Notes under the pieces: generated by a model | Databases searched by the model: none | What the model was told of the DNA's origin: nothing | What the model saw: only the letters and a program-made list of their open reading frames with translations | Shown: positions 1 through 59,955 of the stretch, piece by piece | Layout of the letters: each line of letters starts with the position of its first letter | How positions within the stretch are numbered: the first letter of the stretch is position 1 | Program-made: the position numbers and the translations under genes | Source: Oxalobacteraceae bacterium | GTDB lineage: Bacteria; Pseudomonadota; Gammaproteobacteria; Burkholderiales; Burkholderiaceae_D | NCBI GenBank assembly: GCA_027490465.1 | Contig: JAIXXZ010000100.1 | Coordinates: 1-59,955, forward strand | DNA: 59,955 nucleotides | Direction of reading: 5' to 3'

Positions 1-533
1 CTCTTGCCATCGGGGAGTTTCTGCTCTTCGAACACCACGCTCCAGCTGGTAGGTTTCTTGTTGCCGAATACCTTGGTGTTATACATCAGCACATTCCAGC
101 CCCACTGATAGGGCACGCCATAGTGCGTGTTGTTATCGTAGTGCCAGGGCGCTTTCTGCAGCCGTGGATCGATCGTCTTGTAGCTGGGGATCAGACTGAC
201 ATTGATCGGCTGCACGCGCTTGCCGCGAATCAGACGCAAGGATGCATCGCCACTGGCAGTCACCAGATCAAAACCGCCTTCATTCATCAGCGCGACCATC
301 TCGTCGGAGGTGCCGGCTGTTTTCACATTGACCTTGCAGCTGGTTTTCTTTTCGAACTCGGTCACCCAGTCGAATGCTTTGTCGGTCGCACCGCGCTCGA
401 TGTAACCCGCCCAGGCAACGATATCTACCTGTCCCTCGCCTTTGCCGATTTTCTGCAAAGGTGCTTGCGCAAAGCTTGCGCCAGTAAATGCTGTCAGAGT
501 CAATGCAGCTGCTGTTCGCTTCAAAGTGCTCAT
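1..533 (-). CDS. Polyamine-type ABC transporter substrate-binding protein (PotD/YdcS-like), 3' end cut by the window
   Basis: The reading frame starts at ATG 533 (complement) and is still open at base 1, so about 177 residues are visible. It begins with a signal peptide (MSTLKRTAAALTLTAFTGA, then SFAQA). The mature part has IVAWAGYIERGATDK, FEKKTSCKVNVKTAGTSDE and PYQWGWNVLMYN, the layout of periplasmic spermidine/putrescine-binding proteins, where the Trp/Tyr-rich segments line the polyamine site. The role would be capture of a polyamine or similar cation for an ABC importer whose permease genes must lie outside the window. The gene is divergent from the LysR regulator at 753. An aminotransferase of the putrescine-using kind lies close by, which supports polyamine uptake and use, but the exact ligand is not shown. 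Confidence 0.85.
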   Translation of the reverse strand, partial: MSTLKRTAAALTLTAFTGASFAQAPLQKIGKGEGQVDIVAWAGYIERGATDKAFDWVTEFEKKTSCKVNVKTAGTSDEMVALMNEGGFDLVTASGDASLRLIRGKRVQPINVSLIPSYKTIDPRLQKAPWHYDNNTHYGVPYQWGWNVLMYNTKVFGNKKPTSWSVVFEEQKLPDGK

Positions 534-752
534 CGCGTCTCTCCGGTTGTCTAGATGGCCAGCCAATTACATTATTTTTTTGCTATCTACTGATACCCAG
601 CACAGCGTGAGGCCACGCACCAGCACACAGTCGGACTAACGTTATCCCTTGACCCTGAAAACCGAAAAGTTCAATATTTAAACAGGTGGCTTTCTATTTT
701 TCAGATAGGTCTTTGAAATGCCTTTATCCTCGCCCATAGTATCCCGATAACA

Positions 753-1664
753 GTGAGCAAACACTTCACATTAAAGCAATTCCGCTACTTTCTGGCTGTT
801 TGTGACGCTGGCTCAATAGCCGGGGCAGCGCGGCTGGTCAATATCGCCCAGTCCGCGCTGACCAAAAGTATTCAGGAATTAGAAACAACGCTGGGCGCCC
901 CTTTGTTTGAGCGCCTGCCCCGGGGCATGGAGTTGACGCAATCCGGGTACCGCTTCGAAGCCAGGGCGCGTCAGGTCATCTCCGCCGTGATGCAGGCCGG
1001 CGCCATCAATCATGACGAGAAGGATGAGCTGACAGGATCGCTCACCATCGGTGTGACCAGCCTGATGGCCGGCTACTGCCTTGCCGACCTGGTGGCACGC
1101 TTCCAGCGCTCCTATCCCGGCGTCAGGGTCGACATACTGGAGGACTCGCCGCCCTTCCTGGAGCACCTGCTGATCAATGGTGAAGTTGACATCGCGCTGA
1201 TGGTTGCCAACACTCTGGATGAGCAGGCGCTCCAGGTGGAAACGCTTTCAACCTCGCCCAATCGCGTTTGGATGTCATCCAACCACCCGCTTGCAGAGCA
1301 TGGCGAGCTGACACTTGCCTTGTGTGCGGGTACGCCATTGATCGTACTGGAGGCGGACCGTATCGAGGACATGCAGCGAGCCCTGTGGCGCAGGCAAGGA
1401 CTGACGCCCGATGTGAAATTGCGCACCAGCTCGCTCGAAGCGGTGCGCTCACTGGTAGGGGTGGGCGCAGGCATATCGATTCTTCCGGATTTCCTCTACC
1501 GCCGATGGACGCTGGACGCCGAGCGCATTGAGGTCAGAAAGCTGCGCGATGCGATTCCGGGCACGGACATCGGCTTAGTGCGTCGGCGTGGCGCGCGCAA
1601 TCGGGATGTGATTGATCAATTCATCCAACTGGCACGGAACCCGGTCAGCAATGCGCGACGCTAG
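753..1664 (+). CDS. LysR-family transcriptional regulator
   Basis: This 303-residue protein has a GTG start. The N-terminal winged helix-turn-helix covers residues 4-62 (LKQFRYFLAVCDAGSIAGAA, then QSALTKSIQELE and LGAPLFERLPRGMELT), the standard LysR pattern. The rest is the two-lobed inducer-binding domain (LTIGVTSLMAGYCLADLV, GVGAGISILPDFL). LysR proteins normally act as tetramers at a divergent promoter, and here the gene is divergent from the polyamine-type binding protein, with a 219-base spacer, and convergent with the aminotransferase at 1722. Control of one or both is a fair inference. No inducer can be assigned from the sequence. Confidence 0.9.
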   Translation: MSKHFTLKQFRYFLAVCDAGSIAGAARLVNIAQSALTKSIQELETTLGAPLFERLPRGMELTQSGYRFEARARQVISAVMQAGAINHDEKDELTGSLTIGVTSLMAGYCLADLVARFQRSYPGVRVDILEDSPPFLEHLLINGEVDIALMVANTLDEQALQVETLSTSPNRVWMSSNHPLAEHGELTLALCAGTPLIVLEADRIEDMQRALWRRQGLTPDVKLRTSSLEAVRSLVGVGAGISILPDFLYRRWTLDAERIEVRKLRDAIPGTDIGLVRRRGARNRDVIDQFIQLARNPVSNARR

Positions 1665-1721
1665 CGCAACACGATTTAATACCAGGCCATAGCAAGGTAT
1701 TACCAGCGCATCAGCAGTGCA

Positions 1722-3092
1722 TTACCAGCTCTTTATCCACGCCGTGGTGTCATCCAGCGCCCGCTCAAAGCGAAGCAGCAGTTCGTCAATCTCTGCATCC
1801 GAGATAATCAGGGGCGGCGAAAAGGCGACGATGTCGCCTGCCATCGCACGCAGAATGAGCCCGTGCTCCTGCGCGCGCCGAACCAGATACGCACCAACAC
1901 CTCGCTCAGCGGCAAAAGGCGTACGACTTGCCGGATCTGCCGCGAGCTCCACGGCTGCGATCAGACCCATACCACGCACATCACCGATATACGGATGACT
2001 GCTGAATTTTTTCAGTCCTTCCTGCAAGCGAGGCGACACACGATTGACGTGACCAATGACGTTCTGCTCTTCGTAGATTTTCAGGGCTTCCAGTGCCACC
2101 GCACAGGCTACCGGGTGTCCCCCATAAGTGTAGCCATGACCGAACACGCCCACCTCGGCGCTGGCATCGGCCACCGCCTGGTAAACGCGGTCGCTGACAT
2201 AGAGTGCAGACATGGGCACGTATGCGGATGTCAGCATCTTGGCCACTGTGATGAAATCGGGCTGCAAGCCATAGACTTCTGAACCAAAGGCCTTACCCAA
2301 TCGACCAAAACCGCTCACCACTTCATCGGCAATCAACAGGATGTCGTATTTTTTCAGAATCGGCTGAATCAGATCAAAGTAACGCGGGGGTGGGATGATC
2401 ACACCGCCTGCACCCTGCACCGGCTCTGCAATGAAGGCACCGACGGTGTCAGGTCCCTCGCGCAGAATCGTATCCTCCAACTCCCTGGCGAGACGCTCGG
2501 CAAAGTCATCCGGGGTCTCACCGGATTTCGCAAACTGATAGGGATGCGGACAGCTGACCCGAATCGTCTCCGGCATCGGCAAATCGAAATGCTTGTGCAT
2601 GGTGGGAATGCCCGAGAGCGAGGCTGCCGCCAGCGTCACGCCGTGATAGCCTTTGACACGCGCAATGATTTTTTTCTTCTGCGGCCGGCCAATGGCATTG
2701 TGGTAATAGCGAACCAGCTTGACCGCCGTGTCATTCGACTCCGATCCTGAATTCGCAAACAGGATGCGCGCCATCGGCACAGGCGACCAGCGCATCATGA
2801 CCTCAACGAGCTCGGTTACCGGGCCAGAGACTTTCCCGGAAAAAGTGTGATAGTAGGGCAGCTTCTGCATCTGACGATGCGCCGCATCCACCAGACGCTG
2901 CTCGGAAAAACCCAGTGCAGCACACCAGAGACCGGCCATACCCTCGATGTATTCCTTGCCGTGTTCGTCCGTGACATGCACGCCTCGCCCACCAACGATC
3001 ACGAGCGCTCCGTTTTTTTCGAGATCTCTTGGCTGGGTATAAGGATGAAAGTGAAATTTCGCGTCCGCTTCGGCGGCGAGGGAACGTGCCAT
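1722..3092 (-). CDS. Class III PLP-dependent aminotransferase (omega-amino acid/putrescine-pyruvate type)
   Basis: This 456-residue enzyme is full length for class III aminotransferases. It shows the N-terminal HPYTQPRDLEKNGALVIV segment, the phosphate-binding FANSGSESNDTAVKLVRYY (about 112-130), the cofactor Asp257 in LIADEVVSGFGR, and the Schiff-base Lys285 in TVAKMLTSAYVPMSA. In the family this leads to transfer of a terminal amino group (putrescine, beta-alanine, GABA or similar) to pyruvate or another keto acid in the cytoplasm. With a polyamine-type binding protein 1.2 kb away, a SpuC-like putrescine:pyruvate role is plausible, but taurine- or beta-alanine-specific relatives look alike. 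It is divergent from the Tat lipoprotein hydrolase at 3281. Confidence 0.88.
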   Translation of the reverse strand: MARSLAAEADAKFHFHPYTQPRDLEKNGALVIVGGRGVHVTDEHGKEYIEGMAGLWCAALGFSEQRLVDAAHRQMQKLPYYHTFSGKVSGPVTELVEVMMRWSPVPMARILFANSGSESNDTAVKLVRYYHNAIGRPQKKKIIARVKGYHGVTLAAASLSGIPTMHKHFDLPMPETIRVSCPHPYQFAKSGETPDDFAERLARELEDTILREGPDTVGAFIAEPVQGAGGVIIPPPRYFDLIQPILKKYDILLIADEVVSGFGRLGKAFGSEVYGLQPDFITVAKMLTSAYVPMSALYVSDRVYQAVADASAEVGVFGHGYTYGGHPVACAVALEALKIYEEQNVIGHVNRVSPRLQEGLKKFSSHPYIGDVRGMGLIAAVELAADPASRTPFAAERGVGAYLVRRAQEHGLILRAMAGDIVAFSPPLIISDAEIDELLLRFERALDDTTAWIKSW

Positions 3093-3280
3093 GCTTTGTC
3101 TCCGTCACTAATTTTTGTAAATCTTGCCATATTGTAGACTCGGCTGGCTACCTGACCGATATTTCGCCGCAGTGAAGGGAATGGGCAGAAAAAAAGTCTC
3201 CTGACCAAAGACTCTGCTATCTTTCTTGGGCAGCCAGGCGTGATGATTGTTTTTAAATTCATAAATAAACAGGAGACGAC

Positions 3281-4288
3281 GTGAAAAAAGATAACTCGCC
3301 CACCGATCTGCCAATCGCAGACGAGATGCAAGCGCAGCGCCATTCTCGACGCCACTTTCTCGCGGCTGCAGCGCTGGCCGGCACTTCACTGGCCACGACG
3401 GGTTGTGCCAGCATTGGTCTGGGTGGTGGCGTTAACCCAGGCGAAATAAAGCAAGGCAGCTTCATGACCAGTGATGGCGTCAAGTTGAGTTATCTGGAAT
3501 CAGGTCGCGGCCGACCCATCGTGATGATTCCGGGCTGGTCACAAACTGCAGCGATGTTTCAGGATCAAATCACCGCCTTTTCAGAAAACTACCGGGTGAT
3601 CGCCGTCGACATGCGTGGCCACGGCGACTCCGACAAGCCAAAGCATGGCTATCGTATGTCCAGGCTGGCGACGGATTTGCATGAACTGCTCGATAGTCTG
3701 GGCCTGAGCAATGCCACACTGGTGGGACACTCCATGGGCTGCTCCGTGATCTGGGCGCACTGGGATTTGTATGGCAAACACCGCACGGGATCGATGATTC
3801 TGGTCGATCAAGCGCCCTACACCACCATCCCTCCCGGCATGTCCGATGCGGAGAAAGCCGATGCCGGCGCTGTCTTCACACCGCAGGCACTGTTTGATAC
3901 CGCCGCCGCACTCTCGGGTGCAGATGGAGAGAAGACGACAGCCGGTCTGGTCAATGGCATGTTCTTCACCAAGGCTTACCCTGCTCAAAAGCTGGAGTAC
4001 GCGCTCGCACAAAATCTAAAATTCCCGCGCAAAGAGGCAGCCAAATTGCTGGTTGATCATTGCGTGCAGGATTGGCGCGACACAATAACCCGCATCAATG
4101 TGCCAACGCTGGTGGTCGGTGCCAAGGGCAGCTTTTTTACCCCGGCATCGCAGGCCTGGATTGCAAGCAAAATACCGGGCGCCAAAGTGGAAATCTTTGA
4201 AGCCGAGGAAGGCGGCAGCCACTTCATGTTCATGGAGAACCCGACCAAATTCAACAAGATCGCACTGAACTTCTTGAAATCGGTATAG
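3281..4288 (+). CDS. Alpha/beta-hydrolase, Tat-exported putative lipoprotein
   Basis: The GTG start at 3281 follows a clear AGGAG ribosome site. The N-terminus carries a twin arginine (SRRHFLAAAALAGTS, Arg23-Arg24) followed by a lipobox-like ATTGC (Cys42), so export by Tat and lipid anchoring are likely. The alpha/beta-hydrolase fold follows: oxyanion region VMIPGWSQ (about 81-88), DMRGHGDSDKP, nucleophile elbow GHSMG (Ser151), and a C-terminal GGSHFMFMENP with the probable catalytic His. The substrate is unknown; relatives are esterases or haloperoxidase-like. The protein at 22094 is of the same family (shared FxTSDxVxLxY...IPGW), but has an ordinary signal peptide. A hairpin terminator follows at 4328. 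Confidence 0.85.
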   Translation: MKKDNSPTDLPIADEMQAQRHSRRHFLAAAALAGTSLATTGCASIGLGGGVNPGEIKQGSFMTSDGVKLSYLESGRGRPIVMIPGWSQTAAMFQDQITAFSENYRVIAVDMRGHGDSDKPKHGYRMSRLATDLHELLDSLGLSNATLVGHSMGCSVIWAHWDLYGKHRTGSMILVDQAPYTTIPPGMSDAEKADAGAVFTPQALFDTAAALSGADGEKTTAGLVNGMFFTKAYPAQKLEYALAQNLKFPRKEAAKLLVDHCVQDWRDTITRINVPTLVVGAKGSFFTPASQAWIASKIPGAKVEIFEAEEGGSHFMFMENPTKFNKIALNFLKSV

Positions 4289-4327
4289 CCGAGCGAGAGC
4301 TTGGGCCGTCCGTTCATCCTCAGATGA

Positions 4328-4357
4328 AAAACCCAGCCAGATTTGGCTGGGTTTTTT
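4328..4357. terminator. Bidirectional rho-independent terminator between two convergent genes
   Basis: AACCCAGCCA pairs perfectly with TGGCTGGGTT around a short AGATT loop and is followed by a T run (plus strand). The opposite side begins with an A run, giving T residues on the other strand. It sits between the hydrolase stop (4288) and the P450 stop (4377), so it can end transcription from both sides. Confidence 0.85.
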
Positions 4358-4376
4358 TATCCAAGCCTGCATCGAC

Positions 4377-5813
4377 TCACCCGCTATCAATTTTCTCCAC
4401 ACGACAGCGTATGCCATCAGAAGGCCGCACGCTGACCCGCGAAACGGGAAAGACACTTGCTGCATTCAAGGGAATAAACGAAAACCGCCGCAATACTTCA
4501 CACAGAATCAATGAGGCCTCGAGCTGCGCAATCGTCGCTCCAGTACATGCGCGAGGCCCCAGCCCGAAGGGTAAATAGGTCCCCGGCACTGGTGCACTGC
4601 CATTCACATCAAAGCGCGAGGGGATAAAACGGTCTGCATGAGGCCAATAAGCCTGATGCCGGTGGATCAGCCACGGCGATATGACGATGAAACTGTCTGC
4701 CGGTACTTTCAGACGTCCGAATTTATCCTCATGCAGAGCACGACGCGTGAGAAAAGCCGCCGGTGGGTAGAGTCGCAATGATTCGCGAAAGACATCGCGA
4801 ACAAAGCTCAGTGACTTGAAATCATCGAATTCAAAAGGACGGTCGGCCAGCACGTCTCGAATTTCATCACGCAGCTTTCCCAAGACCTGAGGCTGTTGCG
4901 ACAACATGAAAAAGGTCCAGGACAAGCTGCTTGCCGTTGTTTCATGACCCGCGAGAAAAAAAACGGCCAGCTGATCAATGACTTTTTCACGACTGAAGGG
5001 CAAGCCCTCCGCATCACGCGCATCAATCACCGCCTGAGCAAAATCAACAAATACCTCGCCTTGCGAATTCAGTCGAAGTCGCTCATCCAGCATCTCTGCC
5101 AGCAAGTCCCTGAGAATGCTGGCATCGCGCATTAACTCGGCGCTGGGTAAGGCAGGCTTGCGCGGATCGCTGGCTAATACATGCTGCAACTGAAACTGGG
5201 GACTGTTTTTCTGAAACGAGGAAAAGGCTTCGAACACAGCCTCCGCTCGCGCAGCGCCTATGGGTTTGGAGAAAATCGTCCTCAACATGATGTCGGCCGT
5301 CACGTGCGTGAGTTCCGATTCCAGATCTACCACGGCGTCTGTCTCCAGAAGCTGCAGTCGCTCCACAAAATCGTGAACAGCTTCACGCATATCCGGAAAC
5401 ATGTGCGCGAGCCGCATATGCATGAAGGCCGGCTCCAGCATCTGACGATCATGTTCCCAGAGCTCACCTGAAGCAATCAACACACCATCGCCCAGCAGCG
5501 GCGACAATGCCGAGACCATCAGATCGCTCTTCGGATAACTCGCCCGATCTTCTGTGAGAATGCGACGAATCGTCTCGGGATGATTGACGATAAAGACAGG
5601 CCGTCTGCCCACCGGCACCGTGATGATGTCTTTGGTGTAGCAGTCACGCGGCAGCGTTTGCAGCAGGTCGGGCGAGCGCTGGAAAAGTATCCTGAGTCCG
5701 ATGGCGAGATTGGATCGCAAGGCGGGCGCAGGTGGACGCCAGTCCTCAGTGCGTAGTGGAGAGACTGAATTCATCAGGAATTTATCAGGCGTCGCTGTCT
5801 CTTCTCGTATCAT
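4377..5813 (-). CDS. Cytochrome P450
   Basis: This 478-residue, soluble, bacterial-type P450 has all key elements: the I-helix AGHETTASSL (288-297, with the acid-threonine pair for oxygen activation), the K-helix ExxR as ESLRLYPPA (Glu344, Arg347), and the heme loop FGLGPRACTGATIAQLE with thiolate ligand Cys423. The large size and Arg/His-rich segments resemble fatty-acid or terpenoid hydroxylase P450s rather than small camphor-type enzymes, but the substrate cannot be read. No ferredoxin or reductase gene lies next to it, so it must borrow redox partners. The start could also be the Met at residue 14 (5774); a 10-base tandem duplication (CGAGATGATA twice) lies just upstream of the first start. 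Confidence 0.92.
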   Translation of the reverse strand: MIREETATPDKFLMNSVSPLRTEDWRPPAPALRSNLAIGLRILFQRSPDLLQTLPRDCYTKDIITVPVGRRPVFIVNHPETIRRILTEDRASYPKSDLMVSALSPLLGDGVLIASGELWEHDRQMLEPAFMHMRLAHMFPDMREAVHDFVERLQLLETDAVVDLESELTHVTADIMLRTIFSKPIGAARAEAVFEAFSSFQKNSPQFQLQHVLASDPRKPALPSAELMRDASILRDLLAEMLDERLRLNSQGEVFVDFAQAVIDARDAEGLPFSREKVIDQLAVFFLAGHETTASSLSWTFFMLSQQPQVLGKLRDEIRDVLADRPFEFDDFKSLSFVRDVFRESLRLYPPAAFLTRRALHEDKFGRLKVPADSFIVISPWLIHRHQAYWPHADRFIPSRFDVNGSAPVPGTYLPFGLGPRACTGATIAQLEASLILCEVLRRFSFIPLNAASVFPVSRVSVRPSDGIRCRVEKIDSG

Positions 5814-5978
5814 CTCGTATCATCTCGTTGCTATCCGGATTTTCTGATCAGGACGACCGAAATATACACGTCATCGCTGGCATCACCGACGCTCGACCGC
5901 GATCATGAAATAATGGGCATTCACCGTCCGGGTAAACCTGCCTGGCATTTGCGATACCGCACCGAGACAAGAAAAATA

Positions 5979-6881
5979 ATGAGCAAGTCCCTATCTCGCA
6001 CTGCATTCCTGACCCTGCTGCTGATCGCCGTGATGATGGGCGCCAATCACGTTTCGGCCCGCTTTGCCTTCAATGATGGCGTGAGCGTCACGACGGCGGT
6101 GATTTTTCGTAGTGGTGTCACGGCGCTGATCATCGCCCTGCTGCTGCTCAGTCAGCGTGTGTCGCCGCGCTTGCAGGGACGATCGCTGGTCTTCATGCCC
6201 ATCGTCGGTACGCTGGTGGCCATACAGAGCTACTGCCTTTATTCGGCGGTAGCGCGCCTGCCGGTGGCACTTGCCCTGCTTGCATTTAATACCTATCCCT
6301 TATGGGCTGCATTCTGGGCACGGATTATTTATCGCCATCAGGCAGAAAAATTTGTGCTCAGAGCGATGCCCGTCATTTTGTTTGGTTTGGCATTGGCACT
6401 GGATGCTTTCGGTGCTGCCTCAGGATTGGGCGCTTCTGCACACTGGCAGCAGATCGGCAATGGGGTGGCATTTGCGACCACCGCCGCAGCCACCTTCGCA
6501 CTGGCCATGGTGCTGACACAGCATGAGCTGCTGTCGATTGATGGCCGGGTCAGGACAGTCTACACACTGGGCACGGTGCTGCTGCTGACAACGGCATTCG
6601 CAGTCAGTAGTGGCGACTGGTCGCTGCCAACCACTGCGACAGGCTGGTGGGGGCTGGCAGGTCTCACTGTCCTTTACGGCACGGCCTTCACGCTGATGTT
6701 CAGCCTGCTGCCACGTCTGGGCGTGGTCGGTAATTCCGCGATCATGAACGTGGAACCTGTCTTTGCCCTGGCATTGGCCTGGCTGCTGCTCGGTCAGGCC
6801 ATTGCGCCTGTACAGGTCCTGGGCGCACTCATCGTCGTCACGACCGTGATCGCGCTGGGATTGCGTAAGCAGGCGAGCTGA
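5979..6881 (+). CDS. EamA/DMT-family transporter (10 TM drug/metabolite exporter)
   Basis: From ATG 5979 the protein is 300 residues and consists of ten hydrophobic segments in two EamA halves (first half from FLTLLLIAVMMGANHVSARF; second half from WWGLAGLTVLYGTAFTLMF, ending LGALIVVTTVIALGL). Members export small metabolites such as amino acids across the inner membrane. An upstream in-frame ATG at 5913 would add 22 polar residues (MGIHRPGKPAWHLRY...) that do not fit an EamA N-terminus, so 5979 is preferred. The stop codon (6879-6881) abuts the stop codon of the convergent pyruvate carboxylase with no spacer. The substrate is unknown. Confidence 0.88.
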   Translation: MSKSLSRTAFLTLLLIAVMMGANHVSARFAFNDGVSVTTAVIFRSGVTALIIALLLLSQRVSPRLQGRSLVFMPIVGTLVAIQSYCLYSAVARLPVALALLAFNTYPLWAAFWARIIYRHQAEKFVLRAMPVILFGLALALDAFGAASGLGASAHWQQIGNGVAFATTAAATFALAMVLTQHELLSIDGRVRTVYTLGTVLLLTTAFAVSSGDWSLPTTATGWWGLAGLTVLYGTAFTLMFSLLPRLGVVGNSAIMNVEPVFALALAWLLLGQAIAPVQVLGALIVVTTVIALGLRKQAS

Positions 6882-9800
6882 TCAGGACGCTGCGAACTCG
6901 ACCAGCAAGTCCTTTGCCGTGACCACACTGCCGGGCTTCACATGCGTCTGCAGCACAACACCATCGATCTCGGCGCGAATCATGGTTTCCATTTTCATCG
7001 CTTCGATCGAGACCAGCGGATCGCCCTTGCTCACCTTTTGACCGGGTTTGACAGCGAGCGTCACCACCATGCCCGGCATGGGCGCACCGACGTGCAGCGC
7101 ATTGCCCTCCTGTGCTTTGGGATGTGATACCGAGCTCACCACACCCGCATGCTGGACACGCACCATGCGCGGCTGACCATTGAGCTCGAAGAACAGTTTG
7201 GTCTGGGCCTCTTCTTCGAGGTCAGTACGTCCGAGCAGGCGAATCACCAGTGTTTTTCCGCGATCGATATCCACCGAGATTTCCTGACCATCTTTGAGTC
7301 CCTCGAAAAACACATCGGTGGGCAGCACGCTCACATCACCATGCTGACGTCGATGCTGTGCATACTCGGTAAAGACTTTCGGATACATCAGATAGGACGC
7401 GAGTTCCTGCTCGCTGATCTTGCGATCCACCGCCTTCTCGGCACTCGCTCGTGCCTGCTGCAAATCCACAGGGGGCAGGCTCGCGCCGGGTCGACCTTCA
7501 AGAGGCTTCTCGCCCTTAAGAACTTTCTTTTGCAGCGCGGTCGGAAAACCATCGGGCGGGAAACCCAACTCGCCGCGGAACAATGAAATCACGGATTCAG
7601 GGAATGCGATCTCCCGATCCGGATCACTCACATCGGCCGGCGTCAGATCATTGGCAACCATGAACAAGGCCATGTCACCCACCACTTTCGAAGTAGGCGT
7701 CACTTTGACGATATCGCCGAAGAGTTGATTGACATCGGCATAGGCTTGCGCGACTTCGGTCCAGCGATGATCTATCCCCATCGCTCTCGCCTGCTCACGC
7801 AGATTGGTGTACTGACCACCCGGCATTTCATGACGATACACATCCGAGGTACCCGAACGCATATCGGCTTCAAACGGTGCGTAGTAACGACGCACGCCTT
7901 CCCAGTACTGCGAAATGGCGAACAAGGCATCTTTCGACAGACCCGGATCACGCTCGGTATGAGCGAGCGCGGCAGCGATCGAACCCAGATTGGGTTGTGA
8001 TGTGAGTCCACTCATGGCATCCATCGCGCCATCAACGGCATCGCACCCTGCATCAATGGCTGCCAGCACACTGGCCGCACCAATGCCACTGGTGTCATGG
8101 GTATGGAAATGAATCGGCAGACCTACCTCTTCTTTCAGCGCCTTGACGAGCGCACGCGCTGCCGCAGGCTTGCATACGCCCGCCATATCCTTGATGCCAA
8201 TAATGTTGACACCCGCGCGCTCGAGTTCTTTTGCCATGCTGACGTAATACGACAGGCTGTACTTGGCGCGTGCAGGATCAAAGGGATCGCCGGTGTAGCA
8301 AATCGCGCCTTCGCATAGTGCGCCAGTCTCGCGTACTGCATCGATAGCCACGCGCATGTTCTCGACCCAATTGAGCGAATCAAACACACGGAACAGATCG
8401 ATGCCTCCCGCAGCCGCCTGTCCCACAAAATGACGAACGACATTGTCCGCATAGTTGGTGTAGCCCACCGCATTCGAGGCACGCAACAGCATCTGAAACA
8501 GGATGTTGGGAACAGCTTCGCGCAACTCAGTCAGACGCTCCCATGGATCTTCTTTTAAAAATCGCATGGCGACATCAAAGGTCGCACCACCCCAACACTC
8601 CATCGAGAAAAGATTCGGCAGCATGTGCGCGTAATAGGGTGCGATGGCGCGCATATCCGAGGAGCGCATGCGGGTTGCAAACAGCGACTGATGCGCGTCA
8701 CGCATGGTGGTGTCGGTCAGAAGCACCGACTTTTGCTCGCGCATCCATTGCGCGAATTTCTCGGCGCCCAGTTCGCGCAAACGGTCGCGGGAGCCCGGCG
8801 GTATTGGCGCCACCCGATTCGCCTTGGGCAAGAGCGGTGCAGCCAGAATGCCCTCTGTCCCTTTGCGTCCTTTCATTTCGGGATTGCCATTGACGACGAC
8901 ATCGCCAATGAAGCGCAGCAAGCGGGTCGCGCGATCGGCGCGTTTGGCAAACTGGAACAGCTCGGGCGTCGTATCGATAAAACGTGTCGTGCACTCACCC
9001 GAAATGAACTGCGGATGATTGATGACGTTTTCCAGAAACTGCAGATTGGTCGACACGCCTCGAATACGGAATTCTCGCAGCGCACGGTCCATGCGCGCGG
9101 TGGCCTCGACCGTCGTGGGTGCCCAGGCAGTGACCTTGACCAGCAGAGAGTCGTAATACGGCGTAATCACCGCCCCTGAATACGCAGTGCCACCATCAAG
9201 GCGAATACCAAAACCGGAAGCACTACGGTAAGCGGTCAGACGACCATAGTCAGGAGTGAAATTGTTTTCAGGATCTTCGGTGGTGACACGACATTGCAAT
9301 GCATGTCCGTTCAGCCGAATCTCGGACTGATCGGGAATATGCAGACCTTGTGCATCGGTGTCACCGATTTTCAAGCCTTCGGAAATGCGTATCTGCGCTT
9401 TGACGATGTCAACACCCGTGACCTGCTCGGTGACGGTATGCTCGACCTGAATACGCGGATTGACTTCAATGAAATAGAACGAACCGGTATCGGCATCCAT
9501 CAGGAATTCGACCGTGCCCGCATGAGTGTAATTGACCGCACGTCCCAGTCTCAAAGCGGCTTCGCATAAAGACGCACGATCTGCATCGCTCAAATAAGGC
9601 GCGGGCGCGCGCTCGACTACTTTCTGATTACGCCGCTGAACCGAGCAATCGCGCTCGAACAAATGCATCAGATTGCCATGCGTATCACCCAGCAGCTGCA
9701 CTTCGACATGACGCGCGCGACGAACCAGCTTTTCGAGATACATCTCGTCGTTGCCAAAGGCGGCGGCTGCTTCGCGCCGCGCGACTTCGAGCTGCGCGGG

Positions 9801-10340
9801 CAGCTCGTCCTCGGATTCGATCACCCGCATGCCCCGACCACCGCCGCCCCAGCTTGCCTTGAGCATCAAGGGATAACCGACAGCACCGGCCAGTTTTCGG
9901 ACTTCATTCATATCCTGCGGTAAGGCCGGCGTAGCGGGCACAACCGGCACACCGGCCGCGATGGCGGCATTGCGCGCAGCGACCTTGTTGCCCAAGGTGC
10001 GCATCACGTCGGACTTGGGACCGATGAAGATAATCCCGTTGTTGGTGCAGGCCTCGGCAAAATCCGGATTCTCGGACAGAAATCCATAGCCGGGATGAAT
10101 CGCATCCACCTGCGCTTCTTTAGCGATGCGAATGATGTCCTCAATATCCAGATAAGCCGCAATAGGCTTTTTACCCTCACCCACCAGATAACTCTCATCG
10201 GCCTTGAAGCGATGCAGCGCAAAACGATCTTCTGCTGCATAAACAGCCACCGTGCGTATACCTAACTCGGTCGCAGCGCGCATGACACGAATGGCGATCT
10301 CGGAGCGATTTGCAACAAGAATTTTCTGGATTTTTTTCAT
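6882..10340 (-). CDS. pyc: Pyruvate carboxylase (single-chain)
   Basis: This 1152-residue biotin enzyme makes oxaloacetate from pyruvate, bicarbonate and ATP for anaplerosis. Domain order is canonical: biotin carboxylase about 1-460 (KILVANRSEIAIRVMRAA, GGGGRGMRV, EVNPRIQVEHTVTE), carboxyltransferase about 535-800 (LTDTTMRDAHQSLFATRMR, GIKDMAGVCKP, HFHTHDTSGI), PC-specific tetramerisation/OADA region about 820-1010, and biotinyl carrier about 1085-1152 with EAMKMET, Lys1116 being the biotinylation site. No part is missing. In a photoheterotroph this enzyme replenishes the TCA cycle. It is convergent with the EamA gene with no gap, and its promoter must lie in the spacer 10341-10659. Confidence 0.97.
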   Translation of the reverse strand: MKKIQKILVANRSEIAIRVMRAATELGIRTVAVYAAEDRFALHRFKADESYLVGEGKKPIAAYLDIEDIIRIAKEAQVDAIHPGYGFLSENPDFAEACTNNGIIFIGPKSDVMRTLGNKVAARNAAIAAGVPVVPATPALPQDMNEVRKLAGAVGYPLMLKASWGGGGRGMRVIESEDELPAQLEVARREAAAAFGNDEMYLEKLVRRARHVEVQLLGDTHGNLMHLFERDCSVQRRNQKVVERAPAPYLSDADRASLCEAALRLGRAVNYTHAGTVEFLMDADTGSFYFIEVNPRIQVEHTVTEQVTGVDIVKAQIRISEGLKIGDTDAQGLHIPDQSEIRLNGHALQCRVTTEDPENNFTPDYGRLTAYRSASGFGIRLDGGTAYSGAVITPYYDSLLVKVTAWAPTTVEATARMDRALREFRIRGVSTNLQFLENVINHPQFISGECTTRFIDTTPELFQFAKRADRATRLLRFIGDVVVNGNPEMKGRKGTEGILAAPLLPKANRVAPIPPGSRDRLRELGAEKFAQWMREQKSVLLTDTTMRDAHQSLFATRMRSSDMRAIAPYYAHMLPNLFSMECWGGATFDVAMRFLKEDPWERLTELREAVPNILFQMLLRASNAVGYTNYADNVVRHFVGQAAAGGIDLFRVFDSLNWVENMRVAIDAVRETGALCEGAICYTGDPFDPARAKYSLSYYVSMAKELERAGVNIIGIKDMAGVCKPAAARALVKALKEEVGLPIHFHTHDTSGIGAASVLAAIDAGCDAVDGAMDAMSGLTSQPNLGSIAAALAHTERDPGLSKDALFAISQYWEGVRRYYAPFEADMRSGTSDVYRHEMPGGQYTNLREQARAMGIDHRWTEVAQAYADVNQLFGDIVKVTPTSKVVGDMALFMVANDLTPADVSDPDREIAFPESVISLFRGELGFPPDGFPTALQKKVLKGEKPLEGRPGASLPPVDLQQARASAEKAVDRKISEQELASYLMYPKVFTEYAQHRRQHGDVSVLPTDVFFEGLKDGQEISVDIDRGKTLVIRLLGRTDLEEEAQTKLFFELNGQPRMVRVQHAGVVSSVSHPKAQEGNALHVGAPMPGMVVTLAVKPGQKVSKGDPLVSIEAMKMETMIRAEIDGVVLQTHVKPGSVVTAKDLLVEFAAS

Positions 10341-10659
10341 CGTAGCAGGACGGGAATATCAGGGCTTATACAAAACACAGCGGTGCTAAACCGGTGCACG
10401 GAGTTTGGGGCAAAGATTTTCCTAGCAAGATTTATTCTACGTGAGTCGCTGCACTGAACCTGCGATGACGCAGTGCCCGGAGTTTTATTGTGCTTTAGCG
10501 CGTAGCCATTATGATAACAAAACCCGTTTCTTGATACGACTTTACGAGATCACTTATTCTTTGGGTATACAGGCTTGCCAGGGAAGCACTGTTTGAATGA
10601 AGCCGACAGCTTTTTATTCCGTGTTTTCCCAACCCTTCATGTAATTTCAGGAGTTGCCC
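10341..10659. other. Intergenic region, divergent promoters of pyc and the alcohol dehydrogenase
   Basis: This spacer of about 320 bases has no credible reading frame. It must hold the start signals of both divergent genes. At 10579-10601 the stretch AGGGAAGCACTGTTTGAA matches the left terminal repeat of the interspersed element found from 14 kb onward (about 15 of 19 positions over GAAGCGCTGATTAAATAAA). The rest of the element is not recognisable, so this may be a relic or chance. Confidence 0.4.
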
Positions 10660-11709
10660 ATGACCCTCGTTTCTTGCTACGCCGCGCACGCCGCTGACGC
10701 ACCCCTGAAGCCACACCAGATCACCCGCAGAGCCACAGGGTCAAAGGATGTACAGATCGATATTGAATTTTGCGGTGTTTGCCACACTGATATTCATTAC
10801 GCGAAGAACGACTGGGGGCGCAGCAATTACCCCATCGTGCCCGGACATGAAATTGTCGGTACCGTCAGGGCTATCGGTCCTGAGGTAAGCGATTTGCGCG
10901 TGGGTCAGCGCGTGGCCGTGGGTTGTTTTGTCGGCTCCTGCCAGCATTGCTCTTCCTGTCATGCCGATATGGAGCAGTACTGCCTCAATGGATTTACTGC
11001 CACCTACAACACGCCCAGCAAGGATCCCGGCGGCTTCACCTACGGCGGTTATTCAAAAAGTATTGTGGTGGATCGTCACTTTGTTCTTACCGTACCCGAC
11101 TCGCTGGACCCTGCGGGCGCAGCGCCCTTGTTATGCGCGGGTATCACTACCTACTCGCCACTGAAACACTGGAATGTGCAAGCCGGTATGACGGTAGGCG
11201 TGATTGGTCTGGGTGGTCTCGGTCACATGGGTATCAAATTCGCTCATGCGATGGGAGCGCGCACCGTGATGATTACCAACTCTGCGCACAAGGCAGAGGA
11301 CGCCAAACGCCTGGGGGCCGATGAGGTATTACTGTTCTCTGATAAAGACGCCGCTGCTCGCTATGCAGGCCAGTTTGATTTTCTGCTCAACACCATACCT
11401 GTGCCCCATGACGTGACGGCTTACATGGAACTGCTGAAAGTTGACGGTACGCTCTGCGTCGTCGGCTCGATTGGTCCAACATCAGAGCTCAATTCCCGAC
11501 CGCTGATCTTTGGACGGCGCAGCATTGCCGGCTCACTGGTGGGCGGCATTAAAGAGACGCAGGAAATGCTGGATTTTTGTGGCGAGCATCAGATCGTTTC
11601 CGATATCGAGATCATTCCTATGCAGGATATCAACCTCGCCTATGAGCGCATGCAGACCAGCGATGTCAAATACCGATTCGTGATTGATATTCGCCAGTCA
11701 CTCAGCTGA
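10660..11709 (+). CDS. Zinc-dependent NAD(P) alcohol dehydrogenase (cinnamyl-alcohol/YahK-type)
   Basis: ATG 10660 lies six bases after a CAGGAG ribosome site, giving 349 residues. The catalytic-zinc motif is in EFCGVCHTDIHYAKNDWG, then YPIVPGHEIVGTV. The structural-zinc cysteines are in GSCQHCSSCHADMEQYC, and the Rossmann motif is GVIGLGGLGHMGIKFAHAMG. This is the pattern of the YahK/Adh6/CAD branch, which reduces a wide range of aldehydes with NADPH. The role is probably aldehyde detoxification or alcohol interconversion in the cytoplasm; the physiological substrate is not evident. It precedes a small membrane protein and soxYZ on the same strand, with 63-120 base gaps, so co-transcription is possible but not shown. 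Confidence 0.93.
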   Translation: MTLVSCYAAHAADAPLKPHQITRRATGSKDVQIDIEFCGVCHTDIHYAKNDWGRSNYPIVPGHEIVGTVRAIGPEVSDLRVGQRVAVGCFVGSCQHCSSCHADMEQYCLNGFTATYNTPSKDPGGFTYGGYSKSIVVDRHFVLTVPDSLDPAGAAPLLCAGITTYSPLKHWNVQAGMTVGVIGLGGLGHMGIKFAHAMGARTVMITNSAHKAEDAKRLGADEVLLFSDKDAAARYAGQFDFLLNTIPVPHDVTAYMELLKVDGTLCVVGSIGPTSELNSRPLIFGRRSIAGSLVGGIKETQEMLDFCGEHQIVSDIEIIPMQDINLAYERMQTSDVKYRFVIDIRQSLS

Positions 11710-11772
11710 TGCGTTGCGGTGAGTGGCGCCCCAAACCCCCATGATTGAATTCATCAACGCTGCCTGAAACTC

Positions 11773-12141
11773 ATGAAAAAAATTACCCTTGGATTTCTGA
11801 CCGTGCTCGTCGCTCTGATCGTCGCGTTCAGCTTGTACACCTGGATAACGCTCAGTTGGTCTTATTCGACGGGTGAGCGCGCCGGTCTGCTGCAAAAATT
11901 CTCAAAGCGCGGATGGCTTTGCAAAACATGGGAAGGCGAACACCTGCTGACCACGCTGCCCGGCGTGGTCCCGGAAAAATTCCTGTTTACGGTTCGAGAT
12001 GATCAGCTGGCAAATCAGCTGGCGGCGCATGCAGGTCAGCGGCTGGTGCTGAAATACTCACAGCACAAAGGGGTTCCGTCCTCGTGCTTTGGGGATACTG
12101 AGTATTTTGTGGAAGGCTTCGAAGTCCTTAAGGATCAATAA
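11773..12141 (+). CDS. Small membrane-anchored protein of unknown function
   Basis: This 122-residue protein has one N-terminal membrane helix (ITLGFLTVLVALIVAFSLYTW) and a periplasmic-side domain with YSTGERAGLLQKFSKRGWLCKTWEGE and LVLKYSQHKGVPSSCFGDTEYFVEGFE. The Y-S-x-G-x-R-x-G-x-x-x-K-F-S-x-(K/R)-G motif recurs in a widespread family of uncharacterised bacterial proteins. Two cysteines (in WLCKTW and SSCFG) could pair in the periplasm. No enzyme motif is visible. It lies between the alcohol dehydrogenase and soxY on the same strand. Confidence 0.75.
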   Translation: MKKITLGFLTVLVALIVAFSLYTWITLSWSYSTGERAGLLQKFSKRGWLCKTWEGEHLLTTLPGVVPEKFLFTVRDDQLANQLAAHAGQRLVLKYSQHKGVPSSCFGDTEYFVEGFEVLKDQ

Positions 12142-12262
12142 CCGAGGAAATTGGTCGACTTAAAAGCTGCGCAGGGAGCTCATATCGGGATACATTAAGG
12201 GATTATTGCCGGCAGTCATCCCCACCCAATTCGCCGGGGAAACGCGTCAGAGGAGTCGCACC

Positions 12263-12727
12263 ATGGATCAAAACCGCAGAGATTTTCTGGATTTGACAAC
12301 AACGCTCTCGATGGCGATTGCGGGCGGCGCGCTTCTGCCATGGCCGGCGCTGGCAAAGGAATGGGATGGTAGCCTGCTCAAAACCCGCACCTTTCAGGAA
12401 GCGGCGCAAGCCCTCGGTGGTGATCTGGTCGTGGAGAGTACAGCGATCACTGTGTCCGGGCCGGAGATGGTCGACAGTGGCTACATCGTCCCAGTCTCCG
12501 TGGAGAGCCGGCTTGAAGGCACCGACTTGATCGTCCTGGTGGTTCAGAAAAACCCGACCCCTGTGGTCGGTGTTTTCAAATTCCCGGAGGGGACACAGCC
12601 CTCGCTGAACACCCGGATCAAAATGGGCGAAAGCTCGTCCGTCTATGCGGTGGTCAGAGCCAAAAACAATTACTACGTTGCGAGCACCACGATCAAGGTG
12701 CGAGCTGGTGGCGGCGGTTGCGGTTGA
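12263..12727 (+). CDS. soxY: Thiosulfate-oxidation carrier protein SoxY
   Basis: ATG 12263 follows an AGGAG site by seven bases. The 154-residue product has a Tat-like leader (NRRDFLDLTTTLSMAIAGGA, then LLPWPALA) and a SoxY immunoglobulin-like domain (TAITVSGPEMVDSGYIVPVS, DLIVLVVQKNPTPVVGVF). It ends AGGGGCG: the substrate-carrying cysteine is penultimate, one glycine short of the classical GGCGG swinging arm. SoxY carries sulfur intermediates as a covalent thiol adduct in the periplasm, paired with SoxZ, which follows 15 bases later. No soxA, X, B or CD is present in the window. Confidence 0.95.
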   Translation: MDQNRRDFLDLTTTLSMAIAGGALLPWPALAKEWDGSLLKTRTFQEAAQALGGDLVVESTAITVSGPEMVDSGYIVPVSVESRLEGTDLIVLVVQKNPTPVVGVFKFPEGTQPSLNTRIKMGESSSVYAVVRAKNNYYVASTTIKVRAGGGGCG

Positions 12728-12742
12728 TATCAGGAGACCATC

Positions 12743-13054
12743 ATGAGTGAACCCATGCGCATCAGAGCGGTACAGGTCCAGGATCTCATTGAGGTCAAAC
12801 TGATGATCCGTCATCCGATGGAATCAGGACTTCGCAAAGACGAAAATGGCAAGAAAATTCCCGCCCATTTTATAGAGACGCTGGAAGTCAAATGCAAGGA
12901 CAGAATCGTCCTGGACGCCTATCTGGGGATGGCAGTGTCGGAAAATCCTTTCATACAATTCAGCTTCAAGGGCGGCACAAAAGGCGACATGCTGGAAGTG
13001 ACCTGGAAAGACAATCTGGGCGATGCACGTACCGACAAGGCAGCAATCAGCTAG
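12743..13054 (+). CDS. soxZ: Thiosulfate-oxidation partner protein SoxZ
   Basis: This 103-residue protein has no signal peptide, as usual for SoxZ, which is exported by hitch-hiking on the Tat leader of SoxY. Family features seen are IEVKLMIRHPMESGLRKDE with KIPAHFIETLEV, then AVSENPFIQFSFKGGTKGD and LEVTWKDNLGD. It starts 15 bases after soxY behind an AGGAG site (CAGGAGACC). The pair forms the carrier on which thiosulfate or sulfite is oxidised, but the oxidising subunits are not encoded here. Confidence 0.96.
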   Translation: MSEPMRIRAVQVQDLIEVKLMIRHPMESGLRKDENGKKIPAHFIETLEVKCKDRIVLDAYLGMAVSENPFIQFSFKGGTKGDMLEVTWKDNLGDARTDKAAIS

Positions 13055-13161
13055 AGACTATTTCCAACGGCCTGACAGGCCGCGTCAAATCCCGGGATGG
13101 CCAAGCGCTGCCGCCGATACTTTCGAAAAATGCGCAACACAAAGCTGCGCTTCACGGCCTT

Positions 13162-13398
13162 TCAACTCAGCTTTATGGTCAGATAGATCGCAAAACTGAG
13201 CAGCGCGATAACAACAGCACTGGTGACATACAAACGGATGATGAACTCCCGCTGGCTGGCTCTGGCTTTCTGCAGGCGCTCGTCAATCGCATCAGGGTCA
13301 TTGTTTTGTGACGCTGCCGAGGATTGCACGGCCTTCAATGCTTCCAGCCCCTCCTTGACTTCCGCCGGGGTTTGATCCGCTACACGAGAATCTTCCAT
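13162..13398 (-). CDS. Small single-pass (tail-anchored) membrane protein, unknown function
   Basis: Taking ATG 13398, which has an AAGAGG site six bases upstream, the protein has 78 residues (an ATG at 13413 would add five but lacks spacing). The N-terminal half is polar and helix-forming (VKEGLEALKAVQSSAAS, then DAIDERLQKARASQREFI), possibly a short coiled coil. The C-terminus is one membrane helix (LYVTSAVVIALLSFAIYLTI). No family is recognised. It is convergent with soxZ and divergent from the secreted protein at 13588. Confidence 0.55.
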   Translation of the reverse strand: MEDSRVADQTPAEVKEGLEALKAVQSSAASQNNDPDAIDERLQKARASQREFIIRLYVTSAVVIALLSFAIYLTIKLS

Positions 13399-13587
13399 AG
13401 CAGCCTCTTGCATTCTCTTTTTAATAATTCATTGGGGAGTTACTTTTTTCCCCATCTTACACAGCCTCGCCCCCTGCCAGCGAAAAAGTCCCGGTGGGCG
13501 CATGGCGTTCCCAGGCAAACGTCGTGAGATAATCTGCATGATTCGTGCACCGGCATCATCATGACGGACCCAGTGAGAAAGGACGAA

Positions 13588-14070
13588 ATGAACGCGACGA
13601 AAATTTCACTTGGGGTAGTGACGGGAATATGCCTGTCCCTTTTTTTTACCCACATTCACGCACAAGAATCCAGAATCGCAACGCAGTCAGTTCGTTGTGC
13701 CGCGATTTTCTCGGTACTCGCAGAAACTGCTGCGAACGACTCAAAACATCAGGCCAGATTCAAGACCGCAGAAACGATTTTTTCTGAGCTGTTCGTGAAA
13801 GAATATCGCGATAAAAAAGAGGGCGTGACACCGGATGAAGCCCTGCGTAGGAGAGACCTCGTATTGAAAGAATTCAGAGATACCTACGCAAACCGCCGTG
13901 CTTACATCATAGAAGAAACTGTCTTGTGCGGCGCTTGGGGTGAGGGCTTTCTGTCTCAGGGGGAGAACTATGCTTATGTGCCTGTGATTCCCAAAGTGAT
14001 ACCGCAAAATATCAGAGCAGACTACGAATCCAGAGGCAGTAGCGCATTCGCGGGCTGGGTACTCAGGTAA
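13588..14070 (+). CDS. Secreted/periplasmic protein of unknown function
   Basis: The preferred start is ATG 13588, with an AAAGGA site six bases upstream, giving 160 residues. A signal peptide (MNATKISLGVVTGICLSLFF, then THIHAQ) precedes a helical domain with two conserved-looking cysteines (SVRCAAIFSVLAET and EETVLCGAWGEGFL). The arrangement (small, mostly helical, one cysteine near each end of the mature protein) suggests a disulfide-linked periplasmic protein; no catalytic motif is visible. Its stop is 15 bases before the start of the 16-residue-repeat protein, so the two may be co-transcribed. Confidence 0.65.
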   Translation: MNATKISLGVVTGICLSLFFTHIHAQESRIATQSVRCAAIFSVLAETAANDSKHQARFKTAETIFSELFVKEYRDKKEGVTPDEALRRRDLVLKEFRDTYANRRAYIIEETVLCGAWGEGFLSQGENYAYVPVIPKVIPQNIRADYESRGSSAFAGWVLR

Positions 14071-14085
14071 CGCAAGGAAAAATGT

Positions 14086-14619
14086 ATGGCTAGGGAGACG
14101 CTGAATAGATCCACATTTTATGGCGAGCCAGCTCAGCTGTGCGACGCGGGAACCGGCATGATCAAGGGCTCGGCGCCAATTACTTTGCCACAAAAATTTC
14201 TGGGGTTTTTTAATCTGTGCTCTATTAAATCTTTGACGATACTGCTGTTGCTGTTTGCAATGACAGTAACCCAGTTGGCCCAGGCACAGCGCCTGTATGA
14301 CGGCAGCGGCAGACAAATCGGCCGTGTCGATGGCGACAGGTACTACGATGGCTCCGGCCGCCAGATCGGTCGTCAGGACGGCATGCAGATTTATGATGGT
14401 TCAGGCCGACAAATTGGTCGCATCGACGGTGAGCGCGTTTACGATGGCTCTGGTCGACAAATCGGTCGTATTGATGGTGAACGTTTGTACAGCGGCTCGG
14501 GTAGTGCGATGGGACGCATTGATGGCGACCGCATTTACGATGGTTCGGGTCGGCAAATTGGCCGAACTGACGGACTTCGTCGCATGCAGATCATCATTTA
14601 TTTTTATTTTTTTATGTAA
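14086..14619 (+). CDS. Six-fold 16-residue-repeat exported protein, N-terminus read from an inserted MITE-like element
   Basis: ATG 14086 has an AAGGA site seven bases upstream, outside the element, and reads 177 residues. Residues about 2-47 are encoded by the interspersed element (14091-14227, reverse orientation). A hydrophobic signal-like segment (LTILLLLFAMTVTQLAQA) follows. Residues about 69-164 are six 16-residue repeats with the consensus (x)YDGSGRQIGRIDGER; the fifth is diverged (LYSGSGSAMGRIDGDR). Such YDxxGxxIGxIxG repeats resemble the beta-flower/beta-propeller-like small repeat proteins. A short hydrophobic tail follows (IIIYFYFFM). The last eight bases overlap the convergent nucleotidyltransferase gene. 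In-frame TTG 14233 or ATG 14260 could start a shorter form. Confidence 0.6.
   Translation: MARETLNRSTFYGEPAQLCDAGTGMIKGSAPITLPQKFLGFFNLCSIKSLTILLLLFAMTVTQLAQAQRLYDGSGRQIGRVDGDRYYDGSGRQIGRQDGMQIYDGSGRQIGRIDGERVYDGSGRQIGRIDGERLYSGSGSAMGRIDGDRIYDGSGRQIGRTDGLRRMQIIIYFYFFM
14091..14227 (-). repeat. MITE-like interspersed element, copy A
   Basis: Reverse-orientation copy starting TAGGGAGACGCTGAAT and ending TAATCTGTGCTCTATTA. It keeps the core TATGGCGAGCCAGCT...GCGACGCGGG and TTTGCCACAAAAATTTCTGGG. It lies inside the reading frame of the 16-residue-repeat protein, just after its best start codon. Confidence 0.85.
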
Positions 14620-15259
14620 GACCATCCGACCAGCTTAGTACCCAACCAGTACGCTGCTCGAAGGCTGCAATATCTTCTGCGGTGTCGAGATCGATAATGA
14701 AATGTTCATTGGGCGTTACGTACCGATAGACCACTGCGGGATGTGCATCAATGTAGCGCCTGAAATCTGCATCGTCGCCGCTACTCAGCCTGGCTGCGAT
14801 CGTGTCACCCGAAAACACGACAGGATTGCCGCGCTGACCTTGCACCACCGGATAAAGCACACCTGTCCCTGGCGGACGCTGCGCAAATGCGCTGATCAAC
14901 TCTCTCAGATCAACAGGGCCAATCAATGGTTGATCTGCCAGCACCACCATGACCAGATCAAACTCAGCCCCCAGGGCAGCAGCGCCCAAGCGAACCGAGG
15001 ATTGCTGACCGCGCTCGGGCTCGGCGTTTCTGACCAAGCGCACTCCCTGGTCGCTGATAGCCGCTTCGATCTGCTCATGGTGATAGCCCGTGACCACGAC
15101 AAGCTCATCGAAGGGGATTTCGCGCAGGGCCATCAGATGTCGATGAATCAAAGGCCTTCCCTGCAGACGCAATAAGGATTTAGGCACCGAACCCATGCGC
15201 GCGCCCTGTCCCGCTGCGAGCAGCACTGCACCGATTCTCATAGATTTGTTCGGATTCAT
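14612..15259 (-). CDS. MobA/MocA-like nucleotidyltransferase
   Basis: This 215-residue protein shows the nucleotide-binding signature IGAVLLAAGQGARMGSVPKS at the N-terminus, with LVRNAEPERGQQSSVRLGAA and MVVLADQPLIGPVDL, the Asp of LADQP being the usual metal ligand. This pattern matches molybdenum cofactor cytidylyl/guanylyltransferases and related NTP transferases; GNPVVFS and FIIDLDTAEDI near the C-terminus fit the MocA side. It would modify molybdopterin for a xanthine-dehydrogenase-type enzyme, although no molybdoenzyme gene lies nearby. The first Met (15259) or Met7 (15241) could be the start. Its 3' end overlaps the convergent repeat-protein gene by eight bases, and element copy B lies directly upstream. 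Confidence 0.85.
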   Translation of the reverse strand: MNPNKSMRIGAVLLAAGQGARMGSVPKSLLRLQGRPLIHRHLMALREIPFDELVVVTGYHHEQIEAAISDQGVRLVRNAEPERGQQSSVRLGAAALGAEFDLVMVVLADQPLIGPVDLRELISAFAQRPPGTGVLYPVVQGQRGNPVVFSGDTIAARLSSGDDADFRRYIDAHPAVVYRYVTPNEHFIIDLDTAEDIAAFEQRTGWVLSWSDGLT

Positions 15260-15274
15260 GGTGTGAGTAATACC

Positions 15275-15408
15275 TAATGAAGCGCTAATTAAACGAGCTC
15301 ATCAATTTTTGTGGCAAGGTCAATCGCACCAAGCACTAGATTTTGCTGATCCCCGCGTCGCACAACTACGCCTGCCATACAACGTGGATTTATTCAGCCT
15401 TTCCCTGA
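15275..15408 (+). repeat. MITE-like interspersed element, copy B
   Basis: Forward copy from TAATGAAGCGCTAATTAA to TTATTCAGCCTTTCCCTG. The core reads TTTTTGTGGCAAGGTCAATC, then CCCCGCGTCGCACAACTACG. It lies in the spacer between two divergent genes (nucleotidyltransferase and NlpC/P60 peptidase). Confidence 0.85.
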
Positions 15409-15469
15409 CTGTACCGATATGATGAGATAGACTACGGTCGCCTGTGATTTTATAGTTTCTATTACAAAA

Positions 15470-16057
15470 ATGTCATTCCCGCTGAAGATATGCAGTGCGC
15501 TTGCCGGCATCATCATGATAGCCGTGAGTCTTGCATGGGCCGGGCCCGTTGATCCATCAGCGGCACAGGCAGCGTCCGAGACGCGTCCGGACGCACCGGC
15601 ATCAGACAAGTCTCAGCCCTCTGTGGCGACCGAGACCGCGATCACTGCATCTTCAGAGACGCTGACCGAATCGCTATCGAAGGGTATGAACATCGTCTCT
15701 GAAGCCAGCAAGTATATGGGGGTACCTTATCGGTGGGGTGGTACATCACCACAGACGGGCTTTGATTGCAGCGGATTTGTGCAATTTGTTTTTCGCCATA
15801 CATTGAATATCAAGTTGCCTCGGATGCCCGTGGACATGTCGCGCCTTGGGTCGCGCGTTAGCCGTGAAGAGCTAGCCCCCGGCGATTTGGTATTTTTCAA
15901 TACGCGTGGCGGTAGATTCACGCACGTTGGTATTTATGTCAATGATTCTCAATTCATTCATTCACCTATGCCGGGCACTCGAGTGACTGTGAGCCGCATG
16001 GATAGCACTTATTATCGCCATCGATTCACTTATGCGGTGCGCATAACACCTGAGTGA
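15470..16057 (+). CDS. NlpC/P60 (C40) cell-wall endopeptidase, exported
   Basis: This 195-residue protein has a signal peptide (LKICSALAGIIMIAVSLAWA), a Ser/Thr/Ala-rich linker, and a C40 domain from about 82: GVPYRWGGTSPQTGFDCSGF holds the catalytic Cys, FTHVGIYV the catalytic His, and QFIHSPMPGTRVTVS the end of the fold. Such enzymes cut peptide stems of peptidoglycan (gamma-D-Glu to diamino acid) in the periplasm, usually to allow insertion or separation. Its stop overlaps a GTG that opens the frame of the next gene (CapA-like), so the two are probably co-transcribed. No clear ribosome site precedes the ATG. Confidence 0.92.
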   Translation: MSFPLKICSALAGIIMIAVSLAWAGPVDPSAAQAASETRPDAPASDKSQPSVATETAITASSETLTESLSKGMNIVSEASKYMGVPYRWGGTSPQTGFDCSGFVQFVFRHTLNIKLPRMPVDMSRLGSRVSREELAPGDLVFFNTRGGRFTHVGIYVNDSQFIHSPMPGTRVTVSRMDSTYYRHRFTYAVRITPE

Positions 16058-16095
16058 CACCTTCGGATTTTTTCTCTTACTTGCTTATCGCTTAC

Positions 16096-17268
16096 ATGAA
16101 CGAAAACATACAACACCGAGCACTTCCTCTTCGAAAATCGCTACTGGCGGCTCTGATAACACTAAGCTCGGGCTTGATATGCCCTTTGCAGGCAGAGACC
16201 ACGATCGAAGACGGTTTTCCAAAATTTATGAACTGCTCGGGCACACCGATCGATTCCGCGGCGACCGATATACGTCTGGCGGCAACCGGTGATCTCGTGT
16301 TCTCGGAAAATCCCCAAATCAACCGCAATGCCTTCACGGAATTCATGCCTTTGCTGAGCAAAGCCGATCTGGTGTTGGGCAATCTCGAAGGGCCCATCAC
16401 CGACGCCAACACGCCTCGCAAGCCTTATGTACCGGGCCGCTCCTACTCTTTTCATTATCCGGTCGAAACCGCCCAGCTGCTGAAAAAAGCAAATTTTCAC
16501 ATTTTGTCGATCGCGAATAATCATGCGCAGGATTACGGCCCAACCGGTTTCGCTGATACCCAGCGCCATCTGACTGCAGCAGGCATCGAGCATACGGGTC
16601 TCAAAGGCAGTTATGTGTTTCGACCAGTCAAAGGTATAAAGATCGGCGTGATCGCGCTTGCCCACTACCCGATGTACAACAACGTGCTGGAAATCGAGGC
16701 AACGGCCAAGCTGGTCGCTGAAGTTCGCGCCAAGAGTGATCTGGTTATTCTTTTCTATCAGCTCGGTGGTGAAGGTGATGCCTATGCCATGATCACCAAT
16801 GAAGATGAAGTTTTCCTGGGCGAGCAACGTGGCAACGCAAGAAAATTTGCTGCTGCAATGATCAAAGCCGGTGCGGGTGCGCTGATTGCTCACGGACCGC
16901 ACCTGGTACGCGCAGCAGAATGCATCAACGGCGTACCCGTGCTGCACTCCATCGGTAACTTTGTAGGCGCAGGCGGCTTGAGCGCACAGAATCTGGCAAA
17001 TGTCTCGACCTTCCCGGAGATGATGTTTGATGCCAGTGGAAAATTCAAATCGGTGCGTATCGTGCCAGTGACTTTTACGCCAGAGCGCTTGCCAAAGATT
17101 GACCCTACCGGCCGCTCGATTCATCTGGTTAACTGGCTCAATGCCCAAGCGACGAAAACCATACCGGATTTTCGTGCGCTGAACTTCAGCGGCTACAAGG
17201 ATCAGGCCGATGTCTTCGAAAAATGGTTCCGGTCCACGCGTTTTGGTGCGCAGGCGCCGCGGAATTGA
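16096..17268 (+). CDS. CapA/PgsA-like metallophosphoesterase-fold protein, exported
   Basis: From ATG 16096 the protein is 390 residues with a signal peptide (RKSLLAALITLSSGLICPLQ then A). A GTG at 16054 would add 14 residues and overlap the previous stop (GTGA), also possible. The body is the bacterial capsule-synthesis CapA domain: IRLAATGDLVFSENPQ, ADLVLGNLEGPITD, ILSIANNHAQDYGPTGF, and GALIAHGPHLVRAAECINGV. Members are linked to poly-gamma-glutamate retention or release in Gram-positive bacteria; the Gram-negative role is unclear, though a cell-envelope polymer is likely given the peptidase just upstream. Element copy C begins six bases after the stop. Confidence 0.85.
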   Translation: MNENIQHRALPLRKSLLAALITLSSGLICPLQAETTIEDGFPKFMNCSGTPIDSAATDIRLAATGDLVFSENPQINRNAFTEFMPLLSKADLVLGNLEGPITDANTPRKPYVPGRSYSFHYPVETAQLLKKANFHILSIANNHAQDYGPTGFADTQRHLTAAGIEHTGLKGSYVFRPVKGIKIGVIALAHYPMYNNVLEIEATAKLVAEVRAKSDLVILFYQLGGEGDAYAMITNEDEVFLGEQRGNARKFAAAMIKAGAGALIAHGPHLVRAAECINGVPVLHSIGNFVGAGGLSAQNLANVSTFPEMMFDASGKFKSVRIVPVTFTPERLPKIDPTGRSIHLVNWLNAQATKTIPDFRALNFSGYKDQADVFEKWFRSTRFGAQAPRN

Positions 17269-17273
17269 TGATC

Positions 17274-17408
17274 TAGGGAAGCGCTGATTAATAAACCCAG
17301 AAACTTTTGTGGCAAGGTCAATCGTACCGACCCCTTGATTTTGCTGGTCCCCGCGTCGCACAGCTACGCTGGCTCGCCATAAAACGTGACTTATTCAGCG
17401 TCTCCCTA
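17274..17408 (+). repeat. MITE-like interspersed element, copy C (best complete copy)
   Basis: Runs from TAGGGAAGCGCTGATTAA to TTATTCAGCGTCTCCCTA. The ends form an imperfect 18-base inverted repeat (TAGGGAAGCGCTGATTAA against TAGGGAGACGCTGAATAA). It is 135 bases long and sits between two convergent genes. The core TTTTGCTGGTCCCCGCGTCG with CACAGCTACGCTGGCTCGCC is shared with the other copies. Confidence 0.9.
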
Positions 17409-17419
17409 GATGAAATCTC

Positions 17420-17986
17420 TTAATTCACCATAGTCATACGCGCCCCAAGCTTCAGCCGAGCGCCTTCGATTTCAGCGGAAAACACTGCCTCGAGGGTGGA
17501 ACTGGTCTTGCCCATGGCTTGGACGAGACGTTCTGCCCAATCAAAGTATTCGATCTTGTGCTGATCGGACCAAGCTTCAGGCGCCACGGGGCTAGCGAGC
17601 GTGCGCACACTCTCGATCACCTCAGCGAGCTTGATCAAACGGGCCTTGCGGGATAAATGGGATGCCGAACGCAGTCGCAGCGCCTTTCGAGTCACCAGCG
17701 AAAAACGGGGATGATCCGTCACCTCGGCAACGATGAAAGCGATCTCGCTGCCAAACACGCTTGCCAATTCTGCCTCATTGGTCTCGGTGGTCTGAAGAAC
17801 GTCATTCAGTACCGCACCCGCGAGCAAAAATGTGTCGGTCTCACCCGCCTCTTCCGACAGCACACGAGCGAGATCCTCGGCATTGGCGACACAGGCCGCA
17901 CCGATCTGCATCTCAGGCTTGGCGAGCGCTAACTTCCCGGCCCGGAAAGCTTTCGCTTTGTCGATGAGGGGAGACTGAATCGTCAT
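17420..17986 (-). CDS. MESH1/SpoT-type HD-domain protein with degenerate active site (probable pseudoenzyme)
   Basis: This 188-residue protein follows the architecture of the small (p)ppGpp hydrolase MESH1: LIDKAKAFRAGKLAL, then AEDLARVL, LAGAVLNDVLQTTETNEAEL, FIVAEVTDHP, RKARLIKLAEVIESVRTL and IEYFDWAERLVQAM. Every diagnostic catalytic position looks changed. The INHP His region reads VANA, the LLHD motif reads VLND, the following ED reads QT, and the KLAD Asp reads KLAE. MESH1 needs those residues to hold Mn2+ and activate water, so hydrolysis is not expected. It could bind a nucleotide or act as a partner. The frame is intact with no stops, so the gene is not obviously decaying. It is divergent from the MFS gene. 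Confidence 0.7.
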   Translation of the reverse strand: MTIQSPLIDKAKAFRAGKLALAKPEMQIGAACVANAEDLARVLSEEAGETDTFLLAGAVLNDVLQTTETNEAELASVFGSEIAFIVAEVTDHPRFSLVTRKALRLRSASHLSRKARLIKLAEVIESVRTLASPVAPEAWSDQHKIEYFDWAERLVQAMGKTSSTLEAVFSAEIEGARLKLGARMTMVN

Positions 17987-18154
17987 GATTGCCTCTTCAA
18001 TAACATCATTTAATAGTGACTTCAGCGTACATCGGCGCGAGCCTTACAGTCCAGCACTGCGGTTCTCGGCGCGCAGCTGCCTTGAAGGGTACTTATCGAC
18101 AGCAGGCGCACTTTCCAGAGGCCCAGTCCAAAACGCATGCTAACCTGATGCCCC

Positions 18155-19405
18155 ATGTCCAGCCCCAGCATTCCAGTCAGCCCCGATCTGATCGACTCGC
18201 GTTACGCATTCTGGCGTCTGCTTAACACGCTGGTTCTCGTTACTCTGGGCAGCGCGGCGATGTATGTGGTAGTCGTGATCCTGCCCGTTGCACAAGCTGA
18301 GTTCGGCAGCGATCGCGCCGGCGCGTCACTACCCTACACTGCCCTGATGATCGCGTTTGGCGTCGGCAGCCTGCTCATGGGAAGACTGGCGGACCGCTTC
18401 GGTGTTTACCGAGTACTCATTATTGGCGGGCTCGGCAATCTGGCCGGCTTTCTGTGGGCCAGTCAGTCGCCCGGCCTTGCGAGTCTGACCCTCGCCCACG
18501 CACTGCTCGGCATTATGGGTTGCTCGGCCACGTTCGTGCCGCTACTGGCAGATACAGCGCTGTGGTGGAAAAAACGTCGTGGCATCGCGGTCGCCATTTG
18601 CGCCAGTGGCAACTATGTCGCAGGAACCGTCTGGCCGGTTGTGATGCAGTGGGGGATAGATCACTTTGGCTGGCGTGCCAGCTATCTCACGCTGGGCTGC
18701 TTCTGTGGCGCGGGCATCATGCTGCTCGCACTGCGCATGAAAGTCCGACCACCCATCGCCGATGCAACGCCGGAAAATCCGATCTCTGCGTTTACCTCAG
18801 ACCGACCGTTTGGTCTGAGCCTGACGCAAGCGCAGGTTTTACTCTGCATCGCAGGCATGGCCTGCTGCGTGGCCATGTCCATGCCGCAGGTACACATCGT
18901 TGCCTATTGCAGTGATCTGGGTTTCGGTGCGGCGCGCGGTGCGCAGATGCTCTCGCTCATGCTGGGCTTTGGTATCGCCAGTCGGCTGGTCTCCGGGCTT
19001 ATCTGCGATCGTATCGGCGGCATACGGACCCTGCTGCTCGGCTCGACCTTGCAAGGTATCGCGCTGCTCTTGTTCGTTCCTTTCGATGGCTTGGTGTCAC
19101 TTTACGTGATCTCCATCATGTTCGGCCTGTTTCAAGGGGGGATCGTGCCGTCCTACGCGATCATCGTGCGCGAATATTTTCCTCCGGCTGAGGCTGGCGC
19201 ACGCGTTGGCTCCGTGATCACCGCGACGCTGTTTGGTATGGCGCTGGGCGGATGGATGTCAGGCAAAGTATTCGACTTAACTGGCTCCTATCAGGCCGCC
19301 TTCATCAATGGCGTCGCCTGGAATCTGCTCAATCTTTCGATCGCTGGCTGGCTCTACTGGCGCATAGGTGGATGGCGTCGCGCCAAAGACGCGATGGTCA
19401 AATAA
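18155..19405 (+). CDS. Major facilitator superfamily transporter (oxalate/formate- or monocarboxylate-type)
   Basis: This 416-residue protein has twelve hydrophobic segments. Family signals are the loop 2-3 motif GRLADRFGVYRVL, the start LVTLGSAAMYVVVVILPVAQ, PSYAIIVREYFPPAEAGAR and a second-half repeat LICDRIGGIRTLL. The R-E-Y-F-P-x-x-E-A-G motif fits the OFA/monocarboxylate branch, so a small organic acid is likely. Its last six codons and TAA stop coincide with the left end of element copy D (GAC GCG ATG GTC AAA TAA against element GAA GCG CTG ATT AAA TAA), so the original C-terminus may have been replaced. Confidence 0.88.
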   Translation: MSSPSIPVSPDLIDSRYAFWRLLNTLVLVTLGSAAMYVVVVILPVAQAEFGSDRAGASLPYTALMIAFGVGSLLMGRLADRFGVYRVLIIGGLGNLAGFLWASQSPGLASLTLAHALLGIMGCSATFVPLLADTALWWKKRRGIAVAICASGNYVAGTVWPVVMQWGIDHFGWRASYLTLGCFCGAGIMLLALRMKVRPPIADATPENPISAFTSDRPFGLSLTQAQVLLCIAGMACCVAMSMPQVHIVAYCSDLGFGAARGAQMLSLMLGFGIASRLVSGLICDRIGGIRTLLLGSTLQGIALLLFVPFDGLVSLYVISIMFGLFQGGIVPSYAIIVREYFPPAEAGARVGSVITATLFGMALGGWMSGKVFDLTGSYQAAFINGVAWNLLNLSIAGWLYWRIGGWRRAKDAMVK

Positions 19406-19519
19406 ACCCGGAAATTTGTACGACAAGGTCAATCACACCAAGCCCTTGGTCTTGCTGGCCCCTGCGTCGCACAGCTGTGCTGGCTCGCCATAAAACGTGG
19501 GCTTATTCAGCGTCTACAT
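19384..19519 (+). repeat. MITE-like interspersed element, copy D (left end within the MFS gene)
   Basis: From AAATAAACCCGGAAATTTGT the match to other copies is clear (CAAGGTCAATCACACCAAGC, CGCACAGCTGTGCTGGCTCG, TTATTCAGCGTCTAC). Upstream of that, 19388-19406 still matches the left terminal repeat at 15 of 19 positions, placing the element's edge inside the MFS coding sequence. Confidence 0.8.
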
Positions 19520-19532
19520 AACCTCGCCTGAA

Positions 19533-21734
19533 TCACAAACGAAATACAAGGGCTGTGACATCGTCGCGCCGCAGATTCTTGCCCTGCCAAGCATCGAAGT
19601 CTGCTTTCATTGCCTTTGAAATTTCGCTCACAGATGCATTGGCATGGTTCATGAGCATCGATTGCAGACGGCGATAGCCGTAACTGACCCGACGATCATC
19701 GGGTCCGCCAATCTGATCGGTAAATCCATCCGTGACGATCACGAAAGTGTCATCCTTGTCATAAGTAATGACTTGGAGATCTGGTCGATCAGCTTCGGTC
19801 AAGCGTTGCGAATAACCGAGACTGATGCGCGCCGCCGGATGTCGCAGTACCTCACCGGAGTTTTTCAGTTGCCATAATTCGAGCTTTGCACCCGCATACT
19901 CCAACCGGCGCGCCTCGGGATAAATACGCAGAATGGCGGCATCGCAACCATCATCGCTTTCACTATCCGGTCTATCCTGATTCAGCCCGGTACGAACATA
20001 GTGATCGAGTAATTGCAAAGCATCGACCGGATCATGATCCGTATCCGTCGCATAAATTCGCTCGAACGAATTACTTACCAGCAGCGACAGCATCGCACCC
20101 GGCACGCCATGACCGGTACAGTCCGCCACAGCCAATACAAAAGGCCCTTCATGCTTCGATGAAGAGACCCACCATAAATCACCACCGATGGTGTCTCGCG
20201 GCTCCCAGATGACATCGAAAGAAGCAAACCTTCCCTCAAGTCGCAAGGCTCGCGGTAATTGTCCGCGCTGAAGACGGCTTGCATAATTGACCGAGCCCAC
20301 CAGCATCTGATGGGCCTCATCAAGCTCTTTATGCTGGGCAGCGAGCTCTGCAGTGCGCTCGGCAACCGTTGCTTCGAGTACGCGATTCTGTCCCTCCACC
20401 AATTCCTGTTGCGCCTTCAAATTGATGGCCAGCTCTTCCTGCAGCCAGCGAGTACGACTCACCACAGCCAGTGCCATGATCAGCGCCTCGCAGCACAAGC
20501 CGATGGCCTGAGCTGTATTGGAATTCTGCATCAGCAGCCCGAAACCTGAAGGCTCGAGTAATGAGAAAGGTGAAGGTACGCCGGCAAGTCCAAGAATGAA
20601 AATCGAGCGAAATGTCAAATACGGCACGATTGCAAACATAAAAAATTTGGCAATATTCAAGCCCTGACGATAACGAATGAATGCAATCGTATAGAAAGAA
20701 ATCAACAGCATCAAAGTAATCACGCCGAGCGGCAGCCAGAGGATTTTTACAGGTACTTCATGGGGCACAAATGACGTAAAAAGATAATGTCCTGCATAGA
20801 TGGCGACATACAGATAAACCGCCTTGTGGACCATCGGGAAATGCTCGCGGACATTGAGAAACGATGCCGCAAAAAATGCGTAACAAATGGCTTGCAGATA
20901 GCCAAAGCTGACAAACAAGGGCCAGTAGATACTCTGATGTCCATAATTGATGCCCTCGACATCAAACACGAATTCGGACAGGCGTGCCCCCTCAGGCATG
21001 GAATTGCTCAAGATCTGGCAGAAAGCCACCACAATCCAGATGCTGTAGGCAAAGCTTGCGCCGTCCTTGTTTTTCGCTGCTGAAAATGACCCAAACACAG
21101 CCAGTGCAAACAAGACACCCAGCAGCACACCCTCAAGATAAAGACCGAAGCGCCTTGCTTCGGAAAATTTCAGTTCATCATAAAAGGTGAGGCTGAAGCT
21201 CCTCGGAGGAAGATTGCTATTTGCTTGCACCTGCGTGAGGACCAGTACCTCTTCACCAGGATGAAGAGAAAAGCGCGTGAATTGGCTCTCGGTCTTTCTC
21301 GATCCTGAAGCAAAGGGATTGATATCGACGAGCCGGTTATAACTGGCATAAAAAACACCGGACGTTTTCAAAGACTCGACTTGGCCATTGGCACGTATGA
21401 CGTGACTATGAATGCTTCCCCAGCCCGAGGGGTCGATCCTCAGAACGATGTCTTCTGGCAGACGGCTGCTGAATTTCTGCGCTACCCAATAGTGACGACC
21501 CGATTGGATTTGCTGAATTTCCGCAGGTCGCTTGAAAGCCGCTGATGAGGCGATGATCTGGGCGATATCTTGCTGACCACCTGCATCGTCCAATACACGA
21601 ACGTCGCGCTTATCGCTGAAGATGACGGGTGTGTCATCACTCACCTCGAAAGCCGGAAGATCGCTGAAGGCCAGTGCATTCGCATGATTGCCGAGAGCGA
21701 GCAGGCACCACCAAAGGTAAATTATTTTTTTCAT
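19533..21734 (-). CDS. 7TMR-DISM receptor with SpoIIE-type (PP2C) phosphatase output
   Basis: This 733-residue protein is ordered as follows: a signal peptide (LWWCLLALGNHANALA), a periplasmic DISMED2-like jelly-roll domain (about 30-175), seven membrane helices (about 185-400, from FGLYLEGVLLGVLFALAVFG), a coiled coil (about 405-465, EELAINLKAQQELVEGQNRV), and a SpoIIE phosphatase domain (about 490-733). The phosphatase motifs ETIGG-like DTIGGDLWWVS, LAVADCTGHGVPGAMLSLL, FVIVTDGFTDQIGGPD and RRDDVTALVFRL are present, with the metal-binding Asp residues retained. It should sense a periplasmic ligand (often carbohydrate-like) and dephosphorylate a partner, typically an anti-sigma antagonist, but no STAS or anti-sigma gene is adjacent. 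It stands alone, with element copies on both sides. Confidence 0.9.
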   Translation of the reverse strand: MKKIIYLWWCLLALGNHANALAFSDLPAFEVSDDTPVIFSDKRDVRVLDDAGGQQDIAQIIASSAAFKRPAEIQQIQSGRHYWVAQKFSSRLPEDIVLRIDPSGWGSIHSHVIRANGQVESLKTSGVFYASYNRLVDINPFASGSRKTESQFTRFSLHPGEEVLVLTQVQANSNLPPRSFSLTFYDELKFSEARRFGLYLEGVLLGVLFALAVFGSFSAAKNKDGASFAYSIWIVVAFCQILSNSMPEGARLSEFVFDVEGINYGHQSIYWPLFVSFGYLQAICYAFFAASFLNVREHFPMVHKAVYLYVAIYAGHYLFTSFVPHEVPVKILWLPLGVITLMLLISFYTIAFIRYRQGLNIAKFFMFAIVPYLTFRSIFILGLAGVPSPFSLLEPSGFGLLMQNSNTAQAIGLCCEALIMALAVVSRTRWLQEELAINLKAQQELVEGQNRVLEATVAERTAELAAQHKELDEAHQMLVGSVNYASRLQRGQLPRALRLEGRFASFDVIWEPRDTIGGDLWWVSSSKHEGPFVLAVADCTGHGVPGAMLSLLVSNSFERIYATDTDHDPVDALQLLDHYVRTGLNQDRPDSESDDGCDAAILRIYPEARRLEYAGAKLELWQLKNSGEVLRHPAARISLGYSQRLTEADRPDLQVITYDKDDTFVIVTDGFTDQIGGPDDRRVSYGYRRLQSMLMNHANASVSEISKAMKADFDAWQGKNLRRDDVTALVFRL

Positions 21735-21920
21735 TATGAGTCTACTCCAGCAACTGGCACGGCTTGCCCGCTTTGATGGCTCGCTCGGCCTCCAATGCGA
21801 AATTACGGGAGTTTAAGAAGTCCAGCAAGGGAAAAATCTGAAAAAATGCCAGTCATCCGGCAATGCGGATACTCTCCAAAAGCATCATTGCAAAAAAGTT
21901 AAAATCCAATGCCGCTTGAT

Positions 21921-22056
21921 ACGGGGAGAGGCTCAACAAATCCACGTTTTATGGCTAGCCAGTCCAGTCGTGCGACGCAGGGCCCGGCAAAATCAAGGGC
22001 TAGTCGCGATTAATTTCCGTGTAAAGGCTTCCGGCTATTTTTAATCGGGGCTTCCA
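21921..22056 (-). repeat. MITE-like interspersed element, copy E
   Basis: Diverged reverse copy: GGGGAGAGGCTCAACAAATC, then CACGTTTTATGGCTAGCCAG, GTGCGACGCAGGGCCCGGCA and AAATCAAGGGCTAG, ending TTTTTAATCGGGGCTTCCA. It occupies much of the 359-base spacer 21735-22093; nothing else is seen there. Confidence 0.75.
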
Positions 22057-22093
22057 TGGCGATGGCAATATGGCGTTGGATGGGTGAGGTATC

Positions 22094-23002
22094 TCAGTCT
22101 TCGCTGATTTTCTCGGCTTCCTCACTGGTCGTCAGAAAGGCTTCAAGATCGCGATTGAATTCATCGGCTGCATCCACAAACAAGGCGTGACCGGCATCGT
22201 TATAGATCCTCGTTTGCCCTTGAGGATGCTTGTCCACAAACAGCTGCGATTGCTCGATGTATCGCGGTGTAATGGCATATAAAATCGGTCGATTCGTGGC
22301 GTAGACAGCATCGCGATAGTACTCACGCTCATAGGGCTTGGTCAGTACATCAAAGGCATCCGATGGATTTTTTGCCAGCCGCAGACCGGATTTCTCGACT
22401 GTCTCAATGAGATCCGCATCAGGCGTGGTTTTAAATATCGCGCGCGAGAATTCCTTGATGTAATTGGTAAATTGCGCTTGCGTCATTTTTGATCGCTTGT
22501 TGCGGCGAGCCTTGGGCGGCTCCCCCTCGCCTATCGAGTTATCAATCAACACCAGTGCCATCAGTCCATTTTGTCCGTAGCGCGTGAGGTAATCCAGTGA
22601 TTCCATTACCCCCAGGGACCAGCCCAGCAAAACGAATCGTTTGGATTTCAGGTGTGCGATGAATTCCTTGATATCGCGGGCGCGCAGTTCTGCCAGGCGC
22701 GGCCCACGGTAAATATCCGATGTGCCCTGTGATCTGGGATTGAGCGAATGCACCCGGTATTTTTTCGAGAAATGCTCCAGCTGAGGCTGAAAAATCTGGG
22801 CCGGCATCAGCCAACCAGGAATGAAAATCAGATCGATATCACCCGACCCACCGGTGATATAGGTGAGACGAACCCGGTCGGACGTCACAAAGGATTGCTC
22901 TTTGAGGTTGTCGGACAAGGGAGCAGCGATCCCGGTTTGCTGGCTCATAAACAGGACAAAGAAAAAAAGTTCGGCAAGACGACGCATGGACAGTGATTTC
23001 AT
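22094..23002 (-). CDS. Exported alpha/beta-hydrolase
   Basis: From ATG 23002 the protein is 302 residues (a TTG at 23032 is less likely). The signal peptide is MKSLSMRRLAELFFFVLFMS, and cleavage near GIAAP is expected. The hydrolase motifs are FIPGWLMPAQIF (oxyanion side), NPRSQGTSD, nucleophile elbow GWSLG (Ser in FVLLGWSLGVME), and a C-terminal DAGHALFVDAAD with the catalytic His. It is of the same family as the Tat lipoprotein hydrolase at 3281, but its signal is Sec-type. It lies 130 bases downstream of the MBOAT-SGNH-SGNH genes on the same strand and may belong to that transcript, in which case it would be another esterase acting in the periplasm. Confidence 0.82.
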   Translation of the reverse strand: MKSLSMRRLAELFFFVLFMSQQTGIAAPLSDNLKEQSFVTSDRVRLTYITGGSGDIDLIFIPGWLMPAQIFQPQLEHFSKKYRVHSLNPRSQGTSDIYRGPRLAELRARDIKEFIAHLKSKRFVLLGWSLGVMESLDYLTRYGQNGLMALVLIDNSIGEGEPPKARRNKRSKMTQAQFTNYIKEFSRAIFKTTPDADLIETVEKSGLRLAKNPSDAFDVLTKPYEREYYRDAVYATNRPILYAITPRYIEQSQLFVDKHPQGQTRIYNDAGHALFVDAADEFNRDLEAFLTTSEEAEKISED

Positions 23003-23132
23003 ACGATCGACATCTGGCTGACTAACGCTCAATTTCTCACCTCAGATCATGAAGTTCTGATTCGCTGGCAGACTTTACGGCCCATATAGCGCGATCATAC
23101 ATGGCGTCTGCCGCGCAGGGCTTTTGCACCGC

Positions 23133-24647
23133 CTACGGCGATTTGGCACTGGAAAGTTCCAGCCACGCGACGAAACGTCTGGCCATTTCGCGATAGCCCG
23201 CAGGCGTGAGATGTATCAGGTCATTGGCCATCCAGGGTGGCGATCGCTTCATCAAGGCATAAGCACCACCCATCTCGCGCATCACGACCGACATATCCCA
23301 CACCATGCATTGATATTCGTCGCCAAGTTCCCGCTGAATTGCTGCTGCCTGAGCGTGCCGCTGAGGAAAAGTCTGCAGATCGTAATGGGTAGTGACCTGC
23401 GTCTTGTTGACGGTCTTGCGTTTGCCGGCTGAGACCTTGACGATCTTTTTGACGTAAAACCGGGTCACCCGATCTCCGGGCGTGATCAGAACGCACGCAG
23501 CTTGCGGCAATGTGGCACGCATGGTGATCAGCGTCTGACGATAATCCTGGCGATAACGCTCCGGATTCCAGCTTTTGCCAGTGACATCATTGGTACCGTA
23601 GGCGAGTACTACCGCATCATAAGGACGCTCGGATACCGCCGCCTTGAACAACTCGGGCTCGACCCCCCGCCAGTAATTACCGGCAGCACCCGCAATACCA
23701 AAATTATCCAGCACCGCACCCTGATGATCTTCTGCGAACAGGCCAAGCAGCGTCACTGTCTTTGTTTCATTCATACGCAGCTCGATACGAGAGATTGGCA
23801 TTGCGGCCTTGATCTCGACCACGCCGATCGCATGAGAGCCCTGGGTGTCGAGCGTTCCGAGTTTTTCACCATCGACAATCACGTCGAAGGTACCACCTTC
23901 GGGTTGCCGCAGGAAATGCAAAGCCAATTGATGGGCACGGTATTTGGCATGCGTGGACCGCACATCAATTTCGAGAGCTGCATGCGGTGTATGGGCTGTC
24001 ATCGCATACAAGCCCAGACCAGAGATAATCTTTGGCGAGCCGGCCGTTCTGGGGGGCAGTTCCTCGCGCCATTCACCGGTTCGACAAAAAGCGCGAATAG
24101 GTAGATTCAACCCCGGACGACCATACAGCAGATTGATATGACCGGCGCCACCAACGCCATAACGGTCCTGCAGCGCCTGTCGGACATCGGCAGTGAAAAA
24201 TTCGGCTGCCATGTGACTGCCGCCCCAAATACCGACGCGCACGACACGCTGATGCGACGCGCCAGACAATGTAGCGTGGAATTTTTTTATCCACTCCGAT
24301 TTCGGCATATTACGACGCAGTTCTTCGGCGCTGGGTGGCGCAAGCGCCTTTTTAAGCATCGCCGCTTCCTCTTCTTCACTCAGCGGGATGATTTCCTCTT
24401 CGCTGCCTGCAGGTACCGGATCTTGTTTTTGATTATTGCCCTGCGAAGGCGTGGGGCGACGCTCTGGCGATTTTCTCCGTTGCGGCGTCGTGCACTTCAG
24501 CGCCTCCATGTCTTTGCCGCCTGCGACGCTAAATATCTGATGCAAAGCCTGCGATGTGGCCTCGACCGGCGCTGTCTCTGCGGATGCGACGACGGCTGGC
24601 AGCAGCGCCAGCACCAGAAGCAAACGACAGTCTGTTTTTTTTGTCAT
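23133..24647 (-). CDS. Exported SGNH/GDSL-type hydrolase 2 of the MBOAT operon (GDS reads GGS)
   Basis: This 504-residue protein has a signal peptide (RLLLVLALLPAVVASA), a Pro/Glu-rich linker to about 130, then an SGNH domain. Block I is VRVGIWGGSHMAAEF (Ser144), with Gly where the paralogue at 32729 has Asp (WGDSH). Block III is VVLAYGTNDVTG, and block V is NDLIHLTPAGYREMA with the catalytic Asp and His. A beta-sandwich-like insert lies between blocks I and III. Its start overlaps the previous stop by one base (TAATG), so translation is coupled to SGNH1. Partners of MBOAT proteins in this family transfer or remove acetyl groups on glycans in the periplasm. The target here is unknown. Confidence 0.85.
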   Translation of the reverse strand: MTKKTDCRLLLVLALLPAVVASAETAPVEATSQALHQIFSVAGGKDMEALKCTTPQRRKSPERRPTPSQGNNQKQDPVPAGSEEEIIPLSEEEEAAMLKKALAPPSAEELRRNMPKSEWIKKFHATLSGASHQRVVRVGIWGGSHMAAEFFTADVRQALQDRYGVGGAGHINLLYGRPGLNLPIRAFCRTGEWREELPPRTAGSPKIISGLGLYAMTAHTPHAALEIDVRSTHAKYRAHQLALHFLRQPEGGTFDVIVDGEKLGTLDTQGSHAIGVVEIKAAMPISRIELRMNETKTVTLLGLFAEDHQGAVLDNFGIAGAAGNYWRGVEPELFKAAVSERPYDAVVLAYGTNDVTGKSWNPERYRQDYRQTLITMRATLPQAACVLITPGDRVTRFYVKKIVKVSAGKRKTVNKTQVTTHYDLQTFPQRHAQAAAIQRELGDEYQCMVWDMSVVMREMGGAYALMKRSPPWMANDLIHLTPAGYREMARRFVAWLELSSAKSP

Positions 24648-26083
24648 TACTGGCCTGCCTCGAAACGCAGATAGCTCTGCAATAGCGCATCGGAGAAGGC
24701 GTTGCCGATACGATGTAATCCTTTTTCGGTCAGATGATTCAGATCAGTCCAGGCCAGCCCTTGCGACAGCCAGCGTGCGAACGAATCCCGACCGCCCATG
24801 AACTGCCAGGTATTCCAGAAAGCACATCCGTTATCCAGACTGACCTGACGCTGATACGTCACCATGCGCTCGATCAGCGGGCGCGAGGTGATGCGACCAT
24901 CATCATTGAGCACGCCCTGATCCAGTGGACTCATCACCAGACAAGCCGCTTTAGGGGCACCCTGACGCAATACATTGAGCGCTGCAGCAAAGCCTTCTTT
25001 GTAGACACGTCCTTCGGGTGTCATCAAGCCGCCATGGTTGGTTTCATTCCCGCCCAACATGATGACGATCAAGTCCGGATTGCGGACGGCAGTCTGCTGG
25101 GCAAGATGCGCCGGATCGAACTGACGTATAGAACCACTGGCAATGCCGACGACTGCCGTGGTTTCCCAGGTGATGCCGTGGGCTGCCTCGACGACAGCAC
25201 CATAGACTTCAAGATTGGGCTCGGCCACCGTGATCTTCACACGCGTGACGGGATCGGCACTCTCGATCACCCATTGATCGAAAGTCTGATGCTCAACACG
25301 TTTGACCGAATCGATTTTCTTGCCATTGACTTCGAATGCAGGCTTGTCGTCGCGTCGGGATTTTTGCGCATACAGCTCGACATGCTCGCCCATAGACAAC
25401 TTGGGCTGGGGAGATGAAATAATGATCTGACTTTTTGCATTCGGTTTTGCGACAACACCACCAAGTCCGTAACGTCCATTGTTGCCACCGAAAAGAATAG
25501 TTTGTACATTCCATTCACCAGTTCGATCGACACGCACGTCATCGCGACGCATCCAACGTGGGTCCATACCAGCGACAAAAAATCCCGGACCACCATTGCC
25601 AAACCTGGCCTGCATGCGCGTACGTACGGTCTTGGCAATACCATCACCTGCGAGTGTCGAATCGCCGTAGTGAAGCACTCTGACAGGGCCCTGCTTGCGC
25701 TCTTTGAGCGCTCGGAAAAATTCGCTCAAATGCTCTTCGCCGTACAAATGTGAAACGCTGGAATTTTTCGTGACGGGTACGGTGGCGGTCGCTGCCGCTG
25801 CCTTTTTGGCGTCGACTCGCTTTGGAGCGTTGCCTTGCGGCGGCTCACCAGTGCTTTGCCCTGTTGGCTTCGTGCTTGCAGCGCTTGGTTCTTCTGCAAC
25901 CGGCTCTTGAAGTATCGGTGCTGAGGTGGTGTCGGAATGCGGCCAGAACACGGGGCCCAAGGCGCGGGTGGGTCGAAATGACGCCATGTCAGCAATGTAG
26001 TAGCTGGGCAGCACGGTAGCCAGCGCCACAGCCAGTATGGTGAGCACATGCGCAGGGGGAGTCAGTCGGTCATTTGCAAGCAT
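24647..26083 (-). CDS. Membrane-anchored SGNH/GDSL-type hydrolase 1 of the MBOAT operon
   Basis: From ATG 26083, two bases after the MBOAT stop, the product is 478 residues. An upstream start would overlap the MBOAT gene. The N-terminus has one membrane helix (HVLTILAVALATVLPSYYIA) and a Pro/Thr/Lys-rich periplasmic linker to about 105. The SGNH domain follows: RVLHYGDSTLAGDGIAKTV (GDS Ser), the GNGGPGFF segment, IVIMLGGNETNHGG (Asn block) and TDLNHLTEKGLHRI (Asp, His). All catalytic residues are present. The arrangement resembles PatB/AlgJ-type partners of MBOAT proteins, which move acetyl groups from the membrane carrier to a glycan outside the inner membrane. Confidence 0.88.
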   Translation of the reverse strand: MLANDRLTPPAHVLTILAVALATVLPSYYIADMASFRPTRALGPVFWPHSDTTSAPILQEPVAEEPSAASTKPTGQSTGEPPQGNAPKRVDAKKAAAATATVPVTKNSSVSHLYGEEHLSEFFRALKERKQGPVRVLHYGDSTLAGDGIAKTVRTRMQARFGNGGPGFFVAGMDPRWMRRDDVRVDRTGEWNVQTILFGGNNGRYGLGGVVAKPNAKSQIIISSPQPKLSMGEHVELYAQKSRRDDKPAFEVNGKKIDSVKRVEHQTFDQWVIESADPVTRVKITVAEPNLEVYGAVVEAAHGITWETTAVVGIASGSIRQFDPAHLAQQTAVRNPDLIVIMLGGNETNHGGLMTPEGRVYKEGFAAALNVLRQGAPKAACLVMSPLDQGVLNDDGRITSRPLIERMVTYQRQVSLDNGCAFWNTWQFMGGRDSFARWLSQGLAWTDLNHLTEKGLHRIGNAFSDALLQSYLRFEAGQ

Positions 26084-26085
26084 CG

Positions 26086-27483
26086 TCAGAAATTCCTGTA
26101 AATGAAATTCAGCGCCTGTCCACCGGACAGATAAGCACCTGTCAGCAAGACCACACCAAAGATAACGCCCTGAATGAAAGGATGCTGCCGCTTGAACGCA
26201 GTGCGCGTCGTTTCCGTCACCCACACAGGTGCAAAGCAGGACAACATACCCGCGATCAGACAAACCCAGAACATGATTGCAAAGCGCGGTGCGCCTGATA
26301 ATTCGGATTCAAGCATATAGCCCGTAAAAACTGCGGCATCATCAAGCGTTGGCGTCTTGAACAAGATACGGGCAACCACGACAAAACTGAATGTAGCCAA
26401 CCATCCGGCAATCTGTATGCGCTTCTCATATGTGACTGTCCATGACTGCCACCAGCCCTGAAAGCGCAACCAGCGATTCACGCAGACTGCCGTGCCATGC
26501 AGCAGACCGTACAACAAAAAATTGAGTGTGACCCCATGCCATACAGCCAGCAGCAAAATCGAGATCATCACATTGCGATAAATTTTCCATCGCTCGACCC
26601 TGCTGCCACCAAGAGGGTAGTACACGTATTGGGTAACCCAGGCAGAGAGGCTCATGTGCCAGCGACGCCAGTATTCCGCAATTGACGAAGCGTGATACGG
26701 ACGATTGAAATTCTCGGGCAGGCGCAGACCCAGCAGGCGCGCAGAACCAATGACGACGTCGGTGTAACCTGAAAAATCCAGATAGATCTGGAAGGTGTAG
26801 GCCAGCAGTGCGATCTGAATTTCCAGTGATGAGAAGCTACCCGGATCCGTGAATATCGGATCAACACCCGCTTTGGCGATCACATCCGACAAAATGAGTT
26901 TCTTGACCAGCCCACGGACGATGCGCCACATACCTTCACGAATATCGTCGCTGCTGACATCACGTCTGCTGACAAGCTGATTGACGAAATCCGATGCACG
27001 TAAAATCGGTCCCGCAGCAAGGTGCGGGAAAAAACTCATGTACACCACATAGTGCGGCCAGGCACCGGTATCCAACTGGCGGCGGTAGCGATCGACCGTG
27101 TAGCTCACTGCCTGAAAGGTCATGACCGACAAGCCCAGTGGCGGCAACCACCCTGTGAGGCCCTGCGCTTCCAGCCAGGCTGGATCCACCAGCCCCCACA
27201 AACCCGCTTTGATAAATTTGTGCAGCAGCAGCGGACTGACTTCCAGTGCTATCAATAATCCCAATGCTTTTCGGTTACCCGGGCAATAACGCTGAATCAG
27301 AACCGCGCCCCACCAGGTCACAACCAGCAGCAACAGAATAAGCAGGAAGTTGGTCCAACCGTCCGACCACAAGGTGATCACACCACCCAGCAGCAACAGG
27401 CAGAGGCGTGTGATCTGAGATTGACTGAGCAGATATAGCGCAACCAGTATTGGCAGTGCGAGCAGGTAATTGGAGGAAACCAA
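26086..27483 (-). CDS. MBOAT-family membrane O-acyltransferase (AlgI/PatA-like)
   Basis: This 465-residue polytopic protein has the MBOAT hallmarks: FFPHLAAGPILRASDFV, FQIYLDFSGYTDVVIGSARL with GLRLPENFNRPYHASSIAEYWRRWH, and AVWHGVTLNFLLYGLLHG, whose His is the invariant catalytic residue. Such proteins (AlgI, PatA/PacA, DltB) pass an acyl group from a cytoplasmic donor across the inner membrane to an SGNH partner. Two SGNH proteins follow at once (2-base gap, then a 1-base overlap), and an exported protein of unknown function precedes it by 12 bases. The acceptor glycan is not known; there is no alginate or teichoic-acid gene in the window. Confidence 0.93.
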   Translation of the reverse strand: MVSSNYLLALPILVALYLLSQSQITRLCLLLLGGVITLWSDGWTNFLLILLLLVVTWWGAVLIQRYCPGNRKALGLLIALEVSPLLLHKFIKAGLWGLVDPAWLEAQGLTGWLPPLGLSVMTFQAVSYTVDRYRRQLDTGAWPHYVVYMSFFPHLAAGPILRASDFVNQLVSRRDVSSDDIREGMWRIVRGLVKKLILSDVIAKAGVDPIFTDPGSFSSLEIQIALLAYTFQIYLDFSGYTDVVIGSARLLGLRLPENFNRPYHASSIAEYWRRWHMSLSAWVTQYVYYPLGGSRVERWKIYRNVMISILLLAVWHGVTLNFLLYGLLHGTAVCVNRWLRFQGWWQSWTVTYEKRIQIAGWLATFSFVVVARILFKTPTLDDAAVFTGYMLESELSGAPRFAIMFWVCLIAGMLSCFAPVWVTETTRTAFKRQHPFIQGVIFGVVLLTGAYLSGGQALNFIYRNF

Positions 27484-27495
27484 ACCGGGCCAGCC

Positions 27496-28590
27496 TTATT
27501 TTTTGCGGGTTGCCGTAATGACCGCGTAGGTACCGTCTTTGTAATACCCCATGCGGAAATTCAGCGGGCGGATATCTTTGCGATCTTCAAAGGCTTTTGC
27601 CAGATCCCGCTGATACGCATTGAAGGCATGATGCGCGCGCTCGAATTTTCCGTAGAGCTGGGTACTGAAGCCGGCATCCAGTTTGGTGTATTGAATGCCG
27701 GTTTCATCCTGAACGATGAAGGGCGCATTGCTGATCACGGCATCCGCCGTCATCGAGAAAGTCTTGTTTTGTGGAAGATGCGATGCGGCTTTGAACAGGG
27801 TCGGATTGGAAGCCAGTTGCTTGATCAGGGTGTAATTTTTGGGCGATGCCTGGAAGCCTTTGTTGGACAAATCAATACGCAGATAATCCAGCGTTACCGG
27901 CCGGCCATTCTTGGTGAGTTTGAAACGTACCGATGTCCACTCTTTGGTAGAGATTGGTAATTCGATGATCTCGCCCTGCTCATTCCAGTCGACAGGAACG
28001 ACGTCGTTGATCACGAAACGCTGTAGCTGCAATGTCGTCGCAAGAAACGTGCTGGCGCCGATACGCACCTTGTTCTGGTACACATACTGATCCAGATATT
28101 CGGTGACGAAAAATCCATCACGTCCGTAGTTTTCCCACGCCGCAGTCAGTACATTCAAGGTCTGATCCAGCACAATCGGCTCAAGTGTGCGCAGATCAAT
28201 CGGCTGGTAGGCACGCTGCATGGCCACCATGACATAGCGCCGTGCATTCGGATACATCTGATAAACAGTAGAAAAATCGGGACCGGAAAAAGGGTAAAAA
28301 ACAGTTTCTCGGAAGGCGGGCACTTCTTTCTGTGACCAGCCCATCATGGGATTGGCGATTTTGGTGACGTACTGGTTCCAGTTTGAACGCACCTGGTTGG
28401 CGTAGCGTTTCCACTGCTCGGTGTTCATTTGTGGAGGTAATCCTGATGGCAATGCAGCACCGGATAAGAGCGTGGCAGTTTCCTGAATACTCACTGGCAG
28501 ACTCATTGGATTCGTATCCGCTGCCTGAGCAGCATGCGTGAAAATCAATGCTGCGATAAAGCCAATCGTGCTGTTCGAGAATACTTTCAT
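27496..28590 (-). CDS. Exported protein of unknown function, first gene of the MBOAT-SGNH operon
   Basis: This 364-residue protein has a signal peptide (FSNSTIGFIAALIFTHAAQA). I do not recognise a named family. Notable segments are FYPFSGPDFSTVYQMYPNAR with RYVMVAMQRAYQPID, YLDQYVYQNKVRIGASTFLA, SVRFKLTKNGRPVTLDYLRI and TFSMTADAVISNAPFIVQDE. The FSGPDF...FPNA-like motif seems to be the most conserved-looking part. The protein is probably periplasmic and could bind the glycan acceptor or present it to the acyltransferase, by analogy with AlgX/AlgK-type helpers, but this is only inferred from gene order: its stop is 12 bases from the MBOAT start. Confidence 0.7.
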   Translation of the reverse strand: MKVFSNSTIGFIAALIFTHAAQAADTNPMSLPVSIQETATLLSGAALPSGLPPQMNTEQWKRYANQVRSNWNQYVTKIANPMMGWSQKEVPAFRETVFYPFSGPDFSTVYQMYPNARRYVMVAMQRAYQPIDLRTLEPIVLDQTLNVLTAAWENYGRDGFFVTEYLDQYVYQNKVRIGASTFLATTLQLQRFVINDVVPVDWNEQGEIIELPISTKEWTSVRFKLTKNGRPVTLDYLRIDLSNKGFQASPKNYTLIKQLASNPTLFKAASHLPQNKTFSMTADAVISNAPFIVQDETGIQYTKLDAGFSTQLYGKFERAHHAFNAYQRDLAKAFEDRKDIRPLNFRMGYYKDGTYAVITATRKK

Positions 28591-28892
28591 TTTGATGTTC
28601 TGGTATGGATTCAGAGGGGAGCGGGATGACTCTGCGATAGCGAAACAGCATGCTTGGCTATACGCTTAAATGCGCAGAAAACGGCCGGGATTGGCGCATT
28701 TTCCGCACCCAACGCGATTTTCAACGGTGTTTGATCAGTGCGCTGTTTTATTTTGATTGTACCAACAGACCCAACACAAGGTTCTGATTCTTATTCCATT
28801 AACCGAGCTCCACCATTATCTCGATTGCCATATTGGCAATTAATAATGCAAAAGCAGATTTGTACGGATACTATTTGTCCGGGAAGACCGTA
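28591..28892. other. Intergenic region upstream of the MBOAT operon
   Basis: Probable promoter region of the leftward MBOAT-SGNH operon; no credible gene. It holds a perfect dyad ATTGCCA-TAT-TGGCAAT (28824-28840), a possible operator, and a weaker pairing AAATGCGC/GCGCATTT near 28670-28700. Element copy F fills the rest of the spacer to the thrH side. Confidence 0.35.
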
Positions 28893-29031
28893 CCAGGGAA
28901 GCGCTAATCAAATAAACCCAGAAACTCTTATGGCAAGCTTGATCGCACCGAGCCCTTGATTTGGCGGGTCCCCGCGTCGCACAGCAGCGCGGGCTCGCCA
29001 TAAAACGGAGATTGATTCAGCCTCGCCCTGG
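28893..29031 (+). repeat. MITE-like interspersed element, copy F
   Basis: Forward copy from CAGGGAAGCGCTAATCAAAT to GATTCAGCCTCGCCCTG, with core GGTCCCCGCGTCGCACAGCA and GCTCGCCATAAAACGG. It lies between two divergent genes, just upstream of thrH. Confidence 0.85.
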
Positions 29032-29076
29032 GTGTGAGCTCACTCCCGGAACTTTCAAGACGAATTGGCACAGCCT

Positions 29077-29694
29077 ATGAAACAAACGATAGTGACATTG
29101 GATATGGAAGGTGTTCTGACACCGGAAATCTGGATTGCCGTGGCAGAGAAAACCGGCATAGAGGCGTTGCGCCGAACGACGCGCGATGAGCCGGATTACG
29201 ACAAGCTGATGCGCAGCCGCCTCGAGATACTCGATCAGCACGGGCTGAGTCTCTCTGCGATACAGGCAGTCATTGGCACACTGGAGCCCTTGCCCGGGGC
29301 CAGAGACTTTCTGGATAGCTTGCGCTCGAAAGCCCAGCTGCTGATTCTGTCGGATACCTTTGAACAATTCGCTGCGCCGTTTATGCGGCAACTTGGGATG
29401 CCCACCCTTCTTTGTCACACACTGCTGATCAGAGATGACAGAATTGTTGACTACCGGCTCCGCATTCCAGATCAAAAGCGTGCCGCTGTACTGGCGCTTC
29501 AGCAACTCAATTACCGGGTGATTGCCGCCGGCGATTCTTTTAATGACACCAGCATGCTGGGAACCGCAGATGCGGGATTCCTGTTCCACGCGCCCGCCAA
29601 TGTCAAAGCCCAGTTCCCGCAATTCACTGCGGTTGACGATTATGACGACTTGCTCGCGCTAATCGAAAACGCGATGGAGGCGGTGATCGAATAA
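29077..29694 (+). CDS. thrH: HAD-family phosphoserine phosphatase/homoserine phosphotransferase ThrH
   Basis: From ATG 29077 the product is 205 residues, the usual ThrH length; an in-frame TTG 12 bases earlier is unlikely. It matches ThrH of Pseudomonas over its length: VTLDMEGVLTPEIWIAVAEK (HAD motif I, DxE type), LEPLPGARDFLDSL, LLILSDTFEQFAAPFMRQLG (motif II Ser), PTLLCHTL, and YRVIAAGDSFNDTSMLGTAD (motif IV), then GFLFHAPANVKAQFPQF. ThrH dephosphorylates phosphoserine and can pass the phosphate to homoserine. The last codons and TAA coincide with the left end of element copy G (GAG GCG GTG ATC GAA TAA), as in the MFS gene. Confidence 0.93.
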   Translation: MKQTIVTLDMEGVLTPEIWIAVAEKTGIEALRRTTRDEPDYDKLMRSRLEILDQHGLSLSAIQAVIGTLEPLPGARDFLDSLRSKAQLLILSDTFEQFAAPFMRQLGMPTLLCHTLLIRDDRIVDYRLRIPDQKRAAVLALQQLNYRVIAAGDSFNDTSMLGTADAGFLFHAPANVKAQFPQFTAVDDYDDLLALIENAMEAVIE

Positions 29695-29807
29695 AACCGG
29701 AAAGGTGTGTAGCTGAATAAATTATTCCCAGCCCTCGATTTTGCTGGTCCCCGCGCCGAACAGCTGCACTGGCTCGCCATAGAACCTGGATTCATTCAAG
29801 GTATTCC
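29673..29807 (+). repeat. MITE-like interspersed element, copy G (left end within thrH)
   Basis: Diverged forward copy: AATAAAACCGGAAAGG, then CCCTCGATTTTGCTGGTCCC, CGCGCCGAACAGCTGCACTG and GCTCGCCATAGAACCTGG, ending ATTCATTCAAGGTATTCC. The left terminal repeat (29677-29695) matches the consensus at 15 of 19 positions and lies inside the thrH reading frame. Confidence 0.7.
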
Positions 29808-29915
29808 GGTGTGCTGAACCTCGCTTGAATATCAATTTAGCAACAATGTTTTACGTTCAAATGCACGGGATCACAATCCTGTTTTAAATCTTTATAAAAA
29901 CTGGCGATTACTCCA

Positions 29916-29921
29916 TATAAT
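29916..29921 (+). promoter_or_regulatory. Candidate -10 box for the AT3-SGNH acyltransferase gene
   Basis: A perfect TATAAT lies in an AT-rich stretch 29 bases upstream of the GTG start at 29950. No good -35 hexamer is seen at the right distance, so this is a tentative call. Confidence 0.3.
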
Positions 29922-29949
29922 CAGCGGTCTGAATTTTCCGAGTATCGCT

Positions 29950-31821
29950 GTGGCGCACCAGCAGAAACATACTGACTATCTGCCTGGCCTGGAGGGCTTG
30001 CGTGCATTCGCGGTGCTCGCCGTCATTTTTTATCACCTCGATATTCCCGGTTTGTTTTCTTCGGGTTTTCTGGGCGTCGATATCTTTTTCACGGTCTCGG
30101 GCTTTCTTATTACCGCCCAGTTAATCCGGCAATTTCAAAAAGACGGCAAGATTGCCATCGGCAATTTTTATCTGAAACGAGCACGTCGATTATTTCCCGC
30201 GGTACTGGTCTTGCTTGTCTTCTGCGTCCTGGTGACCGAGTGGTTTGTCAGTGATGCTGCCTGGCGCACGCGCTCCGATTTACTACCTGCGCTTTTTTAT
30301 TTTTCGAACTGGTGGCAAATCTTTTCGGAACAGTCGTATTTCGAGATGTCCGGCCGCCCTGCTCTGTTGCAGCATCTTTGGTCGCTCGCCATCGAGGAAC
30401 AGTTCTACATCGTCTGGCCATTGCTGTTGCTGGTGATATTGCGTCACTTTCGCGAGCGCGGTGTTTTGTTCATTGCAGCTGCCCTCGCATTACTGAGCTC
30501 GGCTTGGATGATTTACCTGTCTGTTCGGTACGGCTATCCCCAGTCACAAGACCCCAGCCGTATTTATCTGGGAACAGATACCCACACCATGGGCTTGTTT
30601 ATGGGTGCGGCCCTGGCCGCTGCCTGGAATCCATGGCAGGCACATGCATCGCAGAGGACTCAAGTCGTGGGAGCCGCGACTGATTTTCTTGGCGTTATAT
30701 GCATCAGTGCTCTGCTATGGGCGATGCTGTTCATGACGGAATATGACCGCGCTTTGTATCAGGGTGGTTTTTTCTGGGTTTGCCTGTTCTCGATTGGCCT
30801 GGTATTCGCTGCTGCGCAAAAAGACAGTGCGCTATCCGCCTGGCTAAGTGTTCGCCCACTCGCCTGGCTGGGCCAGCGATCCTATGGATTGTATTTGTGG
30901 CACTGGCCTGTCTTTGCCCTGCTGCGCCCCGAATTCGAATTGTCCGATAACGCCTGGATACAGGCGGCAATACGTCTGACGCTCACGCTGATTTTGACAG
31001 AGCTTTCTTACCAGCTGATTGAAAATCCGGTGAGAACAGGCGACGTACTTCGATGGCCCGACCAAAAGCGCTATGGATTTTATTCCTTGTGCCTAGCCGG
31101 TATTGCCTCAGCAGTTTTGACGATACAAATACGTCCTGCACCAATTCAAAAGAACAATGCACTCACCAAATCGGTCGGTGATGAAGCGCCACAGGCCAGT
31201 GACTTGCCCCACGAGAACGAGCTCGCGGCTCATCAGATGCGTGCTGCCTGTATTCGCTCTGTATCGAACAAACATTCCATCAAGTCAAAACCACTCATCA
31301 CCGTGCTCGGCGATTCAGTATTACTGGGCGCAAGCGATCACCTGGCAAAGAAGGTAGAAGGTCTTGAGATTGATGCGGCGATCGGCCGTCAAGGCAAAGA
31401 TGGATTGAACCGTCTCCGGGAGCTAAAAGAAAGAAATGAACTGGCCGACATCGTCATCGTTCATCTCGGGACGAATGGTTATTTGTATGAATCGCAAGTC
31501 CGGGAAGTGATGACACTACTCTCGAACGTGCGCCAGGTCGTTTTCATCAATGTCAAAGCGCCCCGCCGCTGGGAAAAATCGAATAACGAGTTACTCAAAA
31601 ACATGAGTAAGGAATTTCCAAATGTCAAATTGATTGACTGGCGCGTTATCGGACAAAGTCATAAGGAATACTTCGGCAAAGACCATATTCATCTGACAAA
31701 AAAAGGGGTGCGTGCCATGACAACAGAAATTTTGCGCGTATCCGGTCTTCCAGTGCCAACGAATAATGAGATCAACAAAAATTTGAAGGTGGTACCTTGC
31801 AGCATCAGCAGCAAACGATGA
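29950..31821 (+). CDS. AT3-SGNH acyltransferase (OafA/YrhL-like)
   Basis: This 623-residue protein has a GTG start. The N-terminal acyltransferase-3 part (about 1-370) has ten or more membrane helices and the family signatures YLPGLEGLRAFAVLAVIFYH, FLGVDIFFTVSGFLIT, KRARRLFPAVLVLL and HLWSLAIEEQFYIVWPLLLL. After a last helix and linker, a periplasmic SGNH domain (about 450-610) has ITVLGDSVLLGASDH (Ser), VIVHLGTNGYLYE (Asn) and KDHIHLTKKGVRAM (Asp, His). OafA-type enzymes take acetyl from a cytoplasmic donor and pass it to O-antigen, peptidoglycan (OatA) or other glycans, with the SGNH domain doing the final transfer. Two further SGNH genes follow on the same strand. Confidence 0.93.
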   Translation: MAHQQKHTDYLPGLEGLRAFAVLAVIFYHLDIPGLFSSGFLGVDIFFTVSGFLITAQLIRQFQKDGKIAIGNFYLKRARRLFPAVLVLLVFCVLVTEWFVSDAAWRTRSDLLPALFYFSNWWQIFSEQSYFEMSGRPALLQHLWSLAIEEQFYIVWPLLLLVILRHFRERGVLFIAAALALLSSAWMIYLSVRYGYPQSQDPSRIYLGTDTHTMGLFMGAALAAAWNPWQAHASQRTQVVGAATDFLGVICISALLWAMLFMTEYDRALYQGGFFWVCLFSIGLVFAAAQKDSALSAWLSVRPLAWLGQRSYGLYLWHWPVFALLRPEFELSDNAWIQAAIRLTLTLILTELSYQLIENPVRTGDVLRWPDQKRYGFYSLCLAGIASAVLTIQIRPAPIQKNNALTKSVGDEAPQASDLPHENELAAHQMRAACIRSVSNKHSIKSKPLITVLGDSVLLGASDHLAKKVEGLEIDAAIGRQGKDGLNRLRELKERNELADIVIVHLGTNGYLYESQVREVMTLLSNVRQVVFINVKAPRRWEKSNNELLKNMSKEFPNVKLIDWRVIGQSHKEYFGKDHIHLTKKGVRAMTTEILRVSGLPVPTNNEINKNLKVVPCSISSKR

Positions 31822-31873
31822 CAAGCGCATCCTCACCCTGCAAACAAATACGAGACACCTCGCGTGTGATGTG

Positions 31874-32674
31874 ATGCCATTGCCAAAAAATAAATACTGG
31901 ATGATTGCTCTGGTGATGGCCTTGTTGCTGTCGCTGCTTGCTTACCTGCTGCTGCGTGTGACTCCTGCCACCCATTCGGAACCAGAAGCTGTTCCCGTTG
32001 CGCCGAAGTCAGAGGCTCAGACCCCACCCCCAAAACCAAGCAGGCCAAGCCTTCAACGCATACTCTTTGCGGGTGATTCGATGATGCAGGGGATAGCACC
32101 GATCGTCATGCGCCAACTGAAAGCGTCGCATCCCGAATGGCTATTACGTAATGAGAGTCAGCAAAGTACAGGATTGAGCATCAAACGTCAGCTGGATTGG
32201 GTTCAAAAAATAAAGGCTGAGATTGTTGAGCATAAGCTGACCACCGTAGCCGTTTTTCTGGGGCCGAATGATCCTTGGGACATCTACGAAAAAAAACAAG
32301 TGATTCGTTTTCCATCGCCGGAATGGGAGGCACGCTATAGCGAAAGAGTCGCCGAGATCTGCGAATTTGCAAAGGAAAAAAAAGTACATCTGATTTGGAT
32401 AGGTCTGCCAACGATGAAAGAGGCTCGCGCACACCGTGGCGCTACTGTCCAAAATCCGATTTTTCGAAATAACATGGAAAAATATGGCTTTGACTTTATC
32501 TCGACCGAAGCACTGATTGGCCGTCTGGATCAGCCTTACATTCGCTTCATGACAGATCCAGAAGGAAAAAAAATCAATCTTCGTGCTGATGACGGGATTC
32601 ATTTCAGCCCACAGGGCTTGCAGAGAATCGCTGCAGCGCTTTTAAAATCCATCGATCCCCCCCTTGATAATTGA
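31874..32674 (+). CDS. Membrane-anchored SGNH hydrolase
   Basis: From ATG 31874 (a GTG directly before it is also possible) the product is 266 residues. One membrane helix (WMIALVMALLLSLLAYLLLR) and a Pro-rich linker precede an SGNH domain: RILFAGDSMMQGIAPIVMRQ (Ser), VAVFLGPNDPWDIY (Asn) and ADDGIHFSPQGLQRIA (Asp, His). The GDSMMQG...GPNDPW combination is that of the DUF459-like SGNH group. It is 50 bases downstream of the AT3-SGNH gene and 55 before the next SGNH gene, so the three probably form one transcript and act together on a periplasmic substrate. Confidence 0.87.
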   Translation: MPLPKNKYWMIALVMALLLSLLAYLLLRVTPATHSEPEAVPVAPKSEAQTPPPKPSRPSLQRILFAGDSMMQGIAPIVMRQLKASHPEWLLRNESQQSTGLSIKRQLDWVQKIKAEIVEHKLTTVAVFLGPNDPWDIYEKKQVIRFPSPEWEARYSERVAEICEFAKEKKVHLIWIGLPTMKEARAHRGATVQNPIFRNNMEKYGFDFISTEALIGRLDQPYIRFMTDPEGKKINLRADDGIHFSPQGLQRIAAALLKSIDPPLDN

Positions 32675-32728
32675 GATGACAAACTTTACACGCGTACCCA
32701 TGGGATCCATGCAGCAGGCCTGTCACCT

Positions 32729-34276
32729 ATGCTGATGCAATCCCTGATCGAAATAGCCAAAGCCACGGCAACTCGCTGTACTGGCTTGCTGCTGCTGGCA
32801 GTGGTGTGTACTCCGCTGAATGCTCTTGCGATTGAGACGGGAAGATATTTCATTTTTCAGCAAGGCTCGGTGACCGGTGATCTACAGTGCCCACTCAAGA
32901 GCAATGTCAATCCGACGCCCTTGCAAGAAAACAAAAACACCTTTGAACCACCCGATGCCGAGGAACTTGATGAACTGGGCATACTGACCACAGGACTCGG
33001 AAAAGCCGTCGTACAAACACCAGGCACTACGCAGAGTGCATCGGTGGTTAAACCAACGGGCGGCACACGCTCACAAGCGATACGCGTCGGCATCTGGGGT
33101 GACAGTCATTTGGCGGCAGGATCCTTCTCTTCCGAGCTGAAGCGAATCTTTCTGTCACAGGGCCTGAAAACCCGAACGCAATTTATTCCATTCACGATGG
33201 GCAGAGCGGGCGTGAACCTGCCACTACGCCGACACTGCTTGGACAAGTGGAAATCGGAACTCGCTTACACAGCCCGCAATGCCGCAATACCTACCGGCGT
33301 GGGACTGAATGTGCTGCAGGGTGAACCCGGCGCCTATCTGTGGTTTGATTTGCGTAATGAATCCGGCGAAGCTGATGTCAACAGCGTCGAGCTGTTTTTT
33401 CATCAGGCACCTGAAAATGGCAGTATTTCAATCAGTGTCGATGATGGCCCGGAAAACAAGATCAATCTGGATGGTGCCCAGAGCTTTGGCGCTTTGACTA
33501 TTGTCGGCAATCATCCGATCTCCATACTCAAAATTCGCGTAAACGAGAAGCCAGTCCAGCTCAATGGCATGTTTTTGAATTATCGGCAGGCTCCGGTCGC
33601 CACGCTGGATTCGTTTGGCATACCCGGGGCAACAGTTCGGGCATGGCAGCAGTTGGATCCCGGGTATTTTGGGGAGTATTTCAGAGACAGAAAATACAAT
33701 CTCGTCATGCTGGAATATGGCACCAATGAAGGTAATGCGACACTCTTCGATGCAGCGGCTTATGCAAAAACGCTGGATCAATCGCTGAAAAATTTGAGGC
33801 AAGTGTTCCCGTTATCGGAATGCCTTTTGATTGCTCCGGGTGATCGAGGTATTCTCGTACCACGGTCGCGCAAAGTTAAAAAGCTTAACAAAAGCAAAAA
33901 CGCAAGCGCACAAAAAGACAAAGGCAGACATAAAGTCAATTCGAACAGTCGTTCAAATCATGAATACTCGGCTGTGGACTTGCTGAAATTTTCTGCGATC
34001 CACGACAAGATATCGACGATTCAAAAAGAGGTAGGAGCACGCTATTCATGCAAAGTCTGGAGTATGCAGACGGCCATGGGTGGGCAAGGTTCTGCCTACG
34101 CGTGGCTACTGGCCAATCCGTCACTGATGTCAAAAGACCTGACGCATTTCACAGTCAAAGGCTATCAACGTCTTGCTCAGGAGCTGGCGGCGAGTCTTGG
34201 ATGGAAAAACGAGACAAGCTGGACAGGAACAACCACGTCCGAGCCGCCAGTCGGGGATGAGGGCACGAATAAATAA
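32729..34276 (+). CDS. Exported SGNH/GDSL-type hydrolase, paralogue of the MBOAT-operon protein at 23133
   Basis: This 515-residue protein has an N-terminal signal (RCTGLLLLAVVCTPLNALA), a linker, and an SGNH domain: IRVGIWGDSHLAAGSF (Ser126 in an intact GDS), LVMLEYGTNEGNAT (Asn block) and SKDLTHFTVKGYQRLA (Asp, His). It shares layout and distinctive segments with the 23133 protein (GIWG-SH-AA, APGDR/TPGDR followed by a Lys-rich stretch, QKEVGARYSCKVW against QRELGDEYQCMVW), so the two arose by duplication. A very Lys-rich insert (about 385-410) is specific to this copy. It lies at the end of the AT3-SGNH transcript and is followed by element copy H. Confidence 0.87.
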   Translation: MLMQSLIEIAKATATRCTGLLLLAVVCTPLNALAIETGRYFIFQQGSVTGDLQCPLKSNVNPTPLQENKNTFEPPDAEELDELGILTTGLGKAVVQTPGTTQSASVVKPTGGTRSQAIRVGIWGDSHLAAGSFSSELKRIFLSQGLKTRTQFIPFTMGRAGVNLPLRRHCLDKWKSELAYTARNAAIPTGVGLNVLQGEPGAYLWFDLRNESGEADVNSVELFFHQAPENGSISISVDDGPENKINLDGAQSFGALTIVGNHPISILKIRVNEKPVQLNGMFLNYRQAPVATLDSFGIPGATVRAWQQLDPGYFGEYFRDRKYNLVMLEYGTNEGNATLFDAAAYAKTLDQSLKNLRQVFPLSECLLIAPGDRGILVPRSRKVKKLNKSKNASAQKDKGRHKVNSNSRSNHEYSAVDLLKFSAIHDKISTIQKEVGARYSCKVWSMQTAMGGQGSAYAWLLANPSLMSKDLTHFTVKGYQRLAQELAASLGWKNETSWTGTTTSEPPVGDEGTNK

Positions 34277-34301
34277 GAGGCCAGCAGCACCGGGCGTGAC
34301 T

Positions 34302-34427
34302 TAGGAAGCGCTGATTAAATAAACTCAGAAACTTTTGTGGCGAGGTCAATGACACCAAGCCCTTGATTTTGCGGATCTCAGCGCCGCTGGCTCGCCATGA
34401 AACGTGGCTTTATTCAGCGTCTCCCTA
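34302..34427 (+). repeat. MITE-like interspersed element, copy H
   Basis: Forward copy from TAGGAAGCGCTGATTAAATA to TTATTCAGCGTCTCCCTA, with a short internal deletion around the GCACAG segment, giving 126 bases. It sits between the convergent SGNH and lytic transglycosylase genes. Confidence 0.88.
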
Positions 34428-34440
34428 ATTCAATTTCCGA

Positions 34441-35166
34441 TTATTTTTCGGCGTCCACCTCAACGGCAGGCAGCGTCTCCTCAGGCTCGGATGCACCGGA
34501 TTTGGCGGGCCTTGATGCAGAGAGATCGGGCGTGTTTCGAGTGATACCTTTCGCACAATCGCGGAATACGTCCAGCTCGTACTTGACCTTATAAACATAG
34601 GGATGGGAGGTATCGTAGCCCGCACCCACATACATGGCGAGACCGCCTTCCAGAGAGCCTGTCGTCCGAATGAAACTGCTGATGATCCCTGCACCGACCA
34701 TCATATTGATTTCCGGATTGAGTGCGGCATTCTCTCCACCGTAGGCAGCCAGCTTTCGCTTGTGCACATTGGGCATGATCTGCATCAGACCCAGCGCGCC
34801 CACGGGGCTGACCAGCAGAGGATGGAATTTGGACTCATTGGCAATGATCGCGAGAATCAAATTGGGGTCCAGCTCGTGTTTCGCAGCCACCTGCTCGGCC
34901 AATTGCGTAATCTTTTTTGCCGCGTCCGAGGTGATTTTGTAGCGCCTGCTGATGCAGGCGGCTACCCGGTTTTTTGCCTCCGTCTCGTGATATCTCACGT
35001 GCGAAAGATTAAAAGCCGCCAAAGAGTTCACGGTAAGTTCGTCCCCAGCTCGGGGCGCTTCATCCACGTAGGATTCCTGGGAAGGTGCCTTTAGCAAGAA
35101 GACCAGTCCCATCACCGCACTCAAGGCAACGGCCAGCCACAGAAAAATTTTTGTTTTGTCTTTCAT
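34441..35166 (-). CDS. Membrane-anchored soluble-lytic-transglycosylase-type (SLT) enzyme
   Basis: This 241-residue protein has an N-terminal membrane helix (IFLWLAVALSAVMGLVFLL), then a family-1 SLT domain: LILAIIANESKFHPLLVSPV holds the catalytic Glu in the ES-x-F motif, GALGLMQIMPNVHKRKL is the GLMQ(I/L)MP motif, and GGLAMYVGAGYD closes the fold. These enzymes cleave the MurNAc-GlcNAc bond in peptidoglycan to leave 1,6-anhydroMurNAc. Because they need a free C6 hydroxyl on MurNAc, O-acetylation blocks them, which is of interest given the SGNH and acyltransferase genes around it. It is convergent with the SGNH gene at 32729. Confidence 0.9.
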   Translation of the reverse strand: MKDKTKIFLWLAVALSAVMGLVFLLKAPSQESYVDEAPRAGDELTVNSLAAFNLSHVRYHETEAKNRVAACISRRYKITSDAAKKITQLAEQVAAKHELDPNLILAIIANESKFHPLLVSPVGALGLMQIMPNVHKRKLAAYGGENAALNPEINMMVGAGIISSFIRTTGSLEGGLAMYVGAGYDTSHPYVYKVKYELDVFRDCAKGITRNTPDLSASRPAKSGASEPEETLPAVEVDAEK

Positions 35167-35208
35167 TTTGGCCGCGGTCTCAGGGGGTTTCTCGTTGGTG
35201 CCAACCGG

Positions 35209-35313
35209 TTACGAGGTTATATCAATGGCAACAAGCCCTTGATTTTACGGGTGCCCGCGTCGCACAGCTGCACTGTCTCGCCATAAAACAGGGATTTATT
35301 CAGCGCCTCCTCG
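35209..35313 (+). repeat. MITE-like interspersed element, copy I (left end lost)
   Basis: Forward, truncated on the left: ATCAATGGCAACAAGCCCTT, then GATTTTACGGGTGCCCGCGT, CGCACAGCTGCACTGTCTCG and CCATAAAACAGGG, ending TTTATTCAGCGCCTCC. It lies upstream of the SLT gene. Confidence 0.82.
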
Positions 35314-35796
35314 GGCCAGCGGGTGAATTATAGGCCAGTGCATCGGCTGACGATTTTCCGCCAGTCACTGCGACCTCAAGGAGTACGAGCAGAAACTCTC
35401 CCGCAGGATCAGACCTTCCGGCCGCACATCCTGCCCACCCAGTCTAACAAGCCCGATTATTGGCGCACCGACGGCTCTCCTGCGGGCCCTGATTCCTTAT
35501 CACCACAATTTTTGCTACCGAGAAAATGGCGCCAAGCCCCTGATTTCCAAGCACAGGGCCACGCAACCGGGCTGAGCTAGTCGTAAAGCTTTGCCCTCGG
35601 TCACCGTCGCCCTAGCGCAACGAAAAGCAATCCTTACACCTGATTTATTGTTATTTATGTAATATTTTAGCGTTGCTCGATTGGACTGGCACGTGAATTG
35701 CGGTGTCCGGCAAGAGTAGCGGTATTTCGACAGAGTTGCAAAATTAACCATCATTGCCTTTAAGCAAGATAAACCAATTTCTGAAGGAGATAGGAC
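35314..35796. other. Intergenic region without a recognisable gene
   Basis: No supported gene. A short stretch near 35529-35547 (GCGCCAAGCCCCTGATTTC) recalls the core of the interspersed element and could be a relic. An AT-rich patch at 35640-35680 precedes the small SGNH gene and may hold its promoter. A strong GAAGGAGAT ribosome site follows at 35782. Confidence 0.35.
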
Positions 35797-36255
35797 ATGC
35801 TCGAATGTTTGATCATAGGAGATAGCATCGCGGTGGGTATTTCCCATTTCCGCAAGGAATGCGTTACCTACGCACGCACGGGCTGGACCTCGTCCCAGTG
35901 GAACAAGCAATATCTGCAGACTGTGAATAAGCAACTCCCAGCAAAAAGCATCATCATCAGCTTGGGCACCAATGATTTCAAAGGTGTTAATACCATTGCG
36001 GAGCTCAATAAAATTCGGGAAAACGTCAAGCCAGGCGCTCGCGTCTTCTGGGTACTACCGCCCAAGGCAAAGCTCGCACAGCGCGAAATGGTTCGTGAGG
36101 TAGCGGAAATCTGGGGCGATACCTGGTTGTCGGTACCCGAGACCGAGCTGGCGGGCGACAAAATTCACCCGACTAATGTCGGTTACCGCAACATTGCCGA
36201 GGAACCAGGCAGACAAGCTCGGACACTGGCTGACGTTTCATTATTGAAAGATTGA
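35797..36255 (+). CDS. Small SGNH-fold protein without a signal peptide
   Basis: This 152-residue protein has an excellent ribosome site (AAGGAG) upstream. It is a minimal SGNH fold: CLIIGDSIAVGISHF (Ser in GDS), SIIISLGTNDFKGV (Asn) and AGDKIHPTNVGYRNIAE (Asp, His). There is no signal peptide or membrane segment, unlike the other SGNH proteins nearby, so it is probably cytoplasmic unless exported by another route. The substrate is unknown. It lies between element copies I and J and upstream of the MltD gene. The C-terminal segment after GYRNIAEE looks less like the family and may have been altered. Confidence 0.83.
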   Translation: MLECLIIGDSIAVGISHFRKECVTYARTGWTSSQWNKQYLQTVNKQLPAKSIIISLGTNDFKGVNTIAELNKIRENVKPGARVFWVLPPKAKLAQREMVREVAEIWGDTWLSVPETELAGDKIHPTNVGYRNIAEEPGRQARTLADVSLLKD

Positions 36256-36320
36256 TGCCGCAGTACCCCAAGGGCTTCCACGGAAAATATTATTAAAATG
36301 AAACTTTCGTCAGTCAAAAC

Positions 36321-36456
36321 CAAGGAGACGCTGAATAAATCCCCGTTTCATGGCGAGCCAGCGTAGCGGTACGATGCGGGGACCCGCAAAATCAAATCTT
36401 GGGGACCTTTGATCTTGCCAAAAAAGTCTCAAAGTTTATCTAATCAGCAATTCCCC
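36321..36456 (-). repeat. MITE-like interspersed element, copy J
   Basis: Reverse copy from AAGGAGACGCTGAATAAATC to TAATCAGCAATTCCCCA, with core CATGGCGAGCCAGCGTAGCG and TGATCTTGCCAAAAAAGTCT. It fills most of the 302-base spacer between the small SGNH gene and mltD; nothing else is seen there. Confidence 0.85.
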
Positions 36457-36557
36457 AGGCGATATTCTGCTTGACGGCCTTTCCATCTAATCAATAGACT
36501 CCGGGTTCGACAAAAATAGGGCAGCCTCGCCGGTATGTCCTTGAAAGCATTATTCTT

Positions 36558-37916
36558 ATGCCGTACTTGAAACCTGCCTCGATGGCTTGGATCGCGACTT
36601 TGGCTATGGCCTCGGTTTACCACGCGACCGCATTTGCCGAACATGATCGTGTCCTGCTGCTTGCTCAATATGAAGACGTCGGTCAACAGACGCTTGAATT
36701 AGCGCCGGCAACGCTGATGCCAGCTGCTGAGGCAGAGCTGCTGGATCAGCAATTCACCGATAGCGTGGCCGACCAGGGCGACCTCTGGGACCGTATTCGT
36801 AAAGGCTTCGCCATCCAGGAGCTCAACAACCCCCTCGTGACCAACCACAGCTTTTGGTACGGTGCACGCCCCGAAGGCGTTCAGCGCACCGCGCAGCGCG
36901 CATCGCGCTACCTCTTCCACGTGGTACAGGAACTGGAAAAGCGGCGAATGCCAACAGAACTTGCGCTGCTGCCTTTTATCGAATCGGGCTTCAATCCCCA
37001 GGCCTACTCGCGCGCCAAGGCGGCCGGCATGTGGCAGTTCATTCCCAGTACCGGTCGCAGTTTCAACCTCAAGCAAAACGCCTTTCGGGATGATCGCCGC
37101 GATGTGCTGGCCTCCACCGATGCCGCACTGACCTATCTGCAAAGGCTGCATGGGATGTTTGGCGACTGGCAGCTGGCTCTGGCGGCTTACAACTGGGGTG
37201 AGGGTTCGGTGATGCGCGCGATCGCGCGAGCGAAAGCGGCAGGCCGCCCGATCGACTACAACAGTCTGTCCGCCTACATGCCTGCCGAAACACGTAACTA
37301 TTACCCGAAACTGCAGGCACTGAAAAACGTCATTGCGTCGCCAGCGCAGTTTGGTGTGAAGCTGCCGCCCGTGGAAAACAAGCCTTATTTTGTGTCGGTA
37401 AAAAAGACCCGCGATATCGATCTCAAGCTTGCCGCCGAGCTGGCCGAACTCCCGATGGAGGAATTCAAGGCGCTTAACCCTCAGTTCAATAGTCCCGTAA
37501 TCACTGGCAGTCCGGATACACAGATCTTGCTTCCTACGTCGAATGCTGAAAAATTCCGCGAGAATCTGAAAAACTGGACTCAGACGCTGTCCTCATGGAC
37601 ATCGCACAAAGTGACCATCGCGCGCGAGCGCATAGAAAGTATTGCGGCAAGATTCCAAACCACACCGCAAGTGATACGTAGCGCCAATGCCATACCTGCC
37701 AACATGCAGCCCAAAGCGGGCTCGACGCTGGTAGTACCCAAGACCATGGCGGGTAGCGACATCAACATCGGTCAGGACATCACCGAAAATTCAGTGCTAA
37801 CGCTTGAGCCTGACCATTTGTCTTCAAAACCTTCCGTTCGCCCGTCAGGTGCGAAGCGACAGCCGTCCTCCTCGCCCTACGCACGACCCGCGCAACGCAA
37901 GCAGGCGTCACGCTGA
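36558..37916 (+). CDS. mltD: Membrane-bound lytic murein transglycosylase D (MltD-like)
   Basis: This 452-residue protein has a signal-type N-terminus (IATLAMASVYHATAFA). The lytic transglycosylase domain spans about 105-240: ELALLPFIESGFNPQAYSRA holds the catalytic Glu, AAGMWQFIPSTGRSFNL the substrate motif, and WQLALAAYNWGEGSVMRAI the end. The next part has DIDLKLAAELAELPMEEFKA and a LysM-like module about 350-400 (VTIARERIESIAARFQTTPQ), which binds glycan chains. A Pro/Ser/Lys-rich tail ends the protein. It cleaves peptidoglycan in the periplasm. It is the second lytic transglycosylase in 3.5 kb, with SGNH genes interleaved. Confidence 0.93.
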   Translation: MPYLKPASMAWIATLAMASVYHATAFAEHDRVLLLAQYEDVGQQTLELAPATLMPAAEAELLDQQFTDSVADQGDLWDRIRKGFAIQELNNPLVTNHSFWYGARPEGVQRTAQRASRYLFHVVQELEKRRMPTELALLPFIESGFNPQAYSRAKAAGMWQFIPSTGRSFNLKQNAFRDDRRDVLASTDAALTYLQRLHGMFGDWQLALAAYNWGEGSVMRAIARAKAAGRPIDYNSLSAYMPAETRNYYPKLQALKNVIASPAQFGVKLPPVENKPYFVSVKKTRDIDLKLAAELAELPMEEFKALNPQFNSPVITGSPDTQILLPTSNAEKFRENLKNWTQTLSSWTSHKVTIARERIESIAARFQTTPQVIRSANAIPANMQPKAGSTLVVPKTMAGSDINIGQDITENSVLTLEPDHLSSKPSVRPSGAKRQPSSSPYARPAQRKQASR

Positions 37917-37953
37917 CAGGCCGCGGGCCCAAAACGGGGCCATCACCGGCAAG

Positions 37954-37984
37954 CTTATTCTTGATTGAGAAAATCAAGAATAAG
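37954..37984. terminator. Perfect 13-base-pair inverted repeat between convergent genes, probable bidirectional terminator
   Basis: CTTATTCTTGATT pairs with AATCAAGAATAAG around GAGAA. The stem is AT-rich and no long T run follows, so termination strength is uncertain. The position between mltD (stop 37916) and the convergent hydratase (stop 38043) supports the call. Confidence 0.5.
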
Positions 37985-38042
37985 CGTGTCGGCCGAGGCG
38001 AGTTGCCGCGCCGACATCGAAATCGGTCGCAATCCCATGCGC

Positions 38043-38825
38043 TTACTCGCTGAAGGAGCAGCTTACCCTGCCCAGAACCCCAAAATCGGCATGGATCCTG
38101 TCTTCAGGACCTACCTTGACGGGGACACGACAGGTTCCCGTCGTAACGAACTGGCCCGGTTCACAAGCGATACCGAGTCGTGACAATTCGTTGACCAGCC
38201 AAGTCAGGGCAACGCGCGGATCACCCAGGACATTGCGTCCAAAACCCGGATCGACGGCAATATCATTCTGTGTGATCTGAATGGCGGCATCCAGGTAATC
38301 AAAATCGCGCCAGTCACTCTGTGCCGGGCCCAATACAAACAGATTGGCGCAGGCAAGATCAGCGATGAGCTGAGGCGCACCGGCCGTCACGAAATCCTCG
38401 AACCGCGAATCGGGTATCTCTATCGAAGGGTGCATCGTGCTTACCGCATCCAGTACCTCGCTGGTGGTGTAGCCCGCGGCACGCGGGGCGAGCCGTTCCC
38501 CAAAGCGAAATGCAAATTCGATTTCAGCCACGCGCATCAGATTACCGGTCAGCGACACGTTTGCGCCGTCCGCAAGAACACGATCGGCAAACAGGCGGCC
38601 CGCAAGCGGCCCATCCACACCGATGTGCTTCTGGCCTTCGATGCTCGTAGCCGCAATCTTCCAGCCGGCGACTGACACGCCGTGGCGCTCGGCAAAGGCC
38701 TGCTGTACCCGGTAACCCTCGATACGGTCGCGCGGTCGGATCGCCTCAGGTAAATTCAAACACCGGGTTTTATGCTGCCAAAGAGGATAAAGATGGGCAG
38801 CTGCTTCTTCATAGCTTGTCGTCAT
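38043..38825 (-). CDS. 2-keto-4-pentenoate hydratase / fumarylacetoacetase-family hydratase (MhpD-like)
   Basis: This 260-residue protein matches the MhpD/HpaH/DmpE group: RIEGYRVQQAFAERHGVSVA, GWKIAATSIEGQKHIGVDGP, AEIEFAFRFGERL (the metal-binding Glu pair) and SIEIPDSRFEDF, with GDPRVALTWLVNELSRLGI near the end. These enzymes add water to 2-keto-4-enoates from meta-cleavage of aromatic compounds, but many solitary members act on sugar-acid-derived keto acids. The divergent neighbour is an altronate/galactarate dehydratase, so a sugar-acid role is also possible. Confidence 0.85.
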   Translation of the reverse strand: MTTSYEEAAAHLYPLWQHKTRCLNLPEAIRPRDRIEGYRVQQAFAERHGVSVAGWKIAATSIEGQKHIGVDGPLAGRLFADRVLADGANVSLTGNLMRVAEIEFAFRFGERLAPRAAGYTTSEVLDAVSTMHPSIEIPDSRFEDFVTAGAPQLIADLACANLFVLGPAQSDWRDFDYLDAAIQITQNDIAVDPGFGRNVLGDPRVALTWLVNELSRLGIACEPGQFVTTGTCRVPVKVGPEDRIHADFGVLGRVSCSFSE

Positions 38826-39124
38826 GGTCTCGAGTCTCGTGCTTGTCCGGCGCTGCCGGTGGGCTTTGTAATGATGTTTTTGTTAATGGTAATCACAGCC
38901 GCGTCGCGATGCTTAGACAATTTTTCGGCCATCGCGAAACGCAGAGAAATGATGAACCCCGACTATTCTATGGTGAGCCTGTACTGGTGCACAATGCAGA
39001 AGGTCGAAAAAGCTTGGGCTGGCGCGCGGATTTACAAGCCGGTCGGCATACGGTCTTATTTGTCCGCTGCTTCCGTAGTAAGCTCCTGTTCAAAAAAACA
39101 AACCACCACGGCGGGGAAAATACC

Positions 39125-40660
39125 ATGACCAAGCACACTGCTTTTATTCGTCTGCACCCACTGGATGACGTGCTCATCGCACGCCAGCAACTCGTGGGAG
39201 GTACATCGGTTGAAAACATCACCGTGCGTGGCCTGATTCCTGCCGGTCACAAGCTCGCCACGCGCGATTTACAAACCGGGGATACAGTACGTCGCTACAA
39301 CCAGATTATCGGTTTCGCCAGCAGAAACATTCAGGCAGGTGAACACGTGCATGTCCATAACTGCACGCTTGGCGATGACAAGGGCAGTTTTCAGCGCGAC
39401 TACGCGTTTTGTACAGAAGCGCCAGCAGCGCCGGCAAAAAAAACAGCCTCCTTCATGGGCTACCGTAGAAGCAATGGTCAAGTCGCAACCCGTAACTACA
39501 TTGGCATACTCTCGAGCGTGAACTGCTCTGCCACCGTGGCGCGCGGCATCGCCGATTTTTTTTCGCGTCGGAGCAACCCGGATGCCCTGCGTGGTTTTCC
39601 TAATATTGACGGCGTAGTCGCACTCACGCACGGCACCGGCTGTGGCATGGATCACAGCGGACTTGGCATGCAACTGTTGAGGCGTACGCTCACCGGCTAT
39701 GCACGACATGCAAATTTTGCCGGCGTGCTCGTGGTCGGACTCGGCTGCGAAACCAATCAGATCGCCGCATGGCTGGATCACAGCCACCTGAGCGAAGGTC
39801 CCCTTCTGCGTACTTTCAATATCCAGGACTCAGGCGGTACAGCAAAAACCATAGCCAAAGGCATACAGCTCATTCAGGAAATGCTACCGGTGGCCAACGA
39901 CAACGAGCGCGAAAACTGCGACCTCAGTCATCTCACTATCGGTCTTCAGTGCGGTGGCTCCGATGGCTACTCGGGCATCAGCGCCAATCCGGCGCTGGGT
40001 GCAGCAGTCGATATGGTAGTGGCGCATGGAGGCACCGCGATTCTGTCGGAGACACCCGAAATCTACGGCGCTGAACATCTGCTGACCCGACGTGCCGTGT
40101 CGCGCGATGTCGGAGAAAAGCTGATTGAACGCATACGCTGGTGGGAAAACTATACTGCAATCAACGGAGGCGAAATGGATAACAATCCCTCGCCGGGCAA
40201 CAAGGCAGGAGGCCTCACCACCATTCTCGAGAAATCTCTGGGCGCAGTCGCCAAGGGTGGCACCACCGCTTTACGCGCCGTGTACGAGTATGCAGAACCC
40301 GTGGTCGATCATGGCTTTGTTTTCATGGACACGCCGGGCTATGACCCGGTGAGTGCGACCGGACAGGTGGCGGGCGGCGCGAATCTGATCTGTTTTACGA
40401 CGGGCCGTGGCAGCGCCTTCGGTTGTGCGCCCTCGCCATCATTAAAACTTGCGACCAATTCGGCGCTTTGGCAGCGTCAGCAAGAGGACATTGACATCAA
40501 TTGTGGCGAGATCATCGATGGCGAGTGTTCTATCGAAGCGATGGGGGAACGCATCTTCGAGATGATGATACAAACCGCTTCGGGACAAGCAAGCAAAAGC
40601 GAGCTGCATGGCTATGGTCAGAGTGAATTTGTACCTTGGCAAGTCGGTGCAGTAATGTGA
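39125..40660 (+). CDS. Altronate/galactarate dehydratase family protein (UxaA/GarD type)
   Basis: From ATG 39125 the product is 511 residues; an open frame reaching further upstream overlaps the divergent hydratase and gives no family-like sequence. The N-terminal SAF domain (about 8-100: FIRLHPLDDVLIARQQLVGG) is followed by the dehydratase core with the metal-site cysteines and signatures GYRRSNGQVATRNYIGILSS, VNCSATVARGI, LTHGTGCGM, VVGLGCETNQI and IGLQCGGSDGYSGISANPAL. The family dehydrates hexarates or hexonates to 2-keto-3-deoxy acids using iron. The exact sugar acid cannot be read. It is divergent from the keto-acid hydratase, with about 300 bases between. Confidence 0.92.
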   Translation: MTKHTAFIRLHPLDDVLIARQQLVGGTSVENITVRGLIPAGHKLATRDLQTGDTVRRYNQIIGFASRNIQAGEHVHVHNCTLGDDKGSFQRDYAFCTEAPAAPAKKTASFMGYRRSNGQVATRNYIGILSSVNCSATVARGIADFFSRRSNPDALRGFPNIDGVVALTHGTGCGMDHSGLGMQLLRRTLTGYARHANFAGVLVVGLGCETNQIAAWLDHSHLSEGPLLRTFNIQDSGGTAKTIAKGIQLIQEMLPVANDNERENCDLSHLTIGLQCGGSDGYSGISANPALGAAVDMVVAHGGTAILSETPEIYGAEHLLTRRAVSRDVGEKLIERIRWWENYTAINGGEMDNNPSPGNKAGGLTTILEKSLGAVAKGGTTALRAVYEYAEPVVDHGFVFMDTPGYDPVSATGQVAGGANLICFTTGRGSAFGCAPSPSLKLATNSALWQRQQEDIDINCGEIIDGECSIEAMGERIFEMMIQTASGQASKSELHGYGQSEFVPWQVGAVM

Positions 40661-40836
40661 ATACGCGCTGCCCTGAACCCGATCAGACATCGCTGCGCTG
40701 GCTCGCCACAAGTCGCGACTTGGCGATCTTTCTTCGCAGTCCCAGACCAGAATCCACTATACCGATGGCTTGTTGGGCGACATAAGCCGACCGCTTGCCT
40801 ACCTGCGACATGAAGCTCGTCTAACATGATGTCTGA

Positions 40837-42198
40837 ATGAAAAAAATCGAAACCACTGCAATTCGTGCTGCCATCCGGCGACCCGTACAACGCCTGGTGG
40901 CTATTTCATGGCGTGACATGCTGCTGGTGCTCTTGCCGGTACTGATCGTAACGCTCGCGCTGGGTTGGCTGGCGGTCAAACTGATACGCCCCGCACCGCC
41001 CGACACTGTCGTCATCCTCAGTGGTGCGGAGGACAGCAGCTTTCACAACACGGCCAAGCGCTACGCAAAGATCATCGGTACGCATGGCATTCAGGTCAAG
41101 GTCGTGGTCACTGATGGTTCTGCAGAAAACCTGCAACGACTACTGGATAGAAAACAAGTCGCTGATGTCGGATTGGTACAGACGGGTCTGACCGAAGCAG
41201 AGACATCCCAGGGACTGAACTCACTGGGCACGATGTATGTGCAACCCTTTTTAGTGTTCTACCGCGATCGCAAGACGCTGGACCGTTTGACGCAACTCAG
41301 AGGAAAACGAGTTGCGATTGGCCCTGATGGCAGCGGCACTCGCTTGCTCTCCTTGCAAATGCTCGAGGAAAACGACATGAGCGGTAGCAATACACGACTG
41401 CTTGATCTTGATGGCGATGACGCGATTGCAGCTCTGCTCGAAAAAAAGGCGGATGCCATTTTCCTCACCGGCGAACAAGTCCGCGGACGAAAGATTCGCG
41501 AACTCATGCGTGCACCTGGCGTAAAACTCATGAGCCTGCGGCAAGCCGATGGCTACCTGCGGCGTCTGCGTTACCTCTCCCGCCTGGAGGCGCCGGAAGG
41601 TAGCTTCGATCTGGGACTTAATCTGCCACCGAAAGACACCGCACTCGTCGGCACCCCTGTGGAGTTGATTGCAAGAGAAGGCCTGCATCCTGCCATTTCG
41701 GATTTACTGATTGCGGCGGCGCGCGAGGTACATGGCAAGCCGGGGATGTATCGCAAAGCGGGGGAATTCCCGGCGCCGACCGAACATGAAATACCGATCA
41801 GTGAGGAAGCACGGCGCTACTACACTTCCGGCTCACCCTTCCTGTACAAGCGTCTGCCATTCTGGCTGGCAAGTCTGGTCGATCGGATTCTGATCGTGGT
41901 GGTGCCGTTATTGATTGTCGTAGTACCGCTATCGCGGCTTATCGCGCCACTGTATCGCTGGCGAGTACGTTCGCGGATTTATCGCTGGTATGGCAGCCTG
42001 ATGAAAATAGAGCGCGAGATGAGGGAAGAGCTTACTGAAACCCAGCTCAACAACATTGGTCAGCATCTTGCCGAAATCGAGGCGTCGGTGAACAGTTTGC
42101 AGCCTCCGCTGGCATTCGCGGATCAGCTTTATGTGCTGCGAGAGCACATTGCATTGGTGCGAGCACAGTTCAACGCCATAGAAAAACAGGCCGCGTGA
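40837..42198 (+). CDS. Membrane-anchored TAXI-family (TRAP-type) solute-binding protein
   Basis: This 453-residue protein has an N-terminal membrane helix (MLLVLLPVLIVTLALGWLAV), then a TAXI binding domain (about 60-315: TVVILSGAEDSSFHNTAKRY, KGKRVAIGPDGSGTRLLSLQ-like LRGKRVAIGPDGSGTRLL, DAIFLTGEQV), a second membrane helix (ILIVVVPLLIVVVPLSRLIA) and a cytoplasmic helical tail (IYRWYGSLMKIEREMREELT). TAXI proteins usually deliver dicarboxylates or glutamate to TRAP permeases, but no permease gene lies next to it. The doubly anchored form with a cytoplasmic tail suggests sensing or a structural role. The end of the gene overlaps the leftward terminator at 42181. Confidence 0.87.
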   Translation: MKKIETTAIRAAIRRPVQRLVAISWRDMLLVLLPVLIVTLALGWLAVKLIRPAPPDTVVILSGAEDSSFHNTAKRYAKIIGTHGIQVKVVVTDGSAENLQRLLDRKQVADVGLVQTGLTEAETSQGLNSLGTMYVQPFLVFYRDRKTLDRLTQLRGKRVAIGPDGSGTRLLSLQMLEENDMSGSNTRLLDLDGDDAIAALLEKKADAIFLTGEQVRGRKIRELMRAPGVKLMSLRQADGYLRRLRYLSRLEAPEGSFDLGLNLPPKDTALVGTPVELIAREGLHPAISDLLIAAAREVHGKPGMYRKAGEFPAPTEHEIPISEEARRYYTSGSPFLYKRLPFWLASLVDRILIVVVPLLIVVVPLSRLIAPLYRWRVRSRIYRWYGSLMKIEREMREELTETQLNNIGQHLAEIEASVNSLQPPLAFADQLYVLREHIALVRAQFNAIEKQAA

Positions 42199-42209
42199 AA
42201 GGCGGCCTG
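42181..42209 (-). terminator. Rho-independent terminator at the end of the leftward puc region
   Basis: Read leftward, CAGGCCGC pairs with GCGGCCTG around a seven-base loop and is followed by a T run (TTTTT). It lies just after the stop of the 35-residue peptide gene and inside the last codons of the TAXI gene on the other strand. Confidence 0.8.
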
Positions 42210-42216
42210 GTGCGGG

Positions 42217-42324
42217 TTACTTGCGGTTTTTCATGCGCTCGATGTTTCCACGATTGAAGTGGTTGAGAATCATGAAGCCTGCGCCCACGACCCAGATAAC
42301 CAACAAAATCTGCCACGTTTTCAT
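42217..42324 (-). CDS. 35-residue single-helix membrane peptide downstream of pucC
   Basis: The reading frame MKTWQILLVIWVVGAGFMIL, then NHFNRGNIERMKNRK, has one membrane helix and a basic C-terminus (positive-inside, so the C-terminus is likely cytoplasmic). A strong ribosome site (GGGAGAGG) lies seven bases before the ATG, and a terminator follows 8 bases after the stop. I do not recognise the family. It is the last gene in the leftward order pucB-pucA-pucC-peptide, 182 bases beyond pucC, so it may be an accessory to the antenna or an independent small gene. Confidence 0.65.
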   Translation of the reverse strand: MKTWQILLVIWVVGAGFMILNHFNRGNIERMKNRK

Positions 42325-42455
42325 ATGCCTCTCCCAGTTCAGTTAAAACAATCAGACCCGGCGAAATCCGGATCTTCACAATGAATACCTGGCCCCTGCC
42401 CGGTCATATCGGCGCAAAGACCTGATACAGACAAATCACCAGCGACAGCCATGCG

Positions 42456-42486
42456 GCTCAAGCCTGAGTCGTCAGGCTATCTGAGC
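42456..42486. other. Stem-loop between pucC and the small membrane peptide gene
   Basis: GCTCA-AGCCTGA pairs with TCAGGCT-ATC-TGAGC (12 pairs with a three-base bulge, four-base GTCG loop). There is no T run on either strand. It lies 20 bases after the pucC stop and could protect the pucC transcript end or form part of the small gene's leader. Confidence 0.5.
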
Positions 42487-42506
42487 GAAGCGGTCCAGAC
42501 CGATAA

Positions 42507-43907
42507 TCAAGACCGCGTATTATTGCCTAAAACTTGAGAAGACGATTTTGCCCGCATCAGCGGCGCCATGACCGCCAGAGTCAGGACCAGCAACACCAGT
42601 TCAAGGGCGTAAACGCTCATATAGCCAAAGGCGGGACCACCGATCGCCGCAGCCACATCCCGAAGTATCCCGCCCAAGGCAACGGCGACACCGGCGCCCG
42701 ATGCCTGCACTGCACCCCAGGCACCGAGCGCAAGTCCGCTTTGGCTCTTGGGCGCAAGATTCATGGTGGCCGTCAGCGTCCCGTGGCCGAACAGCCCTGC
42801 GCCCAGTCCGATCAACAGCGTCCCCAAGGCAAATAGCAACGGCATCTGTAGTGGCGCGGAAAAGATCACCAGCATGAAAGCCGGTAGCCCGACAGCAGCG
42901 CCGACACCGGCGAGCCTCAGGGGGTCTGCGCCCCGGCTCAGGACGCGCGAAGCAAATCCAAAACCCAGCAGACCGCCAACAGCCAGCGCCGCCGTCAGTA
43001 AGGTGGTTGTGCCCACGCTCAGGCCGAGGATCTCCCCGCCATAGGGTTCAAGCAGCACGTCCTCCATGGTGAATGCCATCGTGCCAAGACCAATGGCGAT
43101 CAGACGCCGCACGGCATGCTTGCCTTCACAAAAACTTTGCCAGGACAGACGGAAATCGGGGGCCATGGCGGGCGCACCCGCGCGATCTCTGCTGCGCGAC
43201 TCCTGCTTCCACAGCGCGACCACATTCAGCACCAAGGTCATGATGGCTGCGCCCTGAATCACCCGTATCAGACGTCCGGGACTGAACTCGGCGAGCGCGG
43301 CACCAAAAATAATGGCGCTGACGATCATGCCCAGCAAGAGCATCACGTACATCAGCCCCACAACTTTGGGGCGAGATTCGGGGCTTGCGAGATCCGTCGC
43401 CAGCGCCAGACCGACGGTCTGCGTAGTGTGCAGACCCGCACCCACGAGCAGAAAGGCAATGCCAGCCGCCATATGCCCGACCCAGGCGGGCGCATGCGAC
43501 GCATGACCCATGCCGGACAACACCAGGAGCGCAAACGGCATGATGGCCAGTCCGCCAAACTGCACCATCGTCCCCATCCAGAGATAAGGTACGCGGCGCC
43601 ATCCAAGCGCAGAGCGATGATGATCCGAGCGAAAACCAATGATCGCGCGAAAAGGCGCAAAGATCAGAGGCAAAGAAATCATGATGCCGACCAGTGCCGC
43701 CGGCACTTTGAGCTCGACGATCATGACGCGAGTGAGAGTACCGATCATCAGCACCAGTGCCATGCCGACGGATACTTGAAACAGCGATAGTCTGAGCAAG
43801 CGCGATAGCGGAAGATCCGGTGTCGCGGCATCAGCGAAAGGAAGGAATCTGGAGCCGATTCGGGCCCAGCTACGTCGAATTTCCTGTTGAAGGGTAGGTG
43901 TCTGCAT
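42507..43907 (-). CDS. pucC: PucC-family LH2 assembly protein (BCD/MFS fold)
   Basis: This 466-residue protein has twelve hydrophobic segments. The PucC/LhaA/Bch2 signatures are LLRLSLFQVSVGMALVLMIG, LKVPAALVGIMISLPLIFAP, GFRSDHHRSALGWRRVPYLW with MGTMVQFGGLAIMPFALLVL, and LFGHGTLTATMNLAPKSQSG. PucC is needed to assemble bacteriochlorophyll into the LH2 rings in the intracytoplasmic membrane. It follows pucBA on the same strand, separated by 99 bases that hold a perfect 30-base palindrome. Confidence 0.94.
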   Translation of the reverse strand: MQTPTLQQEIRRSWARIGSRFLPFADAATPDLPLSRLLRLSLFQVSVGMALVLMIGTLTRVMIVELKVPAALVGIMISLPLIFAPFRAIIGFRSDHHRSALGWRRVPYLWMGTMVQFGGLAIMPFALLVLSGMGHASHAPAWVGHMAAGIAFLLVGAGLHTTQTVGLALATDLASPESRPKVVGLMYVMLLLGMIVSAIIFGAALAEFSPGRLIRVIQGAAIMTLVLNVVALWKQESRSRDRAGAPAMAPDFRLSWQSFCEGKHAVRRLIAIGLGTMAFTMEDVLLEPYGGEILGLSVGTTTLLTAALAVGGLLGFGFASRVLSRGADPLRLAGVGAAVGLPAFMLVIFSAPLQMPLLFALGTLLIGLGAGLFGHGTLTATMNLAPKSQSGLALGAWGAVQASGAGVAVALGGILRDVAAAIGGPAFGYMSVYALELVLLVLTLAVMAPLMRAKSSSQVLGNNTRS

Positions 43908-43961
43908 GTCGTTCCCGACGTTTCCCGACGCCAGTTACCCGTTCAGGAAGTGGGTTCAGCC

Positions 43962-43991
43962 ATGGTTCGGAACCTGCAGGTTCCGAACCAT
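43962..43991. other. Perfect 30-base palindrome between pucA and pucC
   Basis: ATGGTTCGGAACC-TGCA-GGTTCCGAACCAT is self-complementary over its whole length. No T run follows in the leftward direction (GGCTGAACC), so it looks like an intercistronic stem-loop that stabilises the upstream pucBA message, as known for puf and puc operons of purple bacteria, rather than a full terminator. Confidence 0.8.
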
Positions 43992-44006
43992 GAATCCCGA
44001 ACAAAA

Positions 44007-44231
44007 CTACTTTCGCGCAGGATCTTGCGCAACCAGCATCGCCACGGGTTGTACCGTGTCTGACTGAATTGCCGATACCTGTGCTGCGCTGCCATTGAGG
44101 AATTTCTTCACCCAGGTTGTGTTCAGCGTCAGCGACAAATGCACTGCGAACGAACCAACAGCAACAGCGCCGATGATGATGGGAATACCCACCGACGGCT
44201 TAACCACACACCACATTTTTCCGTAAATCAT
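44007..44231 (-). CDS. pucA: Light-harvesting LH2 alpha chain, B800-820 (LH3) type residues
   Basis: This 74-residue protein lines up without gaps with LH2 alpha chains: IYGKMWCVVKPSVGIPIII (N-terminus), the membrane helix with BChl ligand His31 (GAVAVGSFAVHLSLTLNTTW) and Trp40. The two residues that hydrogen-bond the B850 acetyl groups in LH2 (Tyr44, Trp/Tyr45) are Phe44-Leu45 here (TTWVKKFLNG), as in the low-light B800-820 complex of Rhodoblastus acidophilus 7050. A 27-residue C-terminal extension (from SAAQVSAIQSD) follows, as also known in Rubrivivax. It is co-transcribed with pucB, 18 bases upstream. Confidence 0.96.
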   Translation of the reverse strand: MIYGKMWCVVKPSVGIPIIIGAVAVGSFAVHLSLTLNTTWVKKFLNGSAAQVSAIQSDTVQPVAMLVAQDPARK

Positions 44232-44249
44232 CTTGAGTTCCCCCGAAAA

Positions 44250-44402
44250 TTAGTGAAGCCAAGGTGAATAGATATACGCGAGCAGATGGGCGAATGCGGC
44301 AATCATCCCGAACAGCTGCGTGCCCTGAATCAGATGGCGATGAATCTCTTCAGACTCTGCCTCTGTCAGGCCGGTAGGCCAAACCTTGTCTCTGTCAGAC
44401 AT
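44250..44402 (-). CDS. pucB: Light-harvesting LH2 beta chain
   Basis: The 50-residue frame begins MSDRDKVWPTGLTEAESEEI and ends YSPWLH. It has the LH2 beta pattern GLTEAE...IHRHLIQGTQLFG...AHLLA...PWLH. His39 in AAFAHLL is the B850 ligand and His21, eighteen residues earlier, matches the His12/His30 pair of Rhodoblastus acidophilus. An AAGGAG ribosome site lies seven bases upstream. It is the first gene of the operon and has two TGT-N12-ACA sites about 100-140 bases upstream. Confidence 0.96.
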   Translation of the reverse strand: MSDRDKVWPTGLTEAESEEIHRHLIQGTQLFGMIAAFAHLLAYIYSPWLH

Positions 44403-44500
44403 ATCAATACTCCTTAGAAAAACACCCGTAACCCTGCCGGACCCCGCCTGCAGGCGCCCCGCATCTCCTGAAGCCTGACGCGGTATTGAGCAACTAATAA

Positions 44501-44518
44501 TGTAAACCGTGATTTACA
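44501..44518. promoter_or_regulatory. PpsR/CrtJ-type site 1 upstream of pucBA
   Basis: TGT-AAACCGTGATTT-ACA is an exact TGT-N12-ACA palindrome, with extended TGTAAA...TTTACA symmetry. In purple bacteria this is the binding sequence of the redox- and light-controlled repressor PpsR/CrtJ. It lies 99 bases upstream of the pucB start, 8 bases from a second site. Confidence 0.85.
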
Positions 44519-44526
44519 CTTTTAAT

Positions 44527-44544
44527 TGTCACTGAATCTTGACA
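44527..44544. promoter_or_regulatory. PpsR/CrtJ-type site 2 upstream of pucBA
   Basis: TGT-CACTGAATCTTG-ACA is a second exact TGT-N12-ACA site, spaced 8 bases from site 1, the arrangement used for cooperative repressor binding. The remaining spacer to 44720 holds nothing recognisable. Confidence 0.82.
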
Positions 44545-44720
44545 ATAAATCAGTCGTTCGTCAACCCATCAGTCACAAAAAAACCCTGCTGTAGGGGAGA
44601 CCTAGGGAAATCAAGGCTATTCGGGGTGTTCGCCTTCTTAAATATTTTTAAAAAGGCAATGAAAAGAGGAGGAAAAGTCAGCGCGCAACGAAAGACGCTG
44701 TTGGCGGAGGAGCAGAACGC

Positions 44721-46775
44721 TCAGTAACGGCTGATGAGAATCAGGCGGAAGGTTCTGGGCTCGATTGGGTGGAAAACCCGACCGGCGGTCGATGTGCCAC
44801 CGATGCTCGACGCATCGTAGCTACCGTAGTAGTCGATCGCTGAATCCTCACGACCAAACAAATTGAAGCCCACCAGTTCAAGCTGCGTATTTTTATCAAT
44901 GCGATAGCCCACGCGGCCATTCACGGTTCTTGTGCCATCAGAACGCACGCTATTGTCCTCCCTGAGAGGACGCGGCCCGAAATAGCGAAATTGTGCGGAA
45001 CCATAATAAGGCCCGCCATGATCCACGACCGCGGCCAGCGAAGCCACGCCTTCGACTGCACCTTGAATGAACCGACCCTCGCCTCCGGCATCCCTGAATC
45101 GCGCCCTTGCAAAAGCAAGGTCGGCATCAATCGTCAGCCAGTCGGACGCTTTGTAGTAATTGTTGAACTCCCAACCCACACGGCGACTGCGACGACCTGA
45201 ATCCTCGGTGGTGCCCTCGTCGCCGACGTACACAATTTCGGATGCATTATCGAGCTGGAACAAGGCCAAACTGCTTTGCAAACCATTGATGATTTCGGTC
45301 CGAATACCTACCTCGTGTCCGAAGCTGCGCACCAGCCCCTGTGATCTTCCCGAGGTACCTGTAAAACCTGGTCCAGCAGTCACGCCGCGGGCATCGTTCG
45401 AATGAAATCCGCTGCCAACGCTGTAGTAGTACTCGGTGCTGTACCAGGGGCCGAAGACCACGTTTAGCTTGGGACTGGCAATAAAATCACTGATCGTGTC
45501 GGTATTGGTGGAATGACTCAAACCCAGGTTTTTGAATCGGAAAAAATCGCCACGCACACCGCTCACGGTACGCAGCCAGTCATTCCAGTGCACATGATTC
45601 TCGGCGTAGACGCCAATACTGCTCTGCGTAATATGGTCGCTGCGCGTGGTCGCAATGCGCACACGACGCTCTGTGGTGTGAAGACCATTGAACACATTAT
45701 CGTTCTGGAATTGCATGCCCAATGTGTTGACGGCTTCTCTGCCCAGACCGGCGATATTCCAGCTGCGGGAGAGATTCAGGCCGGATGTCACCCGACTATC
45801 GTGCTGATTGAACTGCTCATTGGCCACATAGCTGAAGTTGGAATACAGATCGAGATAATTCTGAATGACATACGCCTGCGCTTTCAAACTTCCGTTCGCA
45901 TCAGACTGCCGCCACTCGCCCGACAAGCTATAACGACTGGCGGTCGCACCTGATGAGGTATCCATGGAACCCCAACGCGAAATCAGTCCCTGCTTGTACT
46001 CGCTCCAAGGTATCTGATCAGTCGAATTCCACTGTCCTGAATAAGCCAGCGCGGTGATATTGAAACCATTCGCGTTGGTACCCTCGGAATAACGCAGTGC
46101 GCCGTTGTATTTTTTGTAGTTGTCGGGATTGATCCATGGACCGTCGTAATGGGAAAGCTCCAGTGCGTAGAGCAACCGGCCATTATGAAATTTTGGGGCA
46201 TTGGCCAGCAGCGTTCGGTAATAACCACCCTGCCCTATGCCTACACTCGCTATGCCTTTATCCAGAGTGTCTGCATAAAAAATATTGGCTGAACCGACAG
46301 AACTGAAATCGCCTTCGGCCGCGTAGTAAGGGCCCTTGCGATAGTGAATCGACGAGATTAGCTCAGGAATCAGAAAATTCAGGTCTGCCCAGCCCTGACC
46401 ATGAGCATGGCTGCGCTGATTGATGGGCATGCCATCGAGCGTCAAGCGGAAATCGATACCATGATCGAGATTGACGCCTCGCAGAAAATATTGATTGGCC
46501 TTGCCTTCACCACTGTGCTGGCTGACGATCAATCCCGGCACAACCTCGAGAACCTCACCCGTGCGAGCAACCACACGCGTGTTGATTTGCGCTTGTCCGA
46601 CGGCACCTTCATTTGCAGTATCCGCCGCACCCAGCAGGCTGTAACGCGAACTGAATACCTCGACTGCTGGCAAGCTGCGAATGTCATCGCACCATGCCAC
46701 GGGCGAACCGCTCAGAAGCAAGATAGCGAGTCCGTGAATCTGACGCGAACTGCGCGCGGGGCGAGGATAAATCAT
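44721..46775 (-). CDS. TonB-dependent outer-membrane receptor
   Basis: From ATG 46775 the product is 684 residues with a signal peptide (IHGLAILLLSGSPVAWCDD). A TTG further upstream would add 12 residues. The plug domain is about 35-150 (VEVFSSRYSLLGAADTANEG, VVPGLIVSQHSGEGKANQYF, RGVNLDHGIDFRLTLDGMPI) and a 22-strand barrel follows, ending in the typical aromatic C-terminus (LILISRY). No TonB box or N-terminal signalling domain is clear. It imports a scarce compound such as a metal chelate or cobalamin; the ligand cannot be read. It is downstream of the epoxide-hydrolase-like gene on the same strand. Confidence 0.9.
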   Translation of the reverse strand: MIYPRPARSSRQIHGLAILLLSGSPVAWCDDIRSLPAVEVFSSRYSLLGAADTANEGAVGQAQINTRVVARTGEVLEVVPGLIVSQHSGEGKANQYFLRGVNLDHGIDFRLTLDGMPINQRSHAHGQGWADLNFLIPELISSIHYRKGPYYAAEGDFSSVGSANIFYADTLDKGIASVGIGQGGYYRTLLANAPKFHNGRLLYALELSHYDGPWINPDNYKKYNGALRYSEGTNANGFNITALAYSGQWNSTDQIPWSEYKQGLISRWGSMDTSSGATASRYSLSGEWRQSDANGSLKAQAYVIQNYLDLYSNFSYVANEQFNQHDSRVTSGLNLSRSWNIAGLGREAVNTLGMQFQNDNVFNGLHTTERRVRIATTRSDHITQSSIGVYAENHVHWNDWLRTVSGVRGDFFRFKNLGLSHSTNTDTISDFIASPKLNVVFGPWYSTEYYYSVGSGFHSNDARGVTAGPGFTGTSGRSQGLVRSFGHEVGIRTEIINGLQSSLALFQLDNASEIVYVGDEGTTEDSGRRSRRVGWEFNNYYKASDWLTIDADLAFARARFRDAGGEGRFIQGAVEGVASLAAVVDHGGPYYGSAQFRYFGPRPLREDNSVRSDGTRTVNGRVGYRIDKNTQLELVGFNLFGREDSAIDYYGSYDASSIGGTSTAGRVFHPIEPRTFRLILISRY

Positions 46776-46839
46776 GATTGATAGCGCGTACGGCGCAGTG
46801 TTTTTGTTCAACGCTGCGACATCATACAGGTCTGCACAA

Positions 46840-47736
46840 TTAGCTGCAGAATTCCACGATCTCCTTGATCAAATGCTGTGGCGCTTCGCGCTGAGGAAAA
46901 TGTCCAACGCCATCGATCAACACCCGTCGGTACGGACCGGTAAACCAGGCTTCCTTACCCGCTGATGTATGCACTGGATTCACAGCATCAGCCGTACCAT
47001 GTATGACCAGCATGGGATCGGCCAATACCGGCAAGGGTTCAAGCGCGGCATCATCCTTCGCATAAGCGGGATCGCCCTCAGCCAATCCCCAACGATGACG
47101 ATAACAACTCAGCGTGATAGGCACCCAATCAGGATTTTCAAAAGCTTCGGCAGTTGCCTCAAACTCGGCCTCATCAAACCAACCGGGTGGAGACCACAGA
47201 TCCCACATCAGACGGGCAAAGGCACGCCTGTCCTCGCGCAGTGATCGCTCACCCAGCGGCGTGGCCATGAACCAGTGGTACCAGTAATTCCTGGCCTGCT
47301 CCAGACTCAGCTGCTGCTGTACCGTGTTGGTGCCGTAGCCCACCGACACCATCACCAAATGCGATGCCACACCGGGACGCAAACCTGCTGCGTTGGCAAC
47401 CGCGCGCGCACCCCAGTCATGCCCCACGAGTACTGGATTGTGCAAGCCGAGTGCATCGACGAAATCCAGAAGATCGCGACCCAACGCAGACAATTGCGCA
47501 ATGCGTGGAGTCGCGGTATCCAAGAAGCGCGTTCCCGCATAACCGCGTACGGAGGGTGCAAGCACTCGGTAGCCGGCGGCTGCGAAAGCAGGTGCTACCT
47601 GAAACCAGGTGCGCACCGAATCGGGCCAGCCATGAACCAGCACCATGGTGCGAGCACCAGCAGGATTCCATTCAAGGTATTCAATCTCGAGACGCGGTGT
47701 GCGCGTTGAATTTGTTTTTGCTTCGTGTGTCGTCAT
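46840..47736 (-). CDS. Alpha/beta-hydrolase of the epoxide hydrolase/haloalkane dehalogenase group
   Basis: This 298-residue cytoplasmic protein has MVLVHGWPDSVRTWFQVAPA (HGxPxx oxyanion motif), APSVRGYAGT, the nucleophile elbow VGHDWGARAVANAAG with Asp as nucleophile (epoxide hydrolase or dehalogenase type, not the Ser of esterases), and GVGHFPQREAPQHLIKEI with the catalytic His. The cap region contains several Trp and Tyr. The substrate is unknown. It is divergent from speDE, with 125 bases between, and is followed by the TonB receptor. Confidence 0.9.
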   Translation of the reverse strand: MTTHEAKTNSTRTPRLEIEYLEWNPAGARTMVLVHGWPDSVRTWFQVAPAFAAAGYRVLAPSVRGYAGTRFLDTATPRIAQLSALGRDLLDFVDALGLHNPVLVGHDWGARAVANAAGLRPGVASHLVMVSVGYGTNTVQQQLSLEQARNYWYHWFMATPLGERSLREDRRAFARLMWDLWSPPGWFDEAEFEATAEAFENPDWVPITLSCYRHRWGLAEGDPAYAKDDAALEPLPVLADPMLVIHGTADAVNPVHTSAGKEAWFTGPYRRVLIDGVGHFPQREAPQHLIKEIVEFCS

Positions 47737-47861
47737 ATCAGCGAATGTTTTTATTTAATTAATGAAATTCCACTTACCCGTACCGTTATTTTGCCCGACC
47801 TTGTTTTGATGGCACAATCAAAGGCTAACTTGTTATCTAAACGTTAAATCCAATCAAGAAA

Positions 47862-49097
47862 ATGCAAGGCATTCATCTCACTGCAGATTTGTCCGGCTGC
47901 CGAAACAACCTGAAACTGATGTCCGACGAGTCGGGTCTGCGCCAAGCCTGCCTGAACTTGGTGAGCAGCTGCGGCCTGACCGTCGTCGGCGATACCTTTG
48001 TTGCATTTCCCGGGATTGGTGACTCCCCCGGCGGTGTGACGGGCACAGTACTGCTGGCCGAGTCGCATCTGGCCATTCATACCTGGCCAGAACAATCTGC
48101 GGTCACGCTCGATGTCTATGTATGCAATTTTTCGACAGATAACAGCAAAAAAGCGTCCCAGCTTCTGGAGGCAATGACCGCCTTGTTCGACCCTGCCGAA
48201 GCCAGCTATCAGCAGTTGCAGCGCGGTGAAATCGGTGCAGCGCACAGCGCTCAAACCATGGGCCGGGAAAAGCTCAATGAGCACAGTGCTTACGCATACC
48301 AGCTGGGGCCGGTGCTGTATCGCGAACAATCTCCCTACCAGCTCATCGAGGTACATGACTCACCGCAGTTCGGTCGCTTGTTCCGTCTGGATGGCGACTA
48401 CATGACCTCGGAAAAAGAAGAATTTTTTTATCACGAAGCACTGGTTCATCCGGCTGCCGCCAGCCATGGCAAGGTTGCGAACGTTCTGATACTTGGCGGT
48501 GGTGATGGTGGTGCGGCCGAGGAACTGCTGAAATACCCCAGTGTTGAACGTGTCGTCATTGCAGAGCTCGACGAAGTCGTCATCCGTGTCGCGCGCGAGT
48601 ATTTTCAGAATATTCATCATGGCGCGCTGGATGACCCACGCGTGGAAGTACGCATTGGCGATGGTTTGGCGTATGTCCGCGACACCGCTGAACGTTTCGA
48701 TCTCGTGCTGCTGGATCTGACTGATCCCGATACACCTGCATCAGCTTTATATACCGCTGAATTTTTTTCCTCCGTCAAAAAACTGCTCAATCCGGGTGGT
48801 GCGATGGTGCTGCATACTGCCTCACCCATTTTCCGACCTGATGTTGTGTCCATGCTGTACCAGCGGCTAAAGAATGATTTCAACATCGTCGCACCGATGG
48901 GTCTTTACATTCCACTCTATGGTGCTTACTGGTCATTCGCGGTTTGCAGCAATGATCTTGATCCTCGAAAAGCCGATGCCACCCAGATCGCCGGAATCAT
49001 CACCTCCGCCGGGCTGACCGATCTTAATTACTACAATCCCGCGACCCATCAAGGGTTGTTTGCCATACCAGGCTATTTTCAAAAGCTACTGGACTAG
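47862..49097 (+). CDS. Fused S-adenosylmethionine decarboxylase-spermidine synthase
   Basis: This 411-residue protein joins two enzymes. Residues 1-125 are a class-1b SpeD: LLAESHLAIHTWPEQSAVTL contains the self-cleavage site Glu67/Ser68 (pyruvoyl formation), His73, and DVYVC gives Cys88, all aligned with Ser63, His68 and Cys83 of the Thermotoga enzyme. Residues about 155-411 are a SpeE-type aminopropyltransferase: LYREQSPYQLIEVHDS, YHEALVHPA, VLILGGGDGGAAEELL, LDLTDPDTPA and GAYWSFAVCS. Together they make spermidine from putrescine and decarboxylated AdoMet in one chain. Such fusions are known. The upstream gene is divergent. Confidence 0.93.
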   Translation: MQGIHLTADLSGCRNNLKLMSDESGLRQACLNLVSSCGLTVVGDTFVAFPGIGDSPGGVTGTVLLAESHLAIHTWPEQSAVTLDVYVCNFSTDNSKKASQLLEAMTALFDPAEASYQQLQRGEIGAAHSAQTMGREKLNEHSAYAYQLGPVLYREQSPYQLIEVHDSPQFGRLFRLDGDYMTSEKEEFFYHEALVHPAAASHGKVANVLILGGGDGGAAEELLKYPSVERVVIAELDEVVIRVAREYFQNIHHGALDDPRVEVRIGDGLAYVRDTAERFDLVLLDLTDPDTPASALYTAEFFSSVKKLLNPGGAMVLHTASPIFRPDVVSMLYQRLKNDFNIVAPMGLYIPLYGAYWSFAVCSNDLDPRKADATQIAGIITSAGLTDLNYYNPATHQGLFAIPGYFQKLLD

Positions 49098-49507
49098 GCA
49101 TATCGCGTAAGCAATCAAGAAGATGGCTGCTTTTTCTTGCGGCCATCTCCTTGCAGTCATCTTCTTGCGGCCAAAACCCTGACGCAAAAACGCAGCCCGC
49201 GTACAACAAACACACAGCGCGACCAAGGCATCTGAACCTCGAAGCTCTCAAAACTATCAATCAAAGCCGAGTAATCGCTTTGCGCCCAACCTCGCAAAAA
49301 AATAGCCACCATAAAAGCAACACACAATAGTATCTCGCGGAATTTGACTATCCCCCGCCCGCGACAAATACTCCAATAGCCTTCTCAATACGAGCATCAC
49401 TTGCACAAGCATCCTGCTCAAAAAAACACTACTTGAAATTTTCCGACGCACAGCAGTAATCGGAAGAATGACCGACCGCGTCATCTTCTGATCCATAGGA
49501 GACTGAC
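49098..49507. other. Intergenic region between speDE and the RTX gene
   Basis: No supported gene. Near 49120-49148 AGATGGC and GCCATCT can pair around a 14-base loop (no T run), and the motif TTCTTGCGGCCA is partly repeated in 49132-49174. The last 11 bases carry the AGGAG ribosome site of the RTX gene. Confidence 0.35.
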
Positions 49508-52500
49508 ATGCTATTCAACATCGACGCCATTATTCGTTTATTGCAAAGCGGCTACAACCTCATTAATACCATCGCAAATTCAACCTTCACCGGGACCAGT
49601 GGCAATGACACCCTGATTGGCAACAGTAGAAACAATTTAATGATCGGTGGTGCCGGAAACGATGTACTAGACGGGGGTGCTGGAAATGACACACTGAGCG
49701 GCGGCGCAGGCGACGATCTTCTATTAGGCGGTACAGGTAACGACCTATTGCTCGGAGGAACCGGCAACGACACCATGGACGGCGGCGCAGGTACGGACCA
49801 AATGATAGGCAATGCAGGCAATGACATCTATTTCATCGATAGCAACGATACCGTGGTGGAATACAGAAACGAAGGGTACGATGCCATCGTCATCAACTCG
49901 CCAATATCTTCTTACACACTAGGCGCCAATCTTGAAGTTTTAATTAACCGTAGTGGCGGCGCATTTCAAAGCATCGGTAACAGCCTCAATAATCAATTAA
50001 TCGGCGGTACGGGCAATGATAGTTTGGAGGGAATGGATGGCGACGACACTCTCATGGGACTAGGCGGTAATGATCGCTTAGAAGGCGGCAATGGCAACGA
50101 CTTGCTCAACGGTGGCGATGGTCAAGACACTCTGGTCGGTGGCGTGGGTAATGATGTGTACATCATCTCGGATACGCTTGACGACATTGTTGAGCTAGAA
50201 AATGGCGGCAATGACATAGTACGAACCAGCTTGCAATACTTCCAACTGCAAGCACAGGTAGAGAATTTAGAACATGTCGGCAATGCCGTTTATTTCGAAG
50301 GTCACGGAAATTCGCTCAACAATATTATCCAGAGTAACGCCGCAACATCACATCTGTTTGGCTATGCAGGAAACGACACGCTGATGGGTGGTGTGGGCAA
50401 TGATGTTATATCCGGCGGAGAAGGTGATGACCAAATTCAAGGTGGCTTGGGTAACGATACGCTCGATTATTCCGATCATGGCGTTTCAGTCAATGTAGAT
50501 CTCGAGCGGGGAACCAGTCTTAGCACTGTCGGCAATGATACTTTCAGCAGCATGGAAAACATAGTCGGTGGATTGAGTAATGATCAGCTGGCAGGTGATG
50601 CTGGCATCAATATCATGAGTGGCGGCAGAGGGGATGATCTAATCAATGGTAAAGCTGGCGATGATTATCTGTTTGGTGACGAGGGAAATGATCAATTAAT
50701 TGGTGGCGATGGCAATGATCAATTGGATGGCGGCTACGGCAATGATAATTTACAGGGGGAGTTGGGTAACGACACCTTCGCAGATTGGAATGGCGATAAC
50801 ACATTCAATGGAGGCGAATCTGACGATACCATTTCTTATAGGAATTTTTCTGGGGACTTTTTGGTATCGCCTATTGTAACGATCGATTTAAACTCCAATC
50901 TTTCCTATGTAGAAAGCTATGGGCCTTTGTATATCCCTGGCGTCAGCCCAGATGTGCGGATTAAAAGCAGCACGAACACTTTGATCTCTATAGAAAATGC
51001 TGTTGGCTCCAATCTTAATGATTTTATCTTTGGCAGTTCTGGTAAAAATGAAATTAATGGACTGGGAGGTAATGATCTGATTCGGGGCGGACCGGGAGAC
51101 GACATCATCAATGGTGGTGATGGTATCGATACTTTAAGTTTTTCATATACCAATTCAGATCAACATGCCACAGTTTCATTAATTGAAAACTCAAGCAGCG
51201 TTATCGATGGCCTTGGGATAACGCTAGAAACCGATAACATCTCTGATTTTGAAAACGTCATTGGCGGACTTGGTAACGATAAAATCTGGGGAAACAATGC
51301 AAACAACACTCTGGATGGTGGTTCAGGTTCAGACACTTTGTACGGTTTTGGAGGCGATGACACGCTGATAGGTAGTATCGGTGGAGATACTCTTGATGGT
51401 GGCGATGACACTGATACCGCTGATTATCGCCTTGCAACCGAAGGTCTGTTCGGCGGCCTGGATATTCAGGGCATAAATTCCGGTAGCGATGCAGATATTT
51501 TGATTTCCATTGAAAACATCATAGCCAGCAAATTTGACGACCAATTATCCGGTAGTAACCAGAATAACCGGATTGAGGGTCGTAATGGCGATGATTCTTT
51601 GTATGGACTGGCCGGTAAAGACACTTTGATCGGTGACAATGGCAATGATCTGCTCTCTGGTGACGCAGGCGATGACTACTTGATCGGTGGGAAGGGTAAT
51701 GATCAACTCTTTGGAGGCGAAGGTAGTGACTGGCTGATCGACATCGAAGGTTTGAATAAATTTGACGGCGGAATTGGTATTGATTATGCGGACTTTAGTA
51801 CCGCCACAGCCAGAATTTTTGCAAGCCTATCGCAAGGGTTTGCCACGAATTTTTCGGAAAACAACGGCGTACTGACTTATTCTTCCAGTTTTAATACGAC
51901 TTTAACTTCGATCGAAAACTTGCAAGGTGGTCAAGGCGATGACATTTTTGAAGGTAGTAATCAAAACAATGTGCTCAACGGCGGTCTCGGTGCAGACACG
52001 GTTTCTTACAGCAATTTATTCCCAGAGCACTCGGTAGACGCCAATTTATCAACCGGGCAAGCCTCCATTAAAGACCGAAATTCAGTGATTTATGACATCG
52101 ACACCTTGATTTCCATTGAAAACCTGACCGGCAGCGCAGGCAACGATACGCTCACCGGCGATGATCAGGACAATGTACTGATAGGCGGCGATGGCGCAGA
52201 TCGCTTATCGGGTGGCGGCGGCAATGATGTCATTCACGCAGAACTCGGAAAAGATATCCTTATTGATGGTGGTTCGGGCATAGACACGCTGCATATTCGT
52301 TTCGCCTCTGGGAAAATTACAACAGATGGAAAGCTGATCAAATTTGATGGCAGCAGTGGTTTCAATAACTTCGAGAACCTTGTTGGTAGTGCTTTCTCAG
52401 AAATAATCCAGGGAGACTCTCAAGACAATCGCATTGATGGCGGCCTAGGTAACGACTCGATTTATGGTGGAGCGGGAGACGACGTCTTAATAGGTGGAGA

Positions 52501-53191
52501 TGGGTTCAACATCATCAAAGGAGGCTCTGGCCACAACATAATTGATGGCACAAATTCAAATAAATTAAATAACAATTCCGTCGCCACCTATGATTTTTTG
52601 GACGGCATTTTAATTTCTGATGGACTTATCATTGACTTGACATTAGAAAAAGGAAACGCAGTCCTGGCGTCACCTGAATTGTCAACGTCTACGTTAATTG
52701 ATGACTATATCAATATTTCTTCAGTGAGGACTGGCAAAGGCAATGACATGATTATCGGGAATGATCAGGATAATGTATTCTGGGGTGGTGGTGGCGATGA
52801 CTCTATTTTTGCCGGCGGCGGTAACGATATTATTGATGGCGGATTTGGTTTTGACATTTTAAAAGGTGGTGGCGGCACTGATATTTTTGTATTTACAAAA
52901 CCTTTTTTTTCATCCTCTGCAATCACCGAAGTCGACACTATTCTCGATTTTGGTTTTGGCGGGAGCGATAAAATTGATTTACGATCATATGGCACTATTA
53001 ATTTAAATGACTTGCAGATAGTAAATGGCGGAGGCAGAACGAATGTTTATGTTCATGCTCAAAATTTCACACAAGCGATTATTTTGGAGAATCCGGTTAA
53101 CGCCCCGGTTACGCTAGACGATTTTCTATTCAATGGCATTCGCAACCATCAAACTGACTTACTCGATAATCTTACAAATCTCTTCGGCTAA
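49508..53191 (+). CDS. Large RTX (calcium-binding GGxGxD repeat) secreted protein
   Basis: This 1227-residue protein starts MLFNIDAIIRLLQSGYNLIN behind an AGGAG site. Almost the whole length consists of RTX nonapeptides (for example GGAGNDTLSGGAGDDLLLGG) that bind calcium as parallel beta rolls after secretion. At a higher level, about eight blocks repeat a segment SIEN-hG-x(5)-D-x-L-x-G-(6)-NN followed by nonapeptides, for instance at about residues 340, 495, 670, 800 and 880. The C-terminus has the serralysin-like VDTILDFGFGGSDKIDLRSY and a final hydrophobic segment typical of type I secretion signals. No protease, lipase or adhesion domain is seen, so a matrix, S-layer-like or adhesive role is more likely than an enzyme. 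No type I secretion genes adjoin it. Confidence 0.93.
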   Translation: MLFNIDAIIRLLQSGYNLINTIANSTFTGTSGNDTLIGNSRNNLMIGGAGNDVLDGGAGNDTLSGGAGDDLLLGGTGNDLLLGGTGNDTMDGGAGTDQMIGNAGNDIYFIDSNDTVVEYRNEGYDAIVINSPISSYTLGANLEVLINRSGGAFQSIGNSLNNQLIGGTGNDSLEGMDGDDTLMGLGGNDRLEGGNGNDLLNGGDGQDTLVGGVGNDVYIISDTLDDIVELENGGNDIVRTSLQYFQLQAQVENLEHVGNAVYFEGHGNSLNNIIQSNAATSHLFGYAGNDTLMGGVGNDVISGGEGDDQIQGGLGNDTLDYSDHGVSVNVDLERGTSLSTVGNDTFSSMENIVGGLSNDQLAGDAGINIMSGGRGDDLINGKAGDDYLFGDEGNDQLIGGDGNDQLDGGYGNDNLQGELGNDTFADWNGDNTFNGGESDDTISYRNFSGDFLVSPIVTIDLNSNLSYVESYGPLYIPGVSPDVRIKSSTNTLISIENAVGSNLNDFIFGSSGKNEINGLGGNDLIRGGPGDDIINGGDGIDTLSFSYTNSDQHATVSLIENSSSVIDGLGITLETDNISDFENVIGGLGNDKIWGNNANNTLDGGSGSDTLYGFGGDDTLIGSIGGDTLDGGDDTDTADYRLATEGLFGGLDIQGINSGSDADILISIENIIASKFDDQLSGSNQNNRIEGRNGDDSLYGLAGKDTLIGDNGNDLLSGDAGDDYLIGGKGNDQLFGGEGSDWLIDIEGLNKFDGGIGIDYADFSTATARIFASLSQGFATNFSENNGVLTYSSSFNTTLTSIENLQGGQGDDIFEGSNQNNVLNGGLGADTVSYSNLFPEHSVDANLSTGQASIKDRNSVIYDIDTLISIENLTGSAGNDTLTGDDQDNVLIGGDGADRLSGGGGNDVIHAELGKDILIDGGSGIDTLHIRFASGKITTDGKLIKFDGSSGFNNFENLVGSAFSEIIQGDSQDNRIDGGLGNDSIYGGAGDDVLIGGDGFNIIKGGSGHNIIDGTNSNKLNNNSVATYDFLDGILISDGLIIDLTLEKGNAVLASPELSTSTLIDDYINISSVRTGKGNDMIIGNDQDNVFWGGGGDDSIFAGGGNDIIDGGFGFDILKGGGGTDIFVFTKPFFSSSAITEVDTILDFGFGGSDKIDLRSYGTINLNDLQIVNGGGRTNVYVHAQNFTQAIILENPVNAPVTLDDFLFNGIRNHQTDLLDNLTNLFG

Positions 53192-53251
53192 TTATTGAAC
53201 AGTCTCTTGGCAGTCACGGTCTTCAGGTGATAATCGTAGTCTGTTAAATAT

Positions 53252-53282
53252 TAAAAAACACGATCCCCGAAGGGGTTGTGTT
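53252..53282 (-). terminator. Rho-independent terminator of the leftward ThDP enzyme transcript
   Basis: Read leftward, AACACAACCCC pairs with GGGGATCGTGTT (one bulged base, TTC loop) and is followed by six T residues. It lies 175 bases beyond the stop of the ThDP gene and may also slow rightward transcription from the RTX gene. Confidence 0.72.
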
Positions 53283-53457
53283 AAAAGAGGCCAATACGGA
53301 GACTAAATTTACTGCCTGGTTTTGTTGAGTATCTTGTGGATACCGCGCTGATCCGGACAAACAGGTCGTGATTCAAACTGCCTGTCCGGATTTCACGCAA
53401 AAGCCGGACAAAACACCGGCATCCTGCTTGAACCTTATTTCGGCACTTGGCTGAGAC

Positions 53458-55194
53458 TCATTTGGCTATTTCTGCATGACGCCACTGCTGCTCTGCAACT
53501 TCCCAGGTACTCAGTGGCTGCAATTCCGGTATCCATGCGAGACCCGATTTGCCATCGGATGATTTCGCTTCCGGCGATACGATCACATCCAGCAAGGCCG
53601 GCAGGTTCTGCATCGCTTCATCAATCGCTGCGCCTAAATCTTCGGCACGCTCGACCCGCCGCGCATGCATGCCGAAGGCGCGTGCCATTGCGGCGTGATC
53701 CGCAAACTGCAAGCGGGTACCGACTACTTTGCCATGCGTATCGGTCTGATCGTGTACTTCGATCTGCCACGCGCCATTGTTGGCGACCACGATCAGCGGT
53801 TTCGCACCGTGTCGTACCGCCGTATCGATTTCCATCGCATTGAAACCAAAAGCACCATCGCCGGTGGCGACAAGCACTTGCCGATCCGGATAAGCCAGAC
53901 TGGCGGACACACCAAACGCGGTACCCACACCAATACAACCGAGCGAGCCAGGATCAAGGTAGCTGCCACCCGACAAACCGACTCGTGCAAAACTCAGAAA
54001 ATCCCCGCCATCCGCTACAACGACGGCATCAGGTTTCAAGCGCGCCTGCAGTTCATGCAAGACCCGATTGGGATGAATCCTGCCTTCGCTGTCGGATGGT
54101 GCATTGGCCATGGTCTCGCGAAGTTTGCGCGAGCGTGATTCATGCTGCTCGCGCATGCCGCGTGCCCAATCCTTATCGGTCGCTGGTATGCGCTGCGCTG
54201 CCGCTTTCAGAATCGCGCTGATGGCCGCTGCCGGATGCGCAAACAATTCAACGTCACCGCGACGGTTATCACGCAACTCACCCGGACAATCGGCAATGCG
54301 CAACAGCTTGGCCTTGCTGAAGACGGCTGGCGACCCATAGGCCAGCTGGAAATCCATCTTGCGGCCAATCGTGATCACCAGATCAGCCTCGCCCATCACA
54401 GCACCGCGCATAGCGCCGATGAACGAAGGATGTTCGTCACCGACCAAGCCCTTGCTCTCACCGGTGTCGAGATAGACCGCGCCCAGCTGGTCGAGCAGCG
54501 CATTAATCTCTTTTTTTGCACGGCGCGCACCACGACCGGTGATGACCAGCGGACGTTTGGCTGACCACAATAGCTCAACCGCAGCATCGACTCGGGCCAC
54601 ATCCGCTTGCAGCACCAGCGGTGCCTTTGGCTGAAAGTGCTCTGCGAGCTGCACCGGCGCGGGGACAATACCGCGCAAGGTATCCGTCGGAAAATCAAGA
54701 TAAACAGGCCCAGGATCACCGCCCTCACCCATTGCACGCGATACGGCTTCATCCAGTTCCTGCAGCACCAGCGCCGGCTCGCGCACGGTACGTGCATAGC
54801 GTGTGATGGGACGCACCATGTCCACATGCGGTAGATCCTGCAAAGCGCCACGATTTTCCTGCGCCTGCGGCGGAACGCCCGACAGTACGAGTACCGAGGC
54901 GCGCGCCGTGTGCGCATTGGCGATACCGGTCATCGCATTCGTCATGCCGGGACCGGCCGTCACCATGGCCACGCCCAGCTGACCCGTGAGTTCGCTGTAC
55001 GCATGCGCCATATACACGGCAGCGCGTTCATCACGCACGTCGATGATGCGTATGCCCTCGGCATCACATTGCATCCACATCGGCATGATGTGACCACCAC
55101 ACAGCGCAAAAATACGATCCACACCGCGCGCTTTCAGAAAGCGTGCAATGACGCCAGCGGCCATATCGGCATGGAGTTTGGGAGGTTGCATCAT
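53458..55194 (-). CDS. Thiamine-diphosphate enzyme of the acetolactate synthase/2-hydroxyacyl-CoA lyase group
   Basis: This 578-residue protein has three domains. The N-terminal PYR domain includes IDVRDERAAVYMAHAYSELT with Glu56 that activates the cofactor, and VTAGPGMTNAMTGIANAHTA. A central Rossmann domain holds RPLVITGRGARRAKKEI. The C-terminal PP domain has VATGDGAFGFNAMEIDTAVR and IVVANNGAW (GDG...NN diphosphate-metal motif). The organisation is that of acetolactate synthase, oxalyl-CoA decarboxylase and 2-hydroxyacyl-CoA lyase. The CoA ligase gene 13 bases upstream on the same strand favours an acyl-CoA substrate, that is a lyase or decarboxylase, but this is inference. Regulation may come from the GntR gene upstream. 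Confidence 0.85.
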   Translation of the reverse strand: MMQPPKLHADMAAGVIARFLKARGVDRIFALCGGHIMPMWMQCDAEGIRIIDVRDERAAVYMAHAYSELTGQLGVAMVTAGPGMTNAMTGIANAHTARASVLVLSGVPPQAQENRGALQDLPHVDMVRPITRYARTVREPALVLQELDEAVSRAMGEGGDPGPVYLDFPTDTLRGIVPAPVQLAEHFQPKAPLVLQADVARVDAAVELLWSAKRPLVITGRGARRAKKEINALLDQLGAVYLDTGESKGLVGDEHPSFIGAMRGAVMGEADLVITIGRKMDFQLAYGSPAVFSKAKLLRIADCPGELRDNRRGDVELFAHPAAAISAILKAAAQRIPATDKDWARGMREQHESRSRKLRETMANAPSDSEGRIHPNRVLHELQARLKPDAVVVADGGDFLSFARVGLSGGSYLDPGSLGCIGVGTAFGVSASLAYPDRQVLVATGDGAFGFNAMEIDTAVRHGAKPLIVVANNGAWQIEVHDQTDTHGKVVGTRLQFADHAAMARAFGMHARRVERAEDLGAAIDEAMQNLPALLDVIVSPEAKSSDGKSGLAWIPELQPLSTWEVAEQQWRHAEIAK

Positions 55195-55207
55195 CTCTAT
55201 TCCGTGA

Positions 55208-56875
55208 TCAGTTCGCCATCGCTGGCTTGGTTTGCTTTTGCTGTTTTTTCAAGTGACGCAAGTCGATCACACCGGCCTGCTGTCGAGGATCTGTCCCTGG
55301 AGGGAAAATATGAATCTTCTGCACTTTGGCTGAAGTCCCCATAGGCAAGCTGTCCACAAACAAGATCCAGCCCGGCGCCTTGAAATACGCCATGCGCTCA
55401 TAGCACCAATCAAACAGCGCTTGCGCTATCGCTTCACGCTGCGATGCCTGCGCCACATCCTCAGGATTGCGCGCTACCACACAGGCCATCACTTCCTCTT
55501 CGCGCACCTCATCGGGTGCAGCCAACACCGCAACTTGTTTGACCAGGTTATGAGCGGTCAGACAGGCTTCGATTTCAGCGGCAGCAATGTTCTCGCCCGC
55601 GCGACGGATGATATTTTTTTTACGATCCATGAAATAGAACATGCCCTGCGCATCGCGCATGACCGCATCGCCCGTATGGAACCAACCACCTTTCCATGCG
55701 GTCTCGGTGGCTTCTTCATTTTTCAGATAACCAGAGAAAAATCCCTTGCGCGGTGTTGCAGCGCTGTGCCGTATGACCAGCTCGCCGGGTTCACCCGCTG
55801 GCACTTCGTTGCCATGTTCATCGACCGCACGCGCCTCAATCCACGGACTCACGCGACCGAAAGCGCGCGTATGGATGGCACGAGGCTCGTGATTGTCAGA
55901 GATCATGCGACCCGTTTCGGTCATGGCCCACATCTCGACCAGTGGCAGACCAAAGCGCTTTTCAAACACCTCATGCTGACTGGGCTCCACACCGGCGCAC
56001 AGCGCAAAACGCAGGGTGTGCTGGCGCTCTTCGTCGCAAGGTGCAAGCTTGAGCAGAATGTTAGGGATCACACCCTGAAACTGCGCAACAGTCGCGCGCG
56101 TAGACACCACATCCTTCCACCAGGTGCTGGCGTGAAAGCGGTCGGGGAAAATCAGACAACCGCCTGCAATCAGCATGCTGGGCAGCGAAATCGACAGGCA
56201 ATTCGCATGATGCAGCGGCAGAGGGTTGTAAAGACGCTCGACACCCTCGGACATCGTCAGCGCACCACCCAGCGTCAGATAATTCATGCCGAAGGTATGA
56301 AAATATTCATTGGTGAGTACGCAGCCCTTCGGGCGTCCGGTGGTGCCGGAGGTATAAAGCAAAGCGGCTTCGGTTTGCGCATCAGGCTCACCCGATTGTG
56401 CGGCTGTGGGCGCTACCGGCAGCACGGCAGGAAAATCATCGAAAGGCACATAGCGACACGCACCATGACGATCGGACTCGACCGCTTGCAAATCTGCGGC
56501 GCGGGATTGCACACCTACCAGCAGTACGGCCTCGGAGTGCTCGACGAGATAATGAATTTCATCGCGCCGATAATCCGGATTGACCGGAACGACCGATACG
56601 CCGAGTGCGTTGAGCGCGAGATAGTGAAAAACGAATTCGGGTCGCTGCTCGAAAAGAATGGCAACCCGGTGGCCCAGTCCGTAACCGGCCGCCTGATAGA
56701 TGGCCTTTTTGGCTTCTACCTGTTGCGCTGTTTCGCGCCAGCTCACCTCCCAGCCCTGCGGATGGTAAGCACGACCGGGCATCGCTGGCACTGCATACGC
56801 AGCACCGTCCGGGAAGCGGGCGACGGTACGCTGCAGCGTCTGGTAGAGCGTGCCGAAATTATCTACATGGCTCAT
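55208..56875 (-). CDS. AMP-forming acyl-CoA ligase (ANL superfamily)
   Basis: This 555-residue enzyme carries the ANL motifs in order: the phosphate loop LLYTSGTTGRPKGCVLTN (about 172-189), LYNPLPLHHANCLSISLPSM, LVEMWAMTETGRM (A5), WFHTGDAVMRDAQGMFYFMD (A7), RKKNIIRRAGENIAAAE (A8) and a C-terminal catalytic Lys in MGTSAKVQKIHIF. It resembles crotonobetaine/carnitine- and aromatic-acid-type ligases. It activates a carboxylic acid to its CoA thioester with ATP. The product is probably used by the ThDP enzyme encoded 13 bases downstream. The acid is unknown. Confidence 0.9.
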   Translation of the reverse strand: MSHVDNFGTLYQTLQRTVARFPDGAAYAVPAMPGRAYHPQGWEVSWRETAQQVEAKKAIYQAAGYGLGHRVAILFEQRPEFVFHYLALNALGVSVVPVNPDYRRDEIHYLVEHSEAVLLVGVQSRAADLQAVESDRHGACRYVPFDDFPAVLPVAPTAAQSGEPDAQTEAALLYTSGTTGRPKGCVLTNEYFHTFGMNYLTLGGALTMSEGVERLYNPLPLHHANCLSISLPSMLIAGGCLIFPDRFHASTWWKDVVSTRATVAQFQGVIPNILLKLAPCDEERQHTLRFALCAGVEPSQHEVFEKRFGLPLVEMWAMTETGRMISDNHEPRAIHTRAFGRVSPWIEARAVDEHGNEVPAGEPGELVIRHSAATPRKGFFSGYLKNEEATETAWKGGWFHTGDAVMRDAQGMFYFMDRKKNIIRRAGENIAAAEIEACLTAHNLVKQVAVLAAPDEVREEEVMACVVARNPEDVAQASQREAIAQALFDWCYERMAYFKAPGWILFVDSLPMGTSAKVQKIHIFPPGTDPRQQAGVIDLRHLKKQQKQTKPAMAN

Positions 56876-57095
56876 CTGTGAGCACTCCTCAACAGAGTTC
56901 TCGCAACGAGCACGGCATTGGCCAGCGCTCCGACGCTGGACTCAGATATGAACGACGTGGTCTTGATCGTCGCTCCGGTACTGCACTTCATGCTTCTCTC
57001 CTTTCGAAAGCGACGCGCCTGTCGAATAGTTATGTGCGCATCTGTCTTCGGTTTTTGTGACTACAACTACGTTGCTGCTACTGCTCTCCCCCCTG

Positions 57096-57782
57096 CTAAT
57101 TCTTTTGGTTCGTCATCGCCCTGCCCAACTGCGCACTCAGATTCAGGTTGAGCGTGGACGATGCATGCGAAATATGATGGCGCGATAGCTGCTCTGCTCG
57201 CACAGCGTCGCCGTCGACGATCGCATCAAGTATGAGTTTGTGCTGGCTCCAGATATCGGAGGGTGTCTCACCGTGCAGCAGGACCGCGCCCATCACACAG
57301 CGGAAATAACTCCAGTGGGGCGAACAAGTCTCGGCGATGTGGATATTCCCTGATAGGCGGTAAATAAAGAAATGGAAATCCATGTCGGCATTGACCAGCT
57401 TCGCAATCGATTGGCTCTCGACCGCAGCCTGACCAAGCTCTATGTAGCGAGCACCCTCGGCGCGCGCCTGCGCACTGCCACGCTCGGCTGCCTTGGCGCT
57501 GGCCAGTCCGTCCAGCACACCGCGCACTTCATAAAGATCGCGCACTCGCTGTGCGTCCAGTCCGGACACCATTAACCCCCGTCCCGGTGCCTGGGTCAGT
57601 ATCCCCTGCGAGCGCAGGAGCAGCAGGGCCTGCTGCACAGGTTGCCTGGAGACACCAAAGGTCTCGGCCAGCTCCTCCTGAACCAGACGGGAATCAGGGC
57701 CAAACCTGCCGTCCATGATTTGCGACAGGATGGCCTCATAGACCTGATCGACCAGACTAGGCTGGGGCGTAATGAGTTGCAT
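57096..57782 (-). CDS. GntR-family regulator, FadR/FCD subfamily
   Basis: This 228-residue protein has a winged helix at the N-terminus (VYEAILSQIMDGRFGPDSRL, ELAETFGVSRQPVQQALLLL, GRGLMVSGLD) and an all-helical FCD ligand domain (RVRDLYEVRGVLDGLASAKA, NADMDFHFFIYRLSGNIHIA, HKLILDAIVDGDAVRAEQLS, RHHISHA), with the Asp/His residues that usually bind a metal and a carboxylate effector. It lies upstream of, and on the same strand as, the CoA ligase and ThDP genes (220-base spacer), so it probably represses them until an organic acid is present. Confidence 0.92.
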   Translation of the reverse strand: MQLITPQPSLVDQVYEAILSQIMDGRFGPDSRLVQEELAETFGVSRQPVQQALLLLRSQGILTQAPGRGLMVSGLDAQRVRDLYEVRGVLDGLASAKAAERGSAQARAEGARYIELGQAAVESQSIAKLVNADMDFHFFIYRLSGNIHIAETCSPHWSYFRCVMGAVLLHGETPSDIWSQHKLILDAIVDGDAVRAEQLSRHHISHASSTLNLNLSAQLGRAMTNQKN

Positions 57783-58054
57783 GCGGGGCGATTTTTGCCA
57801 AAAAATTAATCTCTTTGTATTCTGAATTCAGAATGCAGAGACGATATCCGCACGCAAAATAGCTGTCAATCAAGTTTCCGACAAATAAAATACACGCCCA
57901 GTTCAATAAAATTCAAGCAATTGCAGAAACGCAGTAAATTCCCGGCGATGCGCAGACCGGACCACCGCTTGGCGTAAAATGTTGCGGAGCAGCGAACGTC
58001 AGGCCAAAAACTCTGGCCGGGCGCCATGAATCAACCTCTTGATAGATCAGGACC

Positions 58055-58522
58055 ATGAGCAGTCTGAAAGAAAAACTGTATGAACATTTGCTGGGCGAGG
58101 TGTACTGCAAGCTCGGTGTATCCCAACTTCATGGCATCGGCGTGTTTGCGCTGCGTGATATACCCAAAGGGACCAAGCCGCTCAACAGCATGGTGAGCAA
58201 AAAAGAAATCAAGTTTTCGCGCATCGAACTTAAAAAAGTCCCGAGCAGCGTTCGCAAGCATCTGGCGAGCTTCTGTCTGGTCGAGAAAGGTCGGGTTTTT
58301 GCGCCGGAAATCGGTATGAATGCGGTCAATCTGTCGATTTACCTGAACCACTCAAAGACACCGAATTTGCGCTTCAATGAGAAAGACGTGCTCGAGGCTG
58401 TGCGCGACATCGCACGCAATGAGGAGCTGACAATCGATTATGACCTCAGCTTTGGTGAAGAGCACTTGTTCGGGGATGACGACCCCAACTTCCGATCAAG
58501 CGGTCCTGCTCGAACCACCTGA
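58055..58522 (+). CDS. Small SET-domain protein (putative lysine methyltransferase)
   Basis: This 155-residue protein has the SET core: GVSQLHGIGVFALRDIPKGT (N-part), NAVNLSIYLNHSKTPNLRFN with the NHS/PN cofactor motif, and VRDIARNEELTIDYDLSFGE with the ELTIDYD catalytic motif. SET proteins methylate lysines using S-adenosylmethionine. The post-SET cysteines are absent, as in many bacterial forms. The protein target is unknown. The next genes, convergent with it, encode a GNAT-like transferase and a cysteine-cluster protein. A hairpin follows at 58536. Confidence 0.87.
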   Translation: MSSLKEKLYEHLLGEVYCKLGVSQLHGIGVFALRDIPKGTKPLNSMVSKKEIKFSRIELKKVPSSVRKHLASFCLVEKGRVFAPEIGMNAVNLSIYLNHSKTPNLRFNEKDVLEAVRDIARNEELTIDYDLSFGEEHLFGDDDPNFRSSGPARTT

Positions 58523-58535
58523 CACCTGCAGCGGT

Positions 58536-58555
58536 GGAGACGCGTTATCGTCTCC
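58536..58555. terminator. Hairpin between convergent genes, possible terminator
   Basis: GGAGACG pairs with CGTCTCC around CGTTAT. No T run follows on either strand, so it may rely on other factors. It lies between the SET gene (stop 58522) and the convergent GNAT-like gene (stop 58589). Confidence 0.45.
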
Positions 58556-58588
58556 TCCCGGCCATTCAAGAACTGTGTCGCCTGGCGA

Positions 58589-59479
58589 TCAGGCGGCGCA
58601 GTTCTTGAGCTGGACAGGTTCGCCGTGGCGATAGATCTGATTCAATTCTTCGGGTTTGAAGTCGATTTTCAGCGGTGAAGTAGGATCCAGCGCCAGCGGG
58701 TGATCAGGATCGACCAGTGCCATCGCATAAATGGGCTCGTAGTCGGTGACGAATAAGGCCTTGTAACCGTAGTCGTCCACAGGACCCAGGTTGTAGTACC
58801 GCAAACCATTGCGTGCAGCCCAGCGGCAAGCCAACAAGCACGCATAGTTGCCCGGCGAGCGCGTCTTGAAATCCCGATTCCACTGGCAGAAGCTGCCATA
58901 CAGCTGATCGTACTTCGGCAGAATCACCGAGACATCCGTCAGTACCAGCTCACCCTCGGGCGAATGCATGCGCAAAACCAGCACCTCGAGATTTTTTACA
59001 TAATCGACAAATCCTGCGACTTCTTCGTCCGCGATGTAGCATTTTTCGAAATGCGCACCACCCATTTCGAACATATCGTCAACGGTCAGATCCTTGCCTT
59101 TGATGACCTCTTCGGTGTACTTGAAGCCTCGGTACTGCTTGTCGAACTCGCGGAATTTGCGCGAGCGGCGCTCCTCGCACCAGAATTCGTCCGAGGCGGT
59201 ATCTACCAGCCCGTACTTGTCATTGATGGGAACACCATAGGGGCTGTCCGGCGGCAGCGCATAAACCACGAAAGGCCGAGGCGCCATGGCCAGCATCTCG
59301 TCGCTGATGTCTATATAAGGGCAGAGCGCGTCCCAGCGGGTGGTGTAGTAGAGGATGTCCTCGTGGTAGCTCTCGACGCAGAGGTTTTTGGCGGTCCAGC
59401 TCTGGTTACCGACACGCATCACCCGCGGCGACTGACGGGCTTTCTTGATTTCGCCCAATCGATATAGGGATCCGTTCAT
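58589..59479 (-). CDS. GNAT-fold, arginyl/leucyl-transferase-like protein of unknown specificity
   Basis: This 296-residue protein has no signal peptide. The C-terminal half recalls aminoacyl-tRNA-protein transferases and related GNAT folds: GELVLTDVSVILPKYDQLYG, SFCQWNRDFKTRSPGNYACL, LACRWAARNGLRYYNLGPVD and YGYKALFVTDYEPIYA. The N-terminal half has several Trp/Cys (FWCEERRSRKFREFDKQYRG). An N-terminal protein-modifying role (arginylation-like) is possible but not shown; a simple acyltransferase is the alternative. Its start overlaps the stop of the YkgJ-like gene (ATGA), so both are translated together. Confidence 0.65.
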   Translation of the reverse strand: MNGSLYRLGEIKKARQSPRVMRVGNQSWTAKNLCVESYHEDILYYTTRWDALCPYIDISDEMLAMAPRPFVVYALPPDSPYGVPINDKYGLVDTASDEFWCEERRSRKFREFDKQYRGFKYTEEVIKGKDLTVDDMFEMGGAHFEKCYIADEEVAGFVDYVKNLEVLVLRMHSPEGELVLTDVSVILPKYDQLYGSFCQWNRDFKTRSPGNYACLLACRWAARNGLRYYNLGPVDDYGYKALFVTDYEPIYAMALVDPDHPLALDPTSPLKIDFKPEELNQIYRHGEPVQLKNCAA

Positions 59480-59919
59480 TCTGATGTGTCCTTATGTAAA
59501 GGTGCAATCGGAAGTCTTTTCAAATCAAAGTAATCCGAGTCGATCTCGAAGTTATTTTTCAAAAACCCGGGATCGGATTTTTCCAGCCTGACGATTTCCT
59601 TTTTACAGGAGGCCAGGTGTCTGGATGCCTCGCTCTTTGCATCTTTTAGTTGGCGAACGTACTCCGGCATTAAAGGACAATCCTTATCGTAATGGACCGT
59701 CTTTGAGGCCGGATTATAAGCGAGTGGATAAAGCTTGCAACTAAAAGGTTTGGTATCGCCGAGCACGCAGCCCGTCGGACCGAGGTTGGGGCAGTCGGTT
59801 TCAATACAGATGCTGCCGTATTTTTTCTTTTCTTTTTGGGTCAGCGTTATCTCGAGGGGCGGGTAGTCCGCCTCGACGAAACAGCATCGCCGACATTCTG
59901 CGCAGTGGTCAAATGGCAT
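59476..59919 (-). CDS. YkgJ-family cysteine-cluster protein
   Basis: This 147-residue protein starts with the CxxCxxCC cluster (HCAECRRCCFVEAD), followed by CIETDCPNLGPTGCVLGDTK and PFSCKLYPLAY, then KDCPLMPEY. This is the YkgJ zinc- or iron-sulfur-binding pattern (UPF0153-type). Members have been linked to Fe-S or zinc binding, but their reaction is not established. An AGGA site lies six bases before the ATG. It overlaps the GNAT-like gene by four bases, so a shared task is likely. Confidence 0.88.
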   Translation of the reverse strand: MPFDHCAECRRCCFVEADYPPLEITLTQKEKKKYGSICIETDCPNLGPTGCVLGDTKPFSCKLYPLAYNPASKTVHYDKDCPLMPEYVRQLKDAKSEASRHLASCKKEIVRLEKSDPGFLKNNFEIDSDYFDLKRLPIAPLHKDTSE

Positions 59920-59955
59920 GCGCGATCCTGAAGGAGTTACAGGCCGATGATGGCA

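Follow-up and report, generated by a model that had tools for sequence, protein, structure and literature searches.

The window, by which we mean the whole 59,955-nucleotide stretch of contig JAIXXZ010000100.1 of Oxalobacteraceae bacterium (GCA_027490465.1), carries three antenna genes on its minus strand in the order pucB-pucA-pucC, all read in one direction. The pucA gene (44007..44231), recognized by its ORF, Pfam and a phmmer alignment, encodes an LH2-type alpha chain of 74 aa. Upstream of it lies pucB (44250..44402), which encodes an LH2-type beta chain of 50 aa by ORF, Pfam and alignment, and downstream lies pucC (42507..43907), which encodes an antenna assembly MFS protein of 466 aa (Pfam PUCC, 503.7 bits). 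The plus strand across 44007-44231 is interrupted by a stop, and the pucA ORF is that of the minus strand; the initial annotation had named no strand. Both small chains scored above the curated cut-off of 23 bits of Pfam PF00556 (PucA, 33.3 bits; PucB, 35.4 bits). Together with His31, Trp40 and the nearest solved chains, which are LH2 chains, this match places the product in the antenna complex alpha/beta family, LH2 type. None of the NCBIfam models scored above its cut-off with PucA, and PucB (44250-44402) was labelled as an LH1 beta subunit (pufB_517_ASD, 67.4 bits; cut-off 61). This LH1 label on an LH2 beta chain is a likely source of wrong automatic annotation.

Other parts of the window hold further genes. 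The segment 49508-53191 encodes a protein of 1227 residues in which 22 stretches match PF00353, the family of RTX calcium-binding repeats, and at 47862-49097 an S-adenosylmethionine decarboxylase domain is followed by a spermidine synthase domain in a single ORF. The region 23133-34276 contains an MBOAT acyltransferase and three proteins that match GDSL-type hydrolase families and is a possible O-acetylation locus.

Two TGTN12ACA boxes (44501-44518 and 44527-44544) are located upstream of pucB, 26 bp from start to start. By its form we take this motif to be a PpsR/CrtJ-type site and, since the genome also has a ppsR gene, we read the boxes as candidate PpsR/CrtJ sites. The PpsR-CrtJ protein is encoded on contig 28 (461.8 bits; cut-off 275.4); in 14 control genomes, the same model gave no match above the cut-off and eight below it. 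The motif is not enriched across the window (8 found versus 11.08 expected from shuffling, or ~0.05 per 283 positions). Among the 96 rows of our locus comparison that have 300 upstream bases, 83 carried at least one box upstream of pucB and 48 carried two or more, often spaced by 26 bases. Box-free rows comprised all six whose PucA begins with MNQ, MNN or MTN and 7 of the 90 that begin with Met-Ile-Tyr (MIY), including two MAGs titled Limnohabitans (L112 and L116). PpsR-CrtJ of the same genome would repress puc at the two upstream boxes. Between pucA and pucC, we found a perfect 32-base inverted repeat on the minus strand (43961..43992). The predicted RNA fold of this region (−49.3 kcal/mol versus a shuffle mean of −34.1; z −4.78) is consistent with a possible intercistronic hairpin. 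A strict perfect-stem test detected a stem of at least 9 in just 23 of 105 rows, and the hairpin was not upheld as a conserved feature.

In a phmmer search against PDB chains, residues 3-53 of PucA paired gap-free with residues 3-53 of 7ZE3_A (2.3e-15), which brings His31, Trp40 and Phe44 into register and sets Leu45 against Met45. The initial annotation had described a gap-free alignment with LH2 alpha chains at His31 and Trp40 and had read residues 44-45 as Phe-Leu; both statements were borne out, and the alignment does not shift the pair. The chain 7ZE3_A (PucD-LH2) ranked first with 59.3 bits, matches two to four were further Rps. palustris LH2 chains, and 1IJD_A (the LH3 of strain 7050) reached 44.0 bits. 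The key positions of PucA are Ser27, His31, Trp40, Val41, Phe44, Leu45 and Gly47, and a tail of 27 residues follows Gly47. This tail had been thought to set PucA apart from the alphaproteobacterial LH3; it is not a useful distinction, as tails range from 10 to 33 residues (median, 19) across 119 MIY sequences. Rps. palustris has four alpha chains in the PDB, with lengths of 59-66 aa. With Val, Phe and Leu at alpha41, alpha44 and alpha45, PucA is without a C3-acetyl donor at these three sites.

The number of such donors is tied to colour. In nine LH2 structures, two C3-acetyl hydrogen bonds go with absorption at ~850 nm, one with ~825 nm and none with ~800 nm (Qian et al. 2022, PMC9618040). The 7050 LH3 has one such bond to the alpha-bound BChl, donated by alpha-Tyr41 (PMC9618040 Table 1; PMC6988754), and PucD-LH2 has zero (PMC9618040 Table 1), with valine in place of Tyr41 according to a modelling paper (PMC6988754). 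The text of PMC9618040 once gives Met44/Phe45 for PucD and its figure legend gives Phe44/Met45; our alignment with 7ZE3_A confirms the latter order. By the hydrogen-bond rule, the donor-free Val41, Phe44 and Leu45 would make the window's complex resemble PucD-LH2 more than LH3. The initial annotation had proposed an LH3-type complex absorbing at about 820 nm. Its blue-shifted antenna of LH2 type stands, and the puc pair that encodes it is the only one found. The LH3 type at about 820 nm does not stand as worded: 7050 LH3 has Tyr41 where the window has Val, and position 41, which matters for LH3, had been overlooked. LH3 in the strict 7050 sense is ruled out by the absence of alpha-Tyr41.

A band at 820 nm is still possible. 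A true LH3-like B800-820/826 complex would result if the loss of donors at positions 44 and 45 alone set absorption at ~820-826 nm and residue 41 were irrelevant. An Rba. sphaeroides LH2 mutated to Phe44-Leu45 does absorb at 826 nm (PMC8775250; PMC9618040 mentions 77 K), which argues for a position nearer 820-826 nm; our alignment places Leu41 and Ser27 in its alpha chain. Rfx. antarcticus, with Phe-Phe, absorbs at 819 nm (PMC5374385), and the solved 'B-800/820' chain 9dwz_A carries Phe41, Phe44 and Gln45. However, the window's PucA lacks the hydrogen-bonded Tyr41 of 7050 LH3, its nearest solved chain is PucD-LH2, and two comparators sit nearer 813 nm: the solved chain 9lt4_A with Ser27, Phe41, Phe44 and Phe45, named 'B-800/814' (814 being taken from the molecule name), and Limnohabitans planktonicus, listed at 799 and 813 nm in a review table (PMC12654162). 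We therefore consider an LH3-like band possible but doubtful.

At the other end of the range, the complex could be LH4-like and B800-only as in PucD-LH2, so that a single peak at 800-806 nm would take in the B850-type band. Val41, Phe44 and the absence of a C3-acetyl donor are common to both chains. Against this, the window has Ser27 where PucD has Val27, the comparators that combine Ser27 with the absence of C3 donors absorb at 814 and 826 nm, and the spectrum of L. planktonicus has two peaks. Such a merged band appears unlikely to us. The reading we prefer is that the red band probably falls within 803-826 nm with no donor at positions 41, 44 or 45, a range that the two alternatives just described divide between them. 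The predicted peak is most likely at about 813 nm, with 820 nm possible. Because of Val41 and the donor-free residues, the expected colour would lie between LH3 and LH4 and outside 7050-type LH3.

In the proposed mechanism, alpha-His31 and beta-His0 of each alpha-beta pair would bind the two strongly coupled BChls, and the B800 BChl would sit at the alpha N-terminus near beta-His(−18), as family knowledge suggests. Because Val41, Phe44 and Leu45 cannot hydrogen-bond the C3-acetyl groups, these would be left without a side-chain bond at the three sites and the 850 nm band would move to the blue. A bond from the kept alpha-Ser27 to a C13-keto group may then hold the band at ~813 nm instead of 803 nm. 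Ser27 makes this bond in Rba. sphaeroides (PMC9618040, PMC8775250), and its role is a question left by Qian et al. 2022. Speaking against such a role, Ser27Ala alone left the B850 band in place in Rba. sphaeroides (PMC9618040, PMC8775250), and an MTN-type locus (L166) that combines Phe-Leu with Ala27 argues against a strict Ser27 rule. Pseudohaliea rubra absorbs at 804 and 821 nm (PMC12654162, PMC3679898), and a 2025 review states that the LH2 of most aerobic phototrophs deviates from 800-850 nm (PMC12654162).

The beta chain carries the B850 His0 and the His at −18, and has Gln at −10, a position occupied by Arg in five solved LH2 beta chains aligned with PucB. PucB also weakly matches beta chains of the entries 7O0U-7O0X (2e-05), which we take to be those of G. 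phototrophica. The pair might surround the core as a Gemmatimonas-like outer ring (LHh) rather than assemble into free LH2 rings, and a review speculates the same for Limnohabitans, whose peaks resemble those of G. phototrophica (PMC12654162). However, the G. phototrophica LHh derives genetically from LH1 according to the literature, a search with the window's alpha chain returned LH2 chains but no chain of 7O0U-7O0X at E ≤1, and the top seven beta matches are all LH2 chains. With no good sequence link in either chain, we rejected an LHh ring as highly improbable and retain an LH2-type complex.

The genome of the window (3.03 Mb, 115 contigs, 93.19% complete) gave four PF00556 matches, namely a pufBA pair on contig 28 and the pucBA pair of the window; puc and puf are thus on different contigs. 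We searched for further pucBA copies, a check that the initial annotation had suggested; in this assembly of 93% completeness, neither PF00556 nor a PucA search revealed another puc pair. A genome of the same genus that is 100% complete (G003) likewise has one puc and one puf pair only. We conclude that pucBAC is the sole peripheral LH2-type antenna detected in the genome, a conclusion that is supported although a draft assembly might miss a second pair. The LH1 chains translated from contig 28 keep the tryptophans that LH1 presumably uses for its own hydrogen bonds, so that a normal LH1 is expected. The antenna ring would pass energy downhill to this LH1. It would work like LH3 and LH4 as a blue-shifted accessory antenna, but would be the only LH2 instead of a version reserved for low light.

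Outside the genome, 13 pattern matches in viral contigs included no relative, and a DNA search of plasmids returned nine records, all of them pucC-like transporters (63.8-75.1% identity). A class-wide search with the PucA alignment matched 4 of 369 genomes; besides the genome of the window, these were G683 (4.2e-18) and two with weak matches. The G683 locus (L198) belongs to another family of the class and encodes an MNQ-type PucA with Phe-Phe at 44-45 and a beta chain with Arg at −10.

Within the genus, a puc pair was present in 17 of 20 other genomes, 16 of them with Phe-Leu and one (G006) with Tyr-Leu. One genome given as 100% complete (G013) had puf but puc was not found, and in two others (G005, G011) neither was found; these cases point to loss or gain of phototrophy within the genus. 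An order-wide draw gave PF00556 matches in 49 of 399 genomes. The 32 regions fetched from these matches yielded 27 full PucA, one broken PucA (L186, dropped) and four beta chains only. With the window, L035 and L036 added, all three being part of the draw as well, this made 30 loci, two of them from one genome (G331; L184 and L185). The broken copy, from G360, has an in-frame stop. Phe-Leu occurred at 25 of the 30 loci, in 21 cases with Val41 and in four with Phe41 (MNQ, MNN or MTN types); the other five comprised two Tyr-His and one each of Phe-Met, Tyr-Tyr and Phe-Tyr. The pair that the initial annotation had singled out is therefore the norm in this draw.

Similar results were obtained in the genus of L112, a MAG titled Limnohabitans sp., where 39 of 61 genomes had a PucA match. 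Of the 30 loci returned, 29 had Val41 Phe44-Leu45 and one had Ile41 Tyr44-Leu45. Phe-Leu was found in 109 of 119 distinct PucA coding sequences beginning with MIY, a set biased to the query because it includes a scan with the window's PucA. The counts of loci include genomes reached via two collections, and we give distinct coding sequences where possible. In the MIY set, Phe44 was encoded by TTC 72 times and by TTT 39 times, and Leu45 by six codons. Constant amino acids with varying codons at positions 44-45 are not due to chance and point to selection, although in conservation the two positions come only 24th and 22nd among 47 columns. In the genus of L134 (titled Rhodoferax ferrireducens), 5 of 60 genomes matched, and three of these loci (L239, L240, L241) combined Ala27 with Tyr-Tyr or Tyr-Phe. 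MIY sequences had Ala27 only where residue 44 is Tyr (2 of 119 distinct sequences). Like this freshwater-type betaproteobacterium, lake bacteria related to it often have an antenna of the same type, which is also encoded on a contig (L091) of the cultured Polynucleobacter kasalickyi VK13.

Besides the 119 distinct MIY sequences, seven others began with MNQ, MNN or MTN. At beta −10, all 154 MIY-type beta rows had Gln and all seven other rows had Arg, and the His at −18 was kept in all 161, the window included; the rows are related and partly duplicated, and these counts do not represent independent events. The B800 pocket thus differs between the types. In Rba. sphaeroides, a bond from beta Arg at −10 to the B800 acetyl group accounts for ~10 nm of red shift (PMC8775250, PMC6358721). 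The beta Gln may still donate such a bond, which would be in line with the peak of L. planktonicus at 799 nm. We found no paper naming an MIY/beta-Gln signature in a search whose coverage left most subscription journals outside.

We also built a PucC tree from 138 rows (105 different) by a quick method that left many open forks; it skipped six loci with a short PucC and holds one of the seven non-MIY rows. Mapped onto this tree, the label Val41 Phe-Leu requires at least eight changes, six of them forced by starred branches. Neighbours on the tree can differ at 44-45, as do L113 (Phe-Leu) versus L116 (Tyr-Leu) and L169 (Phe-Leu) versus L174 (Tyr-His). The PucC of L037, the only MNQ locus in the tree, with Tyr-Trp and from the window's family (G029), shares a starred branch (96) with three MIY rows. 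The tree does not make MIY a single lineage and, because L037 stands among MIY rows, we call MIY a type and not a clade. Exchange or mixing of pucBA and pucC between operons is a possible explanation. As the spectral argument does not depend on MIY monophyly, the PucC tree leaves its likelihood unchanged.

The best-known examples of blue-shifted LH2 are low-light alternatives in a few purple bacteria. In the window's genome, an LH2 predicted to be blue-shifted is the only one found, and Phe-Leu is the commonest pair in the order-wide draw (25 of 30). Taken together, these two observations suggest that reliance on a fixed blue-shifted antenna may be shared by many Burkholderiales. Natural relatives of the same type make the Ser27 question testable by spectroscopy. 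If our reading is true, relatives with Tyr-Leu, Tyr-His, Tyr-Phe and Tyr-Tyr at 44-45 form a natural replacement series and could show what Ser27 does without acetyl bonds. We put forward, tentatively, a third LH2 spectral design in freshwater Burkholderiales, in which a sole antenna without C3-acetyl bonds would be held at ~813 nm by Ser27 alone, the B800 pocket would be rebuilt around alpha Ile2-Tyr3 and beta Gln at −10, and the natural series at 44-45 would answer the Ser27 question.

Among known systems, the LH3 of Rhodoblastus acidophilus 7050 (1IJD) shares the LH2-type alpha register and Phe44-Leu45 in place of Tyr44-Trp45. It differs in Tyr41, which provides its one C3-acetyl hydrogen bond, in Ala27 and in an MNQ N-terminus, whereas the window has Val41, Ser27 and MIY. 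Strain 7050 produces this LH3 alongside LH2 when light or temperature is low (PMC5374385), whereas one puc pair was found in the window's genome. The PucD-LH2 of Rhodopseudomonas palustris (7ZE3), of LH4 type, is the best PDB match and shares Val41, Phe44 and the lack of a C3-acetyl donor, but has Val27, Met45, Gln3 and beta Arg at −10 where the window has Ser27, Leu45 and, in the beta chain, Gln. PucD-LH2 is encoded by one of five pucBA pairs in its genome and has a single peak at 803 nm (PMC9618040). Residue 27, Val in PucD, is Ser in the window and might donate a bond to a C13-keto group, as it does in Rba. sphaeroides.

The likeness to L. planktonicus (799/813 nm) is drawn via MAGs titled Limnohabitans (L078, L112, L116) and the genus of L112, which have the same alpha/beta chain type, and not via the species' own PucA. 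Its puc genes are reported inside the photosynthesis gene cluster (PMC12654162), whereas puc and puf of the window's genome are on separate contigs. The 'B-800/814' chain 9LT4 likewise has Ser27 and, with three Phe residues, lacks a donor at 41/44/45, but is distant in sequence (1.1e-06) and has an MNE N-terminus. Rhodoferax antarcticus is also a betaproteobacterium with a single blue-shifted puc operon, encoding an LH3 at 819 nm (PMC5374385); it differs in Phe-Phe at 44-45 and in the location of puc within the photosynthesis gene cluster. The B800 site of Rba. sphaeroides LH2 shares the beta His at −18 with the window but not the Arg at −10, where the window has Gln.
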